The notes beneath the pieces were generated by a model. It was not told the DNA's origin and ran no database searches. It saw only the letters and a program-made list of their open reading frames with translations. Position numbers and translations under genes: made by a program. Of a DNA stretch of 64,000 bases, positions 1 to 64,000 are shown one piece after another; position 1 is the stretch's first letter; each line of letters opens with the position of its first letter. This DNA is from Pigmentiphaga sp. NML030171 (GTDB taxonomy: Bacteria; Pseudomonadota; Gammaproteobacteria; Burkholderiales; Burkholderiaceae_B). Location: assembly GCF_002188635.1 (NCBI RefSeq), contig NZ_NINX01000041.1, forward strand, positions 62,001 to 126,000. The letters run 5' to 3'.

Positions 1-692
1 GGGGCCTGATCCTGCCGGTCATCCTGAATCCCAACCTGCCGGTGGACCCGCAGGCGAGCTTCACGCCGGTGGCGCAGGTGGCGGAGTTCGTCAATGTGCT
101 GCTGGTGGGGCGCGACGTGAAAGCGCGCAACGTGAGCGAACTGATCGCGTACGCCAAGGCCAATCCCGGCAAGCTGAACTACGCCACGAACGGCGTAGGC
201 ACCTCGGCCCACTTCACCTCGGAGCTGTTCAACCTCCAGGCCGGCACGAAGGTGATCCACATTCCCTACCGGTCCAGCGGCGAGGTCATCTCGGGCCTGC
301 GCAACGGCGACGTCCACATGGCATTCGCCAACGCGCCCGCGGTCAACGCGCTGGTCAAGGCAGGCACGCTGCGCGCCATCGCGGTGACCAGCGCCAACCG
401 CACCAAGGAACTGCCCGACGTGCCGACCATGGTGGAGTCGGGCATGCCGGACTTCGTCGTGACCAGCTGGCTGGGCGCCTACGCGGCCGCCGGCACGCCG
501 GCCGACGTCGTCAGGAAGCTGGGCGAGGTCATCGTGCGCGGCGCGCAGCAGCCCGAGAACGTGCAGCGTTTCGAGACCGTGGGATTCCAGGTCTCGACCA
601 AGGATGCGGCCGCCTATGCCGCCTTCAACCGCGCCGAGCTGGCGCGGTGGAAAGAGGTGGCGCGGCTGGCCAACATCCGCGCCGAAGGGTGA
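1..692 (+). CDS. Bug/TctC-family tripartite tricarboxylate binding protein, 5' end cut off by window
   Basis: This is the C-terminal two thirds of a periplasmic solute-binding protein of the Bug (Bordetella uptake gene)/TctC family; the frame is already open at base 1, so the start and signal peptide lie outside the window. Family-typical segments are QVAEFVN, ELIAYAK, NGVGTSAHFTSELF, IPYRSSGE and LPDVPTMVESG. Such proteins bind a carboxylate or related small molecule, usually for a TctAB permease. It is clearly similar to the Bug protein at 10793-11779, so two related receptors bracket this catabolic cluster. The stop lies three bases before the next start, so the genes are probably co-transcribed. 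The ligand cannot be told from sequence. Confidence 0.93.
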   Translation, partial: GLILPVILNPNLPVDPQASFTPVAQVAEFVNVLLVGRDVKARNVSELIAYAKANPGKLNYATNGVGTSAHFTSELFNLQAGTKVIHIPYRSSGEVISGLRNGDVHMAFANAPAVNALVKAGTLRAIAVTSANRTKELPDVPTMVESGMPDFVVTSWLGAYAAAGTPADVVRKLGEVIVRGAQQPENVQRFETVGFQVSTKDAAAYAAFNRAELARWKEVARLANIRAEG

Positions 693-695
693 AGC

Positions 696-929
696 ATGAG
701 CGGACACAATGCGCTGAATCTGATCCACATCAAGCCGGGAGCCCGGCTGCGTACCAACGAAGGGGCGGTCGTGGAGCTGGTCGAGAACCCGCAGGACGGC
801 GTCTGGCTGATCTGCCGCTACGTGGAGCATCCGTCCGAGCCGGAACTGGTCGGCGATGCCGAACAGACCGTGTTCGCGCAGGACATCGTCGGCCTGGCCG
901 ACGCCAACCAACAGGGAGAAGGGTCGTGA
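696..929 (+). CDS. unrecognised 77-residue protein in catabolic operon
   Basis: I do not recognise this protein. It is 77 residues, without signal peptide or membrane segment, acidic toward the C-terminus, and looks beta-rich: a short KPGARLR strand, an EGAVVELVENP turn and an RYVEHPSEPE segment, ending near VFAQDIVGLAD. It is probably real: an AAGGGTGAAG ribosome-binding site precedes the ATG, it begins three bases after the Bug gene, and its TGA overlaps the GTG of the downstream aminotransferase by four bases, which suggests translational coupling. It may be a small accessory subunit or ligand-binding fold for the enzymes beside it; that is inference from position only. Confidence 0.75.
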   Translation: MSGHNALNLIHIKPGARLRTNEGAVVELVENPQDGVWLICRYVEHPSEPELVGDAEQTVFAQDIVGLADANQQGEGS

Positions 930-2209
930 CCGCGAGCTGGACCGACAGGAAGAATGCGGCCTGCCCGCGAGGCGTGGGCCTGGTGACGGAAATCTACGCC
1001 GCGCAGGCGGCGGGCAGCGAACTGACCGACGAGACGGGGCGCCGCTACATCGACTTCGCCGGCGGCATCGGCGTGCTGAACGTCGGCCACAGGCATCCCC
1101 GGGTGGAGGCCGCCATCGTCGAGCAGGCGCGGCGTTTCACGCACACCTGCTATCAGGTCGTGCCCTACGCATCCTACGTGAGGCTGGCCGAGCGCCTGAA
1201 CGCGCTGGTGCCGGGCGATTTCGACAAGAAGACGGTGTTCTTCACCACCGGGGCGGAAGCCGTGGAGAACGCGGTCAAGATCGCGCGCGCGGCCACGGGC
1301 AGGACCGCCGTCATCGGCTTCACCGGCGCCTTCCATGGACGCACGATGATGGGGCTGGCGCTGACCGGGAAGGTCGCGCCCTACAAGACGGGTTTCGGTC
1401 CATTCCCGGGAGACGTCTATCGCGTGCCGTTTCCGTCCGCCGACACGTCCGAGGCGGTGGCCCGGTCCCTGGCCGCGCTCGAGGACCTGCTGCGCTACGA
1501 CGTCGAAGCCGCCCGCGTGGCCGCCATCGTGATCGAGCCCGTGCAGGGGGAGGGCGGCTTCCATCCGGCGCCCCAGGCGTTGATGCGCGGACTGCGCGCG
1601 CTGTGCGACCGGCACGGCATGCTGCTTATCGCCGACGAGATCCAGTGCGGCATGGGGCGTACCGGGAAGATGTTCGCGATGGAACACTTCGGCGTGGCGG
1701 CGGACCTGACGACGGTGGCCAAGAGCCTGGCCGGCGGCATGCCGCTGTCGGCCGTGGTCGGGCGTGCCGAGGTCATGGATGCCGTGGCGCCCGGCGGCCT
1801 GGGCAGCACCTACGCGGGCGCGCCGCTGGCGATCGCCGCCGCGCATGCCGTCCTGGATGTGTTCGAGCAGGAAAACCTGCTCGAGTCCGGCAACGAGCTG
1901 GCCCGCGTGATGCGTGGGCGCCTGGAGGCGGCGCGGGCCCGGCATGGCTGCATCGGCCAGGTACGCGGCCTCGGTCCCATGCTGGCCATGGAACTGCTGG
2001 ACGAACAGGGGCGGCCCTCGGCCGCGCTGGCCCAGGCCGTGCGCGAGCACGCGCTGGCGCGCGGGTTGATCCTGCTGGTATGCGGCAGCTACGGCAACGT
2101 GATCCGTTTCCTGTTCCCGCTCAACACGCCCATGCCCCTGTTCGAACGGGGCATGGACATCATCGACGCCGCGCTGGTCGAGGCGACCCGGCAGGAGCTG
2201 GTGGCATGA
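926..2209 (+). CDS. class III (PLP-dependent) aminotransferase, 4-aminobutyrate aminotransferase-like
   Basis: A 427-residue fold-type I class III aminotransferase. Visible motifs are the TTGAEAVENAVK phosphate-binding region (about 107-118), IADEIQCGMGRTG with the pyridine-binding D237, and TVAKSLAGGMPL with the Schiff-base lysine K266. The family moves a terminal amino group from omega-amino acids or amines such as GABA to 2-oxoglutarate, giving a semialdehyde. The start is GTG at 926 behind AGGGAGAAGG; it overlaps the preceding small gene by four bases, and the gene overlaps the next start by four, so translation is coupled. An aldehyde dehydrogenase two genes downstream could take the aldehyde product. 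The exact substrate is unknown; GABA is only the nearest family label. Confidence 0.9.
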   Translation: MTASWTDRKNAACPRGVGLVTEIYAAQAAGSELTDETGRRYIDFAGGIGVLNVGHRHPRVEAAIVEQARRFTHTCYQVVPYASYVRLAERLNALVPGDFDKKTVFFTTGAEAVENAVKIARAATGRTAVIGFTGAFHGRTMMGLALTGKVAPYKTGFGPFPGDVYRVPFPSADTSEAVARSLAALEDLLRYDVEAARVAAIVIEPVQGEGGFHPAPQALMRGLRALCDRHGMLLIADEIQCGMGRTGKMFAMEHFGVAADLTTVAKSLAGGMPLSAVVGRAEVMDAVAPGGLGSTYAGAPLAIAAAHAVLDVFEQENLLESGNELARVMRGRLEAARARHGCIGQVRGLGPMLAMELLDEQGRPSAALAQAVREHALARGLILLVCGSYGNVIRFLFPLNTPMPLFERGMDIIDAALVEATRQELVA

Positions 2210-3771
2210 ACGTTCCCACCCGGCAGACCGGTGCCGAATGGCTGCTGCGCAGCGCCGCCGCCTCCGGCATCGAGGTCTGTTTCGCCAATCCCGGCACAAC
2301 CGAACTGCCCTTCGTCGGCGCGATGGATGCCGTGCCGCAGGTGCGGCCCATCCTGTGCGCCTTCGAAGGCGTATGTTCCGGCGCCGCCGACGGCTATTAC
2401 CGCATGCGCGGCACGCCGGCGATGACGCTGACCCACCTGGGACCCGGGTTCGCCAACGCCATCGCCAACCTGCACAACGCCCGGCGAGCCGGCTCGTCGG
2501 TCTACAACGTGATCGGCGAGCACATGTCTTGGCACGTCGAGGCCGATCCGCCGCTGGCCAGCGATATCGAGTCGCTGGCGCGGCCGGTATCGGCCGGCGT
2601 CTACCGGGCCGATTCGCCCGCGTCGCTGGTGATGTCGGTACGCCAGTCCCTGGCCAATGCGATGGCGCCGCAAGGAGGCATCCATACCCTGATCCTGCCC
2701 ATGGACCTGCAGGCGGCGGCGATGGACGAGCCCGTGTTCGCCGCCCGCGTGCCGGACTCTCCGGCGGTGCTGGAAGCCAGCCTGGTCGAACAGGTGGCGG
2801 CACATGTCGCCGCGGGCAGGAAGACCCTGTTGCTGCTGGGCGGCGACGCCCTGCACGAGCCGGCGCTGATGGAAGCATTGCGGTTCCAGGGCCTGGCCAA
2901 CGTCGAGGTCGTGGGCGAGACTTTTCCCGCGCGCAGCGAACACGGCGGCGGCCTGCCGGCCATCCGCCGCTTCAATCCCGCTGCCGAGCAGGCCCACGCC
3001 TATCTGCTGGGCTTCGAGCTCGTGGCGCTGGTCGGCGCCAGGCGGCCGGTGGCCTTCTTCGGCGTGGAGGGCTATCCCAGCTACCTGGGCGATCCGGCGC
3101 GCATGGTCGAGCTGTGCCAGGAAGGGCGGGGCGGCTCCGCCACGCTGGCGGCCCTGGCCGACGACCTGAAGCTGGCCCGGCGCGGCCTGGCGCCGGCCGA
3201 GCGCGTGAGCGACCAGGACCTGGGCGAGGACCTGACGCCCGAAAGCGCCGCGCGGGTGGTGGCCGCCTGGCTGCCGGAACAGGCCATCATCTCGGCCGAG
3301 GGCAAGACCCTGGCCTTCCCCTTCAACGCCATTGCCGCGCGGACCGCGCGCCATGCCAGCATCGTGCTGACCGGCGGCGCGATCGGCCAGGGCATACCGG
3401 CCGCGTTCGGCGCCGCCATCGCCGCGCCGGACCGCAAGGTCGTGGGCCTGCAATCGGACGGCAGCGCGCTTTACACGGTACAGGCCCTGTGGTCGATGGC
3501 GCGCGAGAACGCCGACGTGACCATCCTCATCGCGTCCAACCGCCGCTACAACATCCTGATCGACGAGATGCGCCGCAACGGCTATGAACTCGCTTCGCCG
3601 CCGGTGCGGGACCTGCTGCAGCTCTCGCGCCCCGACCTGGACTGGCTGGGCATGGCCGCGGGTTTCGGCGTCCATGCCGAACGCGCCACGACGGTAAGCG
3701 AATTGCGGCGCTCGTTCCGGCGCGCCATGGCCGAACGCGGACCGCGACTGATCGAGGTCATGCTGCCCTGA
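2206..3771 (+). CDS. thiamine-diphosphate-dependent enzyme, acetolactate synthase/benzoylformate decarboxylase-like
   Basis: A 521-residue three-domain ThDP enzyme. The N-terminal Pyr domain carries the cofactor-activating glutamate in AFEGVCSGAADGYYR (E54). The C-terminal PP domain has the metal/diphosphate motif beginning SDGSALYT and ending SNRRYN (about 425-460). The family decarboxylates 2-oxo acids or ligates the resulting hydroxyethyl-type carbanion; members of this branch are annotated as large acetolactate synthase-like subunits or benzoylformate decarboxylases. No regulatory subunit gene is present, so branched-chain synthesis is unlikely and a catabolic decarboxylase or lyase role is more plausible. 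ATG at 2206 overlaps the aminotransferase stop. The reaction product would be an aldehyde, matching the dehydrogenase that follows. Confidence 0.88.
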   Translation: MNVPTRQTGAEWLLRSAAASGIEVCFANPGTTELPFVGAMDAVPQVRPILCAFEGVCSGAADGYYRMRGTPAMTLTHLGPGFANAIANLHNARRAGSSVYNVIGEHMSWHVEADPPLASDIESLARPVSAGVYRADSPASLVMSVRQSLANAMAPQGGIHTLILPMDLQAAAMDEPVFAARVPDSPAVLEASLVEQVAAHVAAGRKTLLLLGGDALHEPALMEALRFQGLANVEVVGETFPARSEHGGGLPAIRRFNPAAEQAHAYLLGFELVALVGARRPVAFFGVEGYPSYLGDPARMVELCQEGRGGSATLAALADDLKLARRGLAPAERVSDQDLGEDLTPESAARVVAAWLPEQAIISAEGKTLAFPFNAIAARTARHASIVLTGGAIGQGIPAAFGAAIAAPDRKVVGLQSDGSALYTVQALWSMARENADVTILIASNRRYNILIDEMRRNGYELASPPVRDLLQLSRPDLDWLGMAAGFGVHAERATTVSELRRSFRRAMAERGPRLIEVMLP

Positions 3772-3800
3772 GCGGCGCCAGCCACGGAAGAATCGAAGAC

Positions 3801-5231
3801 ATGCATGCGAACTACATAGCGGGACAATGGCTGGAAGGCGACGGCGCCACGCGCGACATCAATCCTTCCGACGTGGCCGACCTGGTCGGCGAATACGCGC
3901 ACGCCACCCCGGCGCAGGTGGACCTGGCGATCACCGCGGCGCGCGACGCGGCCCACCGATGGGGCCTGGCCAGCGCCACGCAGCGCGCCGAATGCCTGGA
4001 TGCGATCGGCGTCGAGCTCCTGCGGCGCAAGGACGAACTGGGGCGGCTGCTGGCCCGCGAGGAGGGCAAGACCCTGCCCGAGGCCGTGGGCGAGACGGTG
4101 CGCGCGGCCGCCATCTTCCGCTTCTTCGCCGGCGAGGCGCTGCGGGTGCGGGGCGACCGGCTGCCCCAGGCCAGGACCGGCGTGGACGTGGAGGTCACGC
4201 GCGAACCCGTGGGCGTCGTGGGGCTGATCACGCCATGGAATTTTCCGCTGGCCATCCCCGCCTGGAAGATCGCCCCGGCACTGGCGTACGGCAACACGGT
4301 GGTCTTCAAGCCGGCTGACCTGGTGCCCGGCAGCGCGTGGGCGCTGGCGGAGATCATCAGCCGCGCCGGCCTGCCCGAGGGGGTCTTCAATCTCGTCATG
4401 GGACGCGGCGCCGTGGTCGGACAGGCCATGCTGGACGACGCGCGCATCGACGCGCTGAGCTTCACCGGGTCGGTGGCGACCGGCAGGCAGGTGGCGCAGG
4501 CCGCCACGCGGCGGCTGGCCAAGGTGCAGATGGAAATGGGCGGCAAGAATCCGCTGGTCGTGCTGGACGATGCCGATCTGGGCCAGGCCGTCGAGTGCGC
4601 CGTCCAGGGGTCTTTTTTCTCGACCGGACAGCGCTGCACCGCGTCAAGCCGGCTGATCGTCCAGCGCGGCATCCACGAGCGCTTCGTGCGGGCGATGAAG
4701 GAACGCATGGCCGCGCTGCGCGTGGACGACGCGCTGGCGCCCGGCACCGACATCGGGCCGGTGGTGGATGCGCGCCAGTTGCAGCAGGACGAGGAATACC
4801 TGCGCATCGGCCGCGACGAAGGCGCCACGCTGGCCCAGGGCGGCCGGCGGGTGGCGCGCGCCAGGGAGGGCTACTACCTGGAGCCGGCGCTGTTCACCGA
4901 TTGTTCCAACGACATGCGCATCTGCCGCGAGGAAATCTTCGGACCGGTCGCGGCGGTGATTCCCGTGGCGGACTATGACGAGGCGCTGGCCCTGGCCAAC
5001 GATACCGAGTTCGGCCTGTCGGCAGGGATCTGCACGACCTCGCTCAAGCATGCCACGCACTTCAAGCGGCATGCCCAGGCCGGCATGGTGATGGTGAACT
5101 GCCCGACGGCCGGGGTGGATCCGCATGCGCCGTTCGGCGGCCGCAAGGGATCGAGCTATGGACCGCGCGAGCAGGGGACCTATGCGGCCGAGTTCTACAC
5201 CACCGTGAAGACGGCCTACACCCTGGCCTGA
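3801..5231 (+). CDS. NAD(P)-dependent aldehyde dehydrogenase, 2-oxoglutarate-semialdehyde dehydrogenase-like
   Basis: A 476-residue ALDH-superfamily enzyme. N147 in TPWNFPL stabilises the oxyanion, E245 in QMEMGGKNP is the general base and C279 in GQRCTASSR is the nucleophile; K170 lies in the cofactor-binding VFKPAD. The C-terminal APFGGRKGSSYGPREQG segment is typical of alpha-ketoglutaric-semialdehyde (2,5-dioxovalerate) dehydrogenases of sugar-acid pathways. It lies 29 bases after the ThDP enzyme in the same orientation and could oxidise an aldehyde made by either upstream enzyme, or the end product of a pentonate route involving the dehydratase at 8414-10159. Assigning one substrate would go beyond the sequence. 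Confidence 0.9.
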   Translation: MHANYIAGQWLEGDGATRDINPSDVADLVGEYAHATPAQVDLAITAARDAAHRWGLASATQRAECLDAIGVELLRRKDELGRLLAREEGKTLPEAVGETVRAAAIFRFFAGEALRVRGDRLPQARTGVDVEVTREPVGVVGLITPWNFPLAIPAWKIAPALAYGNTVVFKPADLVPGSAWALAEIISRAGLPEGVFNLVMGRGAVVGQAMLDDARIDALSFTGSVATGRQVAQAATRRLAKVQMEMGGKNPLVVLDDADLGQAVECAVQGSFFSTGQRCTASSRLIVQRGIHERFVRAMKERMAALRVDDALAPGTDIGPVVDARQLQQDEEYLRIGRDEGATLAQGGRRVARAREGYYLEPALFTDCSNDMRICREEIFGPVAAVIPVADYDEALALANDTEFGLSAGICTTSLKHATHFKRHAQAGMVMVNCPTAGVDPHAPFGGRKGSSYGPREQGTYAAEFYTTVKTAYTLA

Positions 5232-5242
5232 GCGGCCCGCGA

Positions 5243-5264
5243 TGGCCGGCCTACCGGCCGGCCA
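5243..5264. terminator. convergent hairpin between aldehyde dehydrogenase and RidA gene
   Basis: TGGCCGGC and GCCGGCCA form an 8-bp stem around a 6-base loop between two convergent stop codons. There is no T-tract, so it may be a processing or protective hairpin and not a classical intrinsic terminator. Confidence 0.4.
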
Positions 5265-5269
5265 CGCGC

Positions 5270-5704
5270 TCAGCGGGCGACCATGGCCTCGATTTCCAGC
5301 AGCCATCCGGGATTCACCAGTCCAGCCACCTGGTACACCATGCGCGCCGGATGCCCGTCCGGCTGGCTGGCGAAGAAGTCGGCATAGCCGGCGTTGAAAC
5401 CCTCGAAGTCCATCCGGTTGCCCTTGTCGGGATCGGCGACCAGGCAGGCGCGGACGTGGACCACGTTGCGCATGGACATGCCCAGGTCGCGCAGGATGCC
5501 GTCGAGCCGTTCGAGCGTGGTGCGCGTCTGCGTGCGCGTATCGCCATAGGCCTGGCGGCTGTCGGCGGGAGCGGCGGGATCCACCACGGTGGGCATCTGC
5601 CCGCTGAGGTAGTAGGTGATGGCGCCGGGCGGAACGCCAACCGCGCGGCTGATGGGGGACTTGCCCTGGGGCACGGGAATGTGGATGAAATCGGCATGCG
5701 GCAT
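5270..5704 (-). CDS. RidA/YjgF/UK114 family protein
   Basis: A 144-residue RidA-superfamily protein. The family forms trimers with active sites at subunit interfaces; archetypes hydrolyse reactive imine/enamine intermediates from PLP enzymes, while other subgroups act in catabolic pathways. Seen here are YLSGQMP, TRTTLERLDGILRDLGMSMRNVVHVRACL and the C-terminal WLLEIEAMVA. The start at 5704 is chosen because CAGGAG lies 10 bases upstream; an upstream extension would run into the operator. The gene is divergent from the nitroreductase and shares a palindromic control region with it. A PLP aminotransferase in the same cluster gives it an obvious possible substrate, which is inference. Confidence 0.88.
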   Translation of the reverse strand: MPHADFIHIPVPQGKSPISRAVGVPPGAITYYLSGQMPTVVDPAAPADSRQAYGDTRTQTRTTLERLDGILRDLGMSMRNVVHVRACLVADPDKGNRMDFEGFNAGYADFFASQPDGHPARMVYQVAGLVNPGWLLEIEAMVAR

Positions 5705-5746
5705 GGCGGAACGGCTCCTGAAGAAAAACATCGGTGGCAAGATTAA

Positions 5747-5769
5747 ATATGATTATACTATAATCATAT
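5747..5769. promoter_or_regulatory. 23-bp perfect palindrome, probable GntR operator with divergent -10 boxes
   Basis: Two perfect 11-base arms (ATATGATTATA and TATAATCATAT) flank a single C at 5758. The core on the minus strand reads TTATAGTATAA. TATAAT at 5759-5764 serves the plus strand, and its mirror at 5752-5757 serves the minus strand, so one bound dimer would cover both -10 hexamers of the divergent RidA and nitroreductase promoters. The same core recurs at 10723-10733 and, with two mismatches, at 6545-6555. The adjacent FCD/GntR regulator is the likely binder. Confidence 0.75.
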
Positions 5770-5783
5770 CCATGGAGAACACC

Positions 5784-6539
5784 ATGAATCCCGTGCTGGA
5801 ACATCTTTGCGCGCACCGGAGCGAGCGCGATTTTTCCGACCGCCCGGTGGGCGACGACACGTTGGCCGCCGTGTTCGAGGCCACCCGCCGGGCACCCACC
5901 TGGAACAATGCGCAGAACGTGTCCTGGGTCGCGGTGCGGGACCCGCGGACCAAGGCAGCGCTGGCGCGCTGCAGCGGCAACCAGGCCTGGATAGCGCGCG
6001 CGCCGGTGTTCGTCGTGCTGCTGATGGATTTCTACAAGACCGAGCTGGCGGCCGGCCGCCATGGCCGCCGCCAGGCCGTCCTGGACAACGTCAACAGCGT
6101 GCTGATCGGCGCGCTGGACACGGGCATCCTGATGGGCACGATGATGGCGGCCGCGCGCGCCGCCGGGCTGGGGGTCTGCCCGATCGGCGGCGTGCGCCGC
6201 GGCATGCTCGAAGTCATCGAACTGCTGCGCCTGCCGCGCCTGGTCGCGCCGCTGGCCGGGGTGTGCCTGGGATACCTGAACACGGCGTCCGAGGTCCGCA
6301 AGCCCCGCATGGCGCTGGAAGCGAGCTGGCATGCGGAAGCCTATGACCGCGACCGGGTGGCGGGGGCCATCGATGCCTTGGACGCGGACATGGACGCCTA
6401 TTCGCGCGGCCTGGGGCGCGAAGGCGCGCAGAGCTGGTCGGATGCGGTATCCAGCCGCTACGCCGCCGATGCCTATGGCGGCGTTGGCCCGGCATTGCGC
6501 CGCCAGGGGTTCTGCTTCGAATGGGAGGAGGGAGTCTAA
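5784..6539 (+). CDS. NfsA-type nitroreductase / NAD(P)H:flavin oxidoreductase
   Basis: A 251-residue FMN-dependent nitroreductase-family protein. The N-terminal HRSERDF is the usual FMN-phosphate-binding segment, and TRRAPTWNNAQN and GLGVCPIGGVR also fit the fold; the length matches the NfsA/FRP group. Known members reduce nitro groups, quinones or flavins with NADPH. The ATG at 5784 is preferred over the in-frame ATG at 5772 because GGAGAA sits just ahead of it. It is the first gene after the palindromic operator and is followed 27 bases later by the GntR regulator, so the pair probably forms an operon. The natural substrate is unknown. Confidence 0.88.
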   Translation: MNPVLEHLCAHRSERDFSDRPVGDDTLAAVFEATRRAPTWNNAQNVSWVAVRDPRTKAALARCSGNQAWIARAPVFVVLLMDFYKTELAAGRHGRRQAVLDNVNSVLIGALDTGILMGTMMAAARAAGLGVCPIGGVRRGMLEVIELLRLPRLVAPLAGVCLGYLNTASEVRKPRMALEASWHAEAYDRDRVAGAIDALDADMDAYSRGLGREGAQSWSDAVSSRYAADAYGGVGPALRRQGFCFEWEEGV

Positions 6540-6544
6540 TGCTA

Positions 6545-6555
6545 TTATCGTACAA
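6545..6555. promoter_or_regulatory. possible second GntR operator upstream of the regulator gene
   Basis: TTATCGTACAA matches the TTATAGTATAA core of the 5747-5769 and 10721-10735 palindromes at 9 of 11 positions and lies 11 bases before the regulator start, directly against its AAGGAG site. This would fit autoregulation. It is less symmetric than the other two, so confidence is moderate. Confidence 0.45.
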
Positions 6556-6566
6556 AGGAGACTCCC

Positions 6567-7310
6567 ATGGCCCTGCTCAAAGACACGCCAGAGCCCGCGC
6601 GCGCCGAACCCAACCTGACCGAGCGCATCACACGGATGCTGATGGACGAGATCACCGGCGGGCAATACCAGCTTGGCGAAGTCCTGCCGCCCGAGCAGGT
6701 GATCGCCGACCGGCTGGGCGTATCCCGCACCGTGCTGCGAGAGGCCGTCTCGCGCCTGAAGGCCGAAGGCATCGTCAGCAGCAAGCAAGGCCGTGGCCTG
6801 GCGGTGATCGCGAATACGCCCCTGTCGGTGCTGCGCATGCATGCGGCCAGCGAGGAGGACGTCGAGCAGACCCTGGGCATCGTCGAGTTGCGCCGGGGGT
6901 TCGAGATCGAAGCGGCGGCGCTGGCCGCCGAGCGCCGCACGTCCGAGGACCTGGCCGAGATGCGTGCCGCGCTGTCGGAGATGGGCAAGGCCATCGACAG
7001 CGGCGAGATCGCGCGCGGGGTGGACGCGGACCTGCGTTTTCACCGGGCGGTGGCGCGTGCGACCCGCAATCGCAACTACATCATGTTCTTCGATTTCCTG
7101 GCGGTCCTGCTGCGCAAGAACCTGGAGGTCTCGCGCAGCCGGTCGGCCAAGGTATCGGGGCGCGGCGCCCTGGCGCAGAAAGAGCATGCCCGGTTGCTGG
7201 CCGCCATCGAGAAGGGCGATCCGGAAGCGGCGCGGCAATGCGCGCGGGTCCACGTCGAGAACACCGAAACGCGCCTGCGCAGCGCCATCCAGGAAAAGCC
7301 CGCGCGTTGA
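6567..7310 (+). CDS. GntR-family transcriptional regulator, FCD (FadR) subfamily
   Basis: A 247-residue regulator with an N-terminal winged helix (about 12-80; recognition helix in GVSRTVLREAVSRLKAEG) and an all-alpha FCD ligand domain (about 95-235). The FCD domain keeps the usual metal-binding pattern: D and H in DADLRFHRAV, then H in HARLLAAI and H in RVHVENTE. Such proteins are dimeric repressors released by small carboxylates. AAGGAG precedes the ATG. Its place beside palindromes at three local promoters suggests it controls the whole catabolic cluster and itself. The effector is unknown. Confidence 0.92.
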   Translation: MALLKDTPEPARAEPNLTERITRMLMDEITGGQYQLGEVLPPEQVIADRLGVSRTVLREAVSRLKAEGIVSSKQGRGLAVIANTPLSVLRMHAASEEDVEQTLGIVELRRGFEIEAAALAAERRTSEDLAEMRAALSEMGKAIDSGEIARGVDADLRFHRAVARATRNRNYIMFFDFLAVLLRKNLEVSRSRSAKVSGRGALAQKEHARLLAAIEKGDPEAARQCARVHVENTETRLRSAIQEKPAR

Positions 7311-7422
7311 CCCGGGCCGGCTACGCCCGCTCGTTCCATCCCTGCCGTTCCATTTTCACTCGTGTCCGCGCGTGCGCGCGCGAGCACGGCATTCGTTCGT
7401 CCGTCTGATCCGGAGAAGTGCC

Positions 7423-8421
7423 ATGCCGCAATCCCTACCTACTGTCATCGTCAGCGCACCCGTGCCGCCCGACCTGCGTTCGGCCATCGAGGCGGCCTGC
7501 CGGATCGTCGACGTCCCCATCGGCCAGCGCCTGGACCAGGCCGTGTCCGCCGCCGACCGCGAGGCGGCGCGCGGTGTGCTGTGCACGGTACGCACCCCGA
7601 TGAACGCCGATGCGCTGGACGCGTTGCCGGCCGTATCGGTGGTGTCCAACTTCGCCGTGGGCTACGACAACATCGACGTGCCACGCGCCACGCGCGGCGG
7701 CGTGCTGGTCTGCAATACGCCAGGCGTGCTCGATCGCGCGGTGGCCGATCTCACCATGGGGTTCGTGATCTGCCTGGCGCGGGATATGGTGCAGGGGGAT
7801 GCCTACGTGCGCCGGGGCGATTGGCTGAAGGGACCCGCGCCGCTGACCGCTGACCTGGCGGGCAAGACGTTGGGGCTGCTGGGCATGGGGCGCATCGGCC
7901 GCATGGTGGCGCGGCGCGCGCAGGCCTTCGACATGCGGGTGGTCTATCACAATCGCAACCGCGACACGCCATCCGAGGAACTGGGGCTGGCGGCCTACCG
8001 TTCGCGCGATGAACTGCTGGCCGAGGCCGATTTCCTGAGCGTGCATGTCCCCCTGTCCGCCGAGACGCGCGGCTCGGTAGGCATGCGCGAATTCGCGGCG
8101 ATGAAGCGTTCGGCCTATCTGGTCAATACGTCGCGTGGACCGGTGGTGGACGAGGCCGCGCTGATCCGCGCGCTGCAGGAAGGCCGCATCGCGGGCGCGG
8201 GACTGGACGTGATGGAGCGCGAACCGCTGGACCCGGCCAGTCCGCTGTGCGCGATGCCCAATGTGGTGCTGCAGGCGCATGCGGGCAGCGCGACGGTGGA
8301 GACGCGGCGCGCGATGATGGAACTGGCGGTGGCCAATCTGCTCGATGCCCTGGCGGGACGACAGCCGCGCGCCATGGTGAACCCGGCCGTGCGCGATGGC
8401 ATGGGAGCGGCCCATGCATGA
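7423..8421 (+). CDS. D-2-hydroxyacid dehydrogenase (glyoxylate/hydroxypyruvate reductase-like)
   Basis: A 332-residue NAD(P)-dependent D-isomer 2-hydroxyacid dehydrogenase. The Rossmann glycine motif is GLLGMGRIGRMVA; the catalytic arginine lies in NTSRGPVVDEAAL, the glutamate in MEREPLDP and the histidine in QAHAGSATVETR, where the usual PHIGSA is slightly changed. It interconverts a 2-oxo acid and a D-2-hydroxy acid. ATG at 7423 has GGAGAAG upstream. The gene overlaps the dehydratase start by eight bases, so dehydrogenase, dehydratase and cupin are translationally coupled. Physiological substrate and direction are unknown. Confidence 0.9.
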   Translation: MPQSLPTVIVSAPVPPDLRSAIEAACRIVDVPIGQRLDQAVSAADREAARGVLCTVRTPMNADALDALPAVSVVSNFAVGYDNIDVPRATRGGVLVCNTPGVLDRAVADLTMGFVICLARDMVQGDAYVRRGDWLKGPAPLTADLAGKTLGLLGMGRIGRMVARRAQAFDMRVVYHNRNRDTPSEELGLAAYRSRDELLAEADFLSVHVPLSAETRGSVGMREFAAMKRSAYLVNTSRGPVVDEAALIRALQEGRIAGAGLDVMEREPLDPASPLCAMPNVVLQAHAGSATVETRRAMMELAVANLLDALAGRQPRAMVNPAVRDGMGAAHA

Positions 8422-10159
8422 CGATCCGCCCAGGGGCCTGGACCGGGGCCTGACCCACTACGGCGACACCGAATTCGCGCGCTTCCTGCGTCGCTCGTTC
8501 GCCCTGTCCATGGGGCACACGCGCGAGGCGCTGGCACGGCCCGTCATCGGCATCGCGCATCCGGGCGGCGATTTCAACAACTGCCACCGGCATTTTCCCG
8601 AGCTGGTCCAGGCGGTCAGGCGGGGCGTGCTGGCGGCGGGCGGGCTACCCATGGAATTCCCCAGCATCTCGCTGGGCGAGCCGTTCCTGCATCCGACCAG
8701 CATGATGTTCCGCAACCTGATGTCGATGGACGTCGAGGAGATGATCCGCGCCCAGCCCATGGATGCGGTGGTGCTGGTGGGGGGCTGCGACAAGACGGTA
8801 CCCGCGCAGCTGATGGGGGCGCTGTCGGCCGGATGTCCCGCCATCCAGTTGGTGGGGGGGGCCATGATGACCGGGCGCCACCGGGGCGAGCGCCTGGGCG
8901 CCTGTACCGACTGCCGGCGCCACTGGGGCCGCTATCGCGCGGGTGCCATCGACGCGCACGAGATCGGCGCGATCGAAGGCAATCTGGCGACCACGGCAGG
9001 GACTTGCGCGGTCATGGGTACGGCCAGCACCATGGCCTGCGTGGCCGAGGCGCTGGGCATGATGCTGCCGCATACGGCGGCGATCCCGGCGGTCCACGCC
9101 GACCGCCTGCGGGCCGCCGAGGCCACGGGCGCGCAGGCGGTCCGCCTGGCGCGGGAAGGCCTGAGGCCCGATGCCATCGTGACCGGCAAGTCGGTGGACA
9201 ACGCGCTGCGCGTGCTGCTGGCGATCAGCGGTTCGACCAATGCGGTCCTGCACCTGACGGCGATCGCCGGGAGGCTCGGGCTGCCGGTGGACGCCGCGCG
9301 GCTGAACCGGTTGTCGGAAGAGACGCCGGTACTGGTCGACCTCAAGCCCACGGGCTCGCACTACATGGAAGACCTGTACGCGGCCGGCGGCGTGCAGGCC
9401 ATCCTGCGCGAGTTGCGCGACCTGCTGCACCTGGACTGCCTGACCGTGACCGGCCGCACGGTAGGCGAACTGCTGGACGAGCAGGGCGACGCCTGGGTGG
9501 ACCGCGCGGTGATCCGGCCGCGCGCCGAACCGCTCAAGCCCGAGGGCGGGCTGCTGGCCCTGTCCGGCTCGCTCGCGCCCAATGGCGCGCTGATCAAGCG
9601 CGCCGCGGCGGACGAGGCGCTGTTCGAGCACACCGGCAGGGCGGTGGTGTTCGATACGCTGGAAGACATGGCCGAGCGGCTCGATGCCGAGGACCTGGAC
9701 GTGCGGCCCGACGACGTGCTGGTGCTGCGCAACGCCGGACCGCTGGCGGCGGCCATGCCCGAAGCGGGCTACATCCCCATCCCGGCCAAGCTGGCGCGAC
9801 AGGGCGTGCGCGACATGGTGCGCATCTCGGACGCGCGGATGAGCGGTACCGCGTACGGCACGGTGGTGCTGCACGTTTCGCCGGAAGCCGCGGCAGGCGG
9901 TCCGCTGGCCCTGGTCAGGAACGGCGACCTGATCCGCCTGTCGGTTGCGCGCCGCGCGATCGACCTGCTGGTGGACGAGGCCGAGCTGGAACGCCGCCGC
10001 GCCGCATGGACGTCCGCGCGGCCGGCCGCGCAGCGCGGCTACCGATGGCTGTACCAGCGGCACGTGATGCAGGCCGAGCACGGCTGCGACTTCGACTTCC
10101 TGCGCGCGCCGGCGCGCCCCGACGATGCCGGCGGCGGCCGGCAAGGAGACCCCGCATGA
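8414..10159 (+). CDS. IlvD/Edd-family Fe-S dehydratase (sugar-acid dehydratase-like)
   Basis: A 581-residue IlvD/Edd dehydratase. Cluster-ligand cysteines appear in GGCDKTVPAQ and in ATTAGTCAVMGTAST, and RISDARMSGTAYG near residue 475 is the family signature. Members dehydrate dihydroxy acids to 2-oxo acids: dihydroxyisovalerate, 6-phosphogluconate or aldonates such as arabinonate and xylonate. Placement among catabolic genes with a 2-oxoglutarate-semialdehyde-like dehydrogenase favours an aldonate or similar catabolic substrate over branched-chain synthesis. ATG at 8414 follows GGGAG and overlaps the preceding gene; the stop overlaps the next start. Confidence 0.88.
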   Translation: MHDDPPRGLDRGLTHYGDTEFARFLRRSFALSMGHTREALARPVIGIAHPGGDFNNCHRHFPELVQAVRRGVLAAGGLPMEFPSISLGEPFLHPTSMMFRNLMSMDVEEMIRAQPMDAVVLVGGCDKTVPAQLMGALSAGCPAIQLVGGAMMTGRHRGERLGACTDCRRHWGRYRAGAIDAHEIGAIEGNLATTAGTCAVMGTASTMACVAEALGMMLPHTAAIPAVHADRLRAAEATGAQAVRLAREGLRPDAIVTGKSVDNALRVLLAISGSTNAVLHLTAIAGRLGLPVDAARLNRLSEETPVLVDLKPTGSHYMEDLYAAGGVQAILRELRDLLHLDCLTVTGRTVGELLDEQGDAWVDRAVIRPRAEPLKPEGGLLALSGSLAPNGALIKRAAADEALFEHTGRAVVFDTLEDMAERLDAEDLDVRPDDVLVLRNAGPLAAAMPEAGYIPIPAKLARQGVRDMVRISDARMSGTAYGTVVLHVSPEAAAGGPLALVRNGDLIRLSVARRAIDLLVDEAELERRRAAWTSARPAAQRGYRWLYQRHVMQAEHGCDFDFLRAPARPDDAGGGRQGDPA

Positions 10160-10668
10160 CCGGAACCGTGTTTGCCCAACCCCTGGCCCAGTTGCCGGGC
10201 ATCCTGCCCGAGATCGCGATCGACGCCATCCCCGACGACGAGCGCGTATGGGTGCCGCAGGCGCCCAACGTCTGGTTCCGTCCGCTGTTCTTCAACACCC
10301 TGGGGGGCGGCTGGTGCAACCTGCTGCGGGTACGGCGCTCGGGCGTCCTGAGCCGGCACATCCATCCCGCGCCGGTGTTCGGCTACGTCATCAAGGGATC
10401 CTGGCGCTACCTGGAACACGATTGGGTGGCCTCGGCCGGCCGCTTCGTGTTCGAGCCGCCGGGCGAGATCCATACCCTGACGGTGGACGCGGATGGCAAG
10501 GACGACGAAATGATCACCTTCTTCAACGTCAGCGGCGCCATGGTCTATCTGGACGAGCGCGGCATGCAGATCGGCTACGAGGATGTGTTCAGCAAGATCG
10601 AGATGTGCAGGCGCCACTATCGGGAAGTCGGACTGGGCGAGGACTACGTGCGGCAGTTCATCCGCTAG
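10156..10668 (+). CDS. cupin protein, 2,4'-dihydroxyacetophenone dioxygenase-like
   Basis: A 170-residue single-domain cupin. H68 and H70 in SRHIHPAP and H106 in PPGEIHTL, with a glutamate at 87 or 104, make a plausible 3-His/1-Glu metal site. Length and layout resemble 2,4'-dihydroxyacetophenone dioxygenase, an iron enzyme cleaving the C-C bond between carbonyl and hydroxymethyl carbons. That likeness is from family recall, not alignment, and a non-dioxygenase cupin role such as an isomerase remains possible. The ATG overlaps the dehydratase stop by four bases, so it is the last of three coupled genes. No dedicated aromatic-ring genes are visible in the window. Confidence 0.75.
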   Translation: MTGTVFAQPLAQLPGILPEIAIDAIPDDERVWVPQAPNVWFRPLFFNTLGGGWCNLLRVRRSGVLSRHIHPAPVFGYVIKGSWRYLEHDWVASAGRFVFEPPGEIHTLTVDADGKDDEMITFFNVSGAMVYLDERGMQIGYEDVFSKIEMCRRHYREVGLGEDYVRQFIR

Positions 10669-10720
10669 CCGTCCTAGGGTTTGCATGAATTCCTGTCCGG
10701 GGCGTCAATAAGTAGTATTT

Positions 10721-10735
10721 ATTTATAGTATAAAT
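10721..10735. promoter_or_regulatory. 15-bp palindrome at Bug promoter, probable GntR operator
   Basis: ATTTATAGTATAAAT consists of perfect 7-base arms around G10728 and contains the same TTATAGTATAA core as the 5747-5769 operator. TATAAA at 10729-10734 may be the -10 box of the Bug gene starting 58 bases downstream. The flanking sequence is unusually AT-rich for this chromosome. Confidence 0.65.
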
Positions 10736-10792
10736 GGCGGCGGAAAATCCATCCCGCGCCGCGTCGTTCTCTTCGTATCGTATCGAGGCACT

Positions 10793-11779
10793 ATGGATCG
10801 TCGAACAGCATTGAAGGCGGCGGGCGGCGTGGTGGCCCTGCCGTGGGCGCGGGCGCTGCACGCCCAGGACAAATATCCTTCCCGTCCCGTGCGCATCGTG
10901 GTGCAGTATCCGCCGGGGGGCGTGACCGACGTCGCCGCCCGCCTGGTGGGCGAGGTGCTGACCCGCAAGTACGGCCAGCCCGTGGTCATCGAGAACCGCG
11001 CCGGGGCCAGCGGCATCATCGGCCAGCAGTACGTCGCCGGCCTGCCACCCGACGGCTACACGCTCATCACCGGCGGCCTGGGCGGCAACGTGATTCCGCC
11101 CGTCACGGTGCGCAACCTGCCCCTGGACGTGGTGCGGTCCTTCGTGCCCATTGCCCAGGTCGCGGAATTCGTCAACATCCTGGTCGTGCCGCAGCAACAT
11201 CCCGCCACCTCGGTGCGCGAGCTGATCGCGTATGCCAAGCGTTCGTCCAAGCCGCTCAGCTACGGTTCGAACGGACTGGGCACCTCGGTGCACCTGACCA
11301 GCGAACTGTTCGCCTCGACCGCGGGAATCGACCTCATGCACGTCCCCTACAAGGGCAGCAACGAAGCGCTGGTCGATACGGTGAACGGCAATCTCGATTT
11401 CTGCTTCTCCAACCTGCCGCCGGTGATGCCCCTGCTCAAGAGCGGCAAGCTGCGCGCGCTGGCGGTGACCAGTTCGTATCGCATCAAGCAGTTGCCCGAC
11501 GTGCCCACCATGGCCGAGGCGGGCGTGCAGGACTTCGTCGTCACCAGCTGGCTGGGCATCTATGGCCCGGCGAAGATGCCGGCGGCCATCGTCGAGCAAT
11601 TGGGGCGGGACATCGCCGAAGGGCTGCGCCAACCCGACATGACGGCCAGGCTGGAAGCGGCCGCGTTCGAGCCGCGGCCGCTGGATTCGGTGGAATTCGC
11701 GCGGGTGAACCAGTCCGAACTGGCGCGCTGGGACGCCATCGCCAAGCGCTCCAAGGTGGCGCTGGAGTTCGGCCAGTAG
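10793..11779 (+). CDS. Bug/TctC-family solute-binding protein
   Basis: A 328-residue periplasmic binding protein. The N-terminus MDRRTALKAAGG, followed by a short hydrophobic stretch and ALHAQ, resembles a Tat-type signal (DRRTALK) with cleavage after about residue 23. The mature start KYPSRPVRIVVQYPPGG is the classic Bug opening, and AGASGIIGQQYVA and LPDVPTMAEAG are conserved. It is similar along its length to the partial Bug protein at 1-692. No TctA/TctB permease genes lie nearby, as is common for Bug proteins. Expression is probably governed by the palindrome at 10721-10735. Confidence 0.95.
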   Translation: MDRRTALKAAGGVVALPWARALHAQDKYPSRPVRIVVQYPPGGVTDVAARLVGEVLTRKYGQPVVIENRAGASGIIGQQYVAGLPPDGYTLITGGLGGNVIPPVTVRNLPLDVVRSFVPIAQVAEFVNILVVPQQHPATSVRELIAYAKRSSKPLSYGSNGLGTSVHLTSELFASTAGIDLMHVPYKGSNEALVDTVNGNLDFCFSNLPPVMPLLKSGKLRALAVTSSYRIKQLPDVPTMAEAGVQDFVVTSWLGIYGPAKMPAAIVEQLGRDIAEGLRQPDMTARLEAAAFEPRPLDSVEFARVNQSELARWDAIAKRSKVALEFGQ

Positions 11780-11834
11780 GGCCGCCTGGCCGTGCATTGT
11801 CTATTCGGGACCCGGCGGATATAGTCATGCTGCC

Positions 11835-12794
11835 ATGGACATCAACAAGCTCGACCTGAATCTCCTGCTGGTATTCGAGGCGCTCTATCTCGAGCGCAAC
11901 GTGACTCGCGCGGGGGAACGCGTCGGACTGTCCCAGCCGTCCATGAGCAATGCCCTGCTGCGCTTGCGCAACCAATGCAACGACCCGCTGTTCGTTCGCA
12001 CGCAGGGCGGCATGGAGCCCACTTCGTACGCGTCCGAGCTGGCGGGCAGCGTGCTGCGGGCGTTGGAACTGGTGCGCAATGGCTTCGAGCAGGCCAGCGG
12101 ATTCGATCCGGGCTCCAGCCAGCGCAGCTTCACGCTCCTGATGTCCGATTTTTCCCAGTTCCTGGTGTTGCCGCAGCTCGTGGCGCGCTTCAAGTCGTCC
12201 GCGCCGGGCATCAGCCTGGAGGTCAGCAGCCTGAGCAGGGAACACTACCGGGCGGCCCTGGAAAGCGGCGACGCCGATCTCGCCGTCGGCAACCTGCAGG
12301 AGCTGCAAAGCGGTTTCTACCAGCAGGGCCTGTTCGTCGACCAGCACGTGTGCGTGATGGGCAGCGGTTTCCTCAAGGCGGGCGAGGCGATCACGCTGGA
12401 CGAGTACCTCGCGGCGCGGCACCTGGTGGTCACGGCCAACAAGACCGACCTGCAGATAGAGAAGGAGCTGGGCAAGCAGGGGCACCGGCGCGAAGTGGCG
12501 CTGCGCGTGCCCAACTACCTGGTGCTGCCCAAGATCCTGGCGCAGACGGACCTGATCGTCACGGTGCCCGAGGTCATCGCCCAGGCCATTACCGACGATG
12601 CCGCCGGAGCGACCTGGTCGCGGCTGCCCTTCCAGACCCCGCATACCCACATCCGCCAGTTCTGGCATGCGCGCTACCACCACGACAGCGCCAATACCTG
12701 GCTGCGCCGGCAGATCGCCGACCTGCACATAGGCGCCAGCCTGCGCAAGGTGGGGGCCGGCCCGACGCCGCCGGCGTGTCCCGAGGCGGCATGA
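11835..12794 (+). CDS. LysR-family transcriptional regulator
   Basis: A 319-residue LysR regulator with an N-terminal winged helix (NVTRAGERVGLSQPSMSNALLRLR, about 22-45) and a substrate-binding-like effector domain from about 95. The opening DINKLDLNLLLVFEALY resembles the NodD/PcaQ-like branch. It begins 55 bases after the Bug gene on the same strand and ends the catabolic cluster. Its target may be this cluster, giving dual control with the GntR regulator, but no clear LysR box was identified at its own start. Confidence 0.92.
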   Translation: MDINKLDLNLLLVFEALYLERNVTRAGERVGLSQPSMSNALLRLRNQCNDPLFVRTQGGMEPTSYASELAGSVLRALELVRNGFEQASGFDPGSSQRSFTLLMSDFSQFLVLPQLVARFKSSAPGISLEVSSLSREHYRAALESGDADLAVGNLQELQSGFYQQGLFVDQHVCVMGSGFLKAGEAITLDEYLAARHLVVTANKTDLQIEKELGKQGHRREVALRVPNYLVLPKILAQTDLIVTVPEVIAQAITDDAAGATWSRLPFQTPHTHIRQFWHARYHHDSANTWLRRQIADLHIGASLRKVGAGPTPPACPEAA

Positions 12795-12806
12795 ACGGCC
12801 GCGCGG

Positions 12807-13538
12807 CTATTGCGCCAGCGCGACCAGGTGGCCCCAGTTCAGCCGCGATTGCAGATGGAAGTAGGTCATGGCCAGCCAGCCCTTGCGCATCCACGCGGTG
12901 ACCGTGGCGTCGGGCAACTGGTCGAAGCGGGTCTCGTCCACCACCAGGAAGCCGTCCAGCGTGACGCGCTCGCCGCCTTGCAGGTCCACGGCCACCTGGC
13001 GCGGGATCAGCAGGTTCTCGGCCCGCAGGGCCGCGACGTAGTCGCGGGTCATCGCGAGCCCGGCCTGGAGTTCCCCCAGGAATTGCAGCATTTCCCCGAC
13101 GACAGGAGAGGGTTGGCCATCCTCGAACAGGGGCTGGGCGTCGTCGGCGGCACTGCGCAGGTGGGCGGCATCCTCGTCCACGCACAGCGCGTAGCGCTGG
13201 CTGGCCGGGTCTTCCTGCAGGATGAACGGATAGCGCCGCAAATGGGCGGGAATGTAGCGGTTGGGCCGCCACCGCCCGGCGGCATCCACCAGGAGGTTCT
13301 GCGCGCTGCGCAGGCCCAGTACCGCCATGGGCATCTGTTCTTCGCCGGCGAACACGATGGGCAGGTCCCGCGCCGCCATCGCGAACTCCGTCGCCACCAG
13401 CGGCACGGCGGTCTGGCCGCGCGAGAAGGCGTAGCCGGCCTGGCGGTCGAGCCGCAGGTGGGCATGCCGTTGCGGGTCCAGCGCGCGGGCCTGGGCGAAC
13501 ATGGGGGCGTTGGCGCCCGCCTGGGGAGAGGTGGTCAT
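12807..13538 (-). CDS. SapC-family protein of unknown function
   Basis: A 243-residue protein matching the SapC family (unrelated to the E. coli SapC permease). Family-like segments are FSRGQTAVPLVATEF near the start, FAGEEQMPMAVLGLR, and FILQEDPASQRYALCVDE mid-protein. No signal peptide or membrane segment is visible. Members are linked by annotation to surface-layer or peptide roles, but the biochemical function is not established. It starts 10 bases after the stop of the Fnr-like gene on the same strand and may be co-transcribed with it. Confidence 0.75.
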   Translation of the reverse strand: MTTSPQAGANAPMFAQARALDPQRHAHLRLDRQAGYAFSRGQTAVPLVATEFAMAARDLPIVFAGEEQMPMAVLGLRSAQNLLVDAAGRWRPNRYIPAHLRRYPFILQEDPASQRYALCVDEDAAHLRSAADDAQPLFEDGQPSPVVGEMLQFLGELQAGLAMTRDYVAALRAENLLIPRQVAVDLQGGERVTLDGFLVVDETRFDQLPDATVTAWMRKGWLAMTYFHLQSRLNWGHLVALAQ

Positions 13539-13548
13539 CGGTATCCTG

Positions 13549-14274
13549 CTAGCAATGGGGGCCGGCCAGGCGCCGCAGCGCCGCCATGTCCACGATCTCG
13601 ACCTGCTTCTGCTGGATGCGCAGCACGCCGGACTTGGCGAAACGCGAGAACAGACGGCTGACGGTCTCGAGGGTCAGTCCCAGGAAGTTGCCGATTTCCT
13701 CGCGGCTCATACGCAGCACGAACGCGGACGAGGAATAGCCGCGCGCGGCCAGGCGCTCCGACAGGCTGACCAGGAAGACGGCCAGCCGTTCCTCGGCGCG
13801 CATGGTACCCAGGGACAGCAGCATCTGCTGGTCTTGTTCGATCTCGCGACTCATCAGCCGCATGAGCTGGCGTTGCAGCGAGGGCAGGTGGTTGGCCAGC
13901 GAGGACAGGTCGCGCACCGGGATCACGCAGACCTCGCTGTCTTCCAGCGCGATGGCGGTCGAAGCATGGCTGTTGCGGCCCAGTCCGTCCAGCCCGACGA
14001 TTTCGCCGGGCAGGTGAAAGCCGGTGATCTGCTGGCGGCCGTCCGCCAGTTCCAGATAGGTCTTCAGGGTGCCGAAGCGGATGCCATAGACGGCGTCCAG
14101 GCCGTCCTCGAAGCGAAAGAGGGATTCGCCCCGGGCGAGCCGCACGCGCTGCTGCACCAGTTCGTCCATTCGCCCGGCATCCTCGGCGGCCATGCCGACA
14201 GGCAGGCAGAACTGCCCCAGCCCGCAGGTCGAGCAGCGTATGGAGTCGAGGGTAAGCGGAATGCGTTTGGTCAT
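13549..14274 (-). CDS. fnr: Fnr-type oxygen-responsive transcriptional regulator (Crp/Fnr family)
   Basis: A 241-residue Crp/Fnr regulator. The N-terminal RCSTCGLGQFCLP supplies three cysteines and SEVCVIPV the fourth, the arrangement that binds an oxygen-sensing [4Fe-4S] cluster in Fnr/Anr proteins. The helix-turn-helix lies in SREEIGNFLGLTLETVSRLFSRF, with the E-SR residues that read TTGAT half-sites. ATG at 14274 gives a normal length; an upstream extension has no family homology. It would switch genes for low-oxygen growth. Targets inside the window are not evident: I found no clear TTGAT-N4-ATCAA site. Confidence 0.93.
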   Translation of the reverse strand: MTKRIPLTLDSIRCSTCGLGQFCLPVGMAAEDAGRMDELVQQRVRLARGESLFRFEDGLDAVYGIRFGTLKTYLELADGRQQITGFHLPGEIVGLDGLGRNSHASTAIALEDSEVCVIPVRDLSSLANHLPSLQRQLMRLMSREIEQDQQMLLSLGTMRAEERLAVFLVSLSERLAARGYSSSAFVLRMSREEIGNFLGLTLETVSRLFSRFAKSGVLRIQQKQVEIVDMAALRRLAGPHC

Positions 14275-14323
14275 GGCTGGTCTTTGTTCTGGGCCGGCCG
14301 CAGCGGCCTGGGCGGCGTCTGCC

Positions 14324-15220
14324 CTAAGGCAGGCGCTTGGCGTAGCTCTGCCGCAGCATGTCGATGAATACCCGGACGCGCAGCGGCAGGTGCTTGCGCT
14401 GAGGATACACGGCATAGATGGCGTTGGGGGGCGCGGCGAACTGGTCCAGCACCGTCACCAGACGGCCTTCCTTCAGGTCGTCCTCGATTTCCCACAGCGA
14501 TCGCCATGCCAGTCCCCGCCCGTCCAGAGTCCAGGCATGGAGCACGGCGCCGTCGGTGCATTCCAGCGTACCCGATATGCGCTGCGGCGTCGTCTTGCCA
14601 TCGATGGTGAAGAGCCAGCCGCGTGCCTGGTTGACGCCGGTGCCGAAGGACAGGCAGTTGTGGCGCGCCAGGTCGGCGGGGTGTTCGGGCGTGCCGTGCC
14701 GGCGCAGGTAGGCGGGCGAGGCGACCACCATCCGGCGGTTGTCGGCCAGGCGCACGCTGACCATGCTGGAGTCGGCCAGATCGCCGATCCGGATGGCGCA
14801 GTCATAGCCTTCGTTGACCAGGTCCACCAGCCGGTCGCTCAGGTCCAGCGTCACCGTGATGCCGGGATAGGCGTCCAGCAGCCGGGGCAGCAGGGGCGCC
14901 ACGTGGCGCCGGCCGAATCCGCCCGGGGCCGTGACGCGGAAGTGCCCCTTGGGATGTTCGCCGCCCGCCGCCACGCTGTTTTCGGCGTTCTCGAGCGACT
15001 GCAGGATCTGCTGGCATTCCTCGAAGAATTCCGTGCCCTCGGCGCTGAGCGAGATCTTGCGCGTGGTACGGATCAGCAGCTTGACGCCCAGCCTGGCTTC
15101 CAGCGCGTCGATGCGCCTGCCGATGACGGCGGGAGCGACTCCTTCGCTGCGTGCCGCGGCCGACAGGCTTCCGCGCACGACGGCCGAGACGAAGGATTCG
15201 ATCTGCTTGAAGCGGTCCAT
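14324..15220 (-). CDS. LysR-family transcriptional regulator
   Basis: A 298-residue LysR regulator. Its winged helix is at the N-terminus (SLSAAARSEGVAPAVIGRRIDALEARLG), followed by an effector domain starting near HFRVTAPGGFGRRHVAP, typical of the large DmlR/AaeR-like branch. A 21-base inverted repeat 20 bases upstream of its start is a probable autoregulatory site. Neighbours on both sides lie on the same strand and no divergent target gene is present, so its regulon may lie elsewhere. The effector is unknown. Confidence 0.92.
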   Translation of the reverse strand: MDRFKQIESFVSAVVRGSLSAAARSEGVAPAVIGRRIDALEARLGVKLLIRTTRKISLSAEGTEFFEECQQILQSLENAENSVAAGGEHPKGHFRVTAPGGFGRRHVAPLLPRLLDAYPGITVTLDLSDRLVDLVNEGYDCAIRIGDLADSSMVSVRLADNRRMVVASPAYLRRHGTPEHPADLARHNCLSFGTGVNQARGWLFTIDGKTTPQRISGTLECTDGAVLHAWTLDGRGLAWRSLWEIEDDLKEGRLVTVLDQFAAPPNAIYAVYPQRKHLPLRVRVFIDMLRQSYAKRLP

Positions 15221-15239
15221 GGGAGGCCGGGCGATTTAT

Positions 15240-15260
15240 GCAAATTAGTAAATAATTTGC
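15240..15260. promoter_or_regulatory. inverted repeat upstream of LysR gene
   Basis: GCAAATTA and TAATTTGC are perfect 8-base arms around GTAAA, in an AT-rich pocket between the LysR start (15220) and the hybrid kinase stop (15304). Its geometry fits a LysR T-N11-A box, so autoregulation is the likeliest role. Confidence 0.55.
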
Positions 15261-15303
15261 GCCCGATTTTAGCCTATTCTTAAAAACCGGAGGGGCCGGC
15301 GCA

Positions 15304-17244
15304 TCAACCCTGAGGTTCGCGTTGCAGGACGCGGATCAACTGATCGATATCCAGCGGCTTGGTCAGGTGAAAGGCGAACCCGGCATCCAGGCAGCGGCGC
15401 ACGTCGGACTCCATGCCGTAGCCCGTGAGCGCGACCGCGATCTGGTCGGCCTGAGGGGCATAGTGCCGCAGCACGTCGATGCCATCGCCATCGGGCAGCC
15501 CCATGTCGCTGACCAGGACGTCGTAGCGCTTGGCGTCGACGCAGCGGCAGGCTGCCGCCACGTTTTCCGCGACCTCGACCTCGTAGCCGTATTCGCTCAG
15601 CAGGAACTGCATGGCTTCGGCGGTATCGACGTTGTCCTCCACCAGCAGGATGCTGGCGGGGCGGACCAGCGGCGCGGAGACTGGCTGCGCTTGCTCGACC
15701 GGGGCGTCCGGAGCCCCGCTGGCCGGATCGTCCAGCGTCAGCGTGAAGGTCGTGCCCTTGCCCTGGCCGTCGCTGCGCACGCTCAGGGTGCCGCCATGGC
15801 GCTGCGCCAGGGAACTGGCGATGGCCAGCCCCAGCCCCAGGCCGCCGCGCGACTGGGCGGCATCTTCCTCGCCCTGGTCGAAGGCGTCGAAGATGCGCTT
15901 GAGCGCCTGCGGGGGAATCCCGATGCCGGTGTCCGAGACGTCGACGGCGATCTTGCCGGGTATCGGCTGATACACGGTCACGCGTATTTCGCCGCCGCGC
16001 GGCGTGAACTTGATGGCGTTCTTCAGCAGGTTCCAGACGATCTGCTGCAAGCGGGCCGGGTCGGCCTGCACGATGACCGGATAGGGCAGCGGCGTGTAGT
16101 GCAGCTCGATGTGCCGCGCGGCCGCTTCCTCGCGGAAGATCTCGGCGATCCCGTTCAGGATGCCGACCAGGTCGGTGGGTTCGAGGCGCAGGCTGAGCTT
16201 GTCGTTGACGATCTTGGAGATGTCGAGCAGGTCGTCGATCAGGCGTGCCTCGACCTCGACGTTGCGCTTGATGAGTTCGACGCTGCGGCGGCATTCGGGG
16301 GACAGGTCCTGGCGCAGGTCCAGCGCCTGCGCCGCCGCGTAGATCGGGCCCAGCGGCGTGCGCAGCTCGTGCGACAGCACGGCCAGGAAGCGGTCCTTGG
16401 CGCGGTTGGCGGCCTCGGCCTGTTCCTTGGCCACCTGCAGCAGATCGGCCGCGACCCGGCTGTCGGTCATGTCGCGCACGATGCGCGAGAAGCCGCGCAC
16501 GGCGCCGCCATTGCCGAAAATGGCGGTCGTCACGACCGAGGCATAGAACGTGGCGCCGTTCTTGCGCATCAGCCATCGTTCCTCGGCCAGGCTGTTGCCG
16601 GTGCCGATGTCGGCGAGCTGCTGGCGTAGCGGCACGGGCTCGGGCTGGCCTGGCTCGGGCGGGAGATTGAACATGTCGCCCGGGCGCCCGATCACCTCTT
16701 CGGCCGGATAGCCGAACAGCCATTCCGACGCGCGGTTCCAGCTCTCTATCGTACCTTCCAGCGACAGCGTGGCCACCGAGTAGTCCCGCAGCGCATCTAT
16801 CAACTGGCCGAAATAGGTTTCGCTCTCGCGCAGCCGGCGCTCGGCATCGTGCCGGGACCGCCGCTCCCGGGCTTCATCCAGCGCCCGCCTCACGACGATG
16901 GGCAGGCGCTCCAGGCGTTGCTTGAGCACGTAGTCGGTCGCGCCTTCTTTGAGCATGTCGACCGCGTGTTCCTCTCCCAGGACACCCGAGACGAAGATAA
17001 AGGGCAGGGCCGTGGGGTGGCTGCGCGCGATCCGCAGCGCCTCGCTGCCGGGAAAGCCCGGCATGTGGAAGTCGGACAGCACGAGATCGAAGTTGCCGGC
17101 GTCCAGGGCCCGGGTGAAGTCGGCTTCGTTGTTGACGATGACGCTCTCCACATCGAGCCCCGAGCTCGACAGGCGTTCCAGTGTCAGTTCCGCGTCGTGA
17201 GGATCGTCCTCGGCAAGCAGGACGCGCATGGGAGACGGGTTCAC
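15304..17244 (-). CDS. hybrid sensor histidine kinase with N- and C-terminal receiver domains
   Basis: A 646-residue cytosolic hybrid kinase. Domain order is receiver (about 5-120, phospho-acceptor D58 in LSDFHMPG), PAS (about 145-265), HisKA with H292 in FLAVLSHELRTPLG, HATPase_c (N-box NLLKNAIKFTP, G1 DTGIGIPP, G2 GGLGLGLAIA) and a second receiver (about 520-640; D580 in VSDMGLPDG, K629 in TKPLD). No transmembrane segment is visible, so input is cytosolic or arrives by phosphotransfer to the first receiver. It overlaps the upstream response regulator by four bases and follows a phytochrome-like kinase, so the three probably form one relay. No output domain is encoded here. Confidence 0.92.
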   Translation of the reverse strand: MNPSPMRVLLAEDDPHDAELTLERLSSSGLDVESVIVNNEADFTRALDAGNFDLVLSDFHMPGFPGSEALRIARSHPTALPFIFVSGVLGEEHAVDMLKEGATDYVLKQRLERLPIVVRRALDEARERRSRHDAERRLRESETYFGQLIDALRDYSVATLSLEGTIESWNRASEWLFGYPAEEVIGRPGDMFNLPPEPGQPEPVPLRQQLADIGTGNSLAEERWLMRKNGATFYASVVTTAIFGNGGAVRGFSRIVRDMTDSRVAADLLQVAKEQAEAANRAKDRFLAVLSHELRTPLGPIYAAAQALDLRQDLSPECRRSVELIKRNVEVEARLIDDLLDISKIVNDKLSLRLEPTDLVGILNGIAEIFREEAAARHIELHYTPLPYPVIVQADPARLQQIVWNLLKNAIKFTPRGGEIRVTVYQPIPGKIAVDVSDTGIGIPPQALKRIFDAFDQGEEDAAQSRGGLGLGLAIASSLAQRHGGTLSVRSDGQGKGTTFTLTLDDPASGAPDAPVEQAQPVSAPLVRPASILLVEDNVDTAEAMQFLLSEYGYEVEVAENVAAACRCVDAKRYDVLVSDMGLPDGDGIDVLRHYAPQADQIAVALTGYGMESDVRRCLDAGFAFHLTKPLDIDQLIRVLQREPQG

Positions 17245-17726
17245 GTTGGCTGGCTCCGGGAATCGCGGTTGCTGCGGGCGGCGGTGCGTCGCAGAGAGCC
17301 TGGAGGGGGCTCGTTCAACACTGCCCAGAATACGCCCAGTTCCCCGATCGCGCGCACGAAATCCGGAAAATTCACCGGTTTGACCACGTAGGCGTTGACG
17401 CCCAGGTCATAGGCGCGAACGAGGTCGCTTTCCTCGCTGGACGAGGTCAGCATGACCACGGGAACGTTCTGTAGCCCGCGATCCCCGCGTATGAACTGGA
17501 GCAGTTCCAGTCCATCCATCTTGGGCAGCTTCAGATCCAGCAGGATGACCGCGGGGTTGCCGACCGGCCTGTCCTGATGGTGCCCGCGGCGGCACAGGTA
17601 ATCGGCCGCCTCCTCGCCATCGCGCGCCACCACCACGTCGTTGGCGAGCTGGCTTCTCTCGAGCGCGATCAGGGTCAATTCGAGGTCCTGGGGACTGTCT
17701 TCGACCAACAGAATGGGCTTGAGCAT
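17241..17726 (-). CDS. stand-alone receiver (RcpA-like response regulator)
   Basis: A 161-residue single receiver domain with no output domain. The acidic pair is in LLVEDSPQD, phospho-acceptor D64 in LLDLKLPKMDG, switch T/S in MLTSSSEE and K116 in VVKPVNF. The insert between helix 2 and strand 3 (CRRGHHQDRPVGNP) is typical of receivers encoded beside phytochrome kinases such as cyanobacterial RcpA. It starts 10 bases after the phytochrome-like kinase and overlaps the hybrid kinase, so it is the natural phospho-acceptor of one or both. The C-terminal tail of about 25 residues is low-complexity. Confidence 0.9.
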   Translation of the reverse strand: MLKPILLVEDSPQDLELTLIALERSQLANDVVVARDGEEAADYLCRRGHHQDRPVGNPAVILLDLKLPKMDGLELLQFIRGDRGLQNVPVVMLTSSSEESDLVRAYDLGVNAYVVKPVNFPDFVRAIGELGVFWAVLNEPPPGSLRRTAARSNRDSRSQPT

Positions 17727-17736
17727 GACGGGGATC

Positions 17737-19893
17737 TCACTCCTTCATGGCGGCCGCGGTTGCGGCAGGGGGTTGGGCGCCGGGCAGGAACACGTAGAAG
17801 GTCGCCCCCTGGCCGGGAGTGCCTTCGGCCCACACGCGGCCGCCGTGGCGTTCGACGATGCGGCGGACGTTGGCCAGGCCTATGCCGGTGCCCTCGAATT
17901 CTTCCATGCGATGCAGCCGCTGGAATACGCCGAATAGTTTGCCGACATATTTCATGTCGAAACCCACACCATTGTCGCGCACGTAGATGACATGGCCCCC
18001 ATGCCGAGGCCAGGCGCCGATCTCGATGACCGCGGGATCGCGGCCGCGCGTGTACTTGATGGCGTTGGACAACAGATTGCGCAGCGCCAGGTGCATGTAG
18101 GCGGCGTCTGCGTGGACGGACGGCAGCTCGCCCATGATCCAGTCCACCTGTCGGCCGTCCAGGTCGGGGGCGAGTTCCCGGCGTATCTGCTCGAGCGCCT
18201 GCGACAGATCGATTTGCGAGGGCCGCAGGGCCGAGCGGCCCATCTGCGAGAAGGTCAGCAGCGCGTCGACCAGCCTGCCGGCGAAGCGGGCCGAATCGCC
18301 GATGTTGTCGAGGTAGCGCGCGCCCCGGTCAGACAGGCGAGGCCCCTCGTATTCGCGCAGCAGGTCGGCGTAGCCCGCGATATGGCGCAACGGCGCGCGC
18401 AGGTCGTGCGACACGCTGTACGAGAAGGCCTCGAGTTCCTGGTTGATGCGGCCGAGTTCGTCGGCCAGGCCTGCCAGCTCCTCGGCCTTGCGCAGCACGA
18501 TGCCGGTGATGGCGGTGCGCAGTTCCGCCGCGCTTTCCAGCTCGCACGCCTGCCAGGGACGGGCGCGGCCGCGCGTCCATTCCGGCCGGAACCAGAGCAC
18601 GTAGTTGGCATGCAGTTCCGAGATCGGCAGCGCCAGCACGCCGCAGGCCACGTCCCGCAGCGAAGCGAACTCGGGGGCCTCGCCGGGCAGGCTGGCTGTA
18701 TGGAAGAGCCCCGTGCCGCCCGTGCGCGCAAGCCGGGCCGACAGGGCCTGCACGACCCGGCGGCTGGGAGCCTGGCCGAAGGTCTGGCATTCGTTGCCAT
18801 GCACGATGGCCGCGCCGGTGGCGTCCGCGAACTCGAGCAGGGCCTCCGGTACGCTGGCCAGCCCGGCGGGCACGCTGTCGTGCCGCGACATCGCGGCCAG
18901 CAGCATGCCCGTCAGGCGCTGCAATTCGTGCCGCCGGTCCGCCTCGGCCTGGGCCTGGCGAGCCTCGATCTGCAGCGCGACGACCTGCGCGAGCAGGTCG
19001 CATTGGGAGCGTACGGCCTGCGGCATGGTCCGGGGCTGGGCATGGTGGCACGCGATCATGCCCCAGAGCCGGCCCTGCGACATCAGCGGCAGCGACATCG
19101 CCGCGCGGGCTCCTACGTCTTCCAGGCAATGCAGCAGTGTGGGTGGTGCCGCGCGCAGGCTCGCCAGGCTCAGGTCCGTGCACGCGCCCGTGGCGGGGTG
19201 GCGGGCCGGTTCCAGCGGCGAAGGTTCGCTGCCGGTGTCGGGAATGTAGTTCAGGCCTTGGGCCCGGGCGTCGGCGCGAGCCTGGAGCGGCTGCCCCACG
19301 GCCGGAAAATGCCGGCCCAGCAGCGAGGCATAGCCGCGGCCGCGGCGTTCGGCATTGACACGGCCGTGGCCGTCGGGGTCGAGTTCCAGGGAAACCACGC
19401 GCCCGAAGCCGGTCATCCTGCGGATCCGTTCGACCGCCAGCTCGCATAGCTCGTCGGCGGTCTGGCAGCGCTGCGCCTGGTCGACGAACCCCCCCAGGTC
19501 GGACGGCCGGACCTGCGGCGCCGCGGGTTCGAACTCGGCCACGATGGACTCGCCGTGCCGGTGGACCACCAGGTCGAAGCGGCCGCCCACGGCGATGAAA
19601 GCCACGGTGCCCAGATGGTGGGGAATGCGTTCGGCCTGGGTCGCCGCGCGCAGCCGTTCGTGGAAGCGGCCGTCGGCGGGGTGCACCAGGTAGGCCAGCC
19701 TCTGGCCCAGCAGCTCGGCGGGCGGTGCGTTCAGGTGTTGCCGTACGGATGCGCTGGCCTGCAGGATCGTGCCGCGGGCACGGTCGAGCACGAGCAGGAA
19801 GCCGTGGGGCTGGATGGCGTGCGGCGGGCGGGTGGACCCGCTCGCGCGCGCGGCCGGAATGTCCTTGCCGGACGCGGGACTCGGGAGGTGCAC
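17737..19893 (-). CDS. phytochrome-like histidine kinase with degenerate photosensory module
   Basis: A 718-residue PAS-GAF-PHY-HisKA-HATPase protein of bacteriophytochrome architecture. The PAS lasso region keeps AIQPHGFLLVL (about 26-36), but the biliverdin-binding cysteine normally about 11 residues earlier is absent (arginine at that spot). In GAF the PASDIP motif reads FPAVGQP (196-202), losing the pyrrole-contacting aspartate, and the chromophore histidine before the bilin pocket is L253; only the later ACHH (281-284) remains. PHY runs from WFRPE (434-438) straight to WTRGRARPW, omitting the tongue hairpin. The kinase is intact: H496 in YSVSHDLRAPL, NLLSNAIKYT, and FEGTGIGLA. The GTG start at 19893 is uncertain: the frame is open to about 19965, but without another usual start codon. 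Confidence 0.88.
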   Translation of the reverse strand: MHLPSPASGKDIPAARASGSTRPPHAIQPHGFLLVLDRARGTILQASASVRQHLNAPPAELLGQRLAYLVHPADGRFHERLRAATQAERIPHHLGTVAFIAVGGRFDLVVHRHGESIVAEFEPAAPQVRPSDLGGFVDQAQRCQTADELCELAVERIRRMTGFGRVVSLELDPDGHGRVNAERRGRGYASLLGRHFPAVGQPLQARADARAQGLNYIPDTGSEPSPLEPARHPATGACTDLSLASLRAAPPTLLHCLEDVGARAAMSLPLMSQGRLWGMIACHHAQPRTMPQAVRSQCDLLAQVVALQIEARQAQAEADRRHELQRLTGMLLAAMSRHDSVPAGLASVPEALLEFADATGAAIVHGNECQTFGQAPSRRVVQALSARLARTGGTGLFHTASLPGEAPEFASLRDVACGVLALPISELHANYVLWFRPEWTRGRARPWQACELESAAELRTAITGIVLRKAEELAGLADELGRINQELEAFSYSVSHDLRAPLRHIAGYADLLREYEGPRLSDRGARYLDNIGDSARFAGRLVDALLTFSQMGRSALRPSQIDLSQALEQIRRELAPDLDGRQVDWIMGELPSVHADAAYMHLALRNLLSNAIKYTRGRDPAVIEIGAWPRHGGHVIYVRDNGVGFDMKYVGKLFGVFQRLHRMEEFEGTGIGLANVRRIVERHGGRVWAEGTPGQGATFYVFLPGAQPPAATAAAMKE

Positions 19894-20022
19894 CTGGTTC
19901 GAGGTCGAAGGGAGCGAACCCTCATAGTATGCACGTCCGTGCGCGCGCCCTCCGCATCGGCCGGATTATGTAGCGATACTTACAGCACGTCTCAATTCGG
20001 AGACGGGGCCGCCGGCATGGCC

Positions 20023-20790
20023 TCAAGTGCCCTGGTTGCCCCGGTGGGCCCAGGCCGTGGTGCGTTTTTCCACCAGCGCGAACAGCTCGTACATGGCCAT
20101 GGCCATCACGCCTATCACCATCAGGCCGGAGAAGGCCAGCGGCATTTTCATGGCCGAGCCGGCCGATACCAGCAGGTAGCCGATCCCCTCGTTCGAGGCG
20201 GCCATCTCGGACACCGTCGAGCCGACGAAGGCCAGCGTGATCGCGACCTTCAGCGACGCATAGAAATACGGCAGCGACCGGGGAAGTCCGACCTTGAGCA
20301 GCACGTCCATGCGCTTGGCGCCCAGCACCCGCAGCACGTCCTCGAGTTCGGGTTCGAGCGTGGCGAGCCCGGTGGCGATGTTGACCATGATGGGAAAGAA
20401 CGAGATCAGGAAGGCCGTCAGCACGGCGGGGCCGATACCGATGCCGAACCACACCACCAGCACGGGCACGAACGCCGCCTTGGGCAACGCGTTGAAGGCC
20501 GTCATCAGGGGATAGACGGCCGTGTAGGCGAGCCGCGAGCTGCCGATGACGAAGCCCAGGACCACGCCCACCGCGATGGAGATGCCGAAGCCCGCCATCG
20601 TGACCCAGAAGGTGCGCCAGGCATGCATCGCGATCACGGGCGCGTAGTCGATGGTGGCCTGCAGGATCTGGGAGGGGCTGGGAAAGATGAATTCCGAGAC
20701 CTCGAAGACCCGGCAGATGATTTCCCAGAGGATGATGACGGCGACCAGCAAGGCGATCGGGGCAAGACGTTCGGCGAATTTGTTGTTCAT
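20023..20790 (-). CDS. ABC transporter permease (nitrate/sulfonate/NMT1-type importer)
   Basis: A 255-residue inner-membrane permease of the BPD_transp_1 type. Hydrophobic segments are visible from ALLVAVIILWEII onward, about six in total. The cytoplasmic EAA loop appears as LEDVLRVLGAKRMDVLLKVGLP, which contacts the ATPase. It is the third gene of a binding protein-ATPase-permease operon; a single permease gene implies a homodimer. Family relatives import sulfonates, nitrate or pyrimidine-like compounds. The purine-degradation genes just downstream in the window make a nucleobase or ureide plausible, as inference only. Confidence 0.9.
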   Translation of the reverse strand: MNNKFAERLAPIALLVAVIILWEIICRVFEVSEFIFPSPSQILQATIDYAPVIAMHAWRTFWVTMAGFGISIAVGVVLGFVIGSSRLAYTAVYPLMTAFNALPKAAFVPVLVVWFGIGIGPAVLTAFLISFFPIMVNIATGLATLEPELEDVLRVLGAKRMDVLLKVGLPRSLPYFYASLKVAITLAFVGSTVSEMAASNEGIGYLLVSAGSAMKMPLAFSGLMVIGVMAMAMYELFALVEKRTTAWAHRGNQGT

Positions 20791-20813
20791 CGGGCGAGTC
20801 GGCGGGTGGAGGC

Positions 20814-21596
20814 TCAATGTCCGATCTGGGTGCGCAGTTCGAGCACCAGGGCGTTGAAGTCGTCGGAATAGGTGGTCTCGAGTTCCCGGGGGCGCGGCAG
20901 CTCGATGTCCCGGCGGGACAGGATGCGGCCGGGGCGCTTGCTCATCACGTACACCGTGTCGGCCAGGAACACGGCTTCGCGCAGGTCGTGGGTGACCAGC
21001 ACCACGTTGAAGCGGCGGGCGCTCCAGAGATCGCGCAGCACGCACCACAACTCCTCGCGCGTGAACGCGTCCAGCGCGCCGAAGGGCTCGTCCAGCATGA
21101 GCATCTCGGGTTCGTGGATGAGCGCCCGGCACAGCGACGCGCGCTGCTGCATGCCGCCCGACAGCTCCCAGGGAAACTTGTGCTCGTAGCCGTCCAGCCC
21201 GACGGTCGCCAGCAGCGCCCGCGCGCGTTCGGTGTATTCGGCGCGGCGGGCCCGGAAGCTGGAACGATAGGGCTCGACGATCTCCAGCGGCAGCAGGATG
21301 TTGTCGAGCGTGGTGCGCCAGGGCAGCAGGTTGGGGGCCTGGAACGCCATGCCCACGATCTTGAGGGGCCCGGTGACCTTGGCGCCGCCCACGGTCACGG
21401 TGCCGCGGGTGGGCGATTTCAGGCCGGTCGTCAGCTTCATGAAGGTGGACTTGCCGCAACCCGAAGGGCCGACGATGGCGACGAACTCGCCCTTGTCCAT
21501 CGAGAGGCTGATGTCCTCGACCGCGTATTCGCCCGCCCGCTCCAGCGCGGCGGTGTAGGCCAGCGAGACCCGCTGGAAATCGACGAAGGCCGCCAT
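20814..21596 (-). CDS. ABC transporter ATP-binding protein (SsuB/TauB-like)
   Basis: A 260-residue ATPase. Walker A is GPSGCGKST, the Q-loop lies near MAFQAPNLLPW, the signature is LSGGMQQRA, Walker B is MLMLDEPFGALD, and the switch histidine is in VLVTHDLREA. This is the nucleotide-binding subunit powering the adjacent importer. The start at 21596 sits one base before the stop codon triplet of the binding-protein gene, and the permease follows after 23 bases, so all three are one transcript. Confidence 0.93.
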   Translation of the reverse strand: MAAFVDFQRVSLAYTAALERAGEYAVEDISLSMDKGEFVAIVGPSGCGKSTFMKLTTGLKSPTRGTVTVGGAKVTGPLKIVGMAFQAPNLLPWRTTLDNILLPLEIVEPYRSSFRARRAEYTERARALLATVGLDGYEHKFPWELSGGMQQRASLCRALIHEPEMLMLDEPFGALDAFTREELWCVLRDLWSARRFNVVLVTHDLREAVFLADTVYVMSKRPGRILSRRDIELPRPRELETTYSDDFNALVLELRTQIGH

Positions 21597-21597
21597 G

Positions 21598-22659
21598 TCA
21601 CTTGCCGCGAAGCACGGAAGCCGTCAACGATTTCTCCGGCAGGAACGAACGGTCGAACGCCGCCTCGGGATTGACCGAGGTCTTGGTGCCGTAGGTGCGG
21701 GTGACCTGGGCGGCCATCAGCGCCATGCGGGCGGGGTCGATATCGCCGAATCCGTCGGCGCGCGCGTCGGGCGTGTCGATGGCGGTCTGGATCGCCAGCC
21801 GCAGGCGCTTGAGCTCCAGCGGTGCATCGATGATGCCGTCGCGTTCCTTGACGGTGGCGATCGAGGCGGCGGGGTCGGCCAGCACGTCGCGCGTGGCCTT
21901 GGCCACCGCGCGCAGGAAGCCCTTGACGGCCTCGGGGTGGTTCCTGGCGAAGTTGCGGTCGGCGATGATGGCGTTGCCGTACAGCTTCACGCCGTATTCG
22001 GGATAGGACATGATGGCGATGTCCTGGTCCTTGACGCCGCGCGCGTTCAGGTTCAGCAGCGAGGTGAAGTAGAAGCCGGTGATGGCGTCGACGTCGCCGC
22101 GCGCCAGCATGGTCTCGCGCAGGGCGGGGTCCATGCTGACCCAGGTGACCTTGGCGTCGTCGATCTTGTTGGCCTGGGCGAAGATGGGGAAGGAGCGGCG
22201 GCCGCCGTCGAACGAGGGGGAGCCGAGCTTCCTGCCTTCGAGGTCCTTGGGTGTCTTGATGCCGCTTTTCTTGAGCGAGAACACCGCCGCCGGCGTGTTG
22301 TTGTAGATCATCATGACGCCGGTGGGCTGGTTGGGAGCGCCGGGATTGTTACCCTGGAATTCCATCAGCGCCGCCAGGTCGGCGAAACCCATTTCGTACG
22401 AACCCGAGGCCACCCGGTTCACCGCCGCGCCCGAGCCGCTGCCGGCGTCGATGGTCACGTCCAGCTTCTCCTGCTTGAAATACCCCTTCTTGGCCGCGAC
22501 CAGGAAAATCGCACTCGGCCCCTCGAACCGCCAGTCGAGCTGGAAGCGTATCTTGGTATCCTGGGCGTGGGCGGCGGGAGCGGCCCATGCCGTGGCCAGG
22601 GACAGCGCCAGGCCGGCGAGCACGGCACGGCGACCCGGAGTGCGAAGTGTCGTCTTCAT
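21598..22659 (-). CDS. ABC transporter substrate-binding protein (NMT1/THI5-like)
   Basis: A 353-residue periplasmic binding protein. A Sec signal peptide is clear: TPGRRAVLAGLALSLATAW, then AHAQ with cleavage near residue 30. The mature start KIRFQLDWRFEGPSAIFL and GYFKQEKLDVTI are typical of NMT1/SsuA-type proteins that bind pyrimidines, sulfonates and similar ligands. ATG at 22659 is chosen because it begins a normal signal peptide; the frame upstream has no such feature. It heads the importer operon, and the stretch to the divergent amidotransferase gene at 22857 presumably holds both promoters. Confidence 0.92.
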   Translation of the reverse strand: MKTTLRTPGRRAVLAGLALSLATAWAAPAAHAQDTKIRFQLDWRFEGPSAIFLVAAKKGYFKQEKLDVTIDAGSGSGAAVNRVASGSYEMGFADLAALMEFQGNNPGAPNQPTGVMMIYNNTPAAVFSLKKSGIKTPKDLEGRKLGSPSFDGGRRSFPIFAQANKIDDAKVTWVSMDPALRETMLARGDVDAITGFYFTSLLNLNARGVKDQDIAIMSYPEYGVKLYGNAIIADRNFARNHPEAVKGFLRAVAKATRDVLADPAASIATVKERDGIIDAPLELKRLRLAIQTAIDTPDARADGFGDIDPARMALMAAQVTRTYGTKTSVNPEAAFDRSFLPEKSLTASVLRGK

Positions 22660-22856
22660 GCTGGGGGTTTCCTCAGGTGAGTGGGGACGGTTGTGCCGTC
22701 CTGGGTTTTGTGGGGAGAATACATCCCGGTTTTGCGCCTCAACAATGCGAGGTAAACCCGCATTGGTGCGGCGTTTCCCCAGATTGGGGCGCATCGGTTT
22801 CCACCCGTATCAAAAGCAGGATCCATGCCTGCTTTCCTGCACCGCGAAGGTTCCCC

Positions 22857-23639
22857 ATGTGCCAATTGCTAGGCATGAACGGCAACACGCCGACCGACAT
22901 CGTGTTCAGCTTCACCGGCTTCGCCACACGGGCCGGCCGCACCGGCGAGCACGTCGACGGCTGGGGCATCGCCTTCTTCGAGGGAGCGGGAGTGCGCCAC
23001 TTCGTGGACCACGAACCGGCTCTGCTGTCTCCGGTGGCGGACCTGATCCGGCACTATCCGATCAAGTCGCGGAACGTGATCGCGCACATCCGCAAGGCGA
23101 CGGTGGGGCGCGTCGCGCTGGAGAACTGCCATCCGTTCGTACGCGAACTGTGGGGGCGCTACTGGGTGTTCGCGCACAACGGCGACCTGGTGAACTATCT
23201 TCCCACGCTGGACGGCCCCTACCGGCCGGTGGGCGACACGGACAGCGAGCGGGCCTTCTGCTGGATGCTGCAATCCCTGCGGGCGCGCTTCGCCTGCCAC
23301 CCGGGCGTCGAGGCCCTGGCCGATGCGCTGGGCGAGCTGAGCGCCGGGGTCGCCCAGCACGGCACCTTCAATTTCATGCTGTCGGACGGCGAGGCGCTGT
23401 ACGTCCATTGCTCCACGCGCCTGCACTACCTGGTGCGCCAGCACCCCTTCGCCACCGCCAGCCTGTCGGACGACGAGGTCAGCGTGGATTTCGCCCAGGT
23501 GACCACGCCTGACGACCGGGTCGCGGTCATCGTGACCGAGCCCCTGACCACGAACGAAGTCTGGCGCCGCTTCGAACCGGGCGAGCTGATGGTGTTCGTC
23601 GACGGTGCGCCGGTGTTGGCGCGCCTGGTCAGCGGCTGA
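22857..23639 (+). CDS. class II glutamine amidotransferase (YafJ-like)
   Basis: A 260-residue Ntn-hydrolase glutaminase. The protein opens MCQLLGMN, so processing would expose Cys2 as nucleophile. HIRKATVG, NCHPFV, FAHNGDL and GDTDSERAF are family motifs for glutamine binding and the oxyanion hole. It lacks an acceptor-synthase domain, so it belongs to the stand-alone YafJ/DUG3-type group that hydrolyses gamma-glutamyl bonds or has an unknown acceptor. It is divergent from the importer operon, and its last 11 bases overlap the convergent uraD-allC fusion gene. A link to nitrogen salvage is suggested by context alone. Confidence 0.9.
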   Translation: MCQLLGMNGNTPTDIVFSFTGFATRAGRTGEHVDGWGIAFFEGAGVRHFVDHEPALLSPVADLIRHYPIKSRNVIAHIRKATVGRVALENCHPFVRELWGRYWVFAHNGDLVNYLPTLDGPYRPVGDTDSERAFCWMLQSLRARFACHPGVEALADALGELSAGVAQHGTFNFMLSDGEALYVHCSTRLHYLVRQHPFATASLSDDEVSVDFAQVTTPDDRVAVIVTEPLTTNEVWRRFEPGELMVFVDGAPVLARLVSG

Positions 23640-25407
23640 GGGCCGCCGCCATCTGTTCCAGAAAGTCCAGCATCAGTTCGCCGGCCAGCTGGGCATCGTC
23701 GGCCGTCATGGTCTCCAGCGGGTTGTGGCTGATGCCGCCGTTGCCGCAGCGGGTGAACAGCATGGTGATGGACGTGGCCTCGGCCAGCTTCATCGCATCG
23801 TGGCCGGCGCCCGACGGCAGTTCGAAGGCGGGCAGGCCGCGTTCGGCGATGGCGCGCGACCACATGGCCATCTGCTCCCGGGCGCAGGGCGCGGCGGCGG
23901 CGCGCATCAGTTCCTCGGTCGTGACCGTGATGCCGCGCCGCGAGCAGATGGCCGATATCTCCCGCTCGATGTCGGCCAGCGCCGCGTCGCGCACGGCGTT
24001 GTCGGCGGCGCGCAGGTCCAGCGACAGGGTGCAGGCGCCGGGAATGACGTTTATCGAGCCGTGGGGCACGTTCAATATCCCCACCGTGCCGACCAGCGAC
24101 GGCACCTGCGCGCAGCGCCGTTCCACCGCCAGCACGATCTCGGCCGCGGCGCAGGCGGCGTCGCGGCGCATGTCCATGGGTGTGGTGCCGGCGTGGCTGG
24201 CGACGCCGCCCAGGGTCATGAGCCGCCGCACGCTGCCGGCGATGGAGGTGACCACGCCCACCGGCAGGTTGCGTTCCAGCAGCACCGGCCCCTGTTCGAT
24301 GTGGATCTCGAAGTAGTGCCGCAGGCGCGCCGCCTCGGCCGCCGCCTTGCCCAGTTGTTCCGGATCGAGGCCCGCGAGCTGCATGGCCTCGCGCATGCTG
24401 ATGTCGGAGGCGTCCAGCGCATCCAGCACGCTGGGGTCGAAGCGGCCGATGTAGGCCGACGAACCCAGGAAGGTGCTGCCGTAGCGCACGCCTTCCTCCT
24501 CGGCGAAGGCCACCACGTCCAGGTCGAAGGGCAGGCGGCGGTTGCGCCGTTTCAGGTCGGCCACGACGGCGATGGGCAGCAGGACTCCCAGGCGGCCGTC
24601 GTATTTTCCGCCGTTGCGGACCGTGTCGTAATGGCTGCCGGTGGCCACCAGCTGCGGCTCGGCCACGGTGGGAGCGGCACGGTAGCGGCCCACGACGTTG
24701 CCGGCCGCGTCCTGGTAGACGGAGTCGAACCCGGCTTCCAGCATCCAGCTCTGGAGGCGGGCCGCCACCGCGCGGTGGGCGGCGGACAGGTAGGTGCAGG
24801 TCAGATGGTCGGGGGAATCGGAGTAGCTGGCCAGCGTCTCGGCCCAGTCCATGACGGCATCGCCATAGGGCCGGGCGAGCGAGAGCCGGTCCGCCAGACG
24901 GATCTCGGCGATCCGGTCGATTTGCCGCAGGGCTTCGGCGAACTCCTGGTCGGGCGCGTGGCGCAGCCGGCGTTCCAGGGCGGCGATGATGTCGTAGCGG
25001 CTCAGGCCGGCGCCGGTGGGCCCCCGCACGGCGATGATGAACGGGAATCCGAAGCGGCTGTTGTAGGCCGCGTTCAATTGCTGCAGCAGTTCGAACTCCT
25101 CGGGCGAACACTGGGTGAGTCCGGCGCGCGCCTGTTCGCCGGCCGAATCCTCGGTCAGCTGGCCCGCCACGGCGGCGCGGCCGGCCAACTCGGGATGGGC
25201 ACGGATCAGCGCCAGCTGTTCGTCCCGGCTGGCCTGCCGCACGGTCTGCGCCAGCGCGTACTTGAGCGCGGCGGCCGAGGCGAACGGCCGCCGCGCGGCG
25301 GTCCGCTCCAGCACCCAGGGGCTGTGCTCGTACAGCCCGTCCAGGAACTGGACGAAGCGGACGGGGTCGGCGGTATTCAGGACGTCGAGCGTGAGCGAGG
25401 AGGTCAT
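23629..25407 (-). CDS. fused OHCU decarboxylase - allantoate amidohydrolase
   Basis: A 592-residue two-domain protein. Residues 1 to about 175 are OHCU decarboxylase (UraD): catalytic H71 in RAHPELAG and NSRFGFPFIIAVRG. It converts 2-oxo-4-hydroxy-4-carboxy-5-ureidoimidazoline to S-allantoin. Residues about 178-592 are an M20-family allantoate amidohydrolase (AllC): GSHYDTVRNGGKYDG and FAEEEGVRYG carry the metal ligands, with HIEQGPVLL and GISHNP. It releases ammonia and ureidoglycine-type product from allantoate. The allantoinase gene lies just upstream, so the protein joins the step before allantoinase to the step after. No frameshift is needed; each domain is normally a separate protein. 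Confidence 0.92.
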   Translation of the reverse strand: MTSSLTLDVLNTADPVRFVQFLDGLYEHSPWVLERTAARRPFASAAALKYALAQTVRQASRDEQLALIRAHPELAGRAAVAGQLTEDSAGEQARAGLTQCSPEEFELLQQLNAAYNSRFGFPFIIAVRGPTGAGLSRYDIIAALERRLRHAPDQEFAEALRQIDRIAEIRLADRLSLARPYGDAVMDWAETLASYSDSPDHLTCTYLSAAHRAVAARLQSWMLEAGFDSVYQDAAGNVVGRYRAAPTVAEPQLVATGSHYDTVRNGGKYDGRLGVLLPIAVVADLKRRNRRLPFDLDVVAFAEEEGVRYGSTFLGSSAYIGRFDPSVLDALDASDISMREAMQLAGLDPEQLGKAAAEAARLRHYFEIHIEQGPVLLERNLPVGVVTSIAGSVRRLMTLGGVASHAGTTPMDMRRDAACAAAEIVLAVERRCAQVPSLVGTVGILNVPHGSINVIPGACTLSLDLRAADNAVRDAALADIEREISAICSRRGITVTTEELMRAAAAPCAREQMAMWSRAIAERGLPAFELPSGAGHDAMKLAEATSITMLFTRCGNGGISHNPLETMTADDAQLAGELMLDFLEQMAAALSR

Positions 25408-25414
25408 GGCGGGA

Positions 25415-26356
25415 TCAGGAGGCGGAGCCGGCAGCCGGCGTGTACGGATGTTCTTGCTTCCAGTGGCGGGCGATGTCGACGCGGCGGCACACCCAGACGT
25501 CCTGGTGCTTCTCGACGTGATCCAGGAAGCGCTGCAGGGCGGTGAAGCGGCCGGGCCGGCCCAGCAGCCGGCAATGCATGCCCACCGACATCATGCGCGG
25601 CTTGTCGGCGCCTTCCGTGTACAGCACGTCGAAGGTATCGCGCAGGTAGTCGAAGAAATGGCCGGCGGTGTTGAACCCCTGCGGCGTCGCGAAGCGCATG
25701 TCGTTGGCGTCCAGCGTGTAGGGGACGATCAGGTGGGGCTTGCGCGCGCCGGACGAGGTTTCGACTTCGGTCCAGAAGGGCAGGTCGTCGCCGTAGTAGT
25801 CGCTGTCGTACAGGTAGTCGCCTTGCTCGACCAGCAGGCGGCGCGTGTTGGGACTGTCGCGCCCCGTGTACCACCCCAGGGGCCAGGCGCCGTCGGTCAG
25901 CCTGCGCAGGATCTCCGTGCCGCGGTGCATGTGCTCGCGCTCGGTGGCTTCGTCCACGTTCTGGTAGTGGATCCAGCGCCAGCCGTGACAGGCGATTTCG
26001 TGGCCATGTTCCAGGAACGCCGCCGTGGCCTCCAGGTTGCGCTCGAGCGCCATGGCGCAGCCGAACACCGTGAGCGGCAGGCGCCGCCGCTCGAACTCGT
26101 TCAGGATGCGCCAGACCCCCGCGCGCGAGCCGTATTCGTAGATGGAGTCCATGCTCATGTGCCGGGCCGGGTAGGCGGCCGCGCCCACGATCTCGGACAG
26201 GAACTGCTCGGAGGCGGGGTCGCCGTGCAGGACGTGGTTCTCGGCGCCTTCCTCGTAGTTCAGGACGAATTGCACGGCGACGCGGGCGCGATTGGGCCAG
26301 CGTGCGTCGGGAAGATGGCGGCCGTAGCCGATCATGTCGCGGGGGTATGCTGTCAT
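25415..26356 (-). CDS. puuE: allantoinase PuuE (polysaccharide-deacetylase fold)
   Basis: A 313-residue cytosolic member of the PuuE family, a metal-independent or divergent polysaccharide-deacetylase-like allantoinase unrelated to the amidohydrolase AllB. It opens YPRDMIGYGR, and LNYEEGAENHVLHGD, MSMDSIYEYGSRAG and ACHGWRWIHYQ are family hallmarks. It hydrolyses S-allantoin to allantoate. The fused uraD-allC gene begins eight bases after its stop, so both are one operon. It is divergent from the HIU hydrolase gene, placing three consecutive steps of urate breakdown around one promoter region. Confidence 0.92.
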   Translation of the reverse strand: MTAYPRDMIGYGRHLPDARWPNRARVAVQFVLNYEEGAENHVLHGDPASEQFLSEIVGAAAYPARHMSMDSIYEYGSRAGVWRILNEFERRRLPLTVFGCAMALERNLEATAAFLEHGHEIACHGWRWIHYQNVDEATEREHMHRGTEILRRLTDGAWPLGWYTGRDSPNTRRLLVEQGDYLYDSDYYGDDLPFWTEVETSSGARKPHLIVPYTLDANDMRFATPQGFNTAGHFFDYLRDTFDVLYTEGADKPRMMSVGMHCRLLGRPGRFTALQRFLDHVEKHQDVWVCRRVDIARHWKQEHPYTPAAGSAS

Positions 26357-26526
26357 GGCGCGGGCAACGAATCAGGAGTGGAAACGGAACGGACACGCAT
26401 GGACATTCTCCCATGCCGGGCGGCGGGGCCGTGCGCGGGGATGTGGCCGCTAGCGAAACTATATACACTTTTGTCGGCGCGCCGGATGGCGCTTGCCGCG
26501 CCATCGCGTTCCACCAAAGGATCCCC

Positions 26527-26880
26527 ATGGGAAAGCTGACCACCCACGTTCTCGATACCGCCCATGGCTGCCCGGCCGCGGGCATGAGGATAGAACTCTT
26601 CCGCATGGATGACGGCCAGGCGGTCCTGCTCCGGCAACTGTCCACCAATGCCGACGGGCGCGTCGACGGCGCCCTGCTCGAAGGCGACGAGCTCGTCGCC
26701 GCCGCCTATCGCCTGGTGTTCGAGGCCGGCGATTATTTCGCCGCGCGAGGCCTGGCGTTGCCCGAACCCCGCTTCGTCGACCGCGTCGCGCTCGACTTCG
26801 GCATCGCCCAGCCCGGCCAGCACTACCACGTGCCGCTGCTGGTCAGCCCCTGGAGCTGGAGTACGTATCGGGGGAGCTGA
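26527..26880 (+). CDS. hiuH: 5-hydroxyisourate hydrolase (transthyretin-related)
   Basis: A 117-residue transthyretin-like protein. It begins with the conserved LTTHVLDTAHGCPA and ends with the diagnostic YRGS tetrapeptide; YHVPLLVSPWSWSTY precedes it. It hydrolyses 5-hydroxyisourate, the unstable product of urate oxidase, to OHCU. No signal peptide, so it is cytosolic. AAAGGATCCCC ahead of the ATG supplies the ribosome-binding site. It is divergent from puuE, and its last 38 bases overlap the convergent LysR gene. A TATATA-rich patch near 26459-26475 is its likely promoter core. Confidence 0.95.
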   Translation: MGKLTTHVLDTAHGCPAAGMRIELFRMDDGQAVLLRQLSTNADGRVDGALLEGDELVAAAYRLVFEAGDYFAARGLALPEPRFVDRVALDFGIAQPGQHYHVPLLVSPWSWSTYRGS

Positions 26881-27829
26881 CGGCCGGGGCGCGCACGCTG
26901 GCGGCGATCTGCTCGCGCAGCCAGCGCACGGGCCCGTCGCGACGGGCGCGCGGGTGCCACAGCAGGTAGTACTGCAATGACGGCAACGGGATGGGCAGCG
27001 GCATCACCGTGACCGGCAGCGAGCTGGCGAAGAAGTCGGTGAAGCGCCTGCCGGTGGTCAGCAGCAGGTCGGTCTGCGTCAGCACATAGGGAATCAGGCT
27101 GAACACGGGGCACTCGAGCGCGATGTGGCGCGCGTGCCCCTGCCGCGCGAGCATGGCGTCGACCGTGCTGCGCAGGCCTGGCCGCATCGCGGTCGGCGCC
27201 GCGTGGCGCGCCTGCAGGTAGGCCTGCGCGGTCAGGCTGCGGCGCGCCAGGGGATGGTGGCTGCCCATCATCACCACCAGTTCGTCCTCCATCAGCGGCA
27301 ACCGGTGCAACTGCGCCGGCGGGTCGGGCCAGTTGGCGATCACCAGGTCCAGGCGGCCGTCGCCCAGTTTCTGCGCGTAGTCCAGGTCGTCCGTCAGCGG
27401 ATGCACGCTCAGCGCCAGGGCGGGCGCGGCCGCGCGCAGCCGGCCCGCCAGCCGCGGCAACAGCATGGGATCGAGATAGTCCGGCGCGGCCAGGTGCAGG
27501 GTGCCGTGCGCCTTGCGCGGGTCGAACTCGTCGGGCGGCGCCAGGAAGTGCTCGGCCTGCGCCAGCATTTCCCGCGCGGGCGCTTCCAGCGACAGGGCGG
27601 TGGCGGTGGGCACGACGCCGCCCGGTCCGCGCACGAACAGCAGGTCGCCGGTCAGGCGGCGCAGCCGGGCCAGGCGGCCCGACAGCTGGGGCTGGCCCAT
27701 GCCCAGCCGTATCGCGGCGCGCGAGACGTGCAGCGTATCCAGCAGCGTGACGAAGGCCTGGATGTCGGTCAGGCTGAGGCGGGACAGGCCGGTGCCGCCG
27801 GAGGCTGCGGCGGGCGGGGAGGCGGGCAT
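26843..27829 (-). CDS. LysR-family transcriptional regulator, probable regulator of purine catabolism
   Basis: A 328-residue LysR regulator: winged helix with HVSRAAIRLGMGQPQLSGRLARLR (about 34-57), effector domain from about 110. It is divergent from xdhA, and the intergenic region carries the inverted repeat TTCATT-N6-AATGAA, the usual layout for a LysR protein controlling the divergent operon. Its 3' end overlaps hiuH by 38 bases. Control of xdhABC by a purine-derived ligand is inferred from position. Confidence 0.9.
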   Translation of the reverse strand: MPASPPAAASGGTGLSRLSLTDIQAFVTLLDTLHVSRAAIRLGMGQPQLSGRLARLRRLTGDLLFVRGPGGVVPTATALSLEAPAREMLAQAEHFLAPPDEFDPRKAHGTLHLAAPDYLDPMLLPRLAGRLRAAAPALALSVHPLTDDLDYAQKLGDGRLDLVIANWPDPPAQLHRLPLMEDELVVMMGSHHPLARRSLTAQAYLQARHAAPTAMRPGLRSTVDAMLARQGHARHIALECPVFSLIPYVLTQTDLLLTTGRRFTDFFASSLPVTVMPLPIPLPSLQYYLLWHPRARRDGPVRWLREQIAASVRAPAVSSPDTYSSSRG

Positions 27830-27843
27830 GGCGGCTCCGGGAG

Positions 27844-27861
27844 TTCATTCACAATAATGAA
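27844..27861. promoter_or_regulatory. LysR-box-like inverted repeat between lysR and xdhA
   Basis: TTCATT and AATGAA are perfect arms around CACAAT, 14 bases upstream of the LysR start and 110 bases before xdhA. A shifted reading, ATTCA-N6-TGAAT, gives the T-N11-A spacing. This is the best candidate operator in the divergent region. Confidence 0.5.
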
Positions 27862-27971
27862 TAATGCTCATCTTCCACCGAAGATGACAACCCCGGCCAG
27901 GGCGCGTATGTTTCGGATATGGTCCCGGCGTCCCATGACGGGCGCGGCGGGCGTACTCCTGGCAGAGCGAC

Positions 27972-29573
27972 ATGGCTTCCGATCCTTCCTCCCCCGATAC
28001 GCCGCCCGAGCTGCGGGTGCGCCCCGTGCGTTTCTGGCATGGCCGCAAGCTGGTCGAACTGGAAGGCCTGCCTCCCGCCTTCACGGTGCTGGAGTGGCTG
28101 AGGGAGGAGGCGGGCTGCCATGCCGCCAAGGAAGGCTGCGCCGAGGGCGACTGCGGCGCCTGCACCGTGGCGGTGACCGATCTGGACGGCGCCGGCAACC
28201 CTCGCGTGCGCGCCATCAACGCCTGCATCCAGCCGGTGGCGGCGCTGGACGGCAAGCTGCTGGCGACCGCCGGCGACATCGGCGAACCGGATGCGCTGCA
28301 TCCCGTGCAGACGGCCATGGTGACGCACCATGGTTCGCAATGCGGCTTCTGCACCCCGGGCATCGTGATGTCGCTGTATGCGATGTACGAGGGCCGGCGC
28401 TTGGCGGACGATGCGGCAGTCGGCCGCGAGGACGCGGTGCGGGCCCTGTCGGGCAACCTGTGCCGGTGCACGGGGTACCGGCCCATCCTGGATGCGGCAC
28501 AGGCGATGTGCGGGCCGGACTGGCAGGGCGAGACGGCCGACGCGATGCGCGAGCGGCTGGTCCGGGTGGCGCCCGGACCGCAGGCCTGGACGCCGGGGGA
28601 AGCAGCCGGAGGGTTCGACGGCCATGCGCGCGGGCGCTTCCTGGCGCCGCGCACGCTGGCGCAACTGGCGGCGCTGCGCGCGACCCATCCGGACAGCCGC
28701 ATCGTGGCCGGCGCGACCGACGTCGGTCTGTGGGTCACCAAGCATCATCGCGCCTTGGGCGACGTGTTGTGGATAGGCGGCGTGTCCGGGCTGGCCGCGA
28801 TCGATCGCATCGGCCGGGATGCGCTGGCATCGTCGCGCTGGGGGCGCGAGCTCCCGTGCCTGGAGATCGGCGCGGCCGTCACCGTCGAGGACGCCTGGCG
28901 GGCGCTGGCGCCGCACTTTGCCGCCTGTATCGATTACTTCGACCGCTTCGCGTCGGTGCCGGTACGCAACAGCGCCACGCTGGTCGGCAACGTCGCGAAC
29001 GGCTCGCCCATCGGCGACACCGCGCCGCTGCTGATCGCGCTGGGCGGCTCGGTCGTGCTGCACCGGCAGGGCCAGGAGCGGATCCTGCCGCTGACCGATT
29101 TCTATCACGGCTACCAGAAGAACGACCTGCGTCCGGGGGAGTTCATCCGTGCCGTGCGCGTGCCCCTGCTCGGCGCCGACGTCTCGGTCCATGCATGGAA
29201 GCTGTCCAAGCGGGTGGAGCAGGACATCAGCGCCGTGGCCGTGGCCACGGCGCTGCGCGTGGAACGGGGCCGCATCGTCGCCGCCGGCGTGGGCGTGGGC
29301 GGCATGGCCGCGGTATCCAGCCGTGCCGTGCGGACCGAGCAGGCGCTGCTGGGCCTGCGGGTGGACGTGCCCGCCGCGACCCTGCGGGACAGCGCCGGCA
29401 TGCGGGCGGCCTGGCAGGCCATGCACGATGAATTCGATCCCCTGGACGACCTGCGCGCCAACGCGGCCTACCGGCGCCAGGCCGCCGCCAACCTGCTGCT
29501 GCGGTCCTGCCTGCAACTGGCGCGGCAGGCGCCGGCCACGCGCCTGGGCGAACTTGCGGCGATACAACCATGA
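27972..29573 (+). CDS. xdhA: xanthine dehydrogenase small subunit (2Fe-2S and FAD)
   Basis: A 533-residue subunit. The first [2Fe-2S] cluster is in EGCAEGDCGACTVAV with the earlier EEAGC; the second is in SQCGFCTPG and NLCRCTGYRPI. The FAD-binding domain begins about 220, with PDSRIVAGATDVGLW and VRNSATLVGNVANGSPIGD. It passes electrons from the molybdenum subunit to NAD. Together with the next gene it oxidises hypoxanthine and xanthine to urate. The stop overlaps the xdhB start by four bases. Confidence 0.95.
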   Translation: MASDPSSPDTPPELRVRPVRFWHGRKLVELEGLPPAFTVLEWLREEAGCHAAKEGCAEGDCGACTVAVTDLDGAGNPRVRAINACIQPVAALDGKLLATAGDIGEPDALHPVQTAMVTHHGSQCGFCTPGIVMSLYAMYEGRRLADDAAVGREDAVRALSGNLCRCTGYRPILDAAQAMCGPDWQGETADAMRERLVRVAPGPQAWTPGEAAGGFDGHARGRFLAPRTLAQLAALRATHPDSRIVAGATDVGLWVTKHHRALGDVLWIGGVSGLAAIDRIGRDALASSRWGRELPCLEIGAAVTVEDAWRALAPHFAACIDYFDRFASVPVRNSATLVGNVANGSPIGDTAPLLIALGGSVVLHRQGQERILPLTDFYHGYQKNDLRPGEFIRAVRVPLLGADVSVHAWKLSKRVEQDISAVAVATALRVERGRIVAAGVGVGGMAAVSSRAVRTEQALLGLRVDVPAATLRDSAGMRAAWQAMHDEFDPLDDLRANAAYRRQAAANLLLRSCLQLARQAPATRLGELAAIQP

Positions 29574-31894
29574 ACGCACCCGATCATCCCGGCATCCTGA
29601 ACATCGAGGCCGAGCCGCAGGCCTGCGGCGTCGCCGCGCCGCACGAGGCGGCGCACCTGCACGTCAGCGGCCGCGCGCTGTACGTGGATGACGTGCCCGA
29701 GCCGCGCGGCACCCTGTTCGTCGCCCCCGTGCTGTCCAAGGTCGCGCACGGGCGGCTGATGAACGTAGACGCCTCGGCCGCCCTGGCGATGCCCGGCGTG
29801 CGCCGCGTCGTGACTGCCGCCGACCTGCCCGCGGCCAACGTGGTGGGCGCGGGACACGACGAACCCATCCTGCCCGCGGACCTGATCGAATACCTGGGCC
29901 AGCCGGTGGCGCTGGTCATCGCCACGGGCGCCAAGGCGGCGCGCGTGGCCGCGCGAGCGGTACGGATGGAGGTCGAGCCGCTGCCGGCCATCCTGACGAT
30001 AGCCCAGGCGCTGGAAGCCGAGTCCTGGGTGCTGCCTCCCGTGCACCTGGTCGAGGGCGACGTCGAGGCTGCGATGGCCGCCGCGCCGCACCGGCTGCAC
30101 GGCGAGTTCGCGGTGGGCGGACAGGAGCAGTTCTACCTGGAAGGGCAGATCGCGCTGGCCATGCCGGGCGAGGACGGCACGATGAAGGTGCTGTCGTCGA
30201 CCCAGCATCCGGGCGAGGTACAGCACTGGGTGGCCGACGCACTGGGCGTGCCGGCCCATTCGGTGCAGGTCGAATGCCGCCGCATGGGAGGCGGATTCGG
30301 CGGCAAGGAAACCCAGGCCGGCCACATCGCGGTGTGGGCGGCGGTGGCGGCGCGCATCGCCGGCGCGCCGTGCAAGATGCGGCTCGACCGCGACGATGAC
30401 TTCCTGATCACCGGCAAGCGCCATCCCTTCCTCGGACGCTGGACGGTGGGCTTCGACGGCCAGGGGCGCGTCCTGGCCATCGACCTGACGCAGGCGGCGG
30501 CCTGCGGCTTCTCGGCCGACCTGTCGGGGCCGATCGCCGACCGGGCCATCTTCCATGCCGACAACGCCTACTACCTGCCGGCCGCCGCCATCCACAGCTA
30601 TCGCTGCAAGACCCATACCCAGTCCCATACGGCGTTCCGCGGCTTCGGCGGCCCGCAGGGCGTGGGCATGATCGAGGCCGCCCTGGACGACATCGCGCGC
30701 CATCTCGGCCTGGACCCGCTGGCCGTGCGCCGGATCAACCTGTACGGCGATGCGCCGCGTGACCGCACGCCCTACGGCATGCGGGTCACCGACAACATCC
30801 TGCCCGAACTGATCGAGCGGCTGGCGGCCGATTGCGGCTACGCCAGGCGGCGCGAGGCCATCGCGCGCTGGAATGCCGCCAGCCCGGTGATCAAGCGCGG
30901 CCTGGCCCTGACGCCCGTGAAATTCGGCATCTCGTTCACGGCCACGATGTTCAATCAGGCCGGCGCGCTGGTGAACGTCTATACCGACGGCTCCGTCACG
31001 GTGAACCACGGCGGGACCGAGATGGGGCAGGGGCTGCATACCAAGGTGTGCCAGGTCGTGGCCGATACCCTGGGCGTGCCGCTGGCGTGGGTGCGGATCA
31101 CCGCCACCGACACTGGCCGGGTGCCCAATGCCTCGGCCACCGCCGCCTCCAGCGGCACCGACCTGAACGGCAGGGCGGCCGAGTTCGCCGCGCGCGAAGT
31201 GCGCGACCGCCTGCGCGCCCATGTGGCCGGCACGCGCGGCCTGGACGTGGGCCAGGTATCGATACGCGGCGGCAAGGTGCTCGTGCCGGGCGCCGAGCTG
31301 GATTTCGCGGCCGTGGCCAAGGCGGCCTACGCCGCCCGCGTGTCGCTGTGGTCGGACGGCTACTACGCTACGCCCAAGATCCACTACGATCACAAGACCA
31401 TGCGCGGCCGTCCGTTCTACTACTTCGCCTACGGCGCGGCGGCCACCGAGGTCGCGGTCGACACCCTGACCGGCGAGACGCGCGTGCTGCGCGTGGATAT
31501 CCTGCACGACGTGGGCCGCTCCATCAACCCGGCGATCGACCTCGGCCAGATCGAAGGCGGGTTCGTGCAGGGCGTGGGCTGGCTGACTTCGGAGGAACTG
31601 GTCTGGAAGCCGGACGGCGCGCTGGCCACGCATGCGCCCTCCACCTACAAGATCCCGACTTCGGGCGACGTGCCCGCCGACTTCCATGTCGAACTCTGGC
31701 CCGAGCCCAACCGCGAGGACAATGTCTACGGCTCCAAGGCCGTGGGCGAGCCGCCTTTCATGCTGGGCTTCGCCGCCTTCTTCGCCATACGCGACGCGGT
31801 GGCGGCGGCCCGGCGGGAACAGGGGCGTGGTCCGCTCGTGCCCCTGTCGGCGCCCGCCACGCCCGAGGCCGTGCTGCGGGCCGTGGAGCAATGA
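29570..31894 (+). CDS. xdhB: xanthine dehydrogenase molybdenum-binding subunit
   Basis: A 774-residue molybdopterin subunit. GGGFGGKE and AFRGFGGPQG (about 355-365) are the cofactor and substrate-arginine motifs, NHGGTEMGQGLHTK binds the pterin, and the C-terminal VGEPPFMLG carries the catalytic glutamate. HRLHGEFAVGGQEQFYLE is a typical early segment. Together with the small subunit it hydroxylates purines at carbon. Start and stop overlap the neighbours, so xdhA-xdhB-xdhC translation is coupled. Confidence 0.95.
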   Translation: MNAPDHPGILNIEAEPQACGVAAPHEAAHLHVSGRALYVDDVPEPRGTLFVAPVLSKVAHGRLMNVDASAALAMPGVRRVVTAADLPAANVVGAGHDEPILPADLIEYLGQPVALVIATGAKAARVAARAVRMEVEPLPAILTIAQALEAESWVLPPVHLVEGDVEAAMAAAPHRLHGEFAVGGQEQFYLEGQIALAMPGEDGTMKVLSSTQHPGEVQHWVADALGVPAHSVQVECRRMGGGFGGKETQAGHIAVWAAVAARIAGAPCKMRLDRDDDFLITGKRHPFLGRWTVGFDGQGRVLAIDLTQAAACGFSADLSGPIADRAIFHADNAYYLPAAAIHSYRCKTHTQSHTAFRGFGGPQGVGMIEAALDDIARHLGLDPLAVRRINLYGDAPRDRTPYGMRVTDNILPELIERLAADCGYARRREAIARWNAASPVIKRGLALTPVKFGISFTATMFNQAGALVNVYTDGSVTVNHGGTEMGQGLHTKVCQVVADTLGVPLAWVRITATDTGRVPNASATAASSGTDLNGRAAEFAAREVRDRLRAHVAGTRGLDVGQVSIRGGKVLVPGAELDFAAVAKAAYAARVSLWSDGYYATPKIHYDHKTMRGRPFYYFAYGAAATEVAVDTLTGETRVLRVDILHDVGRSINPAIDLGQIEGGFVQGVGWLTSEELVWKPDGALATHAPSTYKIPTSGDVPADFHVELWPEPNREDNVYGSKAVGEPPFMLGFAAFFAIRDAVAAARREQGRGPLVPLSAPATPEAVLRAVEQ

Positions 31895-32733
31895 CTCCCG
31901 CCGCGCTGCTGCCCCAGGGGCTGGCCGACTTCGCCCGCGCGGCGCGCGGCCGGTCGGTGTGCCTGGTCCGCGTGCTGGAGGCGCGCGGCAGCGTTCCGCG
32001 CGGCACCGACGCGGCGCTGCTGGTCGGCGCCGAAGACTTCGCCGGCACCATAGGCGGCGGCCACCTGGAATACGAGGCCATCGCGCATGCGCGGTCGCTG
32101 CTGCGGGAGGCCGAGGAGGGCTCCGTGGCCGCGCGCACGCGCCGCTTCGCGCTCGGTCCCTCGCTGGGCCAATGCTGCGGCGGCAGCGTCGACCTGCGCT
32201 TCTCGGTGCTGGCGGACGCTGGCGATGTCCTGCCGCTGCTGCAAGGGCTGGAGGCACGGCCGCACCAGCTCTGGCTGTATGGAGCCGGACACGTGGCGCG
32301 GGCGCTGGTGCACGTGATGCTGCCGCTGCCGTTCCGGATCCGGTGGCTGGATACCCGCGAGAACGTCTTTCCCCTGCCGCTGCCAGGACAGGTCGAAACC
32401 GTGCATGCCGACGACCTCGCGGCCGAGGTCGCCGATGCCGCGCCCGGCGCCATGCACCTGGTCATGACCCACAGCCACGCGCTGGACTTCGACATCGTGC
32501 GCGCGGTGCTCGCGCGCGGCGATGCCGCTTATTGCGGGCTGATCGGCTCGGCCACCAAGCGCGTGACCTTCGAGCGGCGCCTGCGCGCGCGGGGCATGGC
32601 CGAGGCAAGCATCGAATCGCTGGTGTGTCCGGTCGGGCTGCCGGCGGTCGAGGGCAAGCTGCCGGGCATCATCGCGGTCTCGGTGGCGGCGCAACTGCTG
32701 CTGGCCGCCCAGGCGGCGGAGGTGCGGGCTTGA
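31891..32733 (+). CDS. xdhC: xanthine dehydrogenase accessory protein XdhC
   Basis: A 280-residue Moco chaperone that binds sulfurated molybdenum cofactor and inserts it into XDH. The N-terminal XdhC domain has LVRVLEARGSVPRG and the CCGGSVDLRF cysteine motif; the C-terminal Rossmann domain starts at LWLYGAGHVARAL and contains GLIGSATKR and CPVGLP. ATG at 31891 overlaps the xdhB stop by four bases. It converges on the MarR gene with a four-base gap. Confidence 0.95.
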   Translation: MTPAALLPQGLADFARAARGRSVCLVRVLEARGSVPRGTDAALLVGAEDFAGTIGGGHLEYEAIAHARSLLREAEEGSVAARTRRFALGPSLGQCCGGSVDLRFSVLADAGDVLPLLQGLEARPHQLWLYGAGHVARALVHVMLPLPFRIRWLDTRENVFPLPLPGQVETVHADDLAAEVADAAPGAMHLVMTHSHALDFDIVRAVLARGDAAYCGLIGSATKRVTFERRLRARGMAEASIESLVCPVGLPAVEGKLPGIIAVSVAAQLLLAAQAAEVRA

Positions 32734-32737
32734 GGCC

Positions 32738-33304
32738 CTAGTCGCCCGCCTCGATGGCGAACAGCAGCGTGCCCAGCATGGCGGCCAGCTTGTCCGCCTC
32801 CTGGCGGCCGAGGGGCCGCAGCAGTTCCGCCATCGCCTCGAAGTGGCGGGCGATGGCCTCGTCGGCCAGCGCCTTGCCTTCGGGCGTGAGCCGCACGATC
32901 ACGCCGCGGCGATCGTTGGGGTCCGGTTCGCGCACCACCAGGCCGCGCTCCTGTACGCGGTCGATGCGGTTGGTGACGGCGCCCGAGGTCAGCAGCGACA
33001 CCTTGATCAGGTCCGAAGGCTTGAGCGCGTATTCCGGGCCGCAGCGGCGCAGGGTGACGATCAGGCTGAAGGTCTCCCAGCTCAGCCCCATGGGCGCCAG
33101 CCATTCCTCGGCATGCCGCACCATGTGCGTGGACAGGCGCGACAGGCGGCCGATGATGCCCAGTGGCCAGGGATCGAGATCGGGGCGTTCGCGCTTCCAG
33201 TCGTCCAGCAGTTGCTGGACGGAGTCGCGCCGCGGAGGAGGGGGGGACGCAGGGGGCAAGGGACTGATTCTCGACGCCGTTTCGATTGCGTCGAACTCTA
33301 TCAC
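32738..33304 (-). CDS. MarR-family transcriptional regulator
   Basis: A 188-residue winged-helix regulator. The DNA-binding core spans LKPSDLIKVSLLTSGAVTNRIDRVQERGLV with the beta wing VREPDPNDRRGVIVRLTPEG. The N-terminal 30 residues are proline-rich and longer than usual, and the GTG start has no clear ribosome-binding site, so the true start could be internal. It is the last gene of the minus-strand ridA-bug-binding protein-marR run. Its probable operator is the long palindrome at 35668-35702 at the head of that run, giving autoregulation through the operon. Confidence 0.9.
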   Translation of the reverse strand: MIEFDAIETASRISPLPPASPPPPRRDSVQQLLDDWKRERPDLDPWPLGIIGRLSRLSTHMVRHAEEWLAPMGLSWETFSLIVTLRRCGPEYALKPSDLIKVSLLTSGAVTNRIDRVQERGLVVREPDPNDRRGVIVRLTPEGKALADEAIARHFEAMAELLRPLGRQEADKLAAMLGTLLFAIEAGD

Positions 33305-33320
33305 GAGCCGCGCGGCCGGT

Positions 33321-34235
33321 TCACGCCGGCGGCAGGTAGCTCAGGTCCACATAGCGGGCGGGGTCGCTTAGCGCCGCGGCCTGGCCAGCGTGGCGGTTGC
33401 GCAGCGCCAGCACGGTGGCGATGCCGGTCATGCTGGGCCGCAGATCGCGGATGAGGCCGGTGGCGGGGGCCAGCAACACGTCCAGGGCGCGCTCGCTCAG
33501 GGTCGGATCGAGGCCGGGCGCGTGCCTGCGCAGCAGGGCGGCGGCGCGCGGGCCCGCGTCCGGCCTGGTCAGCCAGTCCAGCGAGGCGCGGTAGGCGCGC
33601 GTGAATGCCCGGAGCGTTTCGCCCGACGTGGCCGCCCAGGCGCGTTGGCAGAAGGCGGCCGATCCCATGTAGTCGTCCAGCCAGTGCGCGCCCGGCAGGA
33701 TACGGCAGCCGGCTTCCTGCGCCAGCAATTCGTACGGGGTGCGCAGCAGCGTGGCCGCATGCCGGCCCGCCAGCAATGCCGCGTGGCGCTGGCTGGTGCC
33801 GCCGGCGGGCACGATCTCGACCTCGCCGGGCAAGATGCCGTGCGTGGCCAGCAGTTCGCGCAGCACGAAGGCGAATCCGGTGGAAAGGGCGTCCACCGAC
33901 AAGGTATGGCCGCGCAGCTCGTCGTAGCTTCGGATGCCGGGCCCGGCGACCAGGCTCAGAAAGCCCCGGTCGCCGCCCAGGAAGGCCACCAGGTCGGGGC
34001 GGGTGCCGGGGATGCGGGCATGGCCCTCCTGGTAGGCCACGAGATTGTCGATGCCGGCGATGGCGACCTGGACTTCGTCGCGCAGCAGGCGCTCGACCAG
34101 TTCGGCCGAACCGCCGACATAACGCAGTTCGATGGGCACCCCATGGCTTGCGAAGAAGCCCTGGTCGATGCCGGCCCACAGGGGCAGGTTCCATCCGCCG
34201 TCGAACACGGCCACGCGCAGGGTATCGATCGCCAT
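33321..34235 (-). CDS. NMT1/THI5-like substrate-binding protein lacking a signal peptide
   Basis: A 304-residue protein of the periplasmic-binding-protein type II fold: RVAVFDGGWNLPLWAGIDQGFF at the start and STGFAFVLRELLATHGI mid-protein. Unlike exported relatives it opens directly with the first beta strand (MAIDTLRVAVFDGG), so no Sec, Tat or lipoprotein signal is visible, and no permease or ATPase gene is adjacent. It may act in the cytoplasm as a ligand-binding or enzymatic protein, as THI5-type proteins do. The start has TGAGG upstream and lies seven bases after the Bug gene stop, so a misassigned start is unlikely but possible. Confidence 0.8.
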   Translation of the reverse strand: MAIDTLRVAVFDGGWNLPLWAGIDQGFFASHGVPIELRYVGGSAELVERLLRDEVQVAIAGIDNLVAYQEGHARIPGTRPDLVAFLGGDRGFLSLVAGPGIRSYDELRGHTLSVDALSTGFAFVLRELLATHGILPGEVEIVPAGGTSQRHAALLAGRHAATLLRTPYELLAQEAGCRILPGAHWLDDYMGSAAFCQRAWAATSGETLRAFTRAYRASLDWLTRPDAGPRAAALLRRHAPGLDPTLSERALDVLLAPATGLIRDLRPSMTGIATVLALRNRHAGQAAALSDPARYVDLSYLPPA

Positions 34236-34242
34236 GGCGGCC

Positions 34243-35202
34243 TCAGTTGACGGCGGCGCCGGAGGCGCGTACTACCGGCCCCCAGCGGTCGATCTCGCTG
34301 CGTATCAGGCGCGCGAACTCCTCGGGCGTGCCGCCCAGGATTTCCATGCCCTGGCCCTCGAGTTTCTCGCGCACCGACGGCTCGCGCAGGGTTTCCTGCA
34401 ACGCGCGGTTGAGCTGGTCGACCACGGGCTGCGGCGTGCCCGCCGGCGCCACGAGACCGAACCAGGCCGAGACGTCGAAGCCCGGCAGGCCTTGTTCGGC
34501 GATGGAGGGAACGTCAGGCAGGCTGGCCAGCCGCCGGGCCGAGGTCAGGCCCAGCGCGCGCAATTGGCCGGCCTGGATCTGGCCGGCGGCGACGGGAACG
34601 CTCAGAAAGGTCATGGCCACGTCGCCCGCCAGCACCGCGTTCATGCTTTGTGGCGCGCTCTTGTAGGGCACGTGCATCAGCTTGATGCCGGCCCGCGACG
34701 CGAACATTTCGCCCGCCAGGTGCTGCGAGGTGCCGCTGCCGCCGGACGAGTACGCCAGGTCCGGTGTCTTGCGGGCCGCGGCGAGAAGATCGGGAATGGA
34801 GCGTATGGGCGACCTGGCCGCCACCACCAGCACGTTGGGATTGGAGGCCACCGTGCCGATGGGCTTGAAGTCCTTGACGGGATCGAAGGGCATGCGGGCA
34901 TACAGCCAGGGGTTGATGCCGTGCGTGCTGATCGAGGCCAGCAGCAGCGTATGGCCGTCGGCGGGCGCCTTGGCGACCAGTTCGCCGGCGATGTTGCCGC
35001 CCGCGCCCGGCCGGTTGTCGACGACGACGGTGTGTCCCAGGCGGCGGGACAGATCCACGCCGATGATGCGGGACAGGATGTCGGCCGAGGAGCCGGGGCC
35101 GCTGGTGACGACCAGCGTGACGTTCCTGCTGGGATAGGTGTCCGCGTGAGCGGCGAGGCAAAGCGAGCTGATGCAGAAAGCGAGCAAGGCGCGGCGTGGC
35201 AT
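34243..35202 (-). CDS. Bug/TctC-family solute-binding protein
   Basis: A 319-residue periplasmic receptor. The signal peptide MPRRALLAFCISSLCLAAHA is followed by DTYPSRNVTLVV. VVDNRPGAGGNIAGELVAKA, LAYSSGGSGTSQHLAGEMF and LPDVPSIAEQGLPGF are family motifs. AGGAGA precedes the ATG. It is second in the minus-strand operon beginning with ridA, so its ligand is probably the compound that induces the MarR-controlled unit. No TctAB genes are adjacent. Confidence 0.95.
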   Translation of the reverse strand: MPRRALLAFCISSLCLAAHADTYPSRNVTLVVTSGPGSSADILSRIIGVDLSRRLGHTVVVDNRPGAGGNIAGELVAKAPADGHTLLLASISTHGINPWLYARMPFDPVKDFKPIGTVASNPNVLVVAARSPIRSIPDLLAAARKTPDLAYSSGGSGTSQHLAGEMFASRAGIKLMHVPYKSAPQSMNAVLAGDVAMTFLSVPVAAGQIQAGQLRALGLTSARRLASLPDVPSIAEQGLPGFDVSAWFGLVAPAGTPQPVVDQLNRALQETLREPSVREKLEGQGMEILGGTPEEFARLIRSEIDRWGPVVRASGAAVN

Positions 35203-35238
35203 GGAAGTCTCCTGGGTGGCGCAGGGGCGGGAGGGGGA

Positions 35239-35634
35239 TCAGACCACGGCAATGGCCTGGATTTCGACCACGATGCCCGGACGGGCGAAATGCGACACCG
35301 TGATCAGGGTACTGGCGGGAAAGCCGGTGCTGCCGAGCAGCTCGGCGCGGATGTCGACGAAGCGGTCGCCGTGCCGGGGATCGTCGATGAACACGGTCAT
35401 CCAGACCAGGTTGCGCAGGTCCGCGTCGCAGCGGGCCAGGGTTCCCTGGATCAGCGAGAAGCAGGCCCGCACCTGGGCTTCGAACTGGCCGGAGATGTCG
35501 CGGCCCTGCGCGTCCTCGGTGGTGGTCTGCCCCGCCAGCCAGATGGTGCGGCCGCCTTCCGAGACGACGGCGGGCGAAAAGGCGCGTTGCTGCTGGTAAG
35601 GGGTGCCTTCTAGGCGGGTGATCCTGGCTTGCAC
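35239..35634 (-). CDS. RidA-family protein
   Basis: A 131-residue RidA-superfamily protein: QRAFSPAVVSEGGRTIWLAGQT, then LRNLVWMTVFIDDPRHGDRF and the C-terminal VEIQAIAVV. The canonical RidA arginine position near the C-terminal third is not clear, so it may belong to an Rid subgroup other than imine deaminases. GTG at 35634 is used; no in-frame ATG lies upstream. It is first in the MarR-controlled operon and divergent from an aldehyde dehydrogenase, the second RidA-plus-Bug-plus-ALDH grouping in this window. Confidence 0.88.
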   Translation of the reverse strand: MQARITRLEGTPYQQQRAFSPAVVSEGGRTIWLAGQTTTEDAQGRDISGQFEAQVRACFSLIQGTLARCDADLRNLVWMTVFIDDPRHGDRFVDIRAELLGSTGFPASTLITVSHFARPGIVVEIQAIAVV

Positions 35635-35667
35635 GATGCATGTCCTGTGGAAGGGTGGAACGTGCAG

Positions 35668-35702
35668 TTATCTTATCATTAAGAATCTTAATGTAAAGAT
35701 AT
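35668..35702. promoter_or_regulatory. long palindromic operator, probable MarR site
   Basis: A perfect 17-base palindrome, CATTAAGAATCTTAATG (35677-35693), is embedded in a 35-base imperfect palindrome with 17-base arms matching at 14 positions around A35685. It lies in an AT-rich block between the divergent ridA operon and the aldehyde dehydrogenase. TTAAG/CTTAA half-sites suit MarR-type dimers, and the operon ends with a marR gene. Confidence 0.7.
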
Positions 35703-35804
35703 TTATGGCGCGTCGGACATTGCGCTTTATGCTTTGAAGGTACGCCTGCGTCCATCGGCGCAGGACGGCGGTATTGCCGCGACACGCAAAAGGAACCCAT
35801 CGAG

Positions 35805-37256
35805 ATGGCACAGGCTACGACGTATACGGATACCCAGCTCTTCATCGACGGCAAGTGGAGGGATGCCGCCGATGGCAAGACCCTTGCCGTGGTCAACCCC
35901 GCGACCGGCAGGGAAATCGGCCGCGTGGCCCACGCCAGCCGGGCCGACCTGGAGCAGGCCGTCGAGGCGGCGCAGCGCGGCTTCGCCACCTGGAACGGCA
36001 TGACCGCCGCCAAGCGCAGCGAGATCATGCGCAAGGCCGCCGGGCTGATGCGCGAGCGCGCGGGCGAGATCGCGCCGCTGATGACCCAGGAGAACGGCAA
36101 GCCGCTGGCCGAAGCCAAGGGCGAGACGCTAGCTGCCGCCGACATCATCGAGTGGTTCGCCGAGGAGGGCTTCCGGGTGTACGGCCGCATCGTGCCCTCG
36201 CGCGGCAGCCTGGCGCAGCGCCAGATGGTGCTCAAGGACCCGGTCGGGCCGGTGGCGGCGTTCACGCCGTGGAACTTCCCGATCAACCAGGTGGTGCGCA
36301 AGCTGGCGCCGGCACTGGCCGCGGGCTGCTCGGTGGTGGTCAAGGCGCCCGAGGAAACCCCCGCCGCGCCGGCCGCCTTGATCCGCGCCTTCCAGGATGC
36401 CGGCCTGCCGCCTGGCGTCCTGGGGCTGGTGTATGGCGACCCGGCCGAGATCTCGGGTTTCCTGATCCCGCATCCGGCCATCCGCAAGATCACGTTCACG
36501 GGTTCGACCGCGGTCGGCAAGCAGCTCGCCGGGCTGGCGGGCCAGCACATGAAGCGCGTGACCATGGAGCTGGGCGGCCATGCGCCGGTCATCGTCTGCG
36601 AGGACGCGGACGTCGCCCTGGCGGTGAAGTCCGCGGGCGGCGCCAAGTTCCGCAATGCCGGCCAGGTCTGCATCTCGCCGACGCGTTTCCTGGTCCATGA
36701 AAGCGTGCGCGCCGAATTTGCCGCCGAGCTGGCGAAGTGGGCGAAGGGCCTGCGCGTCGCCGACGGCCTGGCCGAGGGCACGCAGATGGGTCCCTTGGCC
36801 AATCCCCGCCGCCTGGTCGCCATGTCCGGCTTCCTGGACGACGCGGTCCAGAGGGGCGCCCAGGTGCTGGCCGGCGGCAAGCGCATCGGCGAAGTCGGCA
36901 ATTTCTGGGAGCCGACCGTCCTGGCCGACGTGCCGCTCGATGCCCGCATCTTCAACGACGAACCCTTCGGCCCTGTTGCCGCCATCCGCTCCTTCAACAC
37001 GCTGGACGAGGCGATTGCCGAAGCCAACCGGCTGTCGTACGGCCTGGCCGGCTACGCTTTCACGAGCTCGCTGAAGAACGCCGACCTGATTGCCCGCAAG
37101 GTCGAGGTCGGCATGCTGTTCGTCAACATGCCGGCCGTTCCGACGGCCGAGATGCCGTTCGGCGGGATCAAGGATTCGGGCTTCGGCTCCGAAGGCGGTC
37201 CGGAAGCGGTCGAGGCGTACCTGAACACGCGCGCCGTCAGCGTGATGAACGTCTAG
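35805..37256 (+). CDS. NAD-dependent aldehyde dehydrogenase, succinate-semialdehyde dehydrogenase-like
   Basis: A 483-residue ALDH. N157 in [10 protein letters not shown]180 in [11 protein letters not shown]255 in MELGGHAPV and C289 in [11 protein letters not shown] are the catalytic and cofactor residues. APEETPAAP and the C-terminal [17 protein letters not shown] resemble GabD-type and related semialdehyde dehydrogenases. It is transcribed away from the ridA-bug-marR operon across a shared operator, so it likely oxidises an aldehyde derived from the ligand taken up there. The gene label is by family resemblance only. Confidence 0.88.
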
Positions 37257-37269
37257 GGCCGTTCCGTTC

Positions 37270-37289
37270 AGGCGTCCGCGCGGACGCCT
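37270..37289. terminator. convergent hairpin between aldehyde dehydrogenase and ABC-F gene
   Basis: AGGCGTCCG and CGGACGCCT pair perfectly around CG, between two convergent genes. There is no T-tract; it is probably a bidirectional transcript-end hairpin. Confidence 0.45.
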
Positions 37290-39199
37290 CAGGCCTGGAT
37301 GGCGTCGAGTTCTTCCTGCACGCCCAGCCAGGCCTCCTCGATCTCGCCCAGCCGCTTCTGCAGGTCGCCGTGTTCGGCCAGCACGCGGCGGCATTCGTCC
37401 CGGCGGGCATCCTCGTACAAGCCGGGATCGGCGATGAGCTGGTCCAGTTCGCGCTTGCGCGCCTCCAGCTTCTGCATGTCCTCTTCCAGCTTCCTGAGCC
37501 GGGTCTCCAACGGCTTGCGCAGGGTGGACAGGCGCTGCCGGCTCTCGGCTTCCAGCCGCCGCTGGGTCTTGCGGTCGACGCCGCCTTCGGCGGAGGCAGC
37601 GGTGGCGGACGAGGCGGACGCGTTGCCGCCCTGGCGGTTGGCCAGCCAGTCGCGGTAGTCTTCCAGGTCGCCGTCGAATTCGTGCACGCCGCCGTCGGCG
37701 ACGATCCAGAAGCTGTCGACGGTGGTCCGCAACAGATGCCGGTCGTGCGAGACCAGCAGCATGGTGCCTTCGAACTCGGCCAGCGCCTCGGTCAGTGCCT
37801 CGCGCGTGTCGACGTCCAGGTGGTTGCTGGGTTCGTCCAGCAGCAACAGGTTGGGTTTTTTCCAGACCACCAGCGCCAGCGCCAGGCGGGCCTTCTCGCC
37901 GCCCGACATGGGGCCCACCTTGGCCAGCGCGAAGTCGCCCGAGAAGCCGAAGCCGCCCAGGTAGTTGCGCAGGTCCTGTTCGCGCGCCTCGGGGGCGAGG
38001 CGGGCCAGGTGCAGCAGCGGCGTCGCCTCGGCATCCAGCATGTCGAGCTGGTGCTGGGCGAAGTAGCCGACGGCCAGCCCGCGGGCTTCCTTGCGCTCGC
38101 CGCCCAGCGGCTCGATTTCGCCCGCCAGGGTCTTGACCAGCGTACTCTTGCCCGCGCCGTTGGCGCCCAGGATGCCCACCCGCGCGCCGGCGCGCACCGA
38201 CAGCTTGACGCCGTCCAGGATGGGCGCGTCCGGATAGCCGGCGCGCACGCCGTCCAGCGACAGCAGCGGATCGGGCATGTGGTCGGGCGAGGGGATGCTG
38301 ATGTCGATGCCCGCCGCCGCGCGCATGGGCGCCAATACCTGCATCCGCGCCAGCGCCTTGACCCGGCTCTGGGCCTGCTTGGCCTTGCTGGCCTTGGCCT
38401 TGAAGCGGTCGATGAAGCTTTGCAGGTGGGCAGCTTCGCGCTGTTGCTTGTCGTAGGCGATCTGGTTCTGCCGCAGGCGCTCGGCGCGCTGCGTCAGGAA
38501 GTCCTCGTAGCCGCCCTTATAGCGCACCAGCTTGCCCTGGTCGAAATGCAGGATGGTCCGGGCCACCGCGTCCAGGAACTCGGTATCGTGCGAGATCACC
38601 AGCACGGTGCCGGGGTAGGACGCCAGCCAGCGTTCCAGCCACAGCATGGCGTCCAGGTCCAGGTGGTTGGTGGGCTCGTCCAGCAGCAGGAGATCGGACG
38701 GCGCCATCAGCGCGCGCGCCAGGTTCAGGCGCATGCGCCAGCCGCCCGAGAAGCTCGCCACCGGCTGGCGGAATTCTTCTTGCGAGAACCCCAGGCCGAC
38801 CAGCAGTTGCTCGGCGCGCGACTGCGCCGAGAACGCGCCGGCGTCGGCCAGTTCCGCTTCCAGTTCGGCCAGGCGCAGGCCATCGCGGTCGACGTCGACC
38901 GCGGCGCGCTCGGCCTGCAGGCGGCGCAGGCGCGTGTCGCCGTCGATGACGAAGTCCAGCGCCTCGCGGCCGGTGTCGTGGATTTCCTGCGCGATCGACG
39001 CGATGCGCCAACCGGCCGGGATGTCGAGGTTGCCCGCGTCAGATTCCAGTTGGCCGTTCAACAGCGCGAACAGCGTGGACTTGCCCGCGCCGTTGGGGCC
39101 CACGATGCCGACGCGCTCGCCGGGATGGACCACGAAGTCGGCGCCGTCCAGCAGCACCTTGGTGCCGCGCCGAAGCGTAATGCCTGATGCTCGTATCAC
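37289..39199 (-). CDS. ABC-F family ATPase (Uup/YheS-like)
   Basis: A 636-residue protein with two ABC domains and no membrane segment. Walker A motifs are GPNGAGKST and GANGAGKST, signatures are FSGGWRMRL and MSGGEKARL, and Walker B motifs are LLLLDEPTNHLD and LLLLDEPSNHLD. A charged linker of about 80 residues lies between the domains, and the C-terminus is a coiled coil (KTQRRLEAESRQRLSTL onward). ABC-F proteins act on the ribosome. GTG at 39199 is chosen because the protein then opens VIRASGITLRRG as in relatives; the upstream alternative is a TTG. Confidence 0.9.
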   Translation of the reverse strand: MIRASGITLRRGTKVLLDGADFVVHPGERVGIVGPNGAGKSTLFALLNGQLESDAGNLDIPAGWRIASIAQEIHDTGREALDFVIDGDTRLRRLQAERAAVDVDRDGLRLAELEAELADAGAFSAQSRAEQLLVGLGFSQEEFRQPVASFSGGWRMRLNLARALMAPSDLLLLDEPTNHLDLDAMLWLERWLASYPGTVLVISHDTEFLDAVARTILHFDQGKLVRYKGGYEDFLTQRAERLRQNQIAYDKQQREAAHLQSFIDRFKAKASKAKQAQSRVKALARMQVLAPMRAAAGIDISIPSPDHMPDPLLSLDGVRAGYPDAPILDGVKLSVRAGARVGILGANGAGKSTLVKTLAGEIEPLGGERKEARGLAVGYFAQHQLDMLDAEATPLLHLARLAPEAREQDLRNYLGGFGFSGDFALAKVGPMSGGEKARLALALVVWKKPNLLLLDEPSNHLDVDTREALTEALAEFEGTMLLVSHDRHLLRTTVDSFWIVADGGVHEFDGDLEDYRDWLANRQGGNASASSATAASAEGGVDRKTQRRLEAESRQRLSTLRKPLETRLRKLEEDMQKLEARKRELDQLIADPGLYEDARRDECRRVLAEHGDLQKRLGEIEEAWLGVQEELDAIQA

Positions 39200-39274
39200 C
39201 GCGGGAACCGCCTTGTTTGCACGCTCTCCAGTGCAGCTCGGCAAAATCGCCGTTCTTCAGCCGTCGGGTTGTAC

Positions 39275-39434
39275 CCCAGGAAACCGCGGATCTGGCTCCG
39301 CCAGTCCGCCAGTTTCGCCCCCGGGACCCGGCGCCGGGCCGCCCCAAGGCGGGTCCCAGCCCCCATGGGGGGCTGCCGCGTAGCGGCTGGGGGTCCACCA
39401 TAGGGGGCGCGCGTCAGCGCGTAGGGAGGGGCCT
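39275..39434. repeat. GC-rich dispersed intergenic repeat, copy 1
   Basis: This stretch between abcF and prmB carries CGCCAGTCCGCC, CCCCCATGGGGGGCTGCCGCG, CGTAGCGGCTGGGGGTCCA and GGGGGCGCGCGTCAGCGCGT, elements shared in part with the copies at 42431, 43789, 48286 and 48476. It lies upstream of the ABC-F start and downstream of the prmB stop. Confidence 0.55.
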
Positions 39435-40328
39435 TCATACTAATTGGTCCTGCCTGAGCAGCAACACTTTGTCGTCGCCGCCGGAGGTGCTCAGCCATAC
39501 GGGGTCGATATGGGGAAAGGCCTGCTCGAAATAAGCTTTCTCGTGGCCCAGCTCCAGCACCAGGATCCCGTCGGGCTGCAGGAATTCAGCCGCCTGGGCC
39601 AGCAGCGGACGGATCAGGTCCATCCCGTCCGCGCCCCCGGCCAGCGCCAGACTGGGCTCGTGCCGGTACTCCGCCGGCAGCGCATTCATGGAATCGGTAT
39701 TGACGTAGGGCGGGTTGCACAGGATCAGGTCGTACTGCGCGGGCGGCAGCGCCTCGAACAGATTCGACTGATGCAGCGCGATGCGATCCTGCAGACCGTA
39801 GTCGTCGACGTTGATGCGGGCCACGTCCAGCGCGTCCTTCGAGATGTCCACCGCGTCCACCTGCGCGTGCGGGAACGTCTCCGCCGCCGCGATCGCCAGG
39901 CAGCCGGAACCGGTGCACATGTCCAGCGCCCATTCCACGGCGTAGGGGTCGTCGATCCAGGGCGCGAGGCCGTCGTCCAGCAGCTCGGCGATGTAGGAGC
40001 GCGGCACGATGACCCGCTCGTCGACGTAGAAACGGCGGCCGCGCAGCCACGCTTCGTTGGTCAGGTAGGGAGCGGGCAGGCGCTCGTCGATGCGGCGGTC
40101 GATGATGGCCAGCACGGCCTCGCGCTCGCCATCGAGCACGGCGGCATCGACGAAGGGCTCGAGCCGGTCGATGGGCAGATGCAGCGTGTGCAGGACCAGG
40201 TAGACGGCTTCGTCGTAGACGTCGAGCGTGCCGTGGCCCAGCGCGATGCCGGCGGCATTGAAGCGGCTCACGGCATAGCGGATCAGGTCGCGGACGGTGC
40301 GCAGGGAATGGAAATCGGCAGTGGGCAT
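39435..40328 (-). CDS. prmB: ribosomal protein uL3 N5-glutamine methyltransferase
   Basis: A 297-residue SAM-dependent methyltransferase. The DMCTGSGCLAIAAAE SAM loop lies near residue 125, and LILCNPPYVNTDSM is the NPPY glutamine-methylation motif. PrmB methylates the glutamine of ribosomal protein L3; PrmA and PrmC differ in N-terminal domain. The N-terminal segment (LIRYAVSRFNAAGIALGHGT) is PrmB-specific. It is followed on the same strand by the ABC-F ribosomal ATPase and preceded by dapE. Confidence 0.93.
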   Translation of the reverse strand: MPTADFHSLRTVRDLIRYAVSRFNAAGIALGHGTLDVYDEAVYLVLHTLHLPIDRLEPFVDAAVLDGEREAVLAIIDRRIDERLPAPYLTNEAWLRGRRFYVDERVIVPRSYIAELLDDGLAPWIDDPYAVEWALDMCTGSGCLAIAAAETFPHAQVDAVDISKDALDVARINVDDYGLQDRIALHQSNLFEALPPAQYDLILCNPPYVNTDSMNALPAEYRHEPSLALAGGADGMDLIRPLLAQAAEFLQPDGILVLELGHEKAYFEQAFPHIDPVWLSTSGGDDKVLLLRQDQLV

Positions 40329-40354
40329 ATCGGTATCCTGATTCAGGGCGCGGG

Positions 40355-40422
40355 GGATCCGGCCTTGCCGGTCCGCCGGCGCCGCCCGCGGGGGCGCGCG
40401 CGTAAGCGCCTAGGAGGAAGCA

Positions 40423-40424
<2 letters not shown>
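40355..40424. repeat. GC-rich dispersed intergenic repeat, copy 2
   Basis: The prmB-dapE gap contains GGATCCGGCCTTGCCGGTCCGCC and GGGGGCGCGCGCGTAAGCGC, a shorter relative of the 48476-48562 copy in the same orientation. Confidence 0.5.
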
Positions 40425-42409
<1,985 letters not shown>

Positions 42410-42430
42410 GGTCGGATATCCAATAGAAGG

Positions 42431-42510
42431 ACCCCCCTACGCGCTTGCGCGCGTCCCCCGAGGGGGCGGCACTGGCGGACCGGCGGAACCGGATCCGCTG
42501 TGCCCTGGGT
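42431..42510. repeat. GC-rich dispersed intergenic repeat, copy 3
   Basis: This copy runs CCCCCCTACGCGCTTGCGCG, a GGGGGCGGCACTGGCGGACC core and CCGGATCCGCTGTGCCCTGG. It is nearly identical along its length to copy 5 at 48286-48370, with about six differences, in the same orientation. It sits between dapC and dapD. Confidence 0.75.
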
Positions 42511-42547
42511 GGGGTGTGTTTACATGCGGTATGGGTGTTCTAGTCGT

Positions 42548-43756
42548 TCATGCGATGCGGCTGGTCGGCAGCGAGCGGGCGTAGCGGGCCAGGCGGTGGG
42601 CCGCCTCGACGCATTCGTCCAGCGGCGCCACCAGCGCCAGGCGTACGCGGTTGGCCCCGGGGTTGCCGGCGGGGGTCTCGCGCGCGAGGTAGCTGCCCGG
42701 CAGGGCCGTGACGTTTTCTTGCGCCAGCAGGCCGCGGGTGAACTCGGCGTCGTCGATGGGCGTGCGCGGCCAGAGGTAGAACGAGGCCTGCGGGCGCTGG
42801 ATATCCATCGCCTCCTGCAGGATGGGCAGGACAGCGTCGAATTTCTCGCGGTACATGCGCCGGTTCTCGCGCACGTGTTCCTCGTCGTTCCAGGCCGCGA
42901 TGCTGGCCGCCGAGACCACGTCGCTCATCGCGCTGCCATGGTAGGTGCGGTACAGCAGGAACCTGGCCAGCAGCCTGGCGTCGCCCGCCACGAAGCCGGA
43001 GCGCATGCCGGGCACGTTCGAGCGCTTGGACAGGCTGGAGAACACCACGATATTGTGGAAGTCGCCGCGGCCCAGGCGGTGGGCCGCCTCGAGCGCGCCC
43101 AGCGGCGGCTCGGCCTCGTCCAGGTAGATCTCGGAATAGCACTCGTCCGAGGCGATGATGAAGCCGTACTTGTCGGCCTGCTCGAACAGGTACTTCCATT
43201 CGTCCAGGTCCATGACGTTGCCCGCCGGATTGCCGGGCGAGCAGACGTAGACCAGCCGGGTCTCTCCCCATTCGGCGGGCGAGACCGAGGCCCAGTCGCA
43301 GCCGAAGTTGCGCGCCGGGTCGGCGTTGACGAAGGTGGGACGGGCGCCGGCCAGCAGCGCGGCGCCTTCGTAGATCTGGTAGAACGGGTTGGGACACAGC
43401 ACGCGGGGCTGCCGCGCGCCGTCGATCACCACCTGCGCGAAGGCGAACAAGGCCTCGCGCGAGCCCAGCACGGGCAGCACCTGCGTGTCGGGATCGATCG
43501 CGGGCAGCCCGTAGCGCCGTTCCAGCCAGCCGGCGATGGCGGCGCGCAGCGCGGGCGAGCCCTTGGTGGGGGGGTAGCCCGACAGCCCGGACAGGTTCTG
43601 CCGGATGGCGTCCTCGATGAAAGCCGGCGTGGCGTGCTTGGGCTCGCCGATGGACAGGCTGACGGGACGCAGGCTGGCGGGCGGCACGACATCGGCATAC
43701 AGCGCGCGCAGTTTTTCGAAGGGATAGGGCTGCAGCAGCCCGAGGCGTGGATTCAT
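42548..43756 (-). CDS. dapC: succinyldiaminopimelate transaminase
   Basis: A 402-residue fold-type I aminotransferase. YPPTKGSPALRAAIAGWLE, SPGNPAGNVM, ASDECYSEIYLD and the PLP lysine in SSLSKRSNVPGMRSGF mark the family, followed by the C-terminal arginine region near NRVRLALV. DapC converts N-succinyl-2-amino-6-oxopimelate to N-succinyl-DAP with glutamate. ATG at 43756 opens MNPRLGLLQPYPFEKL, typical for DapC. It is first in the dapC-dapD-dapE order. Confidence 0.94.
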   Translation of the reverse strand: MNPRLGLLQPYPFEKLRALYADVVPPASLRPVSLSIGEPKHATPAFIEDAIRQNLSGLSGYPPTKGSPALRAAIAGWLERRYGLPAIDPDTQVLPVLGSREALFAFAQVVIDGARQPRVLCPNPFYQIYEGAALLAGARPTFVNADPARNFGCDWASVSPAEWGETRLVYVCSPGNPAGNVMDLDEWKYLFEQADKYGFIIASDECYSEIYLDEAEPPLGALEAAHRLGRGDFHNIVVFSSLSKRSNVPGMRSGFVAGDARLLARFLLYRTYHGSAMSDVVSAASIAAWNDEEHVRENRRMYREKFDAVLPILQEAMDIQRPQASFYLWPRTPIDDAEFTRGLLAQENVTALPGSYLARETPAGNPGANRVRLALVAPLDECVEAAHRLARYARSLPTSRIA

Positions 43757-43788
43757 GGCCGCGATTGTAACCTCGGGGCGGGCATTTT

Positions 43789-43852
43789 GCCGTGGGGCCG
43801 CCCCAAGGCAACAAGCGCCCTCCGGGGGGGGCAGCGGTCGCGTAGCGGCTAG
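43789..43852. repeat. GC-rich dispersed intergenic repeat, copy 4 (short)
   Basis: GGGGCCGCCCCAAGGC, CCTCCGGGGGGGGCAGCGG and CGCGTAGCGGCT resemble parts of copy 1 at 39340-39400. It lies upstream of dapC and abuts the stop of the next regulator gene. Confidence 0.45.
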
Positions 43853-44556
43853 CCGGCCTGCCTGGTTCCCGACGCCAGGTCCCCGCAGGGCTGCGTGAAG
43901 GAGTAGCCCACGCCCCGGACGGCCTCCAGGGGCAGGGTGATGCCGTGCCGCTGGGCCTTGCGGCGCAGCCGGCTGACCAGGACCGCGACGTTGTGCAACT
44001 GGCGGGCGCCGTCCTTGGCCGAGACGGCCTGCCATTGGGCGAAGGTCAGGGTACGGTTGCGCTCGCCGAAAAGATGGCTGATGAACTGCCATTCGGTCAG
44101 GGTCAGCGGCAGGCTGCGGCCTTCGGGGCTCGTCAGGCGGCGCGGGGGCGTGGACAGGAGCCACAGCGCCGGCGTGGGCGTCTCGGGCGGCGGTTCGGCC
44201 AGGCGCGGCGCGGCCAGGGCGAGATGGCGCCGCATGGCGCGCAGGATGGGCAGCAGCTCGGCGCTCGGATCGGCGCCCAGCACGCGGACTTCCACATGGG
44301 GCTTGTCGGCGGCCTGGCCGGGATCGGGCGGGATGTAGACGAGCCGGGTCAGCGAATAGCTGTCGAACGCCGCCGCCCGCGCCGCGTCGGCAAGCACCAC
44401 CGGGTTCTTGCCCGCTCGCAGCAGCGCATGCACTTCCTGCGAGCTGGTGCAGACGTAGACGCTGAAGCCGGCACGCATCAGCTCGTCCGCGATTTCGTAA
44501 TCGCGGCCGGTCTCCCCGAGCAGGACGGCGACTTCTGGCGTATGGGTTTCTATCAT
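43849..44556 (-). CDS. OmpR-type winged-helix regulator with degenerate receiver-like N-terminus
   Basis: A 235-residue protein. The C-terminal 100 residues form an OmpR/PhoB winged helix: LTLTEWQFISHLFGERNRTLTF, then VSRLRRKAQRHG and the wing EAVRGVGYSF. The N-terminal 110 residues look like a response-regulator fold (VAVLLGETGRDYEIADELMRAG) but lack the acidic pair, a clear phospho-acceptor and the lysine, so phosphorylation is unlikely. No kinase gene is adjacent. ATG at 44556 has no clear ribosome-binding site; an upstream TTG is the only alternative. The targets are unknown. Confidence 0.8.
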   Translation of the reverse strand: MIETHTPEVAVLLGETGRDYEIADELMRAGFSVYVCTSSQEVHALLRAGKNPVVLADAARAAAFDSYSLTRLVYIPPDPGQAADKPHVEVRVLGADPSAELLPILRAMRRHLALAAPRLAEPPPETPTPALWLLSTPPRRLTSPEGRSLPLTLTEWQFISHLFGERNRTLTFAQWQAVSAKDGARQLHNVAVLVSRLRRKAQRHGITLPLEAVRGVGYSFTQPCGDLASGTRQAG

Positions 44557-44772
44557 TGCGGGTAAGAATGCGTTGCGGGATTGCAATGGCAATCTATCCC
44601 AACGTTTTGGTGAGGATGATCAATAACGGTAAACGGGCGCCCCGCCGGGGCCGCTACGTGCGCGCCGAGCGAAAACAATGGTTGGCGGGCCGGCGGGGCC
44701 GTCGCCCCCGGGCGGGAGGCGGGGGGCGCCGGGCCTTTTCGGAGACTCGGGTTACAATCCGGTTTCTGATGT

Positions 44773-44859
44773 GCGACCGTGGCGAAATTGGTAGACGCAA
44801 CAGGTTTAGGTCCTGTCGGGAGAAATCCTGTGGAGGTTCGATTCCTCTCGGTCGCACCA
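44773..44859 (+). tRNA. tRNA-Leu (anticodon UAG)
   Basis: An 87-base cloverleaf with acceptor GCGACCG/CGGTCGC, anticodon loop TTTAGGT between CAGG and CCTG (anticodon TAG), a long variable arm as in leucine tRNAs, TTCGATT T-loop and an encoded CCA end. TACAAT at 44753-44758 is a likely -10 box. Confidence 0.97.
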
Positions 44860-44913
44860 CAAGTTTGAACAACCCTGGTGGTGTCCGGCCGCAGCCGGCA
44901 AGGCGGCTTCCGG

Positions 44914-44949
44914 AGCCCCCGCGCGGCGCTGCGGCGCCGCACGGGGGCT
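44914..44949. promoter_or_regulatory. large hairpin between tRNA-Leu and tig
   Basis: AGCCCCCG and CGGGGGCT enclose a further CGGCGC/GCGCCG stem. Without a T-tract it may end the tRNA transcript or structure the tig leader. Confidence 0.4.
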
Positions 44950-45052
44950 GTGGCACAATTCGCGAATGCCCGGATCGATCTCTGGTTGCGGTGCCTCTCG
45001 CGGCGCGGGTGTCCGGTTCTGTCGATTACACATACTCAATATAGGTTTTTGC

Positions 45053-46363
45053 ATGCAGCCTGTGGTTGAAACCCTGTCGGGGCTTGAGCGCCGCGTTGAT
45101 CTTTCCGTGCCGGTGGCCGACATCGAAAAAGAAGTCGAGACGCGCCTCAAGCGCCTGGCCCGCACCGCCAAGATGCCGGGCTTCCGTCCCGGCAAGGTCC
45201 CGCTGCCCATGCTGGCCCGTACCTACGGTCCCGAAGTGCGCATGGAAGTGCTGAACGCCAAGATCGGCGACGCCCTGGAAAAGGTCGTGGCCGAGTCCAA
45301 GCTGCGCCTGGCGGGTTCGCCGTCCGTCGAGCCCAAGACCGAAGGCGTGGCCGACGACGTGGTGGCCTTCAGCGCCACGTTCGAGGTCTACCCGGAAGTC
45401 GCCATTCCCGACCTGACCGCCCTGGAAGTCACCAGCGCCAAGAGCGAAGTGGGTGATGCCGAGGTCGATCGCACGGTGGACATCCTGCGCAAGCAGCGCG
45501 TGACGTTCGAAGAGCGCGAAGGCCGGGCCGCGGGCGACGACGACCGCGTGACGCTGGACTTTGCCGGCACCATCGACGGCGTCGCGTTCCAGGGCGGTAC
45601 CGCCGAGGACTTCCCGTTCGTGCTCGGCCAGGGCCGCATGCTGCCCGAGTTCGAAGCGGCCGCGCGCGGCATGAAGGCCGGCGAGACCAAGGTGTTCCCG
45701 CTGACGTTCCCCGCCGACTACGGTTCGGCCGAAGTCGCCGGCAAGACCGCCGAGTTCACCATCACCGTCAAGAAGGTGGAAGAGGGCGTGCTGCCCCAGG
45801 TCGATGCCGAGTTCGCCAAGCAACTGGGCCAGGCCGAAGGCGACGTCGAGAAGCTGCGTGCCGACATCCGCGCCAACCTCGAGCGCGAAGTGCGCAGCCG
45901 CACCCAGGCCCGCACCAAGTCGAGCGTGATGGATGCGCTGGCCAAGGCCGCGACCTTCGACATTCCCAAGGCCCTGGTCAACGACGACACCGAGCGCCGC
46001 ATCGAAGCGGCCCGCGAGGACCTGCGCCAGCGCGGCGTGCCCAACGCCGACAAGCTGCCGATCCCGGCCGAGGCCTTCGCCTCGGAATCCGAGCGCCGCG
46101 TGCGCCTGGGCCTGCTGGTTTCGGAGCTGGTCAAGGCCGAGAACCTCAAGGCCAAGCCCGACCAGATCCGCGCCCGCATCGAGGACTTCGCCCAGAGCTA
46201 CGAGAAGCCCGAGGAAGTCGTGCGCTACTATCTGACGGACAAGGCTCGCCTGGCCGAAATCGAGGCCATCGTGCTCGAGGACAACGTCGTCCAGCACGTG
46301 CTGTCCAAGGCCAAGGTCAAGGACGAGCAAGTCTCCTTCGATGAATTGATGGGAACTGCCTAA
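45053..46363 (+). CDS. tig: trigger factor
   Basis: A 436-residue ribosome-associated chaperone and prolyl isomerase, the normal length. The N-terminal ribosome-binding signature is [12 protein letters not shown] (about 45-56), the FKBP domain spans about 150-245 ([21 protein letters not shown]), and the C-terminal helical chaperone arms follow. It binds nascent chains at the tunnel exit. ATG at 45053 opens [14 protein letters not shown]. The stop shares one base with the clpP start, giving the conserved tig-clpP-clpX operon. Confidence 0.98.
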
Positions 46364-47019
46364 TGCAACGCTTCGTAGATTTCTACGCATCCATGTACGG
46401 GGCCGAGTCTCTCGGCCCCAAGGCCCTCGGCTACGTGCCGATGGTGATCGAACAGTCCGGCCGGGGCGAGCGTGCGTACGACATCTACTCGCGTCTGCTG
46501 AAAGAGCGGATCATCTTCCTGGTGGGCCCGGTGGCCGATGCCACCGCCAACCTGATCGTGGCCCAGCTCCTGTTCCTGGAGTCGGAAAATCCCGAGAAGG
46601 ACATCTCGCTGTACATCAACTCGCCCGGCGGGTCGGTGTACGCGGGCATGGCCATCTATGACACCATGCAGTTCGTCAAGCCCGACGTGGCCACGCTCTG
46701 CACCGGCCTGGCCGCCAGCATGGGCGCTTTCCTGCTGGCCGCCGGCGCCAAGGGCAAGCGGATCTCGCTGCCCAATTCCCGCATCATGATCCACCAGCCC
46801 TCGGGCGGCGCCCAGGGCCAGGCGACGGATATCGAAATCCACGCGCGCGAGATCCTGTACCTGCGCGAGCGCCTGAACCGGATCCTGGCCGAGAACACCG
46901 GCCAGCCGATCGAACGCATCGCGGTGGACACCGAGCGCGACAATTTCATGTCGGCGGCCGATGCGCTATCGTATGGCTTGATCGACAAAGTCTTCAGCAG
47001 TCGTACCGAACAGGGTTGA
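46363..47019 (+). CDS. clpP: ATP-dependent Clp protease proteolytic subunit
   Basis: A 218-residue serine peptidase with catalytic triad S119 ([11 protein letters not shown]), H144 (MIHQPSGG) and D193 (DTERDNFM). [18 protein letters not shown] is the typical start of mature ClpP; about 24 residues precede it and may be removed. It forms tetradecamers that degrade proteins unfolded by ClpX or ClpA. Its start overlaps tig and clpX begins two bases after its stop. Confidence 0.98.
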
Positions 47020-47021
47020 GC

Positions 47022-48284
47022 ATGTCGGAAAAGAAAGGGTCGAACGAGAAGCTGCTCTATTGCTCGTTTTGCGGCAAGAGCCAGCATGAGGTTCGCAAGC
47101 TGATCGCCGGACCGTCGGTGTTCATTTGCGATGAGTGCATCGACCTGTGCAACGACATCATCCGTGACGAAGTGGCCGCCGACGTCAAGACCGGCGCCAA
47201 GTCCGAACTGCCCACGCCGGCCGAGATCAAGGAGATCCTCGACCAATACGTGATCGGCCAGACCCGGGCCAAGCGGATCCTGTCGGTGGCGGTGTACAAC
47301 CACTACAAGCGCATCCGTCATGCCGGCGGCAAGACGGACGACGTCGAGTTGTCCAAGAGCAACATCCTGCTGATCGGCCCCACCGGTTCGGGCAAGACGC
47401 TGCTGGCCCAGACGCTGGCCCGCCTGCTGAACGTGCCGTTCGTGATCGCCGACGCCACCACGTTGACCGAGGCCGGCTACGTGGGCGAGGACGTCGAGAA
47501 CATCATCCAGAAGCTGCTGCAGAACTGCAACTACGATGTGGAAAAGGCCCAGCGCGGCATCGTCTACATCGACGAGATCGACAAGATCTCGCGCAAGGCC
47601 GACAATCCGTCCATCACCCGCGACGTGTCGGGCGAAGGTGTGCAGCAGGCCCTGCTCAAGCTGATCGAGGGTACCGTCGCCTCCGTTCCCCCGCAGGGCG
47701 GCCGCAAGCACCCGAACCAGGATTTCGTGCAGATCGACACGACCAACATCCTGTTCATCTGCGGCGGCGCGTTCGACGGGCTGGAGAAAGTCATCCGCGG
47801 CCGCACCGAAAAGTCCGGCATCGGCTTCGGCGCCTCGGTCAAGGCGGAGTCGGAGCGCTCGGTCAGCGCGCTGTTCGGCGAAGTCGAGCCCGAGGACCTG
47901 ATCAAGTTCGGCCTCATCCCCGAACTGGTCGGCCGCCTGCCCGTGGTGGCGACGCTGGACGAGCTGAACGAGGAGGCCCTGATCCAGATCCTGGTCGAGC
48001 CCAAGAACGCCCTGGTCAAGCAGTTCCAGAAGCTGCTGGCCATGGAAGGCGCCGAACTGGACGTGCGGCCCCAGGCTCTCCTGGCCATCGCCCAGAAGGC
48101 GCTCAAGCGCAAGACCGGCGCCCGCGGCCTGCGCTCCATCATCGAAGCCGCGCTGCTCGACACCATGTACGAACTGCCCACCCAGGGCAACGTCGTCAAG
48201 GTCGTCCTGGACGAAAACGCCATCACCGGCGAAGGCATCCCCCTCCTGATCTACGGCGACAAGCCCAAGGTCGCCAATAAGTAG
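47022..48284 (+). CDS. clpX: ATP-dependent Clp protease ATP-binding subunit ClpX
   Basis: A 420-residue AAA+ unfoldase. The N-terminal zinc-binding domain has four cysteines ([10 protein letters not shown] and ICDECIDLC). Walker A is [12 protein letters not shown], Walker B is VYIDEIDKI, and pore and sensor motifs follow; the IGFGASV loop engages ClpP. ATG at 47022 is preferred over an upstream TTG. It recognises tagged or exposed degrons and feeds them to ClpP. A terminator lies about 105 bases after the stop, with a repeat copy between. Confidence 0.98.
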
Positions 48285-48285
48285 G

Positions 48286-48370
48286 GCCCCCCCTACGCGC
48301 TGACGCGCGCCCCCCAGGGGGCGGCACTGGCGGACCGGCAAAGCCGGATCCGCTGTGCCCTGGGTCTGGG
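48286..48370. repeat. GC-rich dispersed intergenic repeat, copy 5
   Basis: Directly after the clpX stop: CCCCCCCTACGCGCTGACGC, a GGGGGCGGCACTGGCGGACC core and CCGGATCCGCTGTGCCCTGG. It is nearly identical to copy 3 at 42431-42510 and is an inverted relative of copy 6 about 110 bases downstream. Confidence 0.75.
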
Positions 48371-48388
48371 GAACGATCAGGAAAAGAA

Positions 48389-48424
48389 AACGGCCTTGTT
48401 TGCGCGCAAGGCCGTTGTTCTTTT
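48389..48424 (+). terminator. intrinsic terminator of the tig-clpP-clpX operon
   Basis: AACGGCCTTG and CAAGGCCGTT form a 10-bp stem around TTTGCGCG, followed by GTTCTTTT. Confidence 0.85.
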
Positions 48425-48475
48425 CCAATCCAGCCAGGCGTTTGGCAGTATCGCCAGTCTCCGCCAGCCCGTTGT

Positions 48476-48562
48476 TACCCCAGGATGCGGTGGATCCGGC
48501 TTTGCCGGTCCACCCGCATCGCCCCCTGGGGGGCGCCCGAAGGGCGTAGGGGGGGACCCCAC
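48476..48562. repeat. GC-rich dispersed intergenic repeat, copy 6 (inverted)
   Basis: GTGGATCCGGCTTTGCCGGT, then CGCCCCCTGGGGGGCGCC and GGGCGTAGGGGGG. Its reverse complement follows copy 5 closely, so the two copies bracket the clpX terminator as an inverted pair. Confidence 0.65.
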
Positions 48563-48643
48563 CTATGCTACATTGGGCCATGGCGTGTAAATCAATGGCC
48601 TGTGGGCGAATGATGACTCTGCGCCTCTCTTCGGGTTCATACG

Positions 48644-48672
48644 CTTTTCCCGGGCGTGCTGTGCGGGAAAAG
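48644..48672. promoter_or_regulatory. hairpin upstream of lon
   Basis: CTTTTCCCG and CGGGAAAAG pair perfectly around an 11-base loop, 45 bases before the lon promoter. Its function is unknown; it is not followed by a T-tract on the plus strand. Confidence 0.4.
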
Positions 48673-48716
48673 GGCATGCGCCCGGCAGTTCCAGCAGACC
48701 ACGTTGCCCGCCGACG

Positions 48717-48744
48717 CTTGAAATCCACGCTTACGCCCTCATCC
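48717..48744 (+). promoter_or_regulatory. sigma-32-like heat-shock promoter of lon
   Basis: CTTGAA at 48717-48722 matches the sigma-32 -35 element, and CCTCATCC at 48737-48744, 14 bases later, resembles the CCCCATNT -10 element. The lon ATG is 28 bases further on, leaving a short leader. Confidence 0.65.
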
Positions 48745-48772
48745 TGATTGCATTCAAATTCGAGGACGAATC

Positions 48773-51205
48773 ATGTCTGCGAGCCAGATACTCCCTCCCG
48801 AACCGATCGAGTTGCCGCTGCTTCCGCTGCGCGACGTGGTCGTATTTCCGCACATGGTCATCCCGCTGTTCGTGGGCCGGCCCAAGTCCATCAAGGCGCT
48901 GGAAGCCGCGATGGAAGCCGGCAAGAGCATCATGCTGGTGGCCCAGAAGTCGGCCGCCAAGGATGAGCCCTCGGCCGACGACATCTACGAGATCGGCTGC
49001 CTGGCCAGCATCCTGCAGATGCTCAAGCTGCCCGACGGCACCGTCAAGGTGCTGGTCGAGGGAGCCCAGCGCGCCCGTATCACGCGCATCGACGACCTGG
49101 GCGCGCATTTCGCCTGCGAACTGGTGCCCATCGATCCCGACCGGGGCCAGGGCTCGGAAACCGAGGCCCTGCGGCGCGCGATCGTGTCGCAGTTCGACCA
49201 GTACGTCAAACTGAACAAGAAGATCCCGCCGGAGATCCTGACTTCGCTGTCGGGCATCGACGAGCCTGGCCGGCTGGCCGACACCATCGCGGCGCACCTG
49301 CCGCTCAAGCTGGAACAGAAGCAGAAGATGCTCGAGGTGTTCTCCACCTCCGAGCGCCTGGAAGCGCTGCTGGCCCAGCTCGAGACCGAGATCGACATTC
49401 TCCAGGTCGAGAAGCGCATTCGCGGTCGCGTCAAGAAGCAGATGGAGAAAAGCCAGCGCGAGTACTACCTGAACGAGCAGGTCAAGGCCATCCAGAAGGA
49501 ACTGGGCGAAGGCGAGGACGGTGCCGACTTCGAGGAACTCGAGAAGAAGATCATCGCCGCCCACATGCCCAAGGAGGCCAAGAAGAAGGCCGATGCCGAG
49601 CTCAAGAAGCTCAAGCTGATGTCGCCCATGTCGGCCGAGGCTACCGTGGTGCGCAACTACATCGACACGCTGGTCGGCCTGCCGTGGAAGAAGAAGAGCA
49701 AGGTCAACAATTCCCTGCCGCACGCGGAAGAGGTGCTCAACGACGACCACTACGGGCTCGAGAAGGTCAAGGAACGCATTCTTGAATACCTTGCGGTGCA
49801 ACAGCGCGTGGACAAGGTCAAGGCGCCGATCCTGTGCCTGGTCGGCCCTCCGGGGGTCGGCAAGACCTCGCTCGGCCAGTCGATCGCCAAGGCGACCAAC
49901 CGCAAGTTCGTGCGGATGGCGCTGGGCGGCGTGCGCGACGAGTCCGAGATCCGCGGCCACCGCCGTACCTATATCGGTTCGATGCCGGGCAAGATCCTGC
50001 AGAACCTCTCCAAGGTCGGCGCGCGCAATCCGCTTTTCCTGCTCGACGAAGTCGACAAGATGGGCATGGATTTCCGTGGCGATCCGGCGTCGGCGCTGCT
50101 CGAGGTGCTGGATCCGGAACAGAACCACACCTTCCAGGACCACTATGTCGAGGTCGATTTCGACCTGTCCGACGTGATGTTCGTGGCGACCAGCAACACG
50201 CTGAACATTCCGCCGGCGTTGCTGGACCGGATGGAGGTCATCCGCCTGTCGGGTTACACCGAAGACGAGAAGGTGCACATCGCCATGCAGCATCTGCTGC
50301 CCAAGCAGATGAAGAACAACGGGCTGAAGGCCGAAGAGCTCAAGGTCGAGGAATCGGCCCTGCGCGACATCGTGCGCTACTACACCCGGGAAGCGGGCGT
50401 GCGCGCGCTGGAGCGAGAGGTCAGCAAGATCTGCCGCAAGGTGGTCAAGGGCCTGCTGCTCAAGGGCGACAAGCGGCAAGTGGTCGTCACGGCGGACAAC
50501 CTGAACGACTATCTGGGCGTGCGCCGTTACACCTTCGGCGTGGCCGAGAAGGAGAACCAGATCGGCCAGGTGACCGGTCTGGCATGGACCGAGGTGGGCG
50601 GCGACCTGCTGACGATCGAAGTGGCGGTCATGCCGGGCAAGGGCGCCATCCAGCGCACCGGTTCGCTGGGCGACGTCATGAAGGAGTCGGTCGAGGCCGC
50701 GCGCTCGGTGGTGCGTTCGCGCGCCCGCCGTCTGGGCATCGATCACGCCGTGTTCGAGAAGAAGGACATGCACGTGCACGTGCCCGAGGGCGCCACGCCC
50801 AAGGACGGTCCGTCCGCGGGCGCGGCGATCACCACGGCCATCGTTTCCTCGTTGACGGGCATTCCGGTGCGCGCCGACGTGGCGATGACCGGCGAGATCA
50901 CGTTGCGCGGCGAAGTCCTGCCCATCGGCGGCCTGAAAGAGAAGCTGCTGGCGGCGCACCGCGGCGGTATCAAGACCGTGCTGATTCCGGAGGAGAACGC
51001 CAAGGACCTGGCGGAGATTCCGGATACGGTCAAGAACCACCTCGAGATCGTGCCGGTCCGCTGGATCGACCGGGTGCTCGAACTCGCGCTGGAGCGGCTG
51101 CCCGAGCCATTGCCCGAGGAAGAGGCCGCGAAGGCCGAGGGCAAGGTCGAGGCCCATGTGGCCGCCGAAGGCGGAGCGGCCACGGATCCCGTCATGAAGC
51201 ACTGA
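48773..51205 (+). CDS. lon: ATP-dependent protease Lon
   Basis: An 810-residue LonA protease. The N-terminal substrate domain (about 10-205) starts [16 protein letters not shown]; a coiled-coil region follows. Walker A is [12 protein letters not shown], Walker B is [11 protein letters not shown]. The proteolytic domain has catalytic serine in [12 protein letters not shown] and lysine in [19 protein letters not shown]. It degrades misfolded and regulatory proteins as a hexamer. It is transcribed alone from a heat-shock-like promoter and ends at a strong terminator. Confidence 0.98.
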
Positions 51206-51225
51206 TCCCGAGGTCCGGGGCATGG

Positions 51226-51254
51226 AAGAGGGCACGCAAGTGCCCTCTTTTTTT
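51226..51254 (+). terminator. intrinsic terminator of lon
   Basis: AAGAGGGCAC and GTGCCCTCTT pair around GCAA, followed by seven Ts. Confidence 0.92.
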
Positions 51255-51304
51255 CGTCACATGCGGAAACATGAGGTTTTACGCGGTTTTCCAGCGGGTT
51301 TCCC

Positions 51305-51334
51305 TTGACACGACTTTCTGCCCGAGGATTAAAT
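51305..51334 (+). promoter_or_regulatory. sigma-70 promoter of hupB
   Basis: TTGACA at 51305-51310 and TTAAAT at 51329-51334 are separated by 18 bases. The start codon is about 120 bases downstream, giving a long leader. Confidence 0.65.
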
Positions 51335-51348
51335 AGCCGTCTGCGTTT

Positions 51349-51388
51349 CGTACCCGTAAGAGCAGTCCCGGCGGGGTACGTCGCTCTT
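51349..51388 (+). promoter_or_regulatory. possible H-type pseudoknot in the hupB leader
   Basis: CGTACCC (51349-51355) pairs with GGGTACG (51374-51380), and AAGAGC (51358-51363), inside that loop, pairs with GCTCTT (51383-51388). The two stems interleave as in an H-type pseudoknot. The position within the untranslated leader suggests translational or stability control of HU, which is inference. Confidence 0.45.
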
Positions 51389-51459
51389 CGGGGGTGCCCC
51401 TTGCGGACTCGCATCGGGACCAAAAATTTTTTCCACAGATAGACCTTGTGAGGGGCCTA

Positions 51460-51732
51460 ATGAACAAGACCGAGCTTATCGACCACATCGCCAAGCAAGC
51501 CGACATTTCCAAGGCGGCTGCCGGCCGTTCGCTGGATGCGCTGGTGGGAGCGGTGAAAACGACGCTCAAGAAGGGCGGCACGGTGACGCTGGTCGGTTTC
51601 GGCACTTTCGCGGTGAGCGCTCGCGCGGCCCGCACCGGCCGTAACCCGCGCACCGGCGAAGCCATCAAGATCAAGAAGGCCAAGGTGCCGAAGTTCCGTC
51701 CGGGCAAGGCGCTGAAAGACGCCGTCAACTAA
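51460..51732 (+). CDS. hupB: DNA-binding protein HU
   Basis: A 90-residue histone-like protein of normal length. [21 protein letters not shown] begins the helical body, [21 protein letters not shown] is the saddle and beta arm with the conserved RNP tip, and [13 protein letters not shown] ends it. HU bends and compacts DNA as a dimer. The lon-hupB order is conserved in proteobacteria. AGGGGCC lies ahead of the ATG, and an unusually long structured leader precedes it. Confidence 0.97.
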
Positions 51733-51754
51733 GGCGCACGCACTTCGTGACGAG

Positions 51755-51784
51755 AAACCCTGGTTTGGCGCCAGGGTTTTTTTT
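51755..51784 (+). terminator. intrinsic terminator of hupB
   Basis: AAACCCTGG and CCAGGGTTT form a 9-bp stem around TTTGGCG, followed by a run of Ts up to 51784. Confidence 0.93.
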
Positions 51785-51789
51785 CGTCC

Positions 51790-52302
51790 CTAGGTTGCCG
51801 GTCCCAACGCGTGATACGTCCGCGAAAAATAGAACAGGCCGGCCGGCGCCTCTCCCGTGCGTAAGCCCTGGACCTCGCATAACATGACGGTGTGCGTGCC
51901 CTGCCGCGTCGTGTCGACGATGCGGCAGTCGAACGCGGCCATCGCGTCCTCCAGGACCGGCGAGCCCGTTTCCAGGCGGCTCCACGCGCCTTGCGCGAAC
52001 CGGCCGTCCATGTCCCCGCCGCCGCTGAACCGGCGCGACAGGGGTTTGTGGCCGGCGGCCAACGTGTTGACGCACAGTACGCCGTTGGCCAGCGTCGCGT
52101 CGTGGGCCGACGAGCGCCGGTTCAGGCACACCAGCAGCATGGGCGGGTCGTCGGTCACGCTGCAGACGGCCGAGGCCGTCAGGCCCACGCGGCCCGCGGG
52201 GCCCGCGCTGGTGACGATGTGCACCGAGGCGCCCAGGCGGGCCATGGCGGCGCGATAGGCGCTGCCGTCGGGGTGGGGGGGAGCAACAGGATGCGAGGTC
52301 AT
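51790..52302 (-). CDS. flavin reductase-family protein
   Basis: A 170-residue FMN-binding split-barrel protein. YRAAMARLGASVHIVTSAGPAGRVGLTASAV and DDPPMLLVCLNRRSSAHD form the flavin site, and FDCRIVDTTRQGTHTVMLCEV the C-terminal strand pair. Such proteins reduce FMN or FAD with NADH for a partner monooxygenase. No monooxygenase gene is adjacent. It starts 21 bases after the cyclase gene stop and is probably in its operon. It may serve an unlinked oxygenase. Confidence 0.85.
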   Translation of the reverse strand: MTSHPVAPPHPDGSAYRAAMARLGASVHIVTSAGPAGRVGLTASAVCSVTDDPPMLLVCLNRRSSAHDATLANGVLCVNTLAAGHKPLSRRFSGGGDMDGRFAQGAWSRLETGSPVLEDAMAAFDCRIVDTTRQGTHTVMLCEVQGLRTGEAPAGLFYFSRTYHALGPAT

Positions 52303-52322
52303 GGCGGGCTTCTCCTGCGGTC

Positions 52323-52901
52323 TCAGTCCAGGTGGGCAACGACACGGCACGACAGTCCCGTCGAGCCCTGGAAGCCGGTCCATCCCGTGCAGACCAGGAA
52401 CGTCCGGTCGCCGGCCTGGGCATGCAATCTGTCCACATTGGCCAGATTCTCGATGACGTAGCCGCCGCGGCTGCCCACGATGCGGTCCGCGGTGTTGTGC
52501 TCGGGGCCGGGCCGCATACCGGGAAAGTCCAGGCCGATGAAGCCGGTATCGCGCTCGGCCAGGTGCCGGACCAGGTCCCACGAGAATTTCGGCTGGTTCT
52601 GGTAGTACGGGCGGGAGCCGTAGACGTGGCGGGCGAGATGACCGGTATGGAAGATGAGGAAGTCGCCGGCCTGGAACTCGCGGCCGGCCAGGACCGTGAG
52701 GCCGATTTCGTCGCCGGCGTCCCGCGCGTCGATCAAGAGGCCTCGCCGCATGCAGTAGTGGGCGGGCGGGAAGGCCTGGCCGCCGTAGACGTCGAGATGG
52801 GTGCCGATGTGGCCGCGCGACATGTAGCTGTCGGGATCGGCGCTGGCTTTGGCGATAATGGGGTCCTGGATGTCGATGGAAAGCGTGAGGTCGATGTACA
52901 T
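52323..52901 (-). CDS. cyclase-family protein (kynurenine formamidase-like metal hydrolase)
   Basis: A 192-residue member of the cyclase/KynB family. MYIDLTLSID opens as in relatives, and RGHIGTHLDV carries the HxGTHxD metal motif. FHTGHLARH, GLDFPGMRPG and VCTGWTGFQ line the expected active site. Members hydrolyse N-formylkynurenine, isatin or related amides. Without kynureninase or tryptophan dioxygenase nearby the substrate is open. It is divergent from an AraC regulator with about 90 bases between, so that protein probably controls it. Confidence 0.85.
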   Translation of the reverse strand: MYIDLTLSIDIQDPIIAKASADPDSYMSRGHIGTHLDVYGGQAFPPAHYCMRRGLLIDARDAGDEIGLTVLAGREFQAGDFLIFHTGHLARHVYGSRPYYQNQPKFSWDLVRHLAERDTGFIGLDFPGMRPGPEHNTADRIVGSRGGYVIENLANVDRLHAQAGDRTFLVCTGWTGFQGSTGLSCRVVAHLD

Positions 52902-52990
52902 GAGGGGCTCCGGTTGATGACGCCTGCATCATCGACCGGCGCTGTTTCTCGCGCCGTCGCATCTCGGCCAGATTTCATTGAGGATCGGAC

Positions 52991-53740
52991 ATGTCCGGCA
53001 TCGTCGCCCCGCAACGGTTTCCGTTGCGCATCGTGGTCAGGGAAGGGCGCGCGGCGCACGCCGCCATGCACAGCCATGAAGTGGGGCAACTGCTTTATCC
53101 CGAGCAGGGCTCGACGCTGCTGGAGACCCGGCAGCGGGTGATACGGCTCGCGCCCGACAGGGCGGCGTGGATACCGCGCGGCGTGCCGCACGCCGTGCTG
53201 ATGGACCGCAGTTTTCGATATCACAGTGTCTACGTCGAGCCGGATTTCTACGACGCGGGACGCTGCGTGGTCGTCTGCGTGCGGCCGCTGCTGCGGGAAC
53301 TGATCCTGGACGCGGCAAGCTGGAGTCCGGATGGCGGCGGGGGCGAACAGCGCCTGCGCAGGGCGCGCGTGCTGGCCGACGAACTGGCGTCGGCGCCCTG
53401 GACCGAGCCGGGCATACAGATCCCGGGCGATGCGCGCATCGCGCCCATCTGCCGCGCGCTGGAACAGGATCCGGCCGACAATCGTTCGCTGGGGGCGTGG
53501 GCGCGCGTGGCGGGAGCCAGCGAGAAGACCATCCAGCGCGCGTTCGTGGCCCATACCGGCATGTCCTTCCAGCAATGGCGCAACTATGCACGGATGACCC
53601 GGGCGGCCGAACTGCATGCGCAGGGTTGGCGGCAACTGGATATCGCGCTGGCGGTGGGCTATGCCACCGAGGGCGCGTATGCGCAGGCATTCAAAAAGTT
53701 CTACGGTTATCCGCCCAGCCGGCTGCCGCGGGGCGGCTGA
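52991..53740 (+). CDS. AraC-family transcriptional regulator
   Basis: A 249-residue regulator with an N-terminal cupin-like arm (HSHEVGQLLYPEQGSTLL, then PPGVPHAVLM-like IPRGVPHAVLMD) and a C-terminal pair of helix-turn-helix motifs (LGAWARVAGASEKTIQRAFVAHTGMSFQQW; IALAVGYATEGAYAQAFKKFYG). The layout matches the NimR/YpdC-like branch. It is divergent from the cyclase-flavin reductase pair, which it likely regulates. tRNA-Val follows 58 bases later. Confidence 0.92.
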   Translation: MSGIVAPQRFPLRIVVREGRAAHAAMHSHEVGQLLYPEQGSTLLETRQRVIRLAPDRAAWIPRGVPHAVLMDRSFRYHSVYVEPDFYDAGRCVVVCVRPLLRELILDAASWSPDGGGGEQRLRRARVLADELASAPWTEPGIQIPGDARIAPICRALEQDPADNRSLGAWARVAGASEKTIQRAFVAHTGMSFQQWRNYARMTRAAELHAQGWRQLDIALAVGYATEGAYAQAFKKFYGYPPSRLPRGG

Positions 53741-53797
53741 TGCAGGTGCCCGGGCAATCCGCTACAATACGCGCCGAGTCACGAGTCGTATCGCAGA

Positions 53798-53873
53798 GGG
53801 TGCTTAGCTCAGTTGGTAGAGCGGCGCCCTTACAAGGCGTAGGTCACAGGTTCGACCCCTGTAGCACCCACCA
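53798..53873 (+). tRNA. tRNA-Val (anticodon UAC)
   Basis: A 76-base cloverleaf with acceptor GGGTGCT/AGCACCC, D-arm AGCTCAGTTGGTAGAGC, anticodon loop CTTACAA (anticodon TAC), T-arm CAGGTTCGACCCCTG and an encoded CCA. TACAAT at 53763-53768 is the likely -10 box. Confidence 0.98.
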
Positions 53874-53902
53874 CTCTGTCGAAGCGCATACGTGTCGGGA
53901 TC

Positions 53903-53936
53903 AAGGGCTTGGAGTCATCCAGGCCCTTTTTCTTTT
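53903..53936 (+). terminator. intrinsic terminator after tRNA-Val
   Basis: AAGGGCTTGGA and TCCAGGCCCTT form an 11-bp stem with one wobble around GTCA, followed by a T-rich run to 53936. Confidence 0.92.
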
Positions 53937-53983
53937 GGTGCTTGCTTTACGGCATGTCGCCATGCGTTTTCGGGTTTTCGCTA

Positions 53984-54012
53984 TTGACATTCGTTATGCT
54001 CATATTTAGCAT
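53984..54012 (+). promoter_or_regulatory. nadA promoter
   Basis: TTGACA at 53984-53989 and TAGCAT at 54007-54012 with 17-base spacing. The -10 element lies within the first inverted repeat, so a bound repressor would block it. Confidence 0.6.
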
Positions 54013-54061
54013 AAGTCCGGTCGATATTTTTTTACCCAAAAAATGCTCAGTATGAGCATAA
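53994..54061. promoter_or_regulatory. tandem inverted repeats (TTATGCTCA/TGAGCATAA) upstream of nadA
   Basis: Site 1 (53994-54014) has arms TTATGCT and AGCATAA around seven bases. Site 2 (54043-54059, plus flanks to 54061) has ATGCTCA-GTA-TGAGCAT. Both fit one consensus, TTATGCTCA-N3-TGAGCATAA, with centres 47 bases apart. Site 1 covers the -10 box and site 2 lies in the leader. A NAD-responsive repressor such as NadQ is plausible; none is encoded in this window. Confidence 0.6.
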
Positions 54062-54077
54062 ATGGACGGATGACAGG

Positions 54078-55217
54078 ATGAGCCAGACGCTGCTTCGCAC
54101 TTTCGATTTCGATTCGCCCACGGCCGCCGGCGGCTCGTGCTCGGTAGGGCAGGCCTGGGCCAAGGTGCCCGAGGACTTGCCGGGGCAGCGGCGGGACGAA
54201 CTGAAGGCGCGCATCCGGGCACTGCTCCAGCGCGAGAACGCGGTGCTGGTCGCGCATTACTACGTGGATGCCGAATTGCAGGAACTGGCCGACGAGACGG
54301 GCGGCTGCGTCGCGGATTCCCTGGAGATGGCGCGCTTCGGCCGCGACCACGCGGCCAGCACGCTGGTGGTGGCGGGGGTGCGGTTCATGGGGGAAACGGC
54401 CAAGATCCTCAGCCCCGAGAAGCGCGTGCTGATGCCGGACCTGGACGCCACCTGCTCGTTGGACCTGGGCTGTCCCCTGGACGAGTTCTCGGCCTTCTGC
54501 GATGCCCATCCCGACCGCACCGTGGTGGTCTACGCCAATACCAGCGCGGCCGTGAAGGCCCGGGCGGACTGGGCCGTGACCTCGGCCATCGCGCTGGACA
54601 TCGTCGCGGACCTGCACGCCCGCGGGGAAAAGATCCTGTGGGCGCCCGACCGCCACCTGGGCGCCTACGTCCAGTCGCAGACCGGCGCCGATATGCTGAT
54701 GTGGCAGGGCTCGTGCCTGGTGCACGACGAGTTCAAGGGCATCGAGCTCGAACTGCTGCGGGCGGAACATCCGCAGGCCAAGGTGCTGGTGCATCCGGAA
54801 TCGCCGCCCGCCGTCGTGGACCAGGCCGACGTGGTGGGCTCGACCGCGCAGATGATCAAGGCCGCGCGCGAACTCGACGCCACGCATTTCATCGTGGCCA
54901 CCGACCAGGGCCTGCTGCACAAGATGCGGCTTGCCGCTCCCGGCAAGATTTTCATCGCGGCGCCGACGGCGGGGGGAAGCGCGACCTGCAAGAGCTGCGC
55001 GCATTGTCCGTGGATGGCCATGAACGGACTGGAGAACCTGGCCGGATGCCTGGAGCGGGGCACGGGCGAAATCCTGCTGGATCCGGCGCTGGGGCGGCAG
55101 GCGCGCCGGCCGATCGACCGCATGCTGGACTTCGCCGCCCGCCGCGACCGCCGGGTCCAGGCCAGCGGCGACCTGGCGCGCGACGCAGCACTGTTTTCCG
55201 CGGTCGGTCCGGCGTAG
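54078..55217 (+). CDS. nadA: quinolinate synthase A
   Basis: A 379-residue [4Fe-4S] enzyme that condenses iminoaspartate with dihydroxyacetone phosphate to quinolinate, the first pyridine of de novo NAD synthesis. [18 protein letters not shown] opens the first domain; [21 protein letters not shown] and MAMNGLENL are family motifs. Cluster cysteines are expected in [19 protein letters not shown] and [13 protein letters not shown] at 54078 is the first after the control region. nadB and nadC are not in the window. A strong operator-bearing promoter precedes it. Confidence 0.96.
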
Positions 55218-55283
55218 TCCGCGCCGGTCGCGCAAGGCGTCCAGCCCCAGGCGCCATGCTAGAATCGGCTCCACACTAATGGG

Positions 55284-55314
55284 TGCCCATTGGCCTTGAG
55301 CCCGTGGGCATTTT
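55284..55314 (+). terminator. possible nadA terminator or ppiD leader hairpin
   Basis: TGCCCA and TGGGCA flank a 15-base loop and are followed by TTTT. TAGAAT at 55259-55264, just upstream, could be the ppiD -10 box, in which case the hairpin belongs to the leader. Confidence 0.4.
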
Positions 55315-55361
55315 GCTTGTATGGCCGTCGTGCCGCTGGCATCCGACCGGAGTATTCGCGC

Positions 55362-57278
55362 ATGTTTGACCTCATCCGTAACCACCGCCGCTGGATGCAG
55401 TTCGTCCTGCTGCTGCTGATCCTGCCGTCGTTCGTCTTCGTCGGCATACAGGGCTACTCCAGCTTCATGGAAGGCGACAAGTCGCTGGCCAAGGTGGCGG
55501 GCGAAGCCGTTACGCAGCAGGAGTTCGACGCGGCGTCGCGCAACCGGCTCGACCAGCTGCGCGGCATGATGGGCGCGCAGTTCGATTCGCAGGCCTTCGA
55601 TACGCCGGCCATGCGCCAGGCGGTGCTGGACGAGATCATCAACACCCGCCTGATCTCGGCCGAGGCTACCAAGAACCATTTCTCGGCGTCCGACGACCAG
55701 CTCCGCGCCACCATCCAGGCGATTCCGGCCGTGCAGGAAGACGGCAAATTCAGCAACGCCCGCTACCGCGACGCACTGGCCGCGCAAGGCATGACCCCGG
55801 TCATGTTCGAGGCCCAGTTGCGGCGCGACCTGGCCTTGCAGCAGGTGCTGGGGCCGGTGGCGCAGTCGACCATGATGCCGGACGCGGTCATGGACCGCCT
55901 GGTGGCCGCCGCCACCGAGCGTCGCAGCATCCAGACCCTGCGCGTGGCCGCCGCCGACTACCGCGCCAAGGTCAGCGTCAGCGACGACGAGGTCAAGGCC
56001 TACTACGAGGCCAACCGCGCCCGCTTCGAGGTCCCGGAACGGGTCGACGCGCAGTACGTGGTGCTGGACCAGGGGGCGTCGACGTCCGGCATCGCGGTAT
56101 CCGAGGACGACATCAAGAGCTACTACGAGCAGAACAAGGGCCGCTATGGCCAGGAAGAACAGCGCCGGGCCAGCCACATCCTGATCACGGTCGACAGCGG
56201 CGCCAGCGAGTCCGCGCGCGAGGAAGCGCGCAAGAAGGCGCAGTCCCTGGCCGACCAGGCCAAGGCGCCCAAGGCCGATTTCGCCAGGCTGGCGCGCGAG
56301 AACTCGCAGGATCCCGGTTCGGCGGCCAAGGGCGGGGACCTGGACTGGTTCGGCCGCGGCATGATGGTCAAGCCTTTCGAGGATGCCGCCTTCGCGCTGA
56401 AGGACGGCGAAGTGTCGGGCGTCGTGGCGACCGACTACGGCTTCCATGTCATCAAGCTCATCGGCATCCGTCCGGCCGTGGTCAAGCCGTTGGCCGAGGT
56501 TCGCGCCCAGATCGTCGAGGAAATCAAGCAGCAGCAGGCTGCCCGCCGTTTCGCCGAGGCCGCCGAGCAGTTCACGAACCTGGTGTACGAGCAGAGCGAT
56601 ACGCTCGAACCCGCGGCGCAGAAATTCGGCCTGAAGATCCAGGAGGCCCAGGGCGTCACGCGCAGCGGTCTGCAGGGCAACGACGTCCTGGGCAATCCCA
56701 AGGTGGCGCAGGCCCTGTTCTCGGACGAGGTGCTGCGCGAGAAGCGCAACTCGGGGGTGATCGAGCTTGGCCCGAATCGCCTGGCCGCGGTGCGCGTGGT
56801 CAAGCACGTGCCGGCTTCGGTGCAGCCCCTGGCCGACGTGTCCAGCGGCATCCGCGCCCAGCTGACCCAGGACAAGGCGCTCGATCTGGCCCGCGCGGCG
56901 GGCGAGGAACGCCTGAAGGCCCTGCAGGCCAAGGATTCCAGCCAGGGCTTCGGCGCCGTCGTCACGGTGGCGCGCAATGCGCCCCAGGGCGTCGCCCCCG
57001 CGCTGCTGAACGCGGTCATGAAGGCGCCGGCCGGCAAGCTGCCGGCGTTTGTGGGCACGATCGCCGGCGACGACTATGTCATTGCCCGGATCTCCAAGGT
57101 CGAGGCCGCGCCCAAGCCCGACGCCGCCGCGATCGCCGGCGAGAAGTCGATGATGGAACGCCGCTGGGCCCAGGCCGAGCAGTTGGCCGTGCTGCAGACG
57201 CTGCGCGAGAAGTACAAGGTCACGATCTCGCCCGAAGGCACGGCCCTGACCACCGCCGCGCCGGCCGCCGAGCGCTGA
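55362..57278 (+). CDS. ppiD: periplasmic folding chaperone PpiD (SurA N-domain, parvulin domain)
   Basis: A 638-residue inner-membrane-anchored chaperone. The N-terminal [28 protein letters not shown] is cytoplasmic tail plus one membrane anchor. SurA-like helices follow, then a parvulin domain at about 260-365 ([32 protein letters not shown]). It helps outer-membrane and periplasmic proteins fold as they leave the translocon. CGGAG lies 10 bases before the ATG. It converges on tesA across a strong hairpin. Confidence 0.94.
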
Positions 57279-57284
57279 TCGCCC

Positions 57285-57306
57285 CGGCCGGCCCGCGGGC
57301 CGGCCG
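57285..57306. terminator. convergent hairpin between ppiD and tesA
   Basis: CGGCCGGCCC and GGGCCGGCCG pair perfectly around GC. There is no T-tract; it lies between two convergent stop codons. Confidence 0.45.
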
Positions 57307-57308
57307 TG

Positions 57309-58025
57309 TCAGGACTTGCCGGTGCCCAGCAGCGGTTCCAGGCGCGACCAGACATTGTCCAGCAGGCGCGGCTGCGCCTGTGCCGTGGGGTGCAGGCGAT
57401 CGGGCTGGAACAGTTCGATGTGCTGGGCGACGCCGTCCAGCAGGAAGGGCAGCAGCGCCGCCTGCTGCTCCTTGGCGACCTTGGCGAACAATTGCTGGAA
57501 GCGCTGCGTGTAGTCGCGGCCATAGTTGGGCGGGATCTGCATGCCCACCAGCAATACGCGCGCGCCAGCCTGGCGCGACGCCTGCACCATCTTGTTCAGG
57601 TTCTGCTCGGTCATCTGCAGGGACAGCCCGCGCAGCGCGTCGTTCGAGCCCAGCTCGATCACGACCACGCTCGGCCGATGGCGCGCGAGCAGCGCCGGCA
57701 GCCTGCTGACGCCGCCGCTGGTGGTGTCGCCGCTGATGCTGGCGTTGACCACGCGATAGTCGAGCTTGCGCTCGCGCAGGCGGGCCTCGAGCAGCGCCAC
57801 CCATCCCGATCCGCGCGGCAGGCCGTACTCCGCCGACAGACTGTCGCCCAGCACCAGCAGGGCGGGCGAGGAACTCGCGGCGGGGGCGGCGGTCTGTGCC
57901 AGGGCGGCTGGCGCCAGGCCGCATAGCGCGGCCGCGCACAGCGTGCCCGCGAACAGGCGCCGGGCGGCGCCGTGCGCAGTACGGGCGGTGTCCCGGAGCG
58001 GCTGCGACGAGCGAGGCTTTATCAT
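57309..58025 (-). CDS. tesA: arylesterase / lysophospholipase L1-like SGNH hydrolase
   Basis: A 238-residue exported SGNH-hydrolase. The signal peptide runs to about residue 35 (LFAGTLCAAALCGLAPAALAQ). Block I is LLVLGDSLSAEYGL with the serine nucleophile, block III has GSNDALRG, and the C-terminal DRLHPTAQAQ gives the D-x-x-H pair. TesA-type enzymes cleave thioesters and esters in the periplasm. Its ATG (58025-58023) overlaps the ATG of the divergent ABC ATPase; AAAGGAAA provides the ribosome-binding site. The tesA/ybbA arrangement is conserved with enterics. Confidence 0.93.
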   Translation of the reverse strand: MIKPRSSQPLRDTARTAHGAARRLFAGTLCAAALCGLAPAALAQTAAPAASSSPALLVLGDSLSAEYGLPRGSGWVALLEARLRERKLDYRVVNASISGDTTSGGVSRLPALLARHRPSVVVIELGSNDALRGLSLQMTEQNLNKMVQASRQAGARVLLVGMQIPPNYGRDYTQRFQQLFAKVAKEQQAALLPFLLDGVAQHIELFQPDRLHPTAQAQPRLLDNVWSRLEPLLGTGKS

Positions 58026-58791
58026 GTCTTTCCTTTCTTTCAGCGATCCAATCATGACGGGACCGACCCGATCCGCCGCGAGCCAGTCCGCGGCCACGCC
58101 TGCCGCGCAGCCCGCCATCGCCGTACGATCGTTGACCAGGCGGGTGGCCGATTCGAGCGGCGAGCTCGCCATTCTCGATGCGGTCGATTTTACGGTGGCC
58201 TTCGGAGAGACCGTGGCCATCACGGGGAGTTCGGGATCGGGCAAGTCCACGCTGCTCGGCCTGCTGGCCGGGCTGGACGTGCCGACCTCCGGATCGGTGC
58301 ACCTGGCCGGCCGCGACCTGTTCGCGCTGGACGAGGACCAGCGCGCCAGCCTGCGGGCGCGCCACGTGGGCTTCGTGTTCCAGTCGTTCCAGCTGCTGCC
58401 CCACCTGACCGCCCTGGAGAACGTCATGCTGCCGCTGGAGTTGGCGGGCCGCGATGCGCGCGCCGCCGCCACGGCCATGCTGGAACGCGTGGGGCTGGGC
58501 GCGCGCCTGCGCCACTATCCGCGCACCTTGTCGGGAGGAGAGCAGCAGCGGGTGTCCCTGGCGCGTGCCTTCGTGGTGGAGCCGGAACTGCTGTTCGCCG
58601 ACGAACCCACGGGCAGCCTGGATTCGGCCACCGGCGAGGCCGTCATCGACCTGATGTTCGAACTGCACCGCGAGCGGGGCACGACCCTGCTGCTGGTGAC
58701 GCACGATGCCAAGCTGGCGCAGCGCTGCGCGCGCCAGCTGGTGGTGGCGGGCGGGCGCCTGGTGCACGATTCGGCCGGCGACGTTTCCTGA
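58024..58791 (+). CDS. ABC transporter ATP-binding protein, YbbA/LolD-like
   Basis: A 255-residue ATPase of the MacB/LolD/YbbA class. Walker A is GSSGSGKST, the Q-loop is FQSFQLLPHL, the signature is LSGGEQQRVSLARA, Walker B is LLFADEPTGSLD and the switch is LLVTHDAKLA. In E. coli the ybbA ATPase pairs with permease YbbP; here no permease gene follows, and the next gene is convergent, so the partner must be elsewhere. ATG at 58024 overlaps the tesA start; an internal ATG at 58054 lacks a ribosome-binding site. Confidence 0.9.
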   Translation: MSFLSFSDPIMTGPTRSAASQSAATPAAQPAIAVRSLTRRVADSSGELAILDAVDFTVAFGETVAITGSSGSGKSTLLGLLAGLDVPTSGSVHLAGRDLFALDEDQRASLRARHVGFVFQSFQLLPHLTALENVMLPLELAGRDARAAATAMLERVGLGARLRHYPRTLSGGEQQRVSLARAFVVEPELLFADEPTGSLDSATGEAVIDLMFELHRERGTTLLLVTHDAKLAQRCARQLVVAGGRLVHDSAGDVS

Positions 58792-58813
58792 ACCGGGCGC
58801 CCGCGGCGAGGGA

Positions 58814-60340
58814 TCAGTGGCCGCCGCGATTGCGCAGGTCGCGCGCGGCCGGCGCGATCTCGCTGGCCGTCAGGCCGATAGGGCCGATGCCGCGGGCCAC
58901 GAGGCTGTCGGCGGCGGCGCCGTGCAGCCACACGCCGGCCCGTGCCGCCTCGCCGGCTTCCAGCCCCTGCGCCAGCAGCGCGCCCAGCATGCCGGCCAGC
59001 ACGTCGCCGGTACCGGCGGTGGCCAGCCCGGCATTGCCGCTGGCATTGACGCTCCAGGCGCCATGCGGCCCGCACACGATGCTGCCGGCCCCCTTCAGGA
59101 CCACCCAGGCGCGGTAGCGCGCGGCCAGCTCGCGGGCGGCCTCGATGCGGTCCGCCTGCACCTCGTCGGTCGAGATGCCCAGCATGCGCGCCGCTTCGCG
59201 CGGATGAGGGGTCAGGATCGCGGGGCCGCCCCGGGCCGCCAGGCCGCGCGCCAGGTCGGGCAGCGTGCCCAGCAGGACCAGCGCGTCGGCGTCCAGCACC
59301 AGGGGGGCCGAGGCGGGCGCCTCGGCCAGCAGGCGGCCAAGCCAGCGCTCGGCGCCGGCATCGGTGCCCAGGCCGCAGCCCGCGACCCAGCCGCCGACGC
59401 CCAGTCGCGCCGCATGATCCAGCAGCCCGTCGGCGTCGCGCAGCATGAGCTCGGGATGCCATGGGTCGCAGGGCAGCGCGGGCGGTGCCGCCTCGGCCAG
59501 CCCGACCAGGATCTTGCCGGCCCCGCCGTACAAGGCCGCGCGGGCTGCCAGCAAGGCCGCCCCGGTCATGCCGGGCGCGCCGGCCAGGATGGCCAGCGTG
59601 CCGAAGCTGCCTTTGTGGCTGTCCTGCGGCCGGGGGTGGAACAGCGCCGGGCAGTCGGCTTGCCGCACGAGCAGGCCGCCATGGGGCAGCCCGGCGTGGC
59701 GGCCGATGCCGCTTTCCAGTTCCAGGTCGGCGACGCTGACCGTGCCGGCATGGTCGCGGCCGGCACGCGTGTGGAGTCCGGGCTTGTCGGCGATGAAGGT
59801 CAGGGTATGGTGGGCGACGATGGCACCCGGCTGCGCGTCCCCGGTGTCGGTATCGAGCCCGCTGGGCGCATCCAGCGCCAGGATCGGCGATCCCTGCCGC
59901 GCCGCCCAGGCCGTCCACCGCTGCGCGGATTCGGGCAGGGGGCGTGAGAGGCCGATGCCGAACAGGGCGTCGACGATCAGCGTGCGCGATGGATCGGGCA
60001 GATCGCGGGCATCGGGTTCGCCGGCCTGCAACAGGCCGGCGGGCAATTCCTGCCAGGCTTGTTCGGCATCGGCCGGCCGCCTGCCGGCCGGCAGCGCCCA
60101 GACGCGGACCCGGCGGCCGGCCTGGTGCAGCAGCGCGGCCAGCATGAGGCCGTCGCCGCCGTTGTTGCCGGGACCGCACAGCAGGTCGACCGAATGGCCG
60201 GGCCAGCGCTCGGCGATGAGCGCGGCAGCCGCGCCGGCGGCCCGCCGCATCAGGGTGTGGGGCGGCAGCGCGGCCTGCGCCTCGCGTTCGATCAGCCTGA
60301 TGGCGGGGGTGCGCAGCAGCCGGTGCGGGTGTGGGTCCAT
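58814..60340 (-). CDS. nnr: bifunctional NAD(P)H-hydrate epimerase and dehydratase
   Basis: A 508-residue metabolite-repair enzyme. The N-terminal epimerase (about 1-210) has [16 protein letters not shown] and [13 protein letters not shown]; the C-terminal ADP- or ATP-dependent dehydratase has [21 protein letters not shown] and the [17 protein letters not shown] nucleotide loop. It interconverts and repairs hydrated NADH and NADPH. The order with dadA upstream on the same strand (three-base gap) suggests co-transcription. It converges on the YbbA-like gene. Confidence 0.95.
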
Positions 60341-60343
60341 GCG

Positions 60344-61615
60344 CTAATTCTTGCGCGCGTAGCGGCCGATGTCCAACCCGTCCAGGTCTATCTCCGGCGT
60401 CCGGCCGGCGACCAGGTCGGCGACGATGCGCCCCGTGCCCGCCGCCATGCTCCATCCCTGCGAGCCGTGGCCGACGTTCAGGTACAGGCCGGGCAGCCGG
60501 GTCGGGCCGAGTATGGGCGGGCCGTCCGGCGTCATCGGCCGGGTGCCGGCCCACCAGGTCGCGCGCGAGAAATCCAGCATGCCGGGCATCCAGTCCTGGG
60601 CCGTCCTGACCAGGGTGCGCAAGGCCTTGTCGCGCAGGGCCGGACCGCGCGCGCCCAGCTCGGCCGTGCCGGCGATGCGCAGGCGCTGGCCGAGCGGCGT
60701 CACCGTCACGCGATAGGTCTCGTCCACGAAGGCGCGCCGCGGGCCGATGACGTCGTTGCGCAGGGGAAGGTTGGCGGCATAGCCTCGCACCGGGTAGATC
60801 GGCACGCGCACGCCCAGCCGGGCCAGCCAGTCCCCGGCGTCGCTGCCCGAGGCCACGACGACCGCCTGCGCGGGCAGCGTGCGGCCGTCCTGCAGGCGCA
60901 CGCCGGCGACGATGCCGCCGGCGTCCTGCACGGGCTGGGCGACGGTGTTGAACAGGAACTCGACGCCGCCCCGTTCGCATTCGGCCGCCAGCAGGCGGGC
61001 GAACAGCGGGCAGTTGCCCGATTCGTCGTCGGGATAGTGGATGGCGCCCGCCAGCGGCGTGCCGACGTGGACCGCGTCCTGCAGGTGGACGTCCATCGCG
61101 ACGGCTTCTTCGGCGCCCAGCAACTGGTGGGCGATGCCGCTTTCCCGGAGGACCTGGAGGGTGGCCTGCGCCGCTTCCACGTCGCGCGGCGTGCGCAGCA
61201 GTTGCAGGTAGCCGATCCGGCGCTCGTATTCGAAGCCGTATTCCTCGCGCAGCGCGGCCAGCTGGACGCGGCTGTAGCGGGCCACGCGCTGCATGACGCG
61301 CTTGTTGGCGGCATAGCGCTCCGCCCGGCACTGGCCCAGCCACTTCACCAGCCACTTCCACAGGGCGGGGTCCAGCGAGGCGCGCAGCGCCACCGGCGCC
61401 TCGCTCTTGAACAGATGGGCCAGCACGCGGCCGGGCATGCCCGGGGCGGCCCATGGGGCCGCGTAGTCGGCGGCCAGGATGCCCGCGTTGCCGAAGCTCG
61501 ATTCCTGGGCGACGCCGCTGCGGCGGTCCACCACGGTTACCTGCATGCCGTGCCGGTTGAGCCAATAGGCGGTGCACACACCAATGATGCCGGCACCGAT
61601 CACAATCACACGCAT
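60344..61615 (-). CDS. dadA: D-amino acid dehydrogenase small subunit-like flavoprotein
   Basis: A 423-residue FAD-dependent oxidoreductase of the DAO family. The FAD-binding motif is VIVIGAGIIGVCTAYWL at the N-terminus, VVDRRSGVAQESSFGNAGIL follows, and the C-terminal LYLNVGHGSQGWSMAAGTGR closes the cofactor site. It oxidises D-amino acids at the membrane and passes electrons to the quinone pool. ATG at 61615 places the glycine motif at residue 5, as in relatives. No alanine racemase (dadX) lies beside it. Confidence 0.92.
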   Translation of the reverse strand: MRVIVIGAGIIGVCTAYWLNRHGMQVTVVDRRSGVAQESSFGNAGILAADYAAPWAAPGMPGRVLAHLFKSEAPVALRASLDPALWKWLVKWLGQCRAERYAANKRVMQRVARYSRVQLAALREEYGFEYERRIGYLQLLRTPRDVEAAQATLQVLRESGIAHQLLGAEEAVAMDVHLQDAVHVGTPLAGAIHYPDDESGNCPLFARLLAAECERGGVEFLFNTVAQPVQDAGGIVAGVRLQDGRTLPAQAVVVASGSDAGDWLARLGVRVPIYPVRGYAANLPLRNDVIGPRRAFVDETYRVTVTPLGQRLRIAGTAELGARGPALRDKALRTLVRTAQDWMPGMLDFSRATWWAGTRPMTPDGPPILGPTRLPGLYLNVGHGSQGWSMAAGTGRIVADLVAGRTPEIDLDGLDIGRYARKN

Positions 61616-61820
61616 GGGGTCTGGTCGCTTTTTCTGGTCGAGCCCGTTTTCCCGCCGGAGCGCGAGGGCATTCCGGGGAACGGGCACCGGATTTTAAGCG
61701 GGGAGGGCGGGTATTCGCTCGTGGTTTTTCCCGATCCCCCGGTACGAAGTAAAATCACGGCTAGTCACGCGCTTCCCTCGCGTTTTCCCCCTCATTTCCT
61801 CCGCTTCCAGCTCGCTTATC

Positions 61821-64000
61821 GTGGCCTCCATCCTGCGCCTCTCCGGCCCCCTTGCCCTTTCCTCGTTCCGCCGCGACCGGCTGTTGCGCCGACTCCAGGC
61901 CCTGAATGCCTCGGTGGCCGATGTCTCGGCCCGGTTCGTGCATTTCGTCGCCGTGGAGGGCGACCTGGCCGCGGACGACCGCCAGCGCCTGGAGGGCCTG
62001 CTGCGCTACGGCGATCCGGCCCCCGAGCCCCAGCAGGGGCTGGAACTGCTGGTCGTGCCGCGCCTGGGCACTGTCTCGCCCTGGGCCAGCAAGGCCACCG
62101 ACATCGCGCACAATTGCGGGCTGGCGCAGGTCCGCAGGATAGAGCGCGCAGTCGCCTACACGGTGGTCCCTAAACGGGGCCTGCTGGGGGGCGCCAAATC
62201 GTTCTCGGCGGACGACCTGGCCGCGCTGGCCGGCGCCTTGCACGACCGCATGACCGAGACGGTGGTCGACGGCGCCTTCGACGGCGCGCCGCTGTTCGCT
62301 ACCCTGGCCGGCAAGCCCATGCAGACCGTGCCCCTGCTGGCAGAAGGCGCTCCCGCCCTGGTGGCGGCCAACCGCAGCATGGGGCTGGCGCTGTCCGACG
62401 ACGAGATCGCTTACCTGGTCGAGGCCTTCAACGGCCTGGGACGGAATCCGACCGACGTGGAACTGATGATGTTCGCCCAGGCCAACAGCGAGCATTGCCG
62501 CCACAAGATCTTCAATGCCCAATGGGTCATCGACGGCCAGCCGCAGTCCGAGACGCTGTTCGGCATGATCCGCGCCACGCACAAGGCGCAGCCGGAAGGC
62601 ACCGTGGTGGCGTATTCCGACAACGCCGCCGTCATGGCCGGGGGCCGGGCGGAGCGCTTCCATGTGCAGCCTGGCACCGAAGGCCAGGTGTACGGACGCC
62701 GCGACGCGATCGTGCACACCCTGATGAAGGTCGAGACGCACAACCATCCCACGGCCATCTCGCCTTTCCCCGGCGCCTCGACCGGCGCGGGCGGCGAGAT
62801 CCGCGACGAAGGCGCGACCGGCCGCGGCTCCAAGCCCAAGGCGGGCCTGACCGGTTTCACGGTATCGCACCTGCGTTTCGACGATGCCATCGAGCCCTGG
62901 GAACACGATGGCCACGGCGCGCCCGACCGCATCGCCTCGCCCCTGTCCATCATGATCGAAGGCCCCCTGGGCGGGGCTGCGTTCAACAACGAATTCGGCC
63001 GGCCCAACCTGCTGGGCTATTTCCGGACCTTCGAACAGACCGCGGGCGGCGTGCGCTGGGGCTACCACAAGCCCATCATGATCGCCGGCGGCCTTGGCAG
63101 CATCGACGACGGCCTGACACACAAGAACGATCTGCCGCCCGGCTCGCTGCTGATCCAGCTGGGCGGACCCGGCATGCGCATAGGCATGGGCGGCGGCGCC
63201 GCCTCCAGCATGGGCGTGGGCAGCAACACCGCCGACCTCGATTTCGACTCCGTCCAGCGCGGCAATCCCGAGATCGAGCGCCGCGCGCAGGAAGTCATCG
63301 ACCGCTGCTGGCAGCTCGGGGCCGACAACCCCATCCAGTCCATCCACGACGTAGGCGCGGGCGGCCTCTCGAATGCCTTCCCCGAACTGGTGGACGGCGC
63401 CGGGCGCGGCGCCATATTCGACCTGCGCAACGTCCAGCTCGAGGAATCGGGCCTGTCGCCGGCCGAGATCTGGTGCAACGAATCGCAGGAGCGCTATGTG
63501 CTGGCCATCCTGCCGCAGGACCTCGAGCGCTTCGATGCGCTGGCGCGCCGCGAGCGCTGCCCCTATGCGGTCGTGGGCGTGGCCACCGAGCAGCGCCAGT
63601 TGCGCGTGGTCGACGGCGAAGGCTTTTCGGCGGGCGACGTGGCCGCGGCCGACTGGGCCCGGACTTCGCGTCCGGTGGACGTGCCGGTCGACGTCATCCT
63701 GGGCAAGCCGCCCCGCATGGAGCGCGACGTCGCGCGCCAGCCGGGCGCGGGCGAATCGCTGGACGTGGTCGGCCTGGACCTGGACGACGTGGCCCTGCGC
63801 GTGCTGCGCCACCCCACGGTCGCCAACAAGACCTTCCTGATCACCATCGGCGACCGGACCGTGGGCGGCCTGTCCTCGCGCGACCAGATGGTCGGCCCGT
63901 GGCAGGTGCCGGTGGCCGACTGCGCGGTCACGCTGGCCGACTACAGCGGCACGCGCGGCGAAGCCATGGCCATGGGCGAACGCACTCCGCTGGCCGTCAT
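61821..64000 (+). CDS. purL: phosphoribosylformylglycinamidine synthase, 3' end beyond window
   Basis: The first 726 codons of a large single-chain PurL (about 1340 residues in relatives). The N-terminal domain starts [22 protein letters not shown] from GTG 61821. [37 protein letters not shown] and [19 protein letters not shown] are the ATP and substrate motifs of the synthase domain. The C-terminal class I glutaminase domain is outside the window. It makes formylglycinamidine ribotide in purine synthesis. No clear ribosome-binding site precedes the GTG; the truncation is only the window edge. Confidence 0.95.

Follow-up and report, generated by a model that had tools for sequence, protein, structure and literature searches.

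A phytochrome-type histidine kinase of Pigmentiphaga that has lost its bilin site and PHY tongue is probably a light-independent switch

Analysis of a 64,000-nucleotide stretch of the Pigmentiphaga sp. NML030171 genome (hereafter the window) indicates that in this soil bacterium and its close relatives a former red-light sensor is now probably a light-independent switch. The reading that we favor, to which we assign a probability of about 0.62, is that the window encodes a light-blind, bilin-free histidine kinase that is independent of light, uses its GAF domain as a scaffold, is likely stuck near a kinase-competent output and arose in place from a former biliverdin phytochrome. This reading rests on three genomes that carry such a gene. 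A preliminary description of this DNA had proposed that red-light sensing is lost with scaffold and kinase retained, a proposal that is strongly supported by the sequence comparisons reported here. In the mechanism that we propose, a normal biliverdin-type phytochrome kinase would have lost light sensing in place within one Pigmentiphaga sub-lineage. Having neither bilin nor tongue, the dimer would be unable to make the Pr/Pfr switch, so that its kinase/phosphatase activity should be independent of light. With linker and kinase unchanged, such a tongue-less, bilin-free dimer should moreover sit in one output state, most likely near the kinase-competent resting (Pr-like) output. The adjoining response regulator would then be phosphorylated at a level set by expression, and the emptied GAF domain would persist chiefly as a scaffold for folding and dimerization. 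Pr is reported to be the kinase-active form in both prototypical and bathy phytochromes (PMC11021371), and coupling between tongue and chromophore is described as affecting the dynamic range of the output (PMC9630206). The output of an apo, tongue-less kinase could also be off or phosphatase-biased. Overall, a constitutive output is favored, with a new input being possible.

The gene encodes 718 amino acids in an open frame that runs from a GTG start at 19893 to a stop at 17737 (Table 1). The PAS_2, GAF, PHY, HisKA and HATPase_c domains each score above their Pfam cut-offs, with the best PHY stretch covering profile positions 2-117 of 183, and the H, N, G1, F and G2 boxes of the kinase are present in the expected order. 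The clean reading frame, the PAS-GAF-PHY-HisKA-HATPase order and the intact kinase motifs noted previously are thus all confirmed. A search of the source genome with the window protein returned one full-length match, with the 24 other matches (E up to 0.001) starting at or after residue 453 and covering linker and kinase.

Table 1. Features of the phytochrome locus, in window coordinates
Feature	Position	Strand	Basis
Phytochrome-type histidine kinase, bilin-site-less and tongue-less	17737..19893	-	ORF, Pfam, congener alignment
N-terminal segment without biliverdin Cys, residues 1-25	19819..19893	-	alignment, upstream frame check
PAS_2 domain, residues 24-124	19522..19824	-	Pfam
GAF domain, residues 147-311	18961..19455	-	Pfam; rate tests
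FPAVGQP replacing FPASDIP, residues 196-202	19288..19308	-	alignment; AlphaFold2 vs control
PPTLLHCLEDV, residues 250-260 (GAF-His position = Leu253, Tyr263 position = Cys256)	19114..19146	-	alignment
PHY core, residues 325-440	18574..18921	-	Pfam; rate tests
Missing-tongue site, W439-T440-R441	18571..18579	-	alignment with congeners
HisKA domain (catalytic His496 codon at 18406-18408)	18238..18432	-	Pfam, motif check
HATPase_c domain, N, G1, F and G2 boxes	17779..18108	-	Pfam, motif check
Single-domain response regulator, partner by position	17241..17726	-	Pfam, synteny
Hybrid kinase (REC, PAS, HisKA, HATPase, REC)	15304..17244	-	Pfam, synteny
Element TTGAGA-N17-TACATAAT upstream of the phytochrome gene, putative promoter	19965..19995	-	by eye

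Eleven Pigmentiphaga genomes were compared (among them P. kullae K24, labeled G003; Pigmentiphaga sp. NML080357, G007; and P. humi, G002), nine of which carry the phytochrome gene. Six of these genes (G001, G002, G004, G005, G007 and G010) are canonical in having an N-terminal Cys, a PASDIP-type Asp, the GAF His and a WAG tongue. The remaining three, from the window, P. kullae and G008, share losses that are absent from the other six and are referred to here as blind. Alignment of the window protein with the six canonical congeners recovered each of the four losses listed in the preliminary description, and those of the pocket were also seen against DrBphP. Specifically, the Cys before AIQPHG is missing, the PASDIP motif reads FPAVGQP with Gly200 at the Asp207 position, the conserved GAF His (His260 position) is replaced by Leu253, and the PHY tongue is missing, with the stretch from WFRPE to the exit measuring 17 residues versus 47-53 in the six congeners. 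The tongue deletion is in frame, leaves the site 30-36 residues shorter than in the canonical congeners, and the 17 residues that remain contain neither the WAG nor the PRxSF feature. As judged from this alignment, the pocket loss is broader than was first stated: Y176, I208, Y216, R222, S257 and Y263 are also changed, while R254, S274 and H290 are retained (DrBphP numbering, anchored on Asp207). The residue names and roles are those of DrBphP, which we take to apply to the corresponding window positions. An automatic flag for the GAF His in the three blind genes is an artefact, as the His in LLHC does not lie at the His260 position. Among the blind species the PASDIP stretch drifts (FPAVGQP, FPADDPS and FPAAEQP); G008 has an Asp in the aligned Asp207 column, but inside the changed motif FPADDPS, and Y176 is retained in G008 and P. 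kullae though it is changed in the window protein. Blind and canonical proteins do not differ in the linker from the exit Trp to the catalytic His496, which measures 49 residues, with the value of 46 printed for G002, G007 and G010 reflecting an extra Trp three residues later.

Homologues sharing all four losses do exist in two other genomes, P. kullae and G008, whose proteins are 86-88% identical to that of the window. Because two further species share the losses, so that three genomes agree, we reject a sequencing error or frame-shift as their source. A longer upstream start that restores the Cys is also rejected: the codons from the in-frame stop upstream to the GTG include a Cys codon and no ATG, GTG or TTG, and therefore no longer start is available. 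Structure prediction is in line with the alignment. AlphaFold2 models made with a 29-row alignment reached a pLDDT of 85.1 for the window protein and 86.6 for a control from NML080357. The control model has a tongue hairpin with strands at 437-442 and 461-466, which in the window model is replaced by a tight short turn (430-435 and 437-439; model numbering is protein numbering minus one) that leads into the signalling helix. The former PASDIP stretch (residues 191-210) is the lowest-confidence region of the modelled PAS-GAF-PHY part, with pLDDT values of 71 and 59 versus 86 and 89 in the control. All of the matches listed by Foldseek are phytochromes, with PDB 8bor at rank 8.

The blind genes occupy the same place in the genome as their canonical counterparts. 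In all three blind species, as in canonical G004, G005, G007 and G010, an ABC ATPase gene is followed by those for a permease, the BphP, the response regulator and the hybrid kinase, with ABC transporter genes that include an NMT1-type binding protein preceding the phytochrome gene. In G001 and G002 the BphP, response regulator and hybrid kinase are kept next to different upstream genes, the G002 locus being on two contigs. Identity of the response regulator is 94-95%. In a protein tree the three blind genes form one clade (support 1.0) that is nested within a larger clade (support 1.0) containing canonical G002, G007 and G010 as well, with G002 placed as sister of the blind clade at a support of 0.25. 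Synteny with four canonical congeners and this nesting inside the genus lead us to reject horizontal replacement by a different gene. The putative promoter element listed in Table 1, which was recognized by eye, occurs in each of the three blind species, and canonical G010 has a substituted version of it; it is absent in G004 and G005, and the excerpt from G007 did not reach the region. A sigma-70 consensus scan upstream of the phytochrome gene gave no match at threshold.

There are indications that the losses were stepwise and that they have gone further in some relatives. The phytochromes of G010, G007 and G002 (L040, L041 and L042) keep the Cys, the PASDIP-type Asp and the His and have a tongue without a clean PRxSF, and their photocycle may be altered. 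That the motif is already compromised in these nearest canonical genes makes it possible that the tongue weakened first and was deleted later. Deletion of the tongue by slippage between flanking repeats was considered and set aside, as inspection by eye found a 6-base match in G010, left as chance, and none in G007. In G006 and G009 the phytochrome and response regulator are both absent and the hybrid kinase is retained at 95% and 93% identity (the G009 genome is listed with 8% contamination). The G006 remnant (L209, about 7090-7320) holds 151 bases of the phytochrome kinase end, 91% identical to the blind gene of G008, together with bits of the two ends of the response regulator. The G009 remnant (L210, about 6792-6917) has a longer response regulator tail, with no phytochrome piece detected in it. 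As each of these genomes has a deletion that is absent from the other, there must have been at least two deletion events. A locus tree (5 genes, 5097 columns) groups G006 with G008 at 75 and both with G003 at 100, with the order of the window and G009 at a support of 47. None of the five close species (window, G003, G008, G006 and G009) has thus kept a photoactive-looking phytochrome. The joint absence of both genes from G006 and G009 also suggests that the phytochrome and the adjoining response regulator form one functional unit. This pair is therefore dispensable in some settings, since these close relatives do without it, which counts against the reading that we favor.

Substitution rates were compared domain by domain. 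In Tajima relative-rate tests of the GAF domain, with G004 and G001 as outgroups, blind genes have 37-41 changes versus 6-12 in canonical genes in all eight comparisons (p 1.7e-4 to 8.7e-7), which share branches and are not independent of each other. GAF is the only domain of the protein with a consistent and significant rate excess in the blind clade. With the same outgroups, no significant excess was found for the PHY core (lowest p 0.07) or the kinase (lowest p 0.47), and PAS gave a single value under 0.05 (0.035). Window versus G007 counts are 10/6 and 6/3 for the response regulator (p 0.32) and 8/12 and 4/12 for the hybrid kinase, the latter with the blind side slower (p 0.046), and neither gene has a significant excess on the blind side. 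Four of twelve comparisons that used G002 as outgroup (GAF 38-41 vs 12-15, p 1.6e-3 to 1.4e-4; kinase 6-8 vs 16-18; PAS p down to 0.012) were set aside because the placement of G002 next to the blind clade is weak. The stem of the blind clade measures 0.53 for GAF versus 0.06 for the kinase. Pairwise Nei-Gojobori dN/dS values among blind species, with intervals from a codon bootstrap, are 0.22-0.30 for GAF, 0.25-0.38 for the PHY core, 0.38-0.44 for PAS (one upper bound 1.006) and 0.09-0.11 for the kinase (upper bounds of at most 0.19). Two canonical pairs, one of which has high dS, gave 0.03-0.08 for GAF, 0.18-0.19 for the PHY core, 0.11-0.31 for PAS and 0.05-0.06 for the kinase. The lower GAF bounds of the blind pairs (0.13) touch one canonical upper bound (0.135), that of the high-dS pair. 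Judged by a dN/dS of about 0.1, the kinase is under strong purifying selection; its blind point values are about twice the canonical ones with overlapping intervals, which leaves room for a slight relaxation in blind kinases as well. The pattern of rates and dN/dS therefore indicates that the bilin pocket has been released from constraint and the other domains at most mildly so, and that the protein is no free pseudogene.

Loss of the tongue is unusual among the proteins surveyed. Among 93 aligned phytochromes the stretch is 17 residues long in 3 and 47-56 residues in 89, with one row being a cut fragment. This set combines 57 named-genome loci (3 of which repeat genus members), 9 genus members and 30 loci from an order survey; the named-genome loci derive from the best 80 of 163 that qualified, 59 of which have a sensory-module match and 57 of which passed a coverage filter. 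The order survey covered 399 genomes drawn evenly, the sole Pigmentiphaga genome being that of the window. A PHY match was present in 43 of them, and only in the window's genome is it split at profile positions 117/150; one further genome has only a short broken fragment below the cut-off. In one Burkholderiales family, 120 of 392 genomes searched gave matches, and all 30 loci fetched from these have the Cys, the His and a PRxSF-like motif (loose pattern). No full-length match above 49% identity was found in those 392 genomes (E up to 1e-90), where partial kinase-side matches reached 60% identity. For comparison, in a published survey of 404 bacteriophytochromes the tongues were reported to differ in length from that of DrBphP by +0 to +10 residues (PMC12362586), and the blind Pigmentiphaga clade is far outside this range. 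Among the papers listed by a literature search, largely without subscription papers, none describes a phytochrome that is naturally tongue-less and none treats Pigmentiphaga and phytochrome together. As far as these searches tell, natural tongue loss and a graded series within one genus are new, loss of chromophore binding being already known. One earlier statement, by which known phytochromes would each require the four features for signalling, proved too broad given exceptions in the 93-protein alignment. For example, in L079, L107 and L108 a Cys adjoins the His in GAF and the N-terminal Cys is absent, and L082, L159 and L168 lack the GAF His with Cys, Asp and tongue retained. L082, L159 and L168, together with L131, have SIMY or SVMY at the GAF-His motif, keep the PASDIP Asp and the tongue, have the N-terminal Cys in three of four cases, and are possibly another unusual subclass.

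The window protein shares with bacteriophytochromes of the BphP type (DrBphP, AtBphP1/Agp1, StBphP2) its domain order, fold matches and adjoining response regulator, and its locus is orthologous to that of its congeners, but it differs from them in being without the chromophore Cys, PASDIP Asp, GAF His and PHY tongue. On the evidence of alignment and motifs, it lacks the chromophore-site and tongue features of a BphP photoreceptor that were tested and has those of a sensor histidine kinase. Scores against the NCBI BphP model are 193.7 for the window, 184.7 for P. kullae and 293-321 for three canonical relatives; the cut-off of 1040 is uninformative for membership because canonical relatives fall under it too. 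Signalling by apo-bacteriophytochromes and by RpBphP4 provides precedents for light-independent phytochrome kinases. In RpBphP4 of Rhodopseudomonas palustris, chromophore binding is said to have been lost naturally in one lineage with retention of the kinase, in a change from light to redox sensing. The window protein has the same combination of a chromophore site lost and a kinase kept, as read from its sequence, as well as clade-specific Cys residues; tongue loss and deletion endpoints are not known to be features of RpBphP4, and the likeness is one of description. PDB 8bor, entitled 'Photosensory module from DrBphP without PHY tongue', is also tongue-less but, unlike the window protein, man-made. 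The sequence match of the window protein to the phytochrome sensory module runs unbroken across the junction (residues 23-466). Tongue-less DrBphP reportedly still carries its chromophore, but its output is no longer controlled by light (Kurttila et al. 2023). The same BphP, response regulator and hybrid kinase operon is found in Ralstonia pickettii SSH4 (L075, 2986-7753; one genome, with open frames for the response regulator and hybrid kinase), where the Cys, PASDIP Asp and GAF His are lost. In contrast to the window protein, that of SSH4 has a full-length though degenerate tongue and keeps Y176, Y216 and R222, and because pocket residues lost by the window are retained there we regard its loss as separate. 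SSH4 branches with canonical Caballeronia in the full-length (0.965) and GAF (0.874) trees and elsewhere in the kinase tree (0.486), and in none of the three does it group with the Pigmentiphaga blind clade.

Several other readings have to be weighed against the one that we favor. The protein may have been repurposed to sense redox through gained cysteines, or a small molecule that occupies the vacated GAF pocket, as RpBphP4 is itself reported to be a bilin-free module that senses something else (redox). This we hold to be rather unlikely. C238, C256 (at the position of Tyr263) and C450, which lies next to the signalling helix, occur in all three blind proteins and in none of the six canonical ones, and purifying selection persists on the sensory domains; because GAF dN/dS is still well below 1, that domain may do more than hold shape. 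However, the fast GAF and drifting PASDIP stretch resemble relaxation rather than a new shared site, and the three common cysteines could have arisen by chance along a single long stem branch. A fast GAF with no new conserved motif except these clade-specific cysteines leans towards there being no new ligand. A more elaborate scheme, which we treat as distinctly unlikely, is that the PRxSF was lost in an ancestor shared with bilin-type congeners, followed by deletion of the tongue and emptying of the pocket, after which thiols gained close to the former D-ring site and at the base of the signalling helix came to control the unchanged kinase-response regulator pair. The result would be a new kind of sensor kinase, with like blindings recurring in Burkholderiales that have the same operon.

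Alternatively, the gene could be a functionless relic in the course of being lost, with G006 and G009 showing the endpoint. The gene and response regulator remnants in G006, the response regulator tail in G009, their differing deletions and the grouping of G006 with blind species are consistent with such decay, but three intact frames, the low kinase dN/dS between blind species, the intact kinase motifs, the unchanged linker length and the response regulator identity of 94-95% make it very improbable. We give hardly any credence to the idea that the protein is still a photoreceptor with non-standard bilin binding, for example through Cys256. Cys256, with His255, falls at the site of Tyr263, which we take to line the bilin pocket, the R254, S274 and H290 positions are kept, and a heme oxygenase gene persists. 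Nevertheless, the protein has lost the residues at the Asp207, Tyr176, Tyr216, Arg222, Ser257 and His260 positions as well as the tongue, and there is one heme oxygenase in each of the 11 genus genomes, including phytochrome-less G006 and G009. This distribution gives no support to a loss of biliverdin supply, and judging from gene content biliverdin could still be produced.

Two studies describe the tongue as a main route of the light signal to the kinase (PMC11021371, PMC9630206). A lineage that drops the tongue and chromophore site and keeps the kinase chain offers a natural experiment for telling scaffold and sensor apart. Within a single genus, the receptors range from full-featured ones through forms whose tongue motif is weakened to blind ones, and in some species the gene is deleted outright; this graded series makes both the order of loss and any residual job of an apo-phytochrome directly testable. 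Annotation of such genes as light sensors would be wrong. The sole heme oxygenase found in the source genome (L046, 6356-9024, contig 23) lies beside Peripla_BP_2 and FecCD genes, a context that suggests heme-iron use, and in G001 the heme oxygenase directly follows the hybrid kinase. Adjoining the NMT1-type ABC transporter on the minus strand at 23629-26356 are genes, named by eye, that we presume to be for purine/allantoin breakdown. Two genes downstream of the hybrid kinase (13549-14271, minus strand) is a regulator of the Crp/FNR type whose N-terminal CSTCGLGQFC cysteine cluster presumably has an iron-sulphur role, and the synteny of this gene is kept in several congeners.
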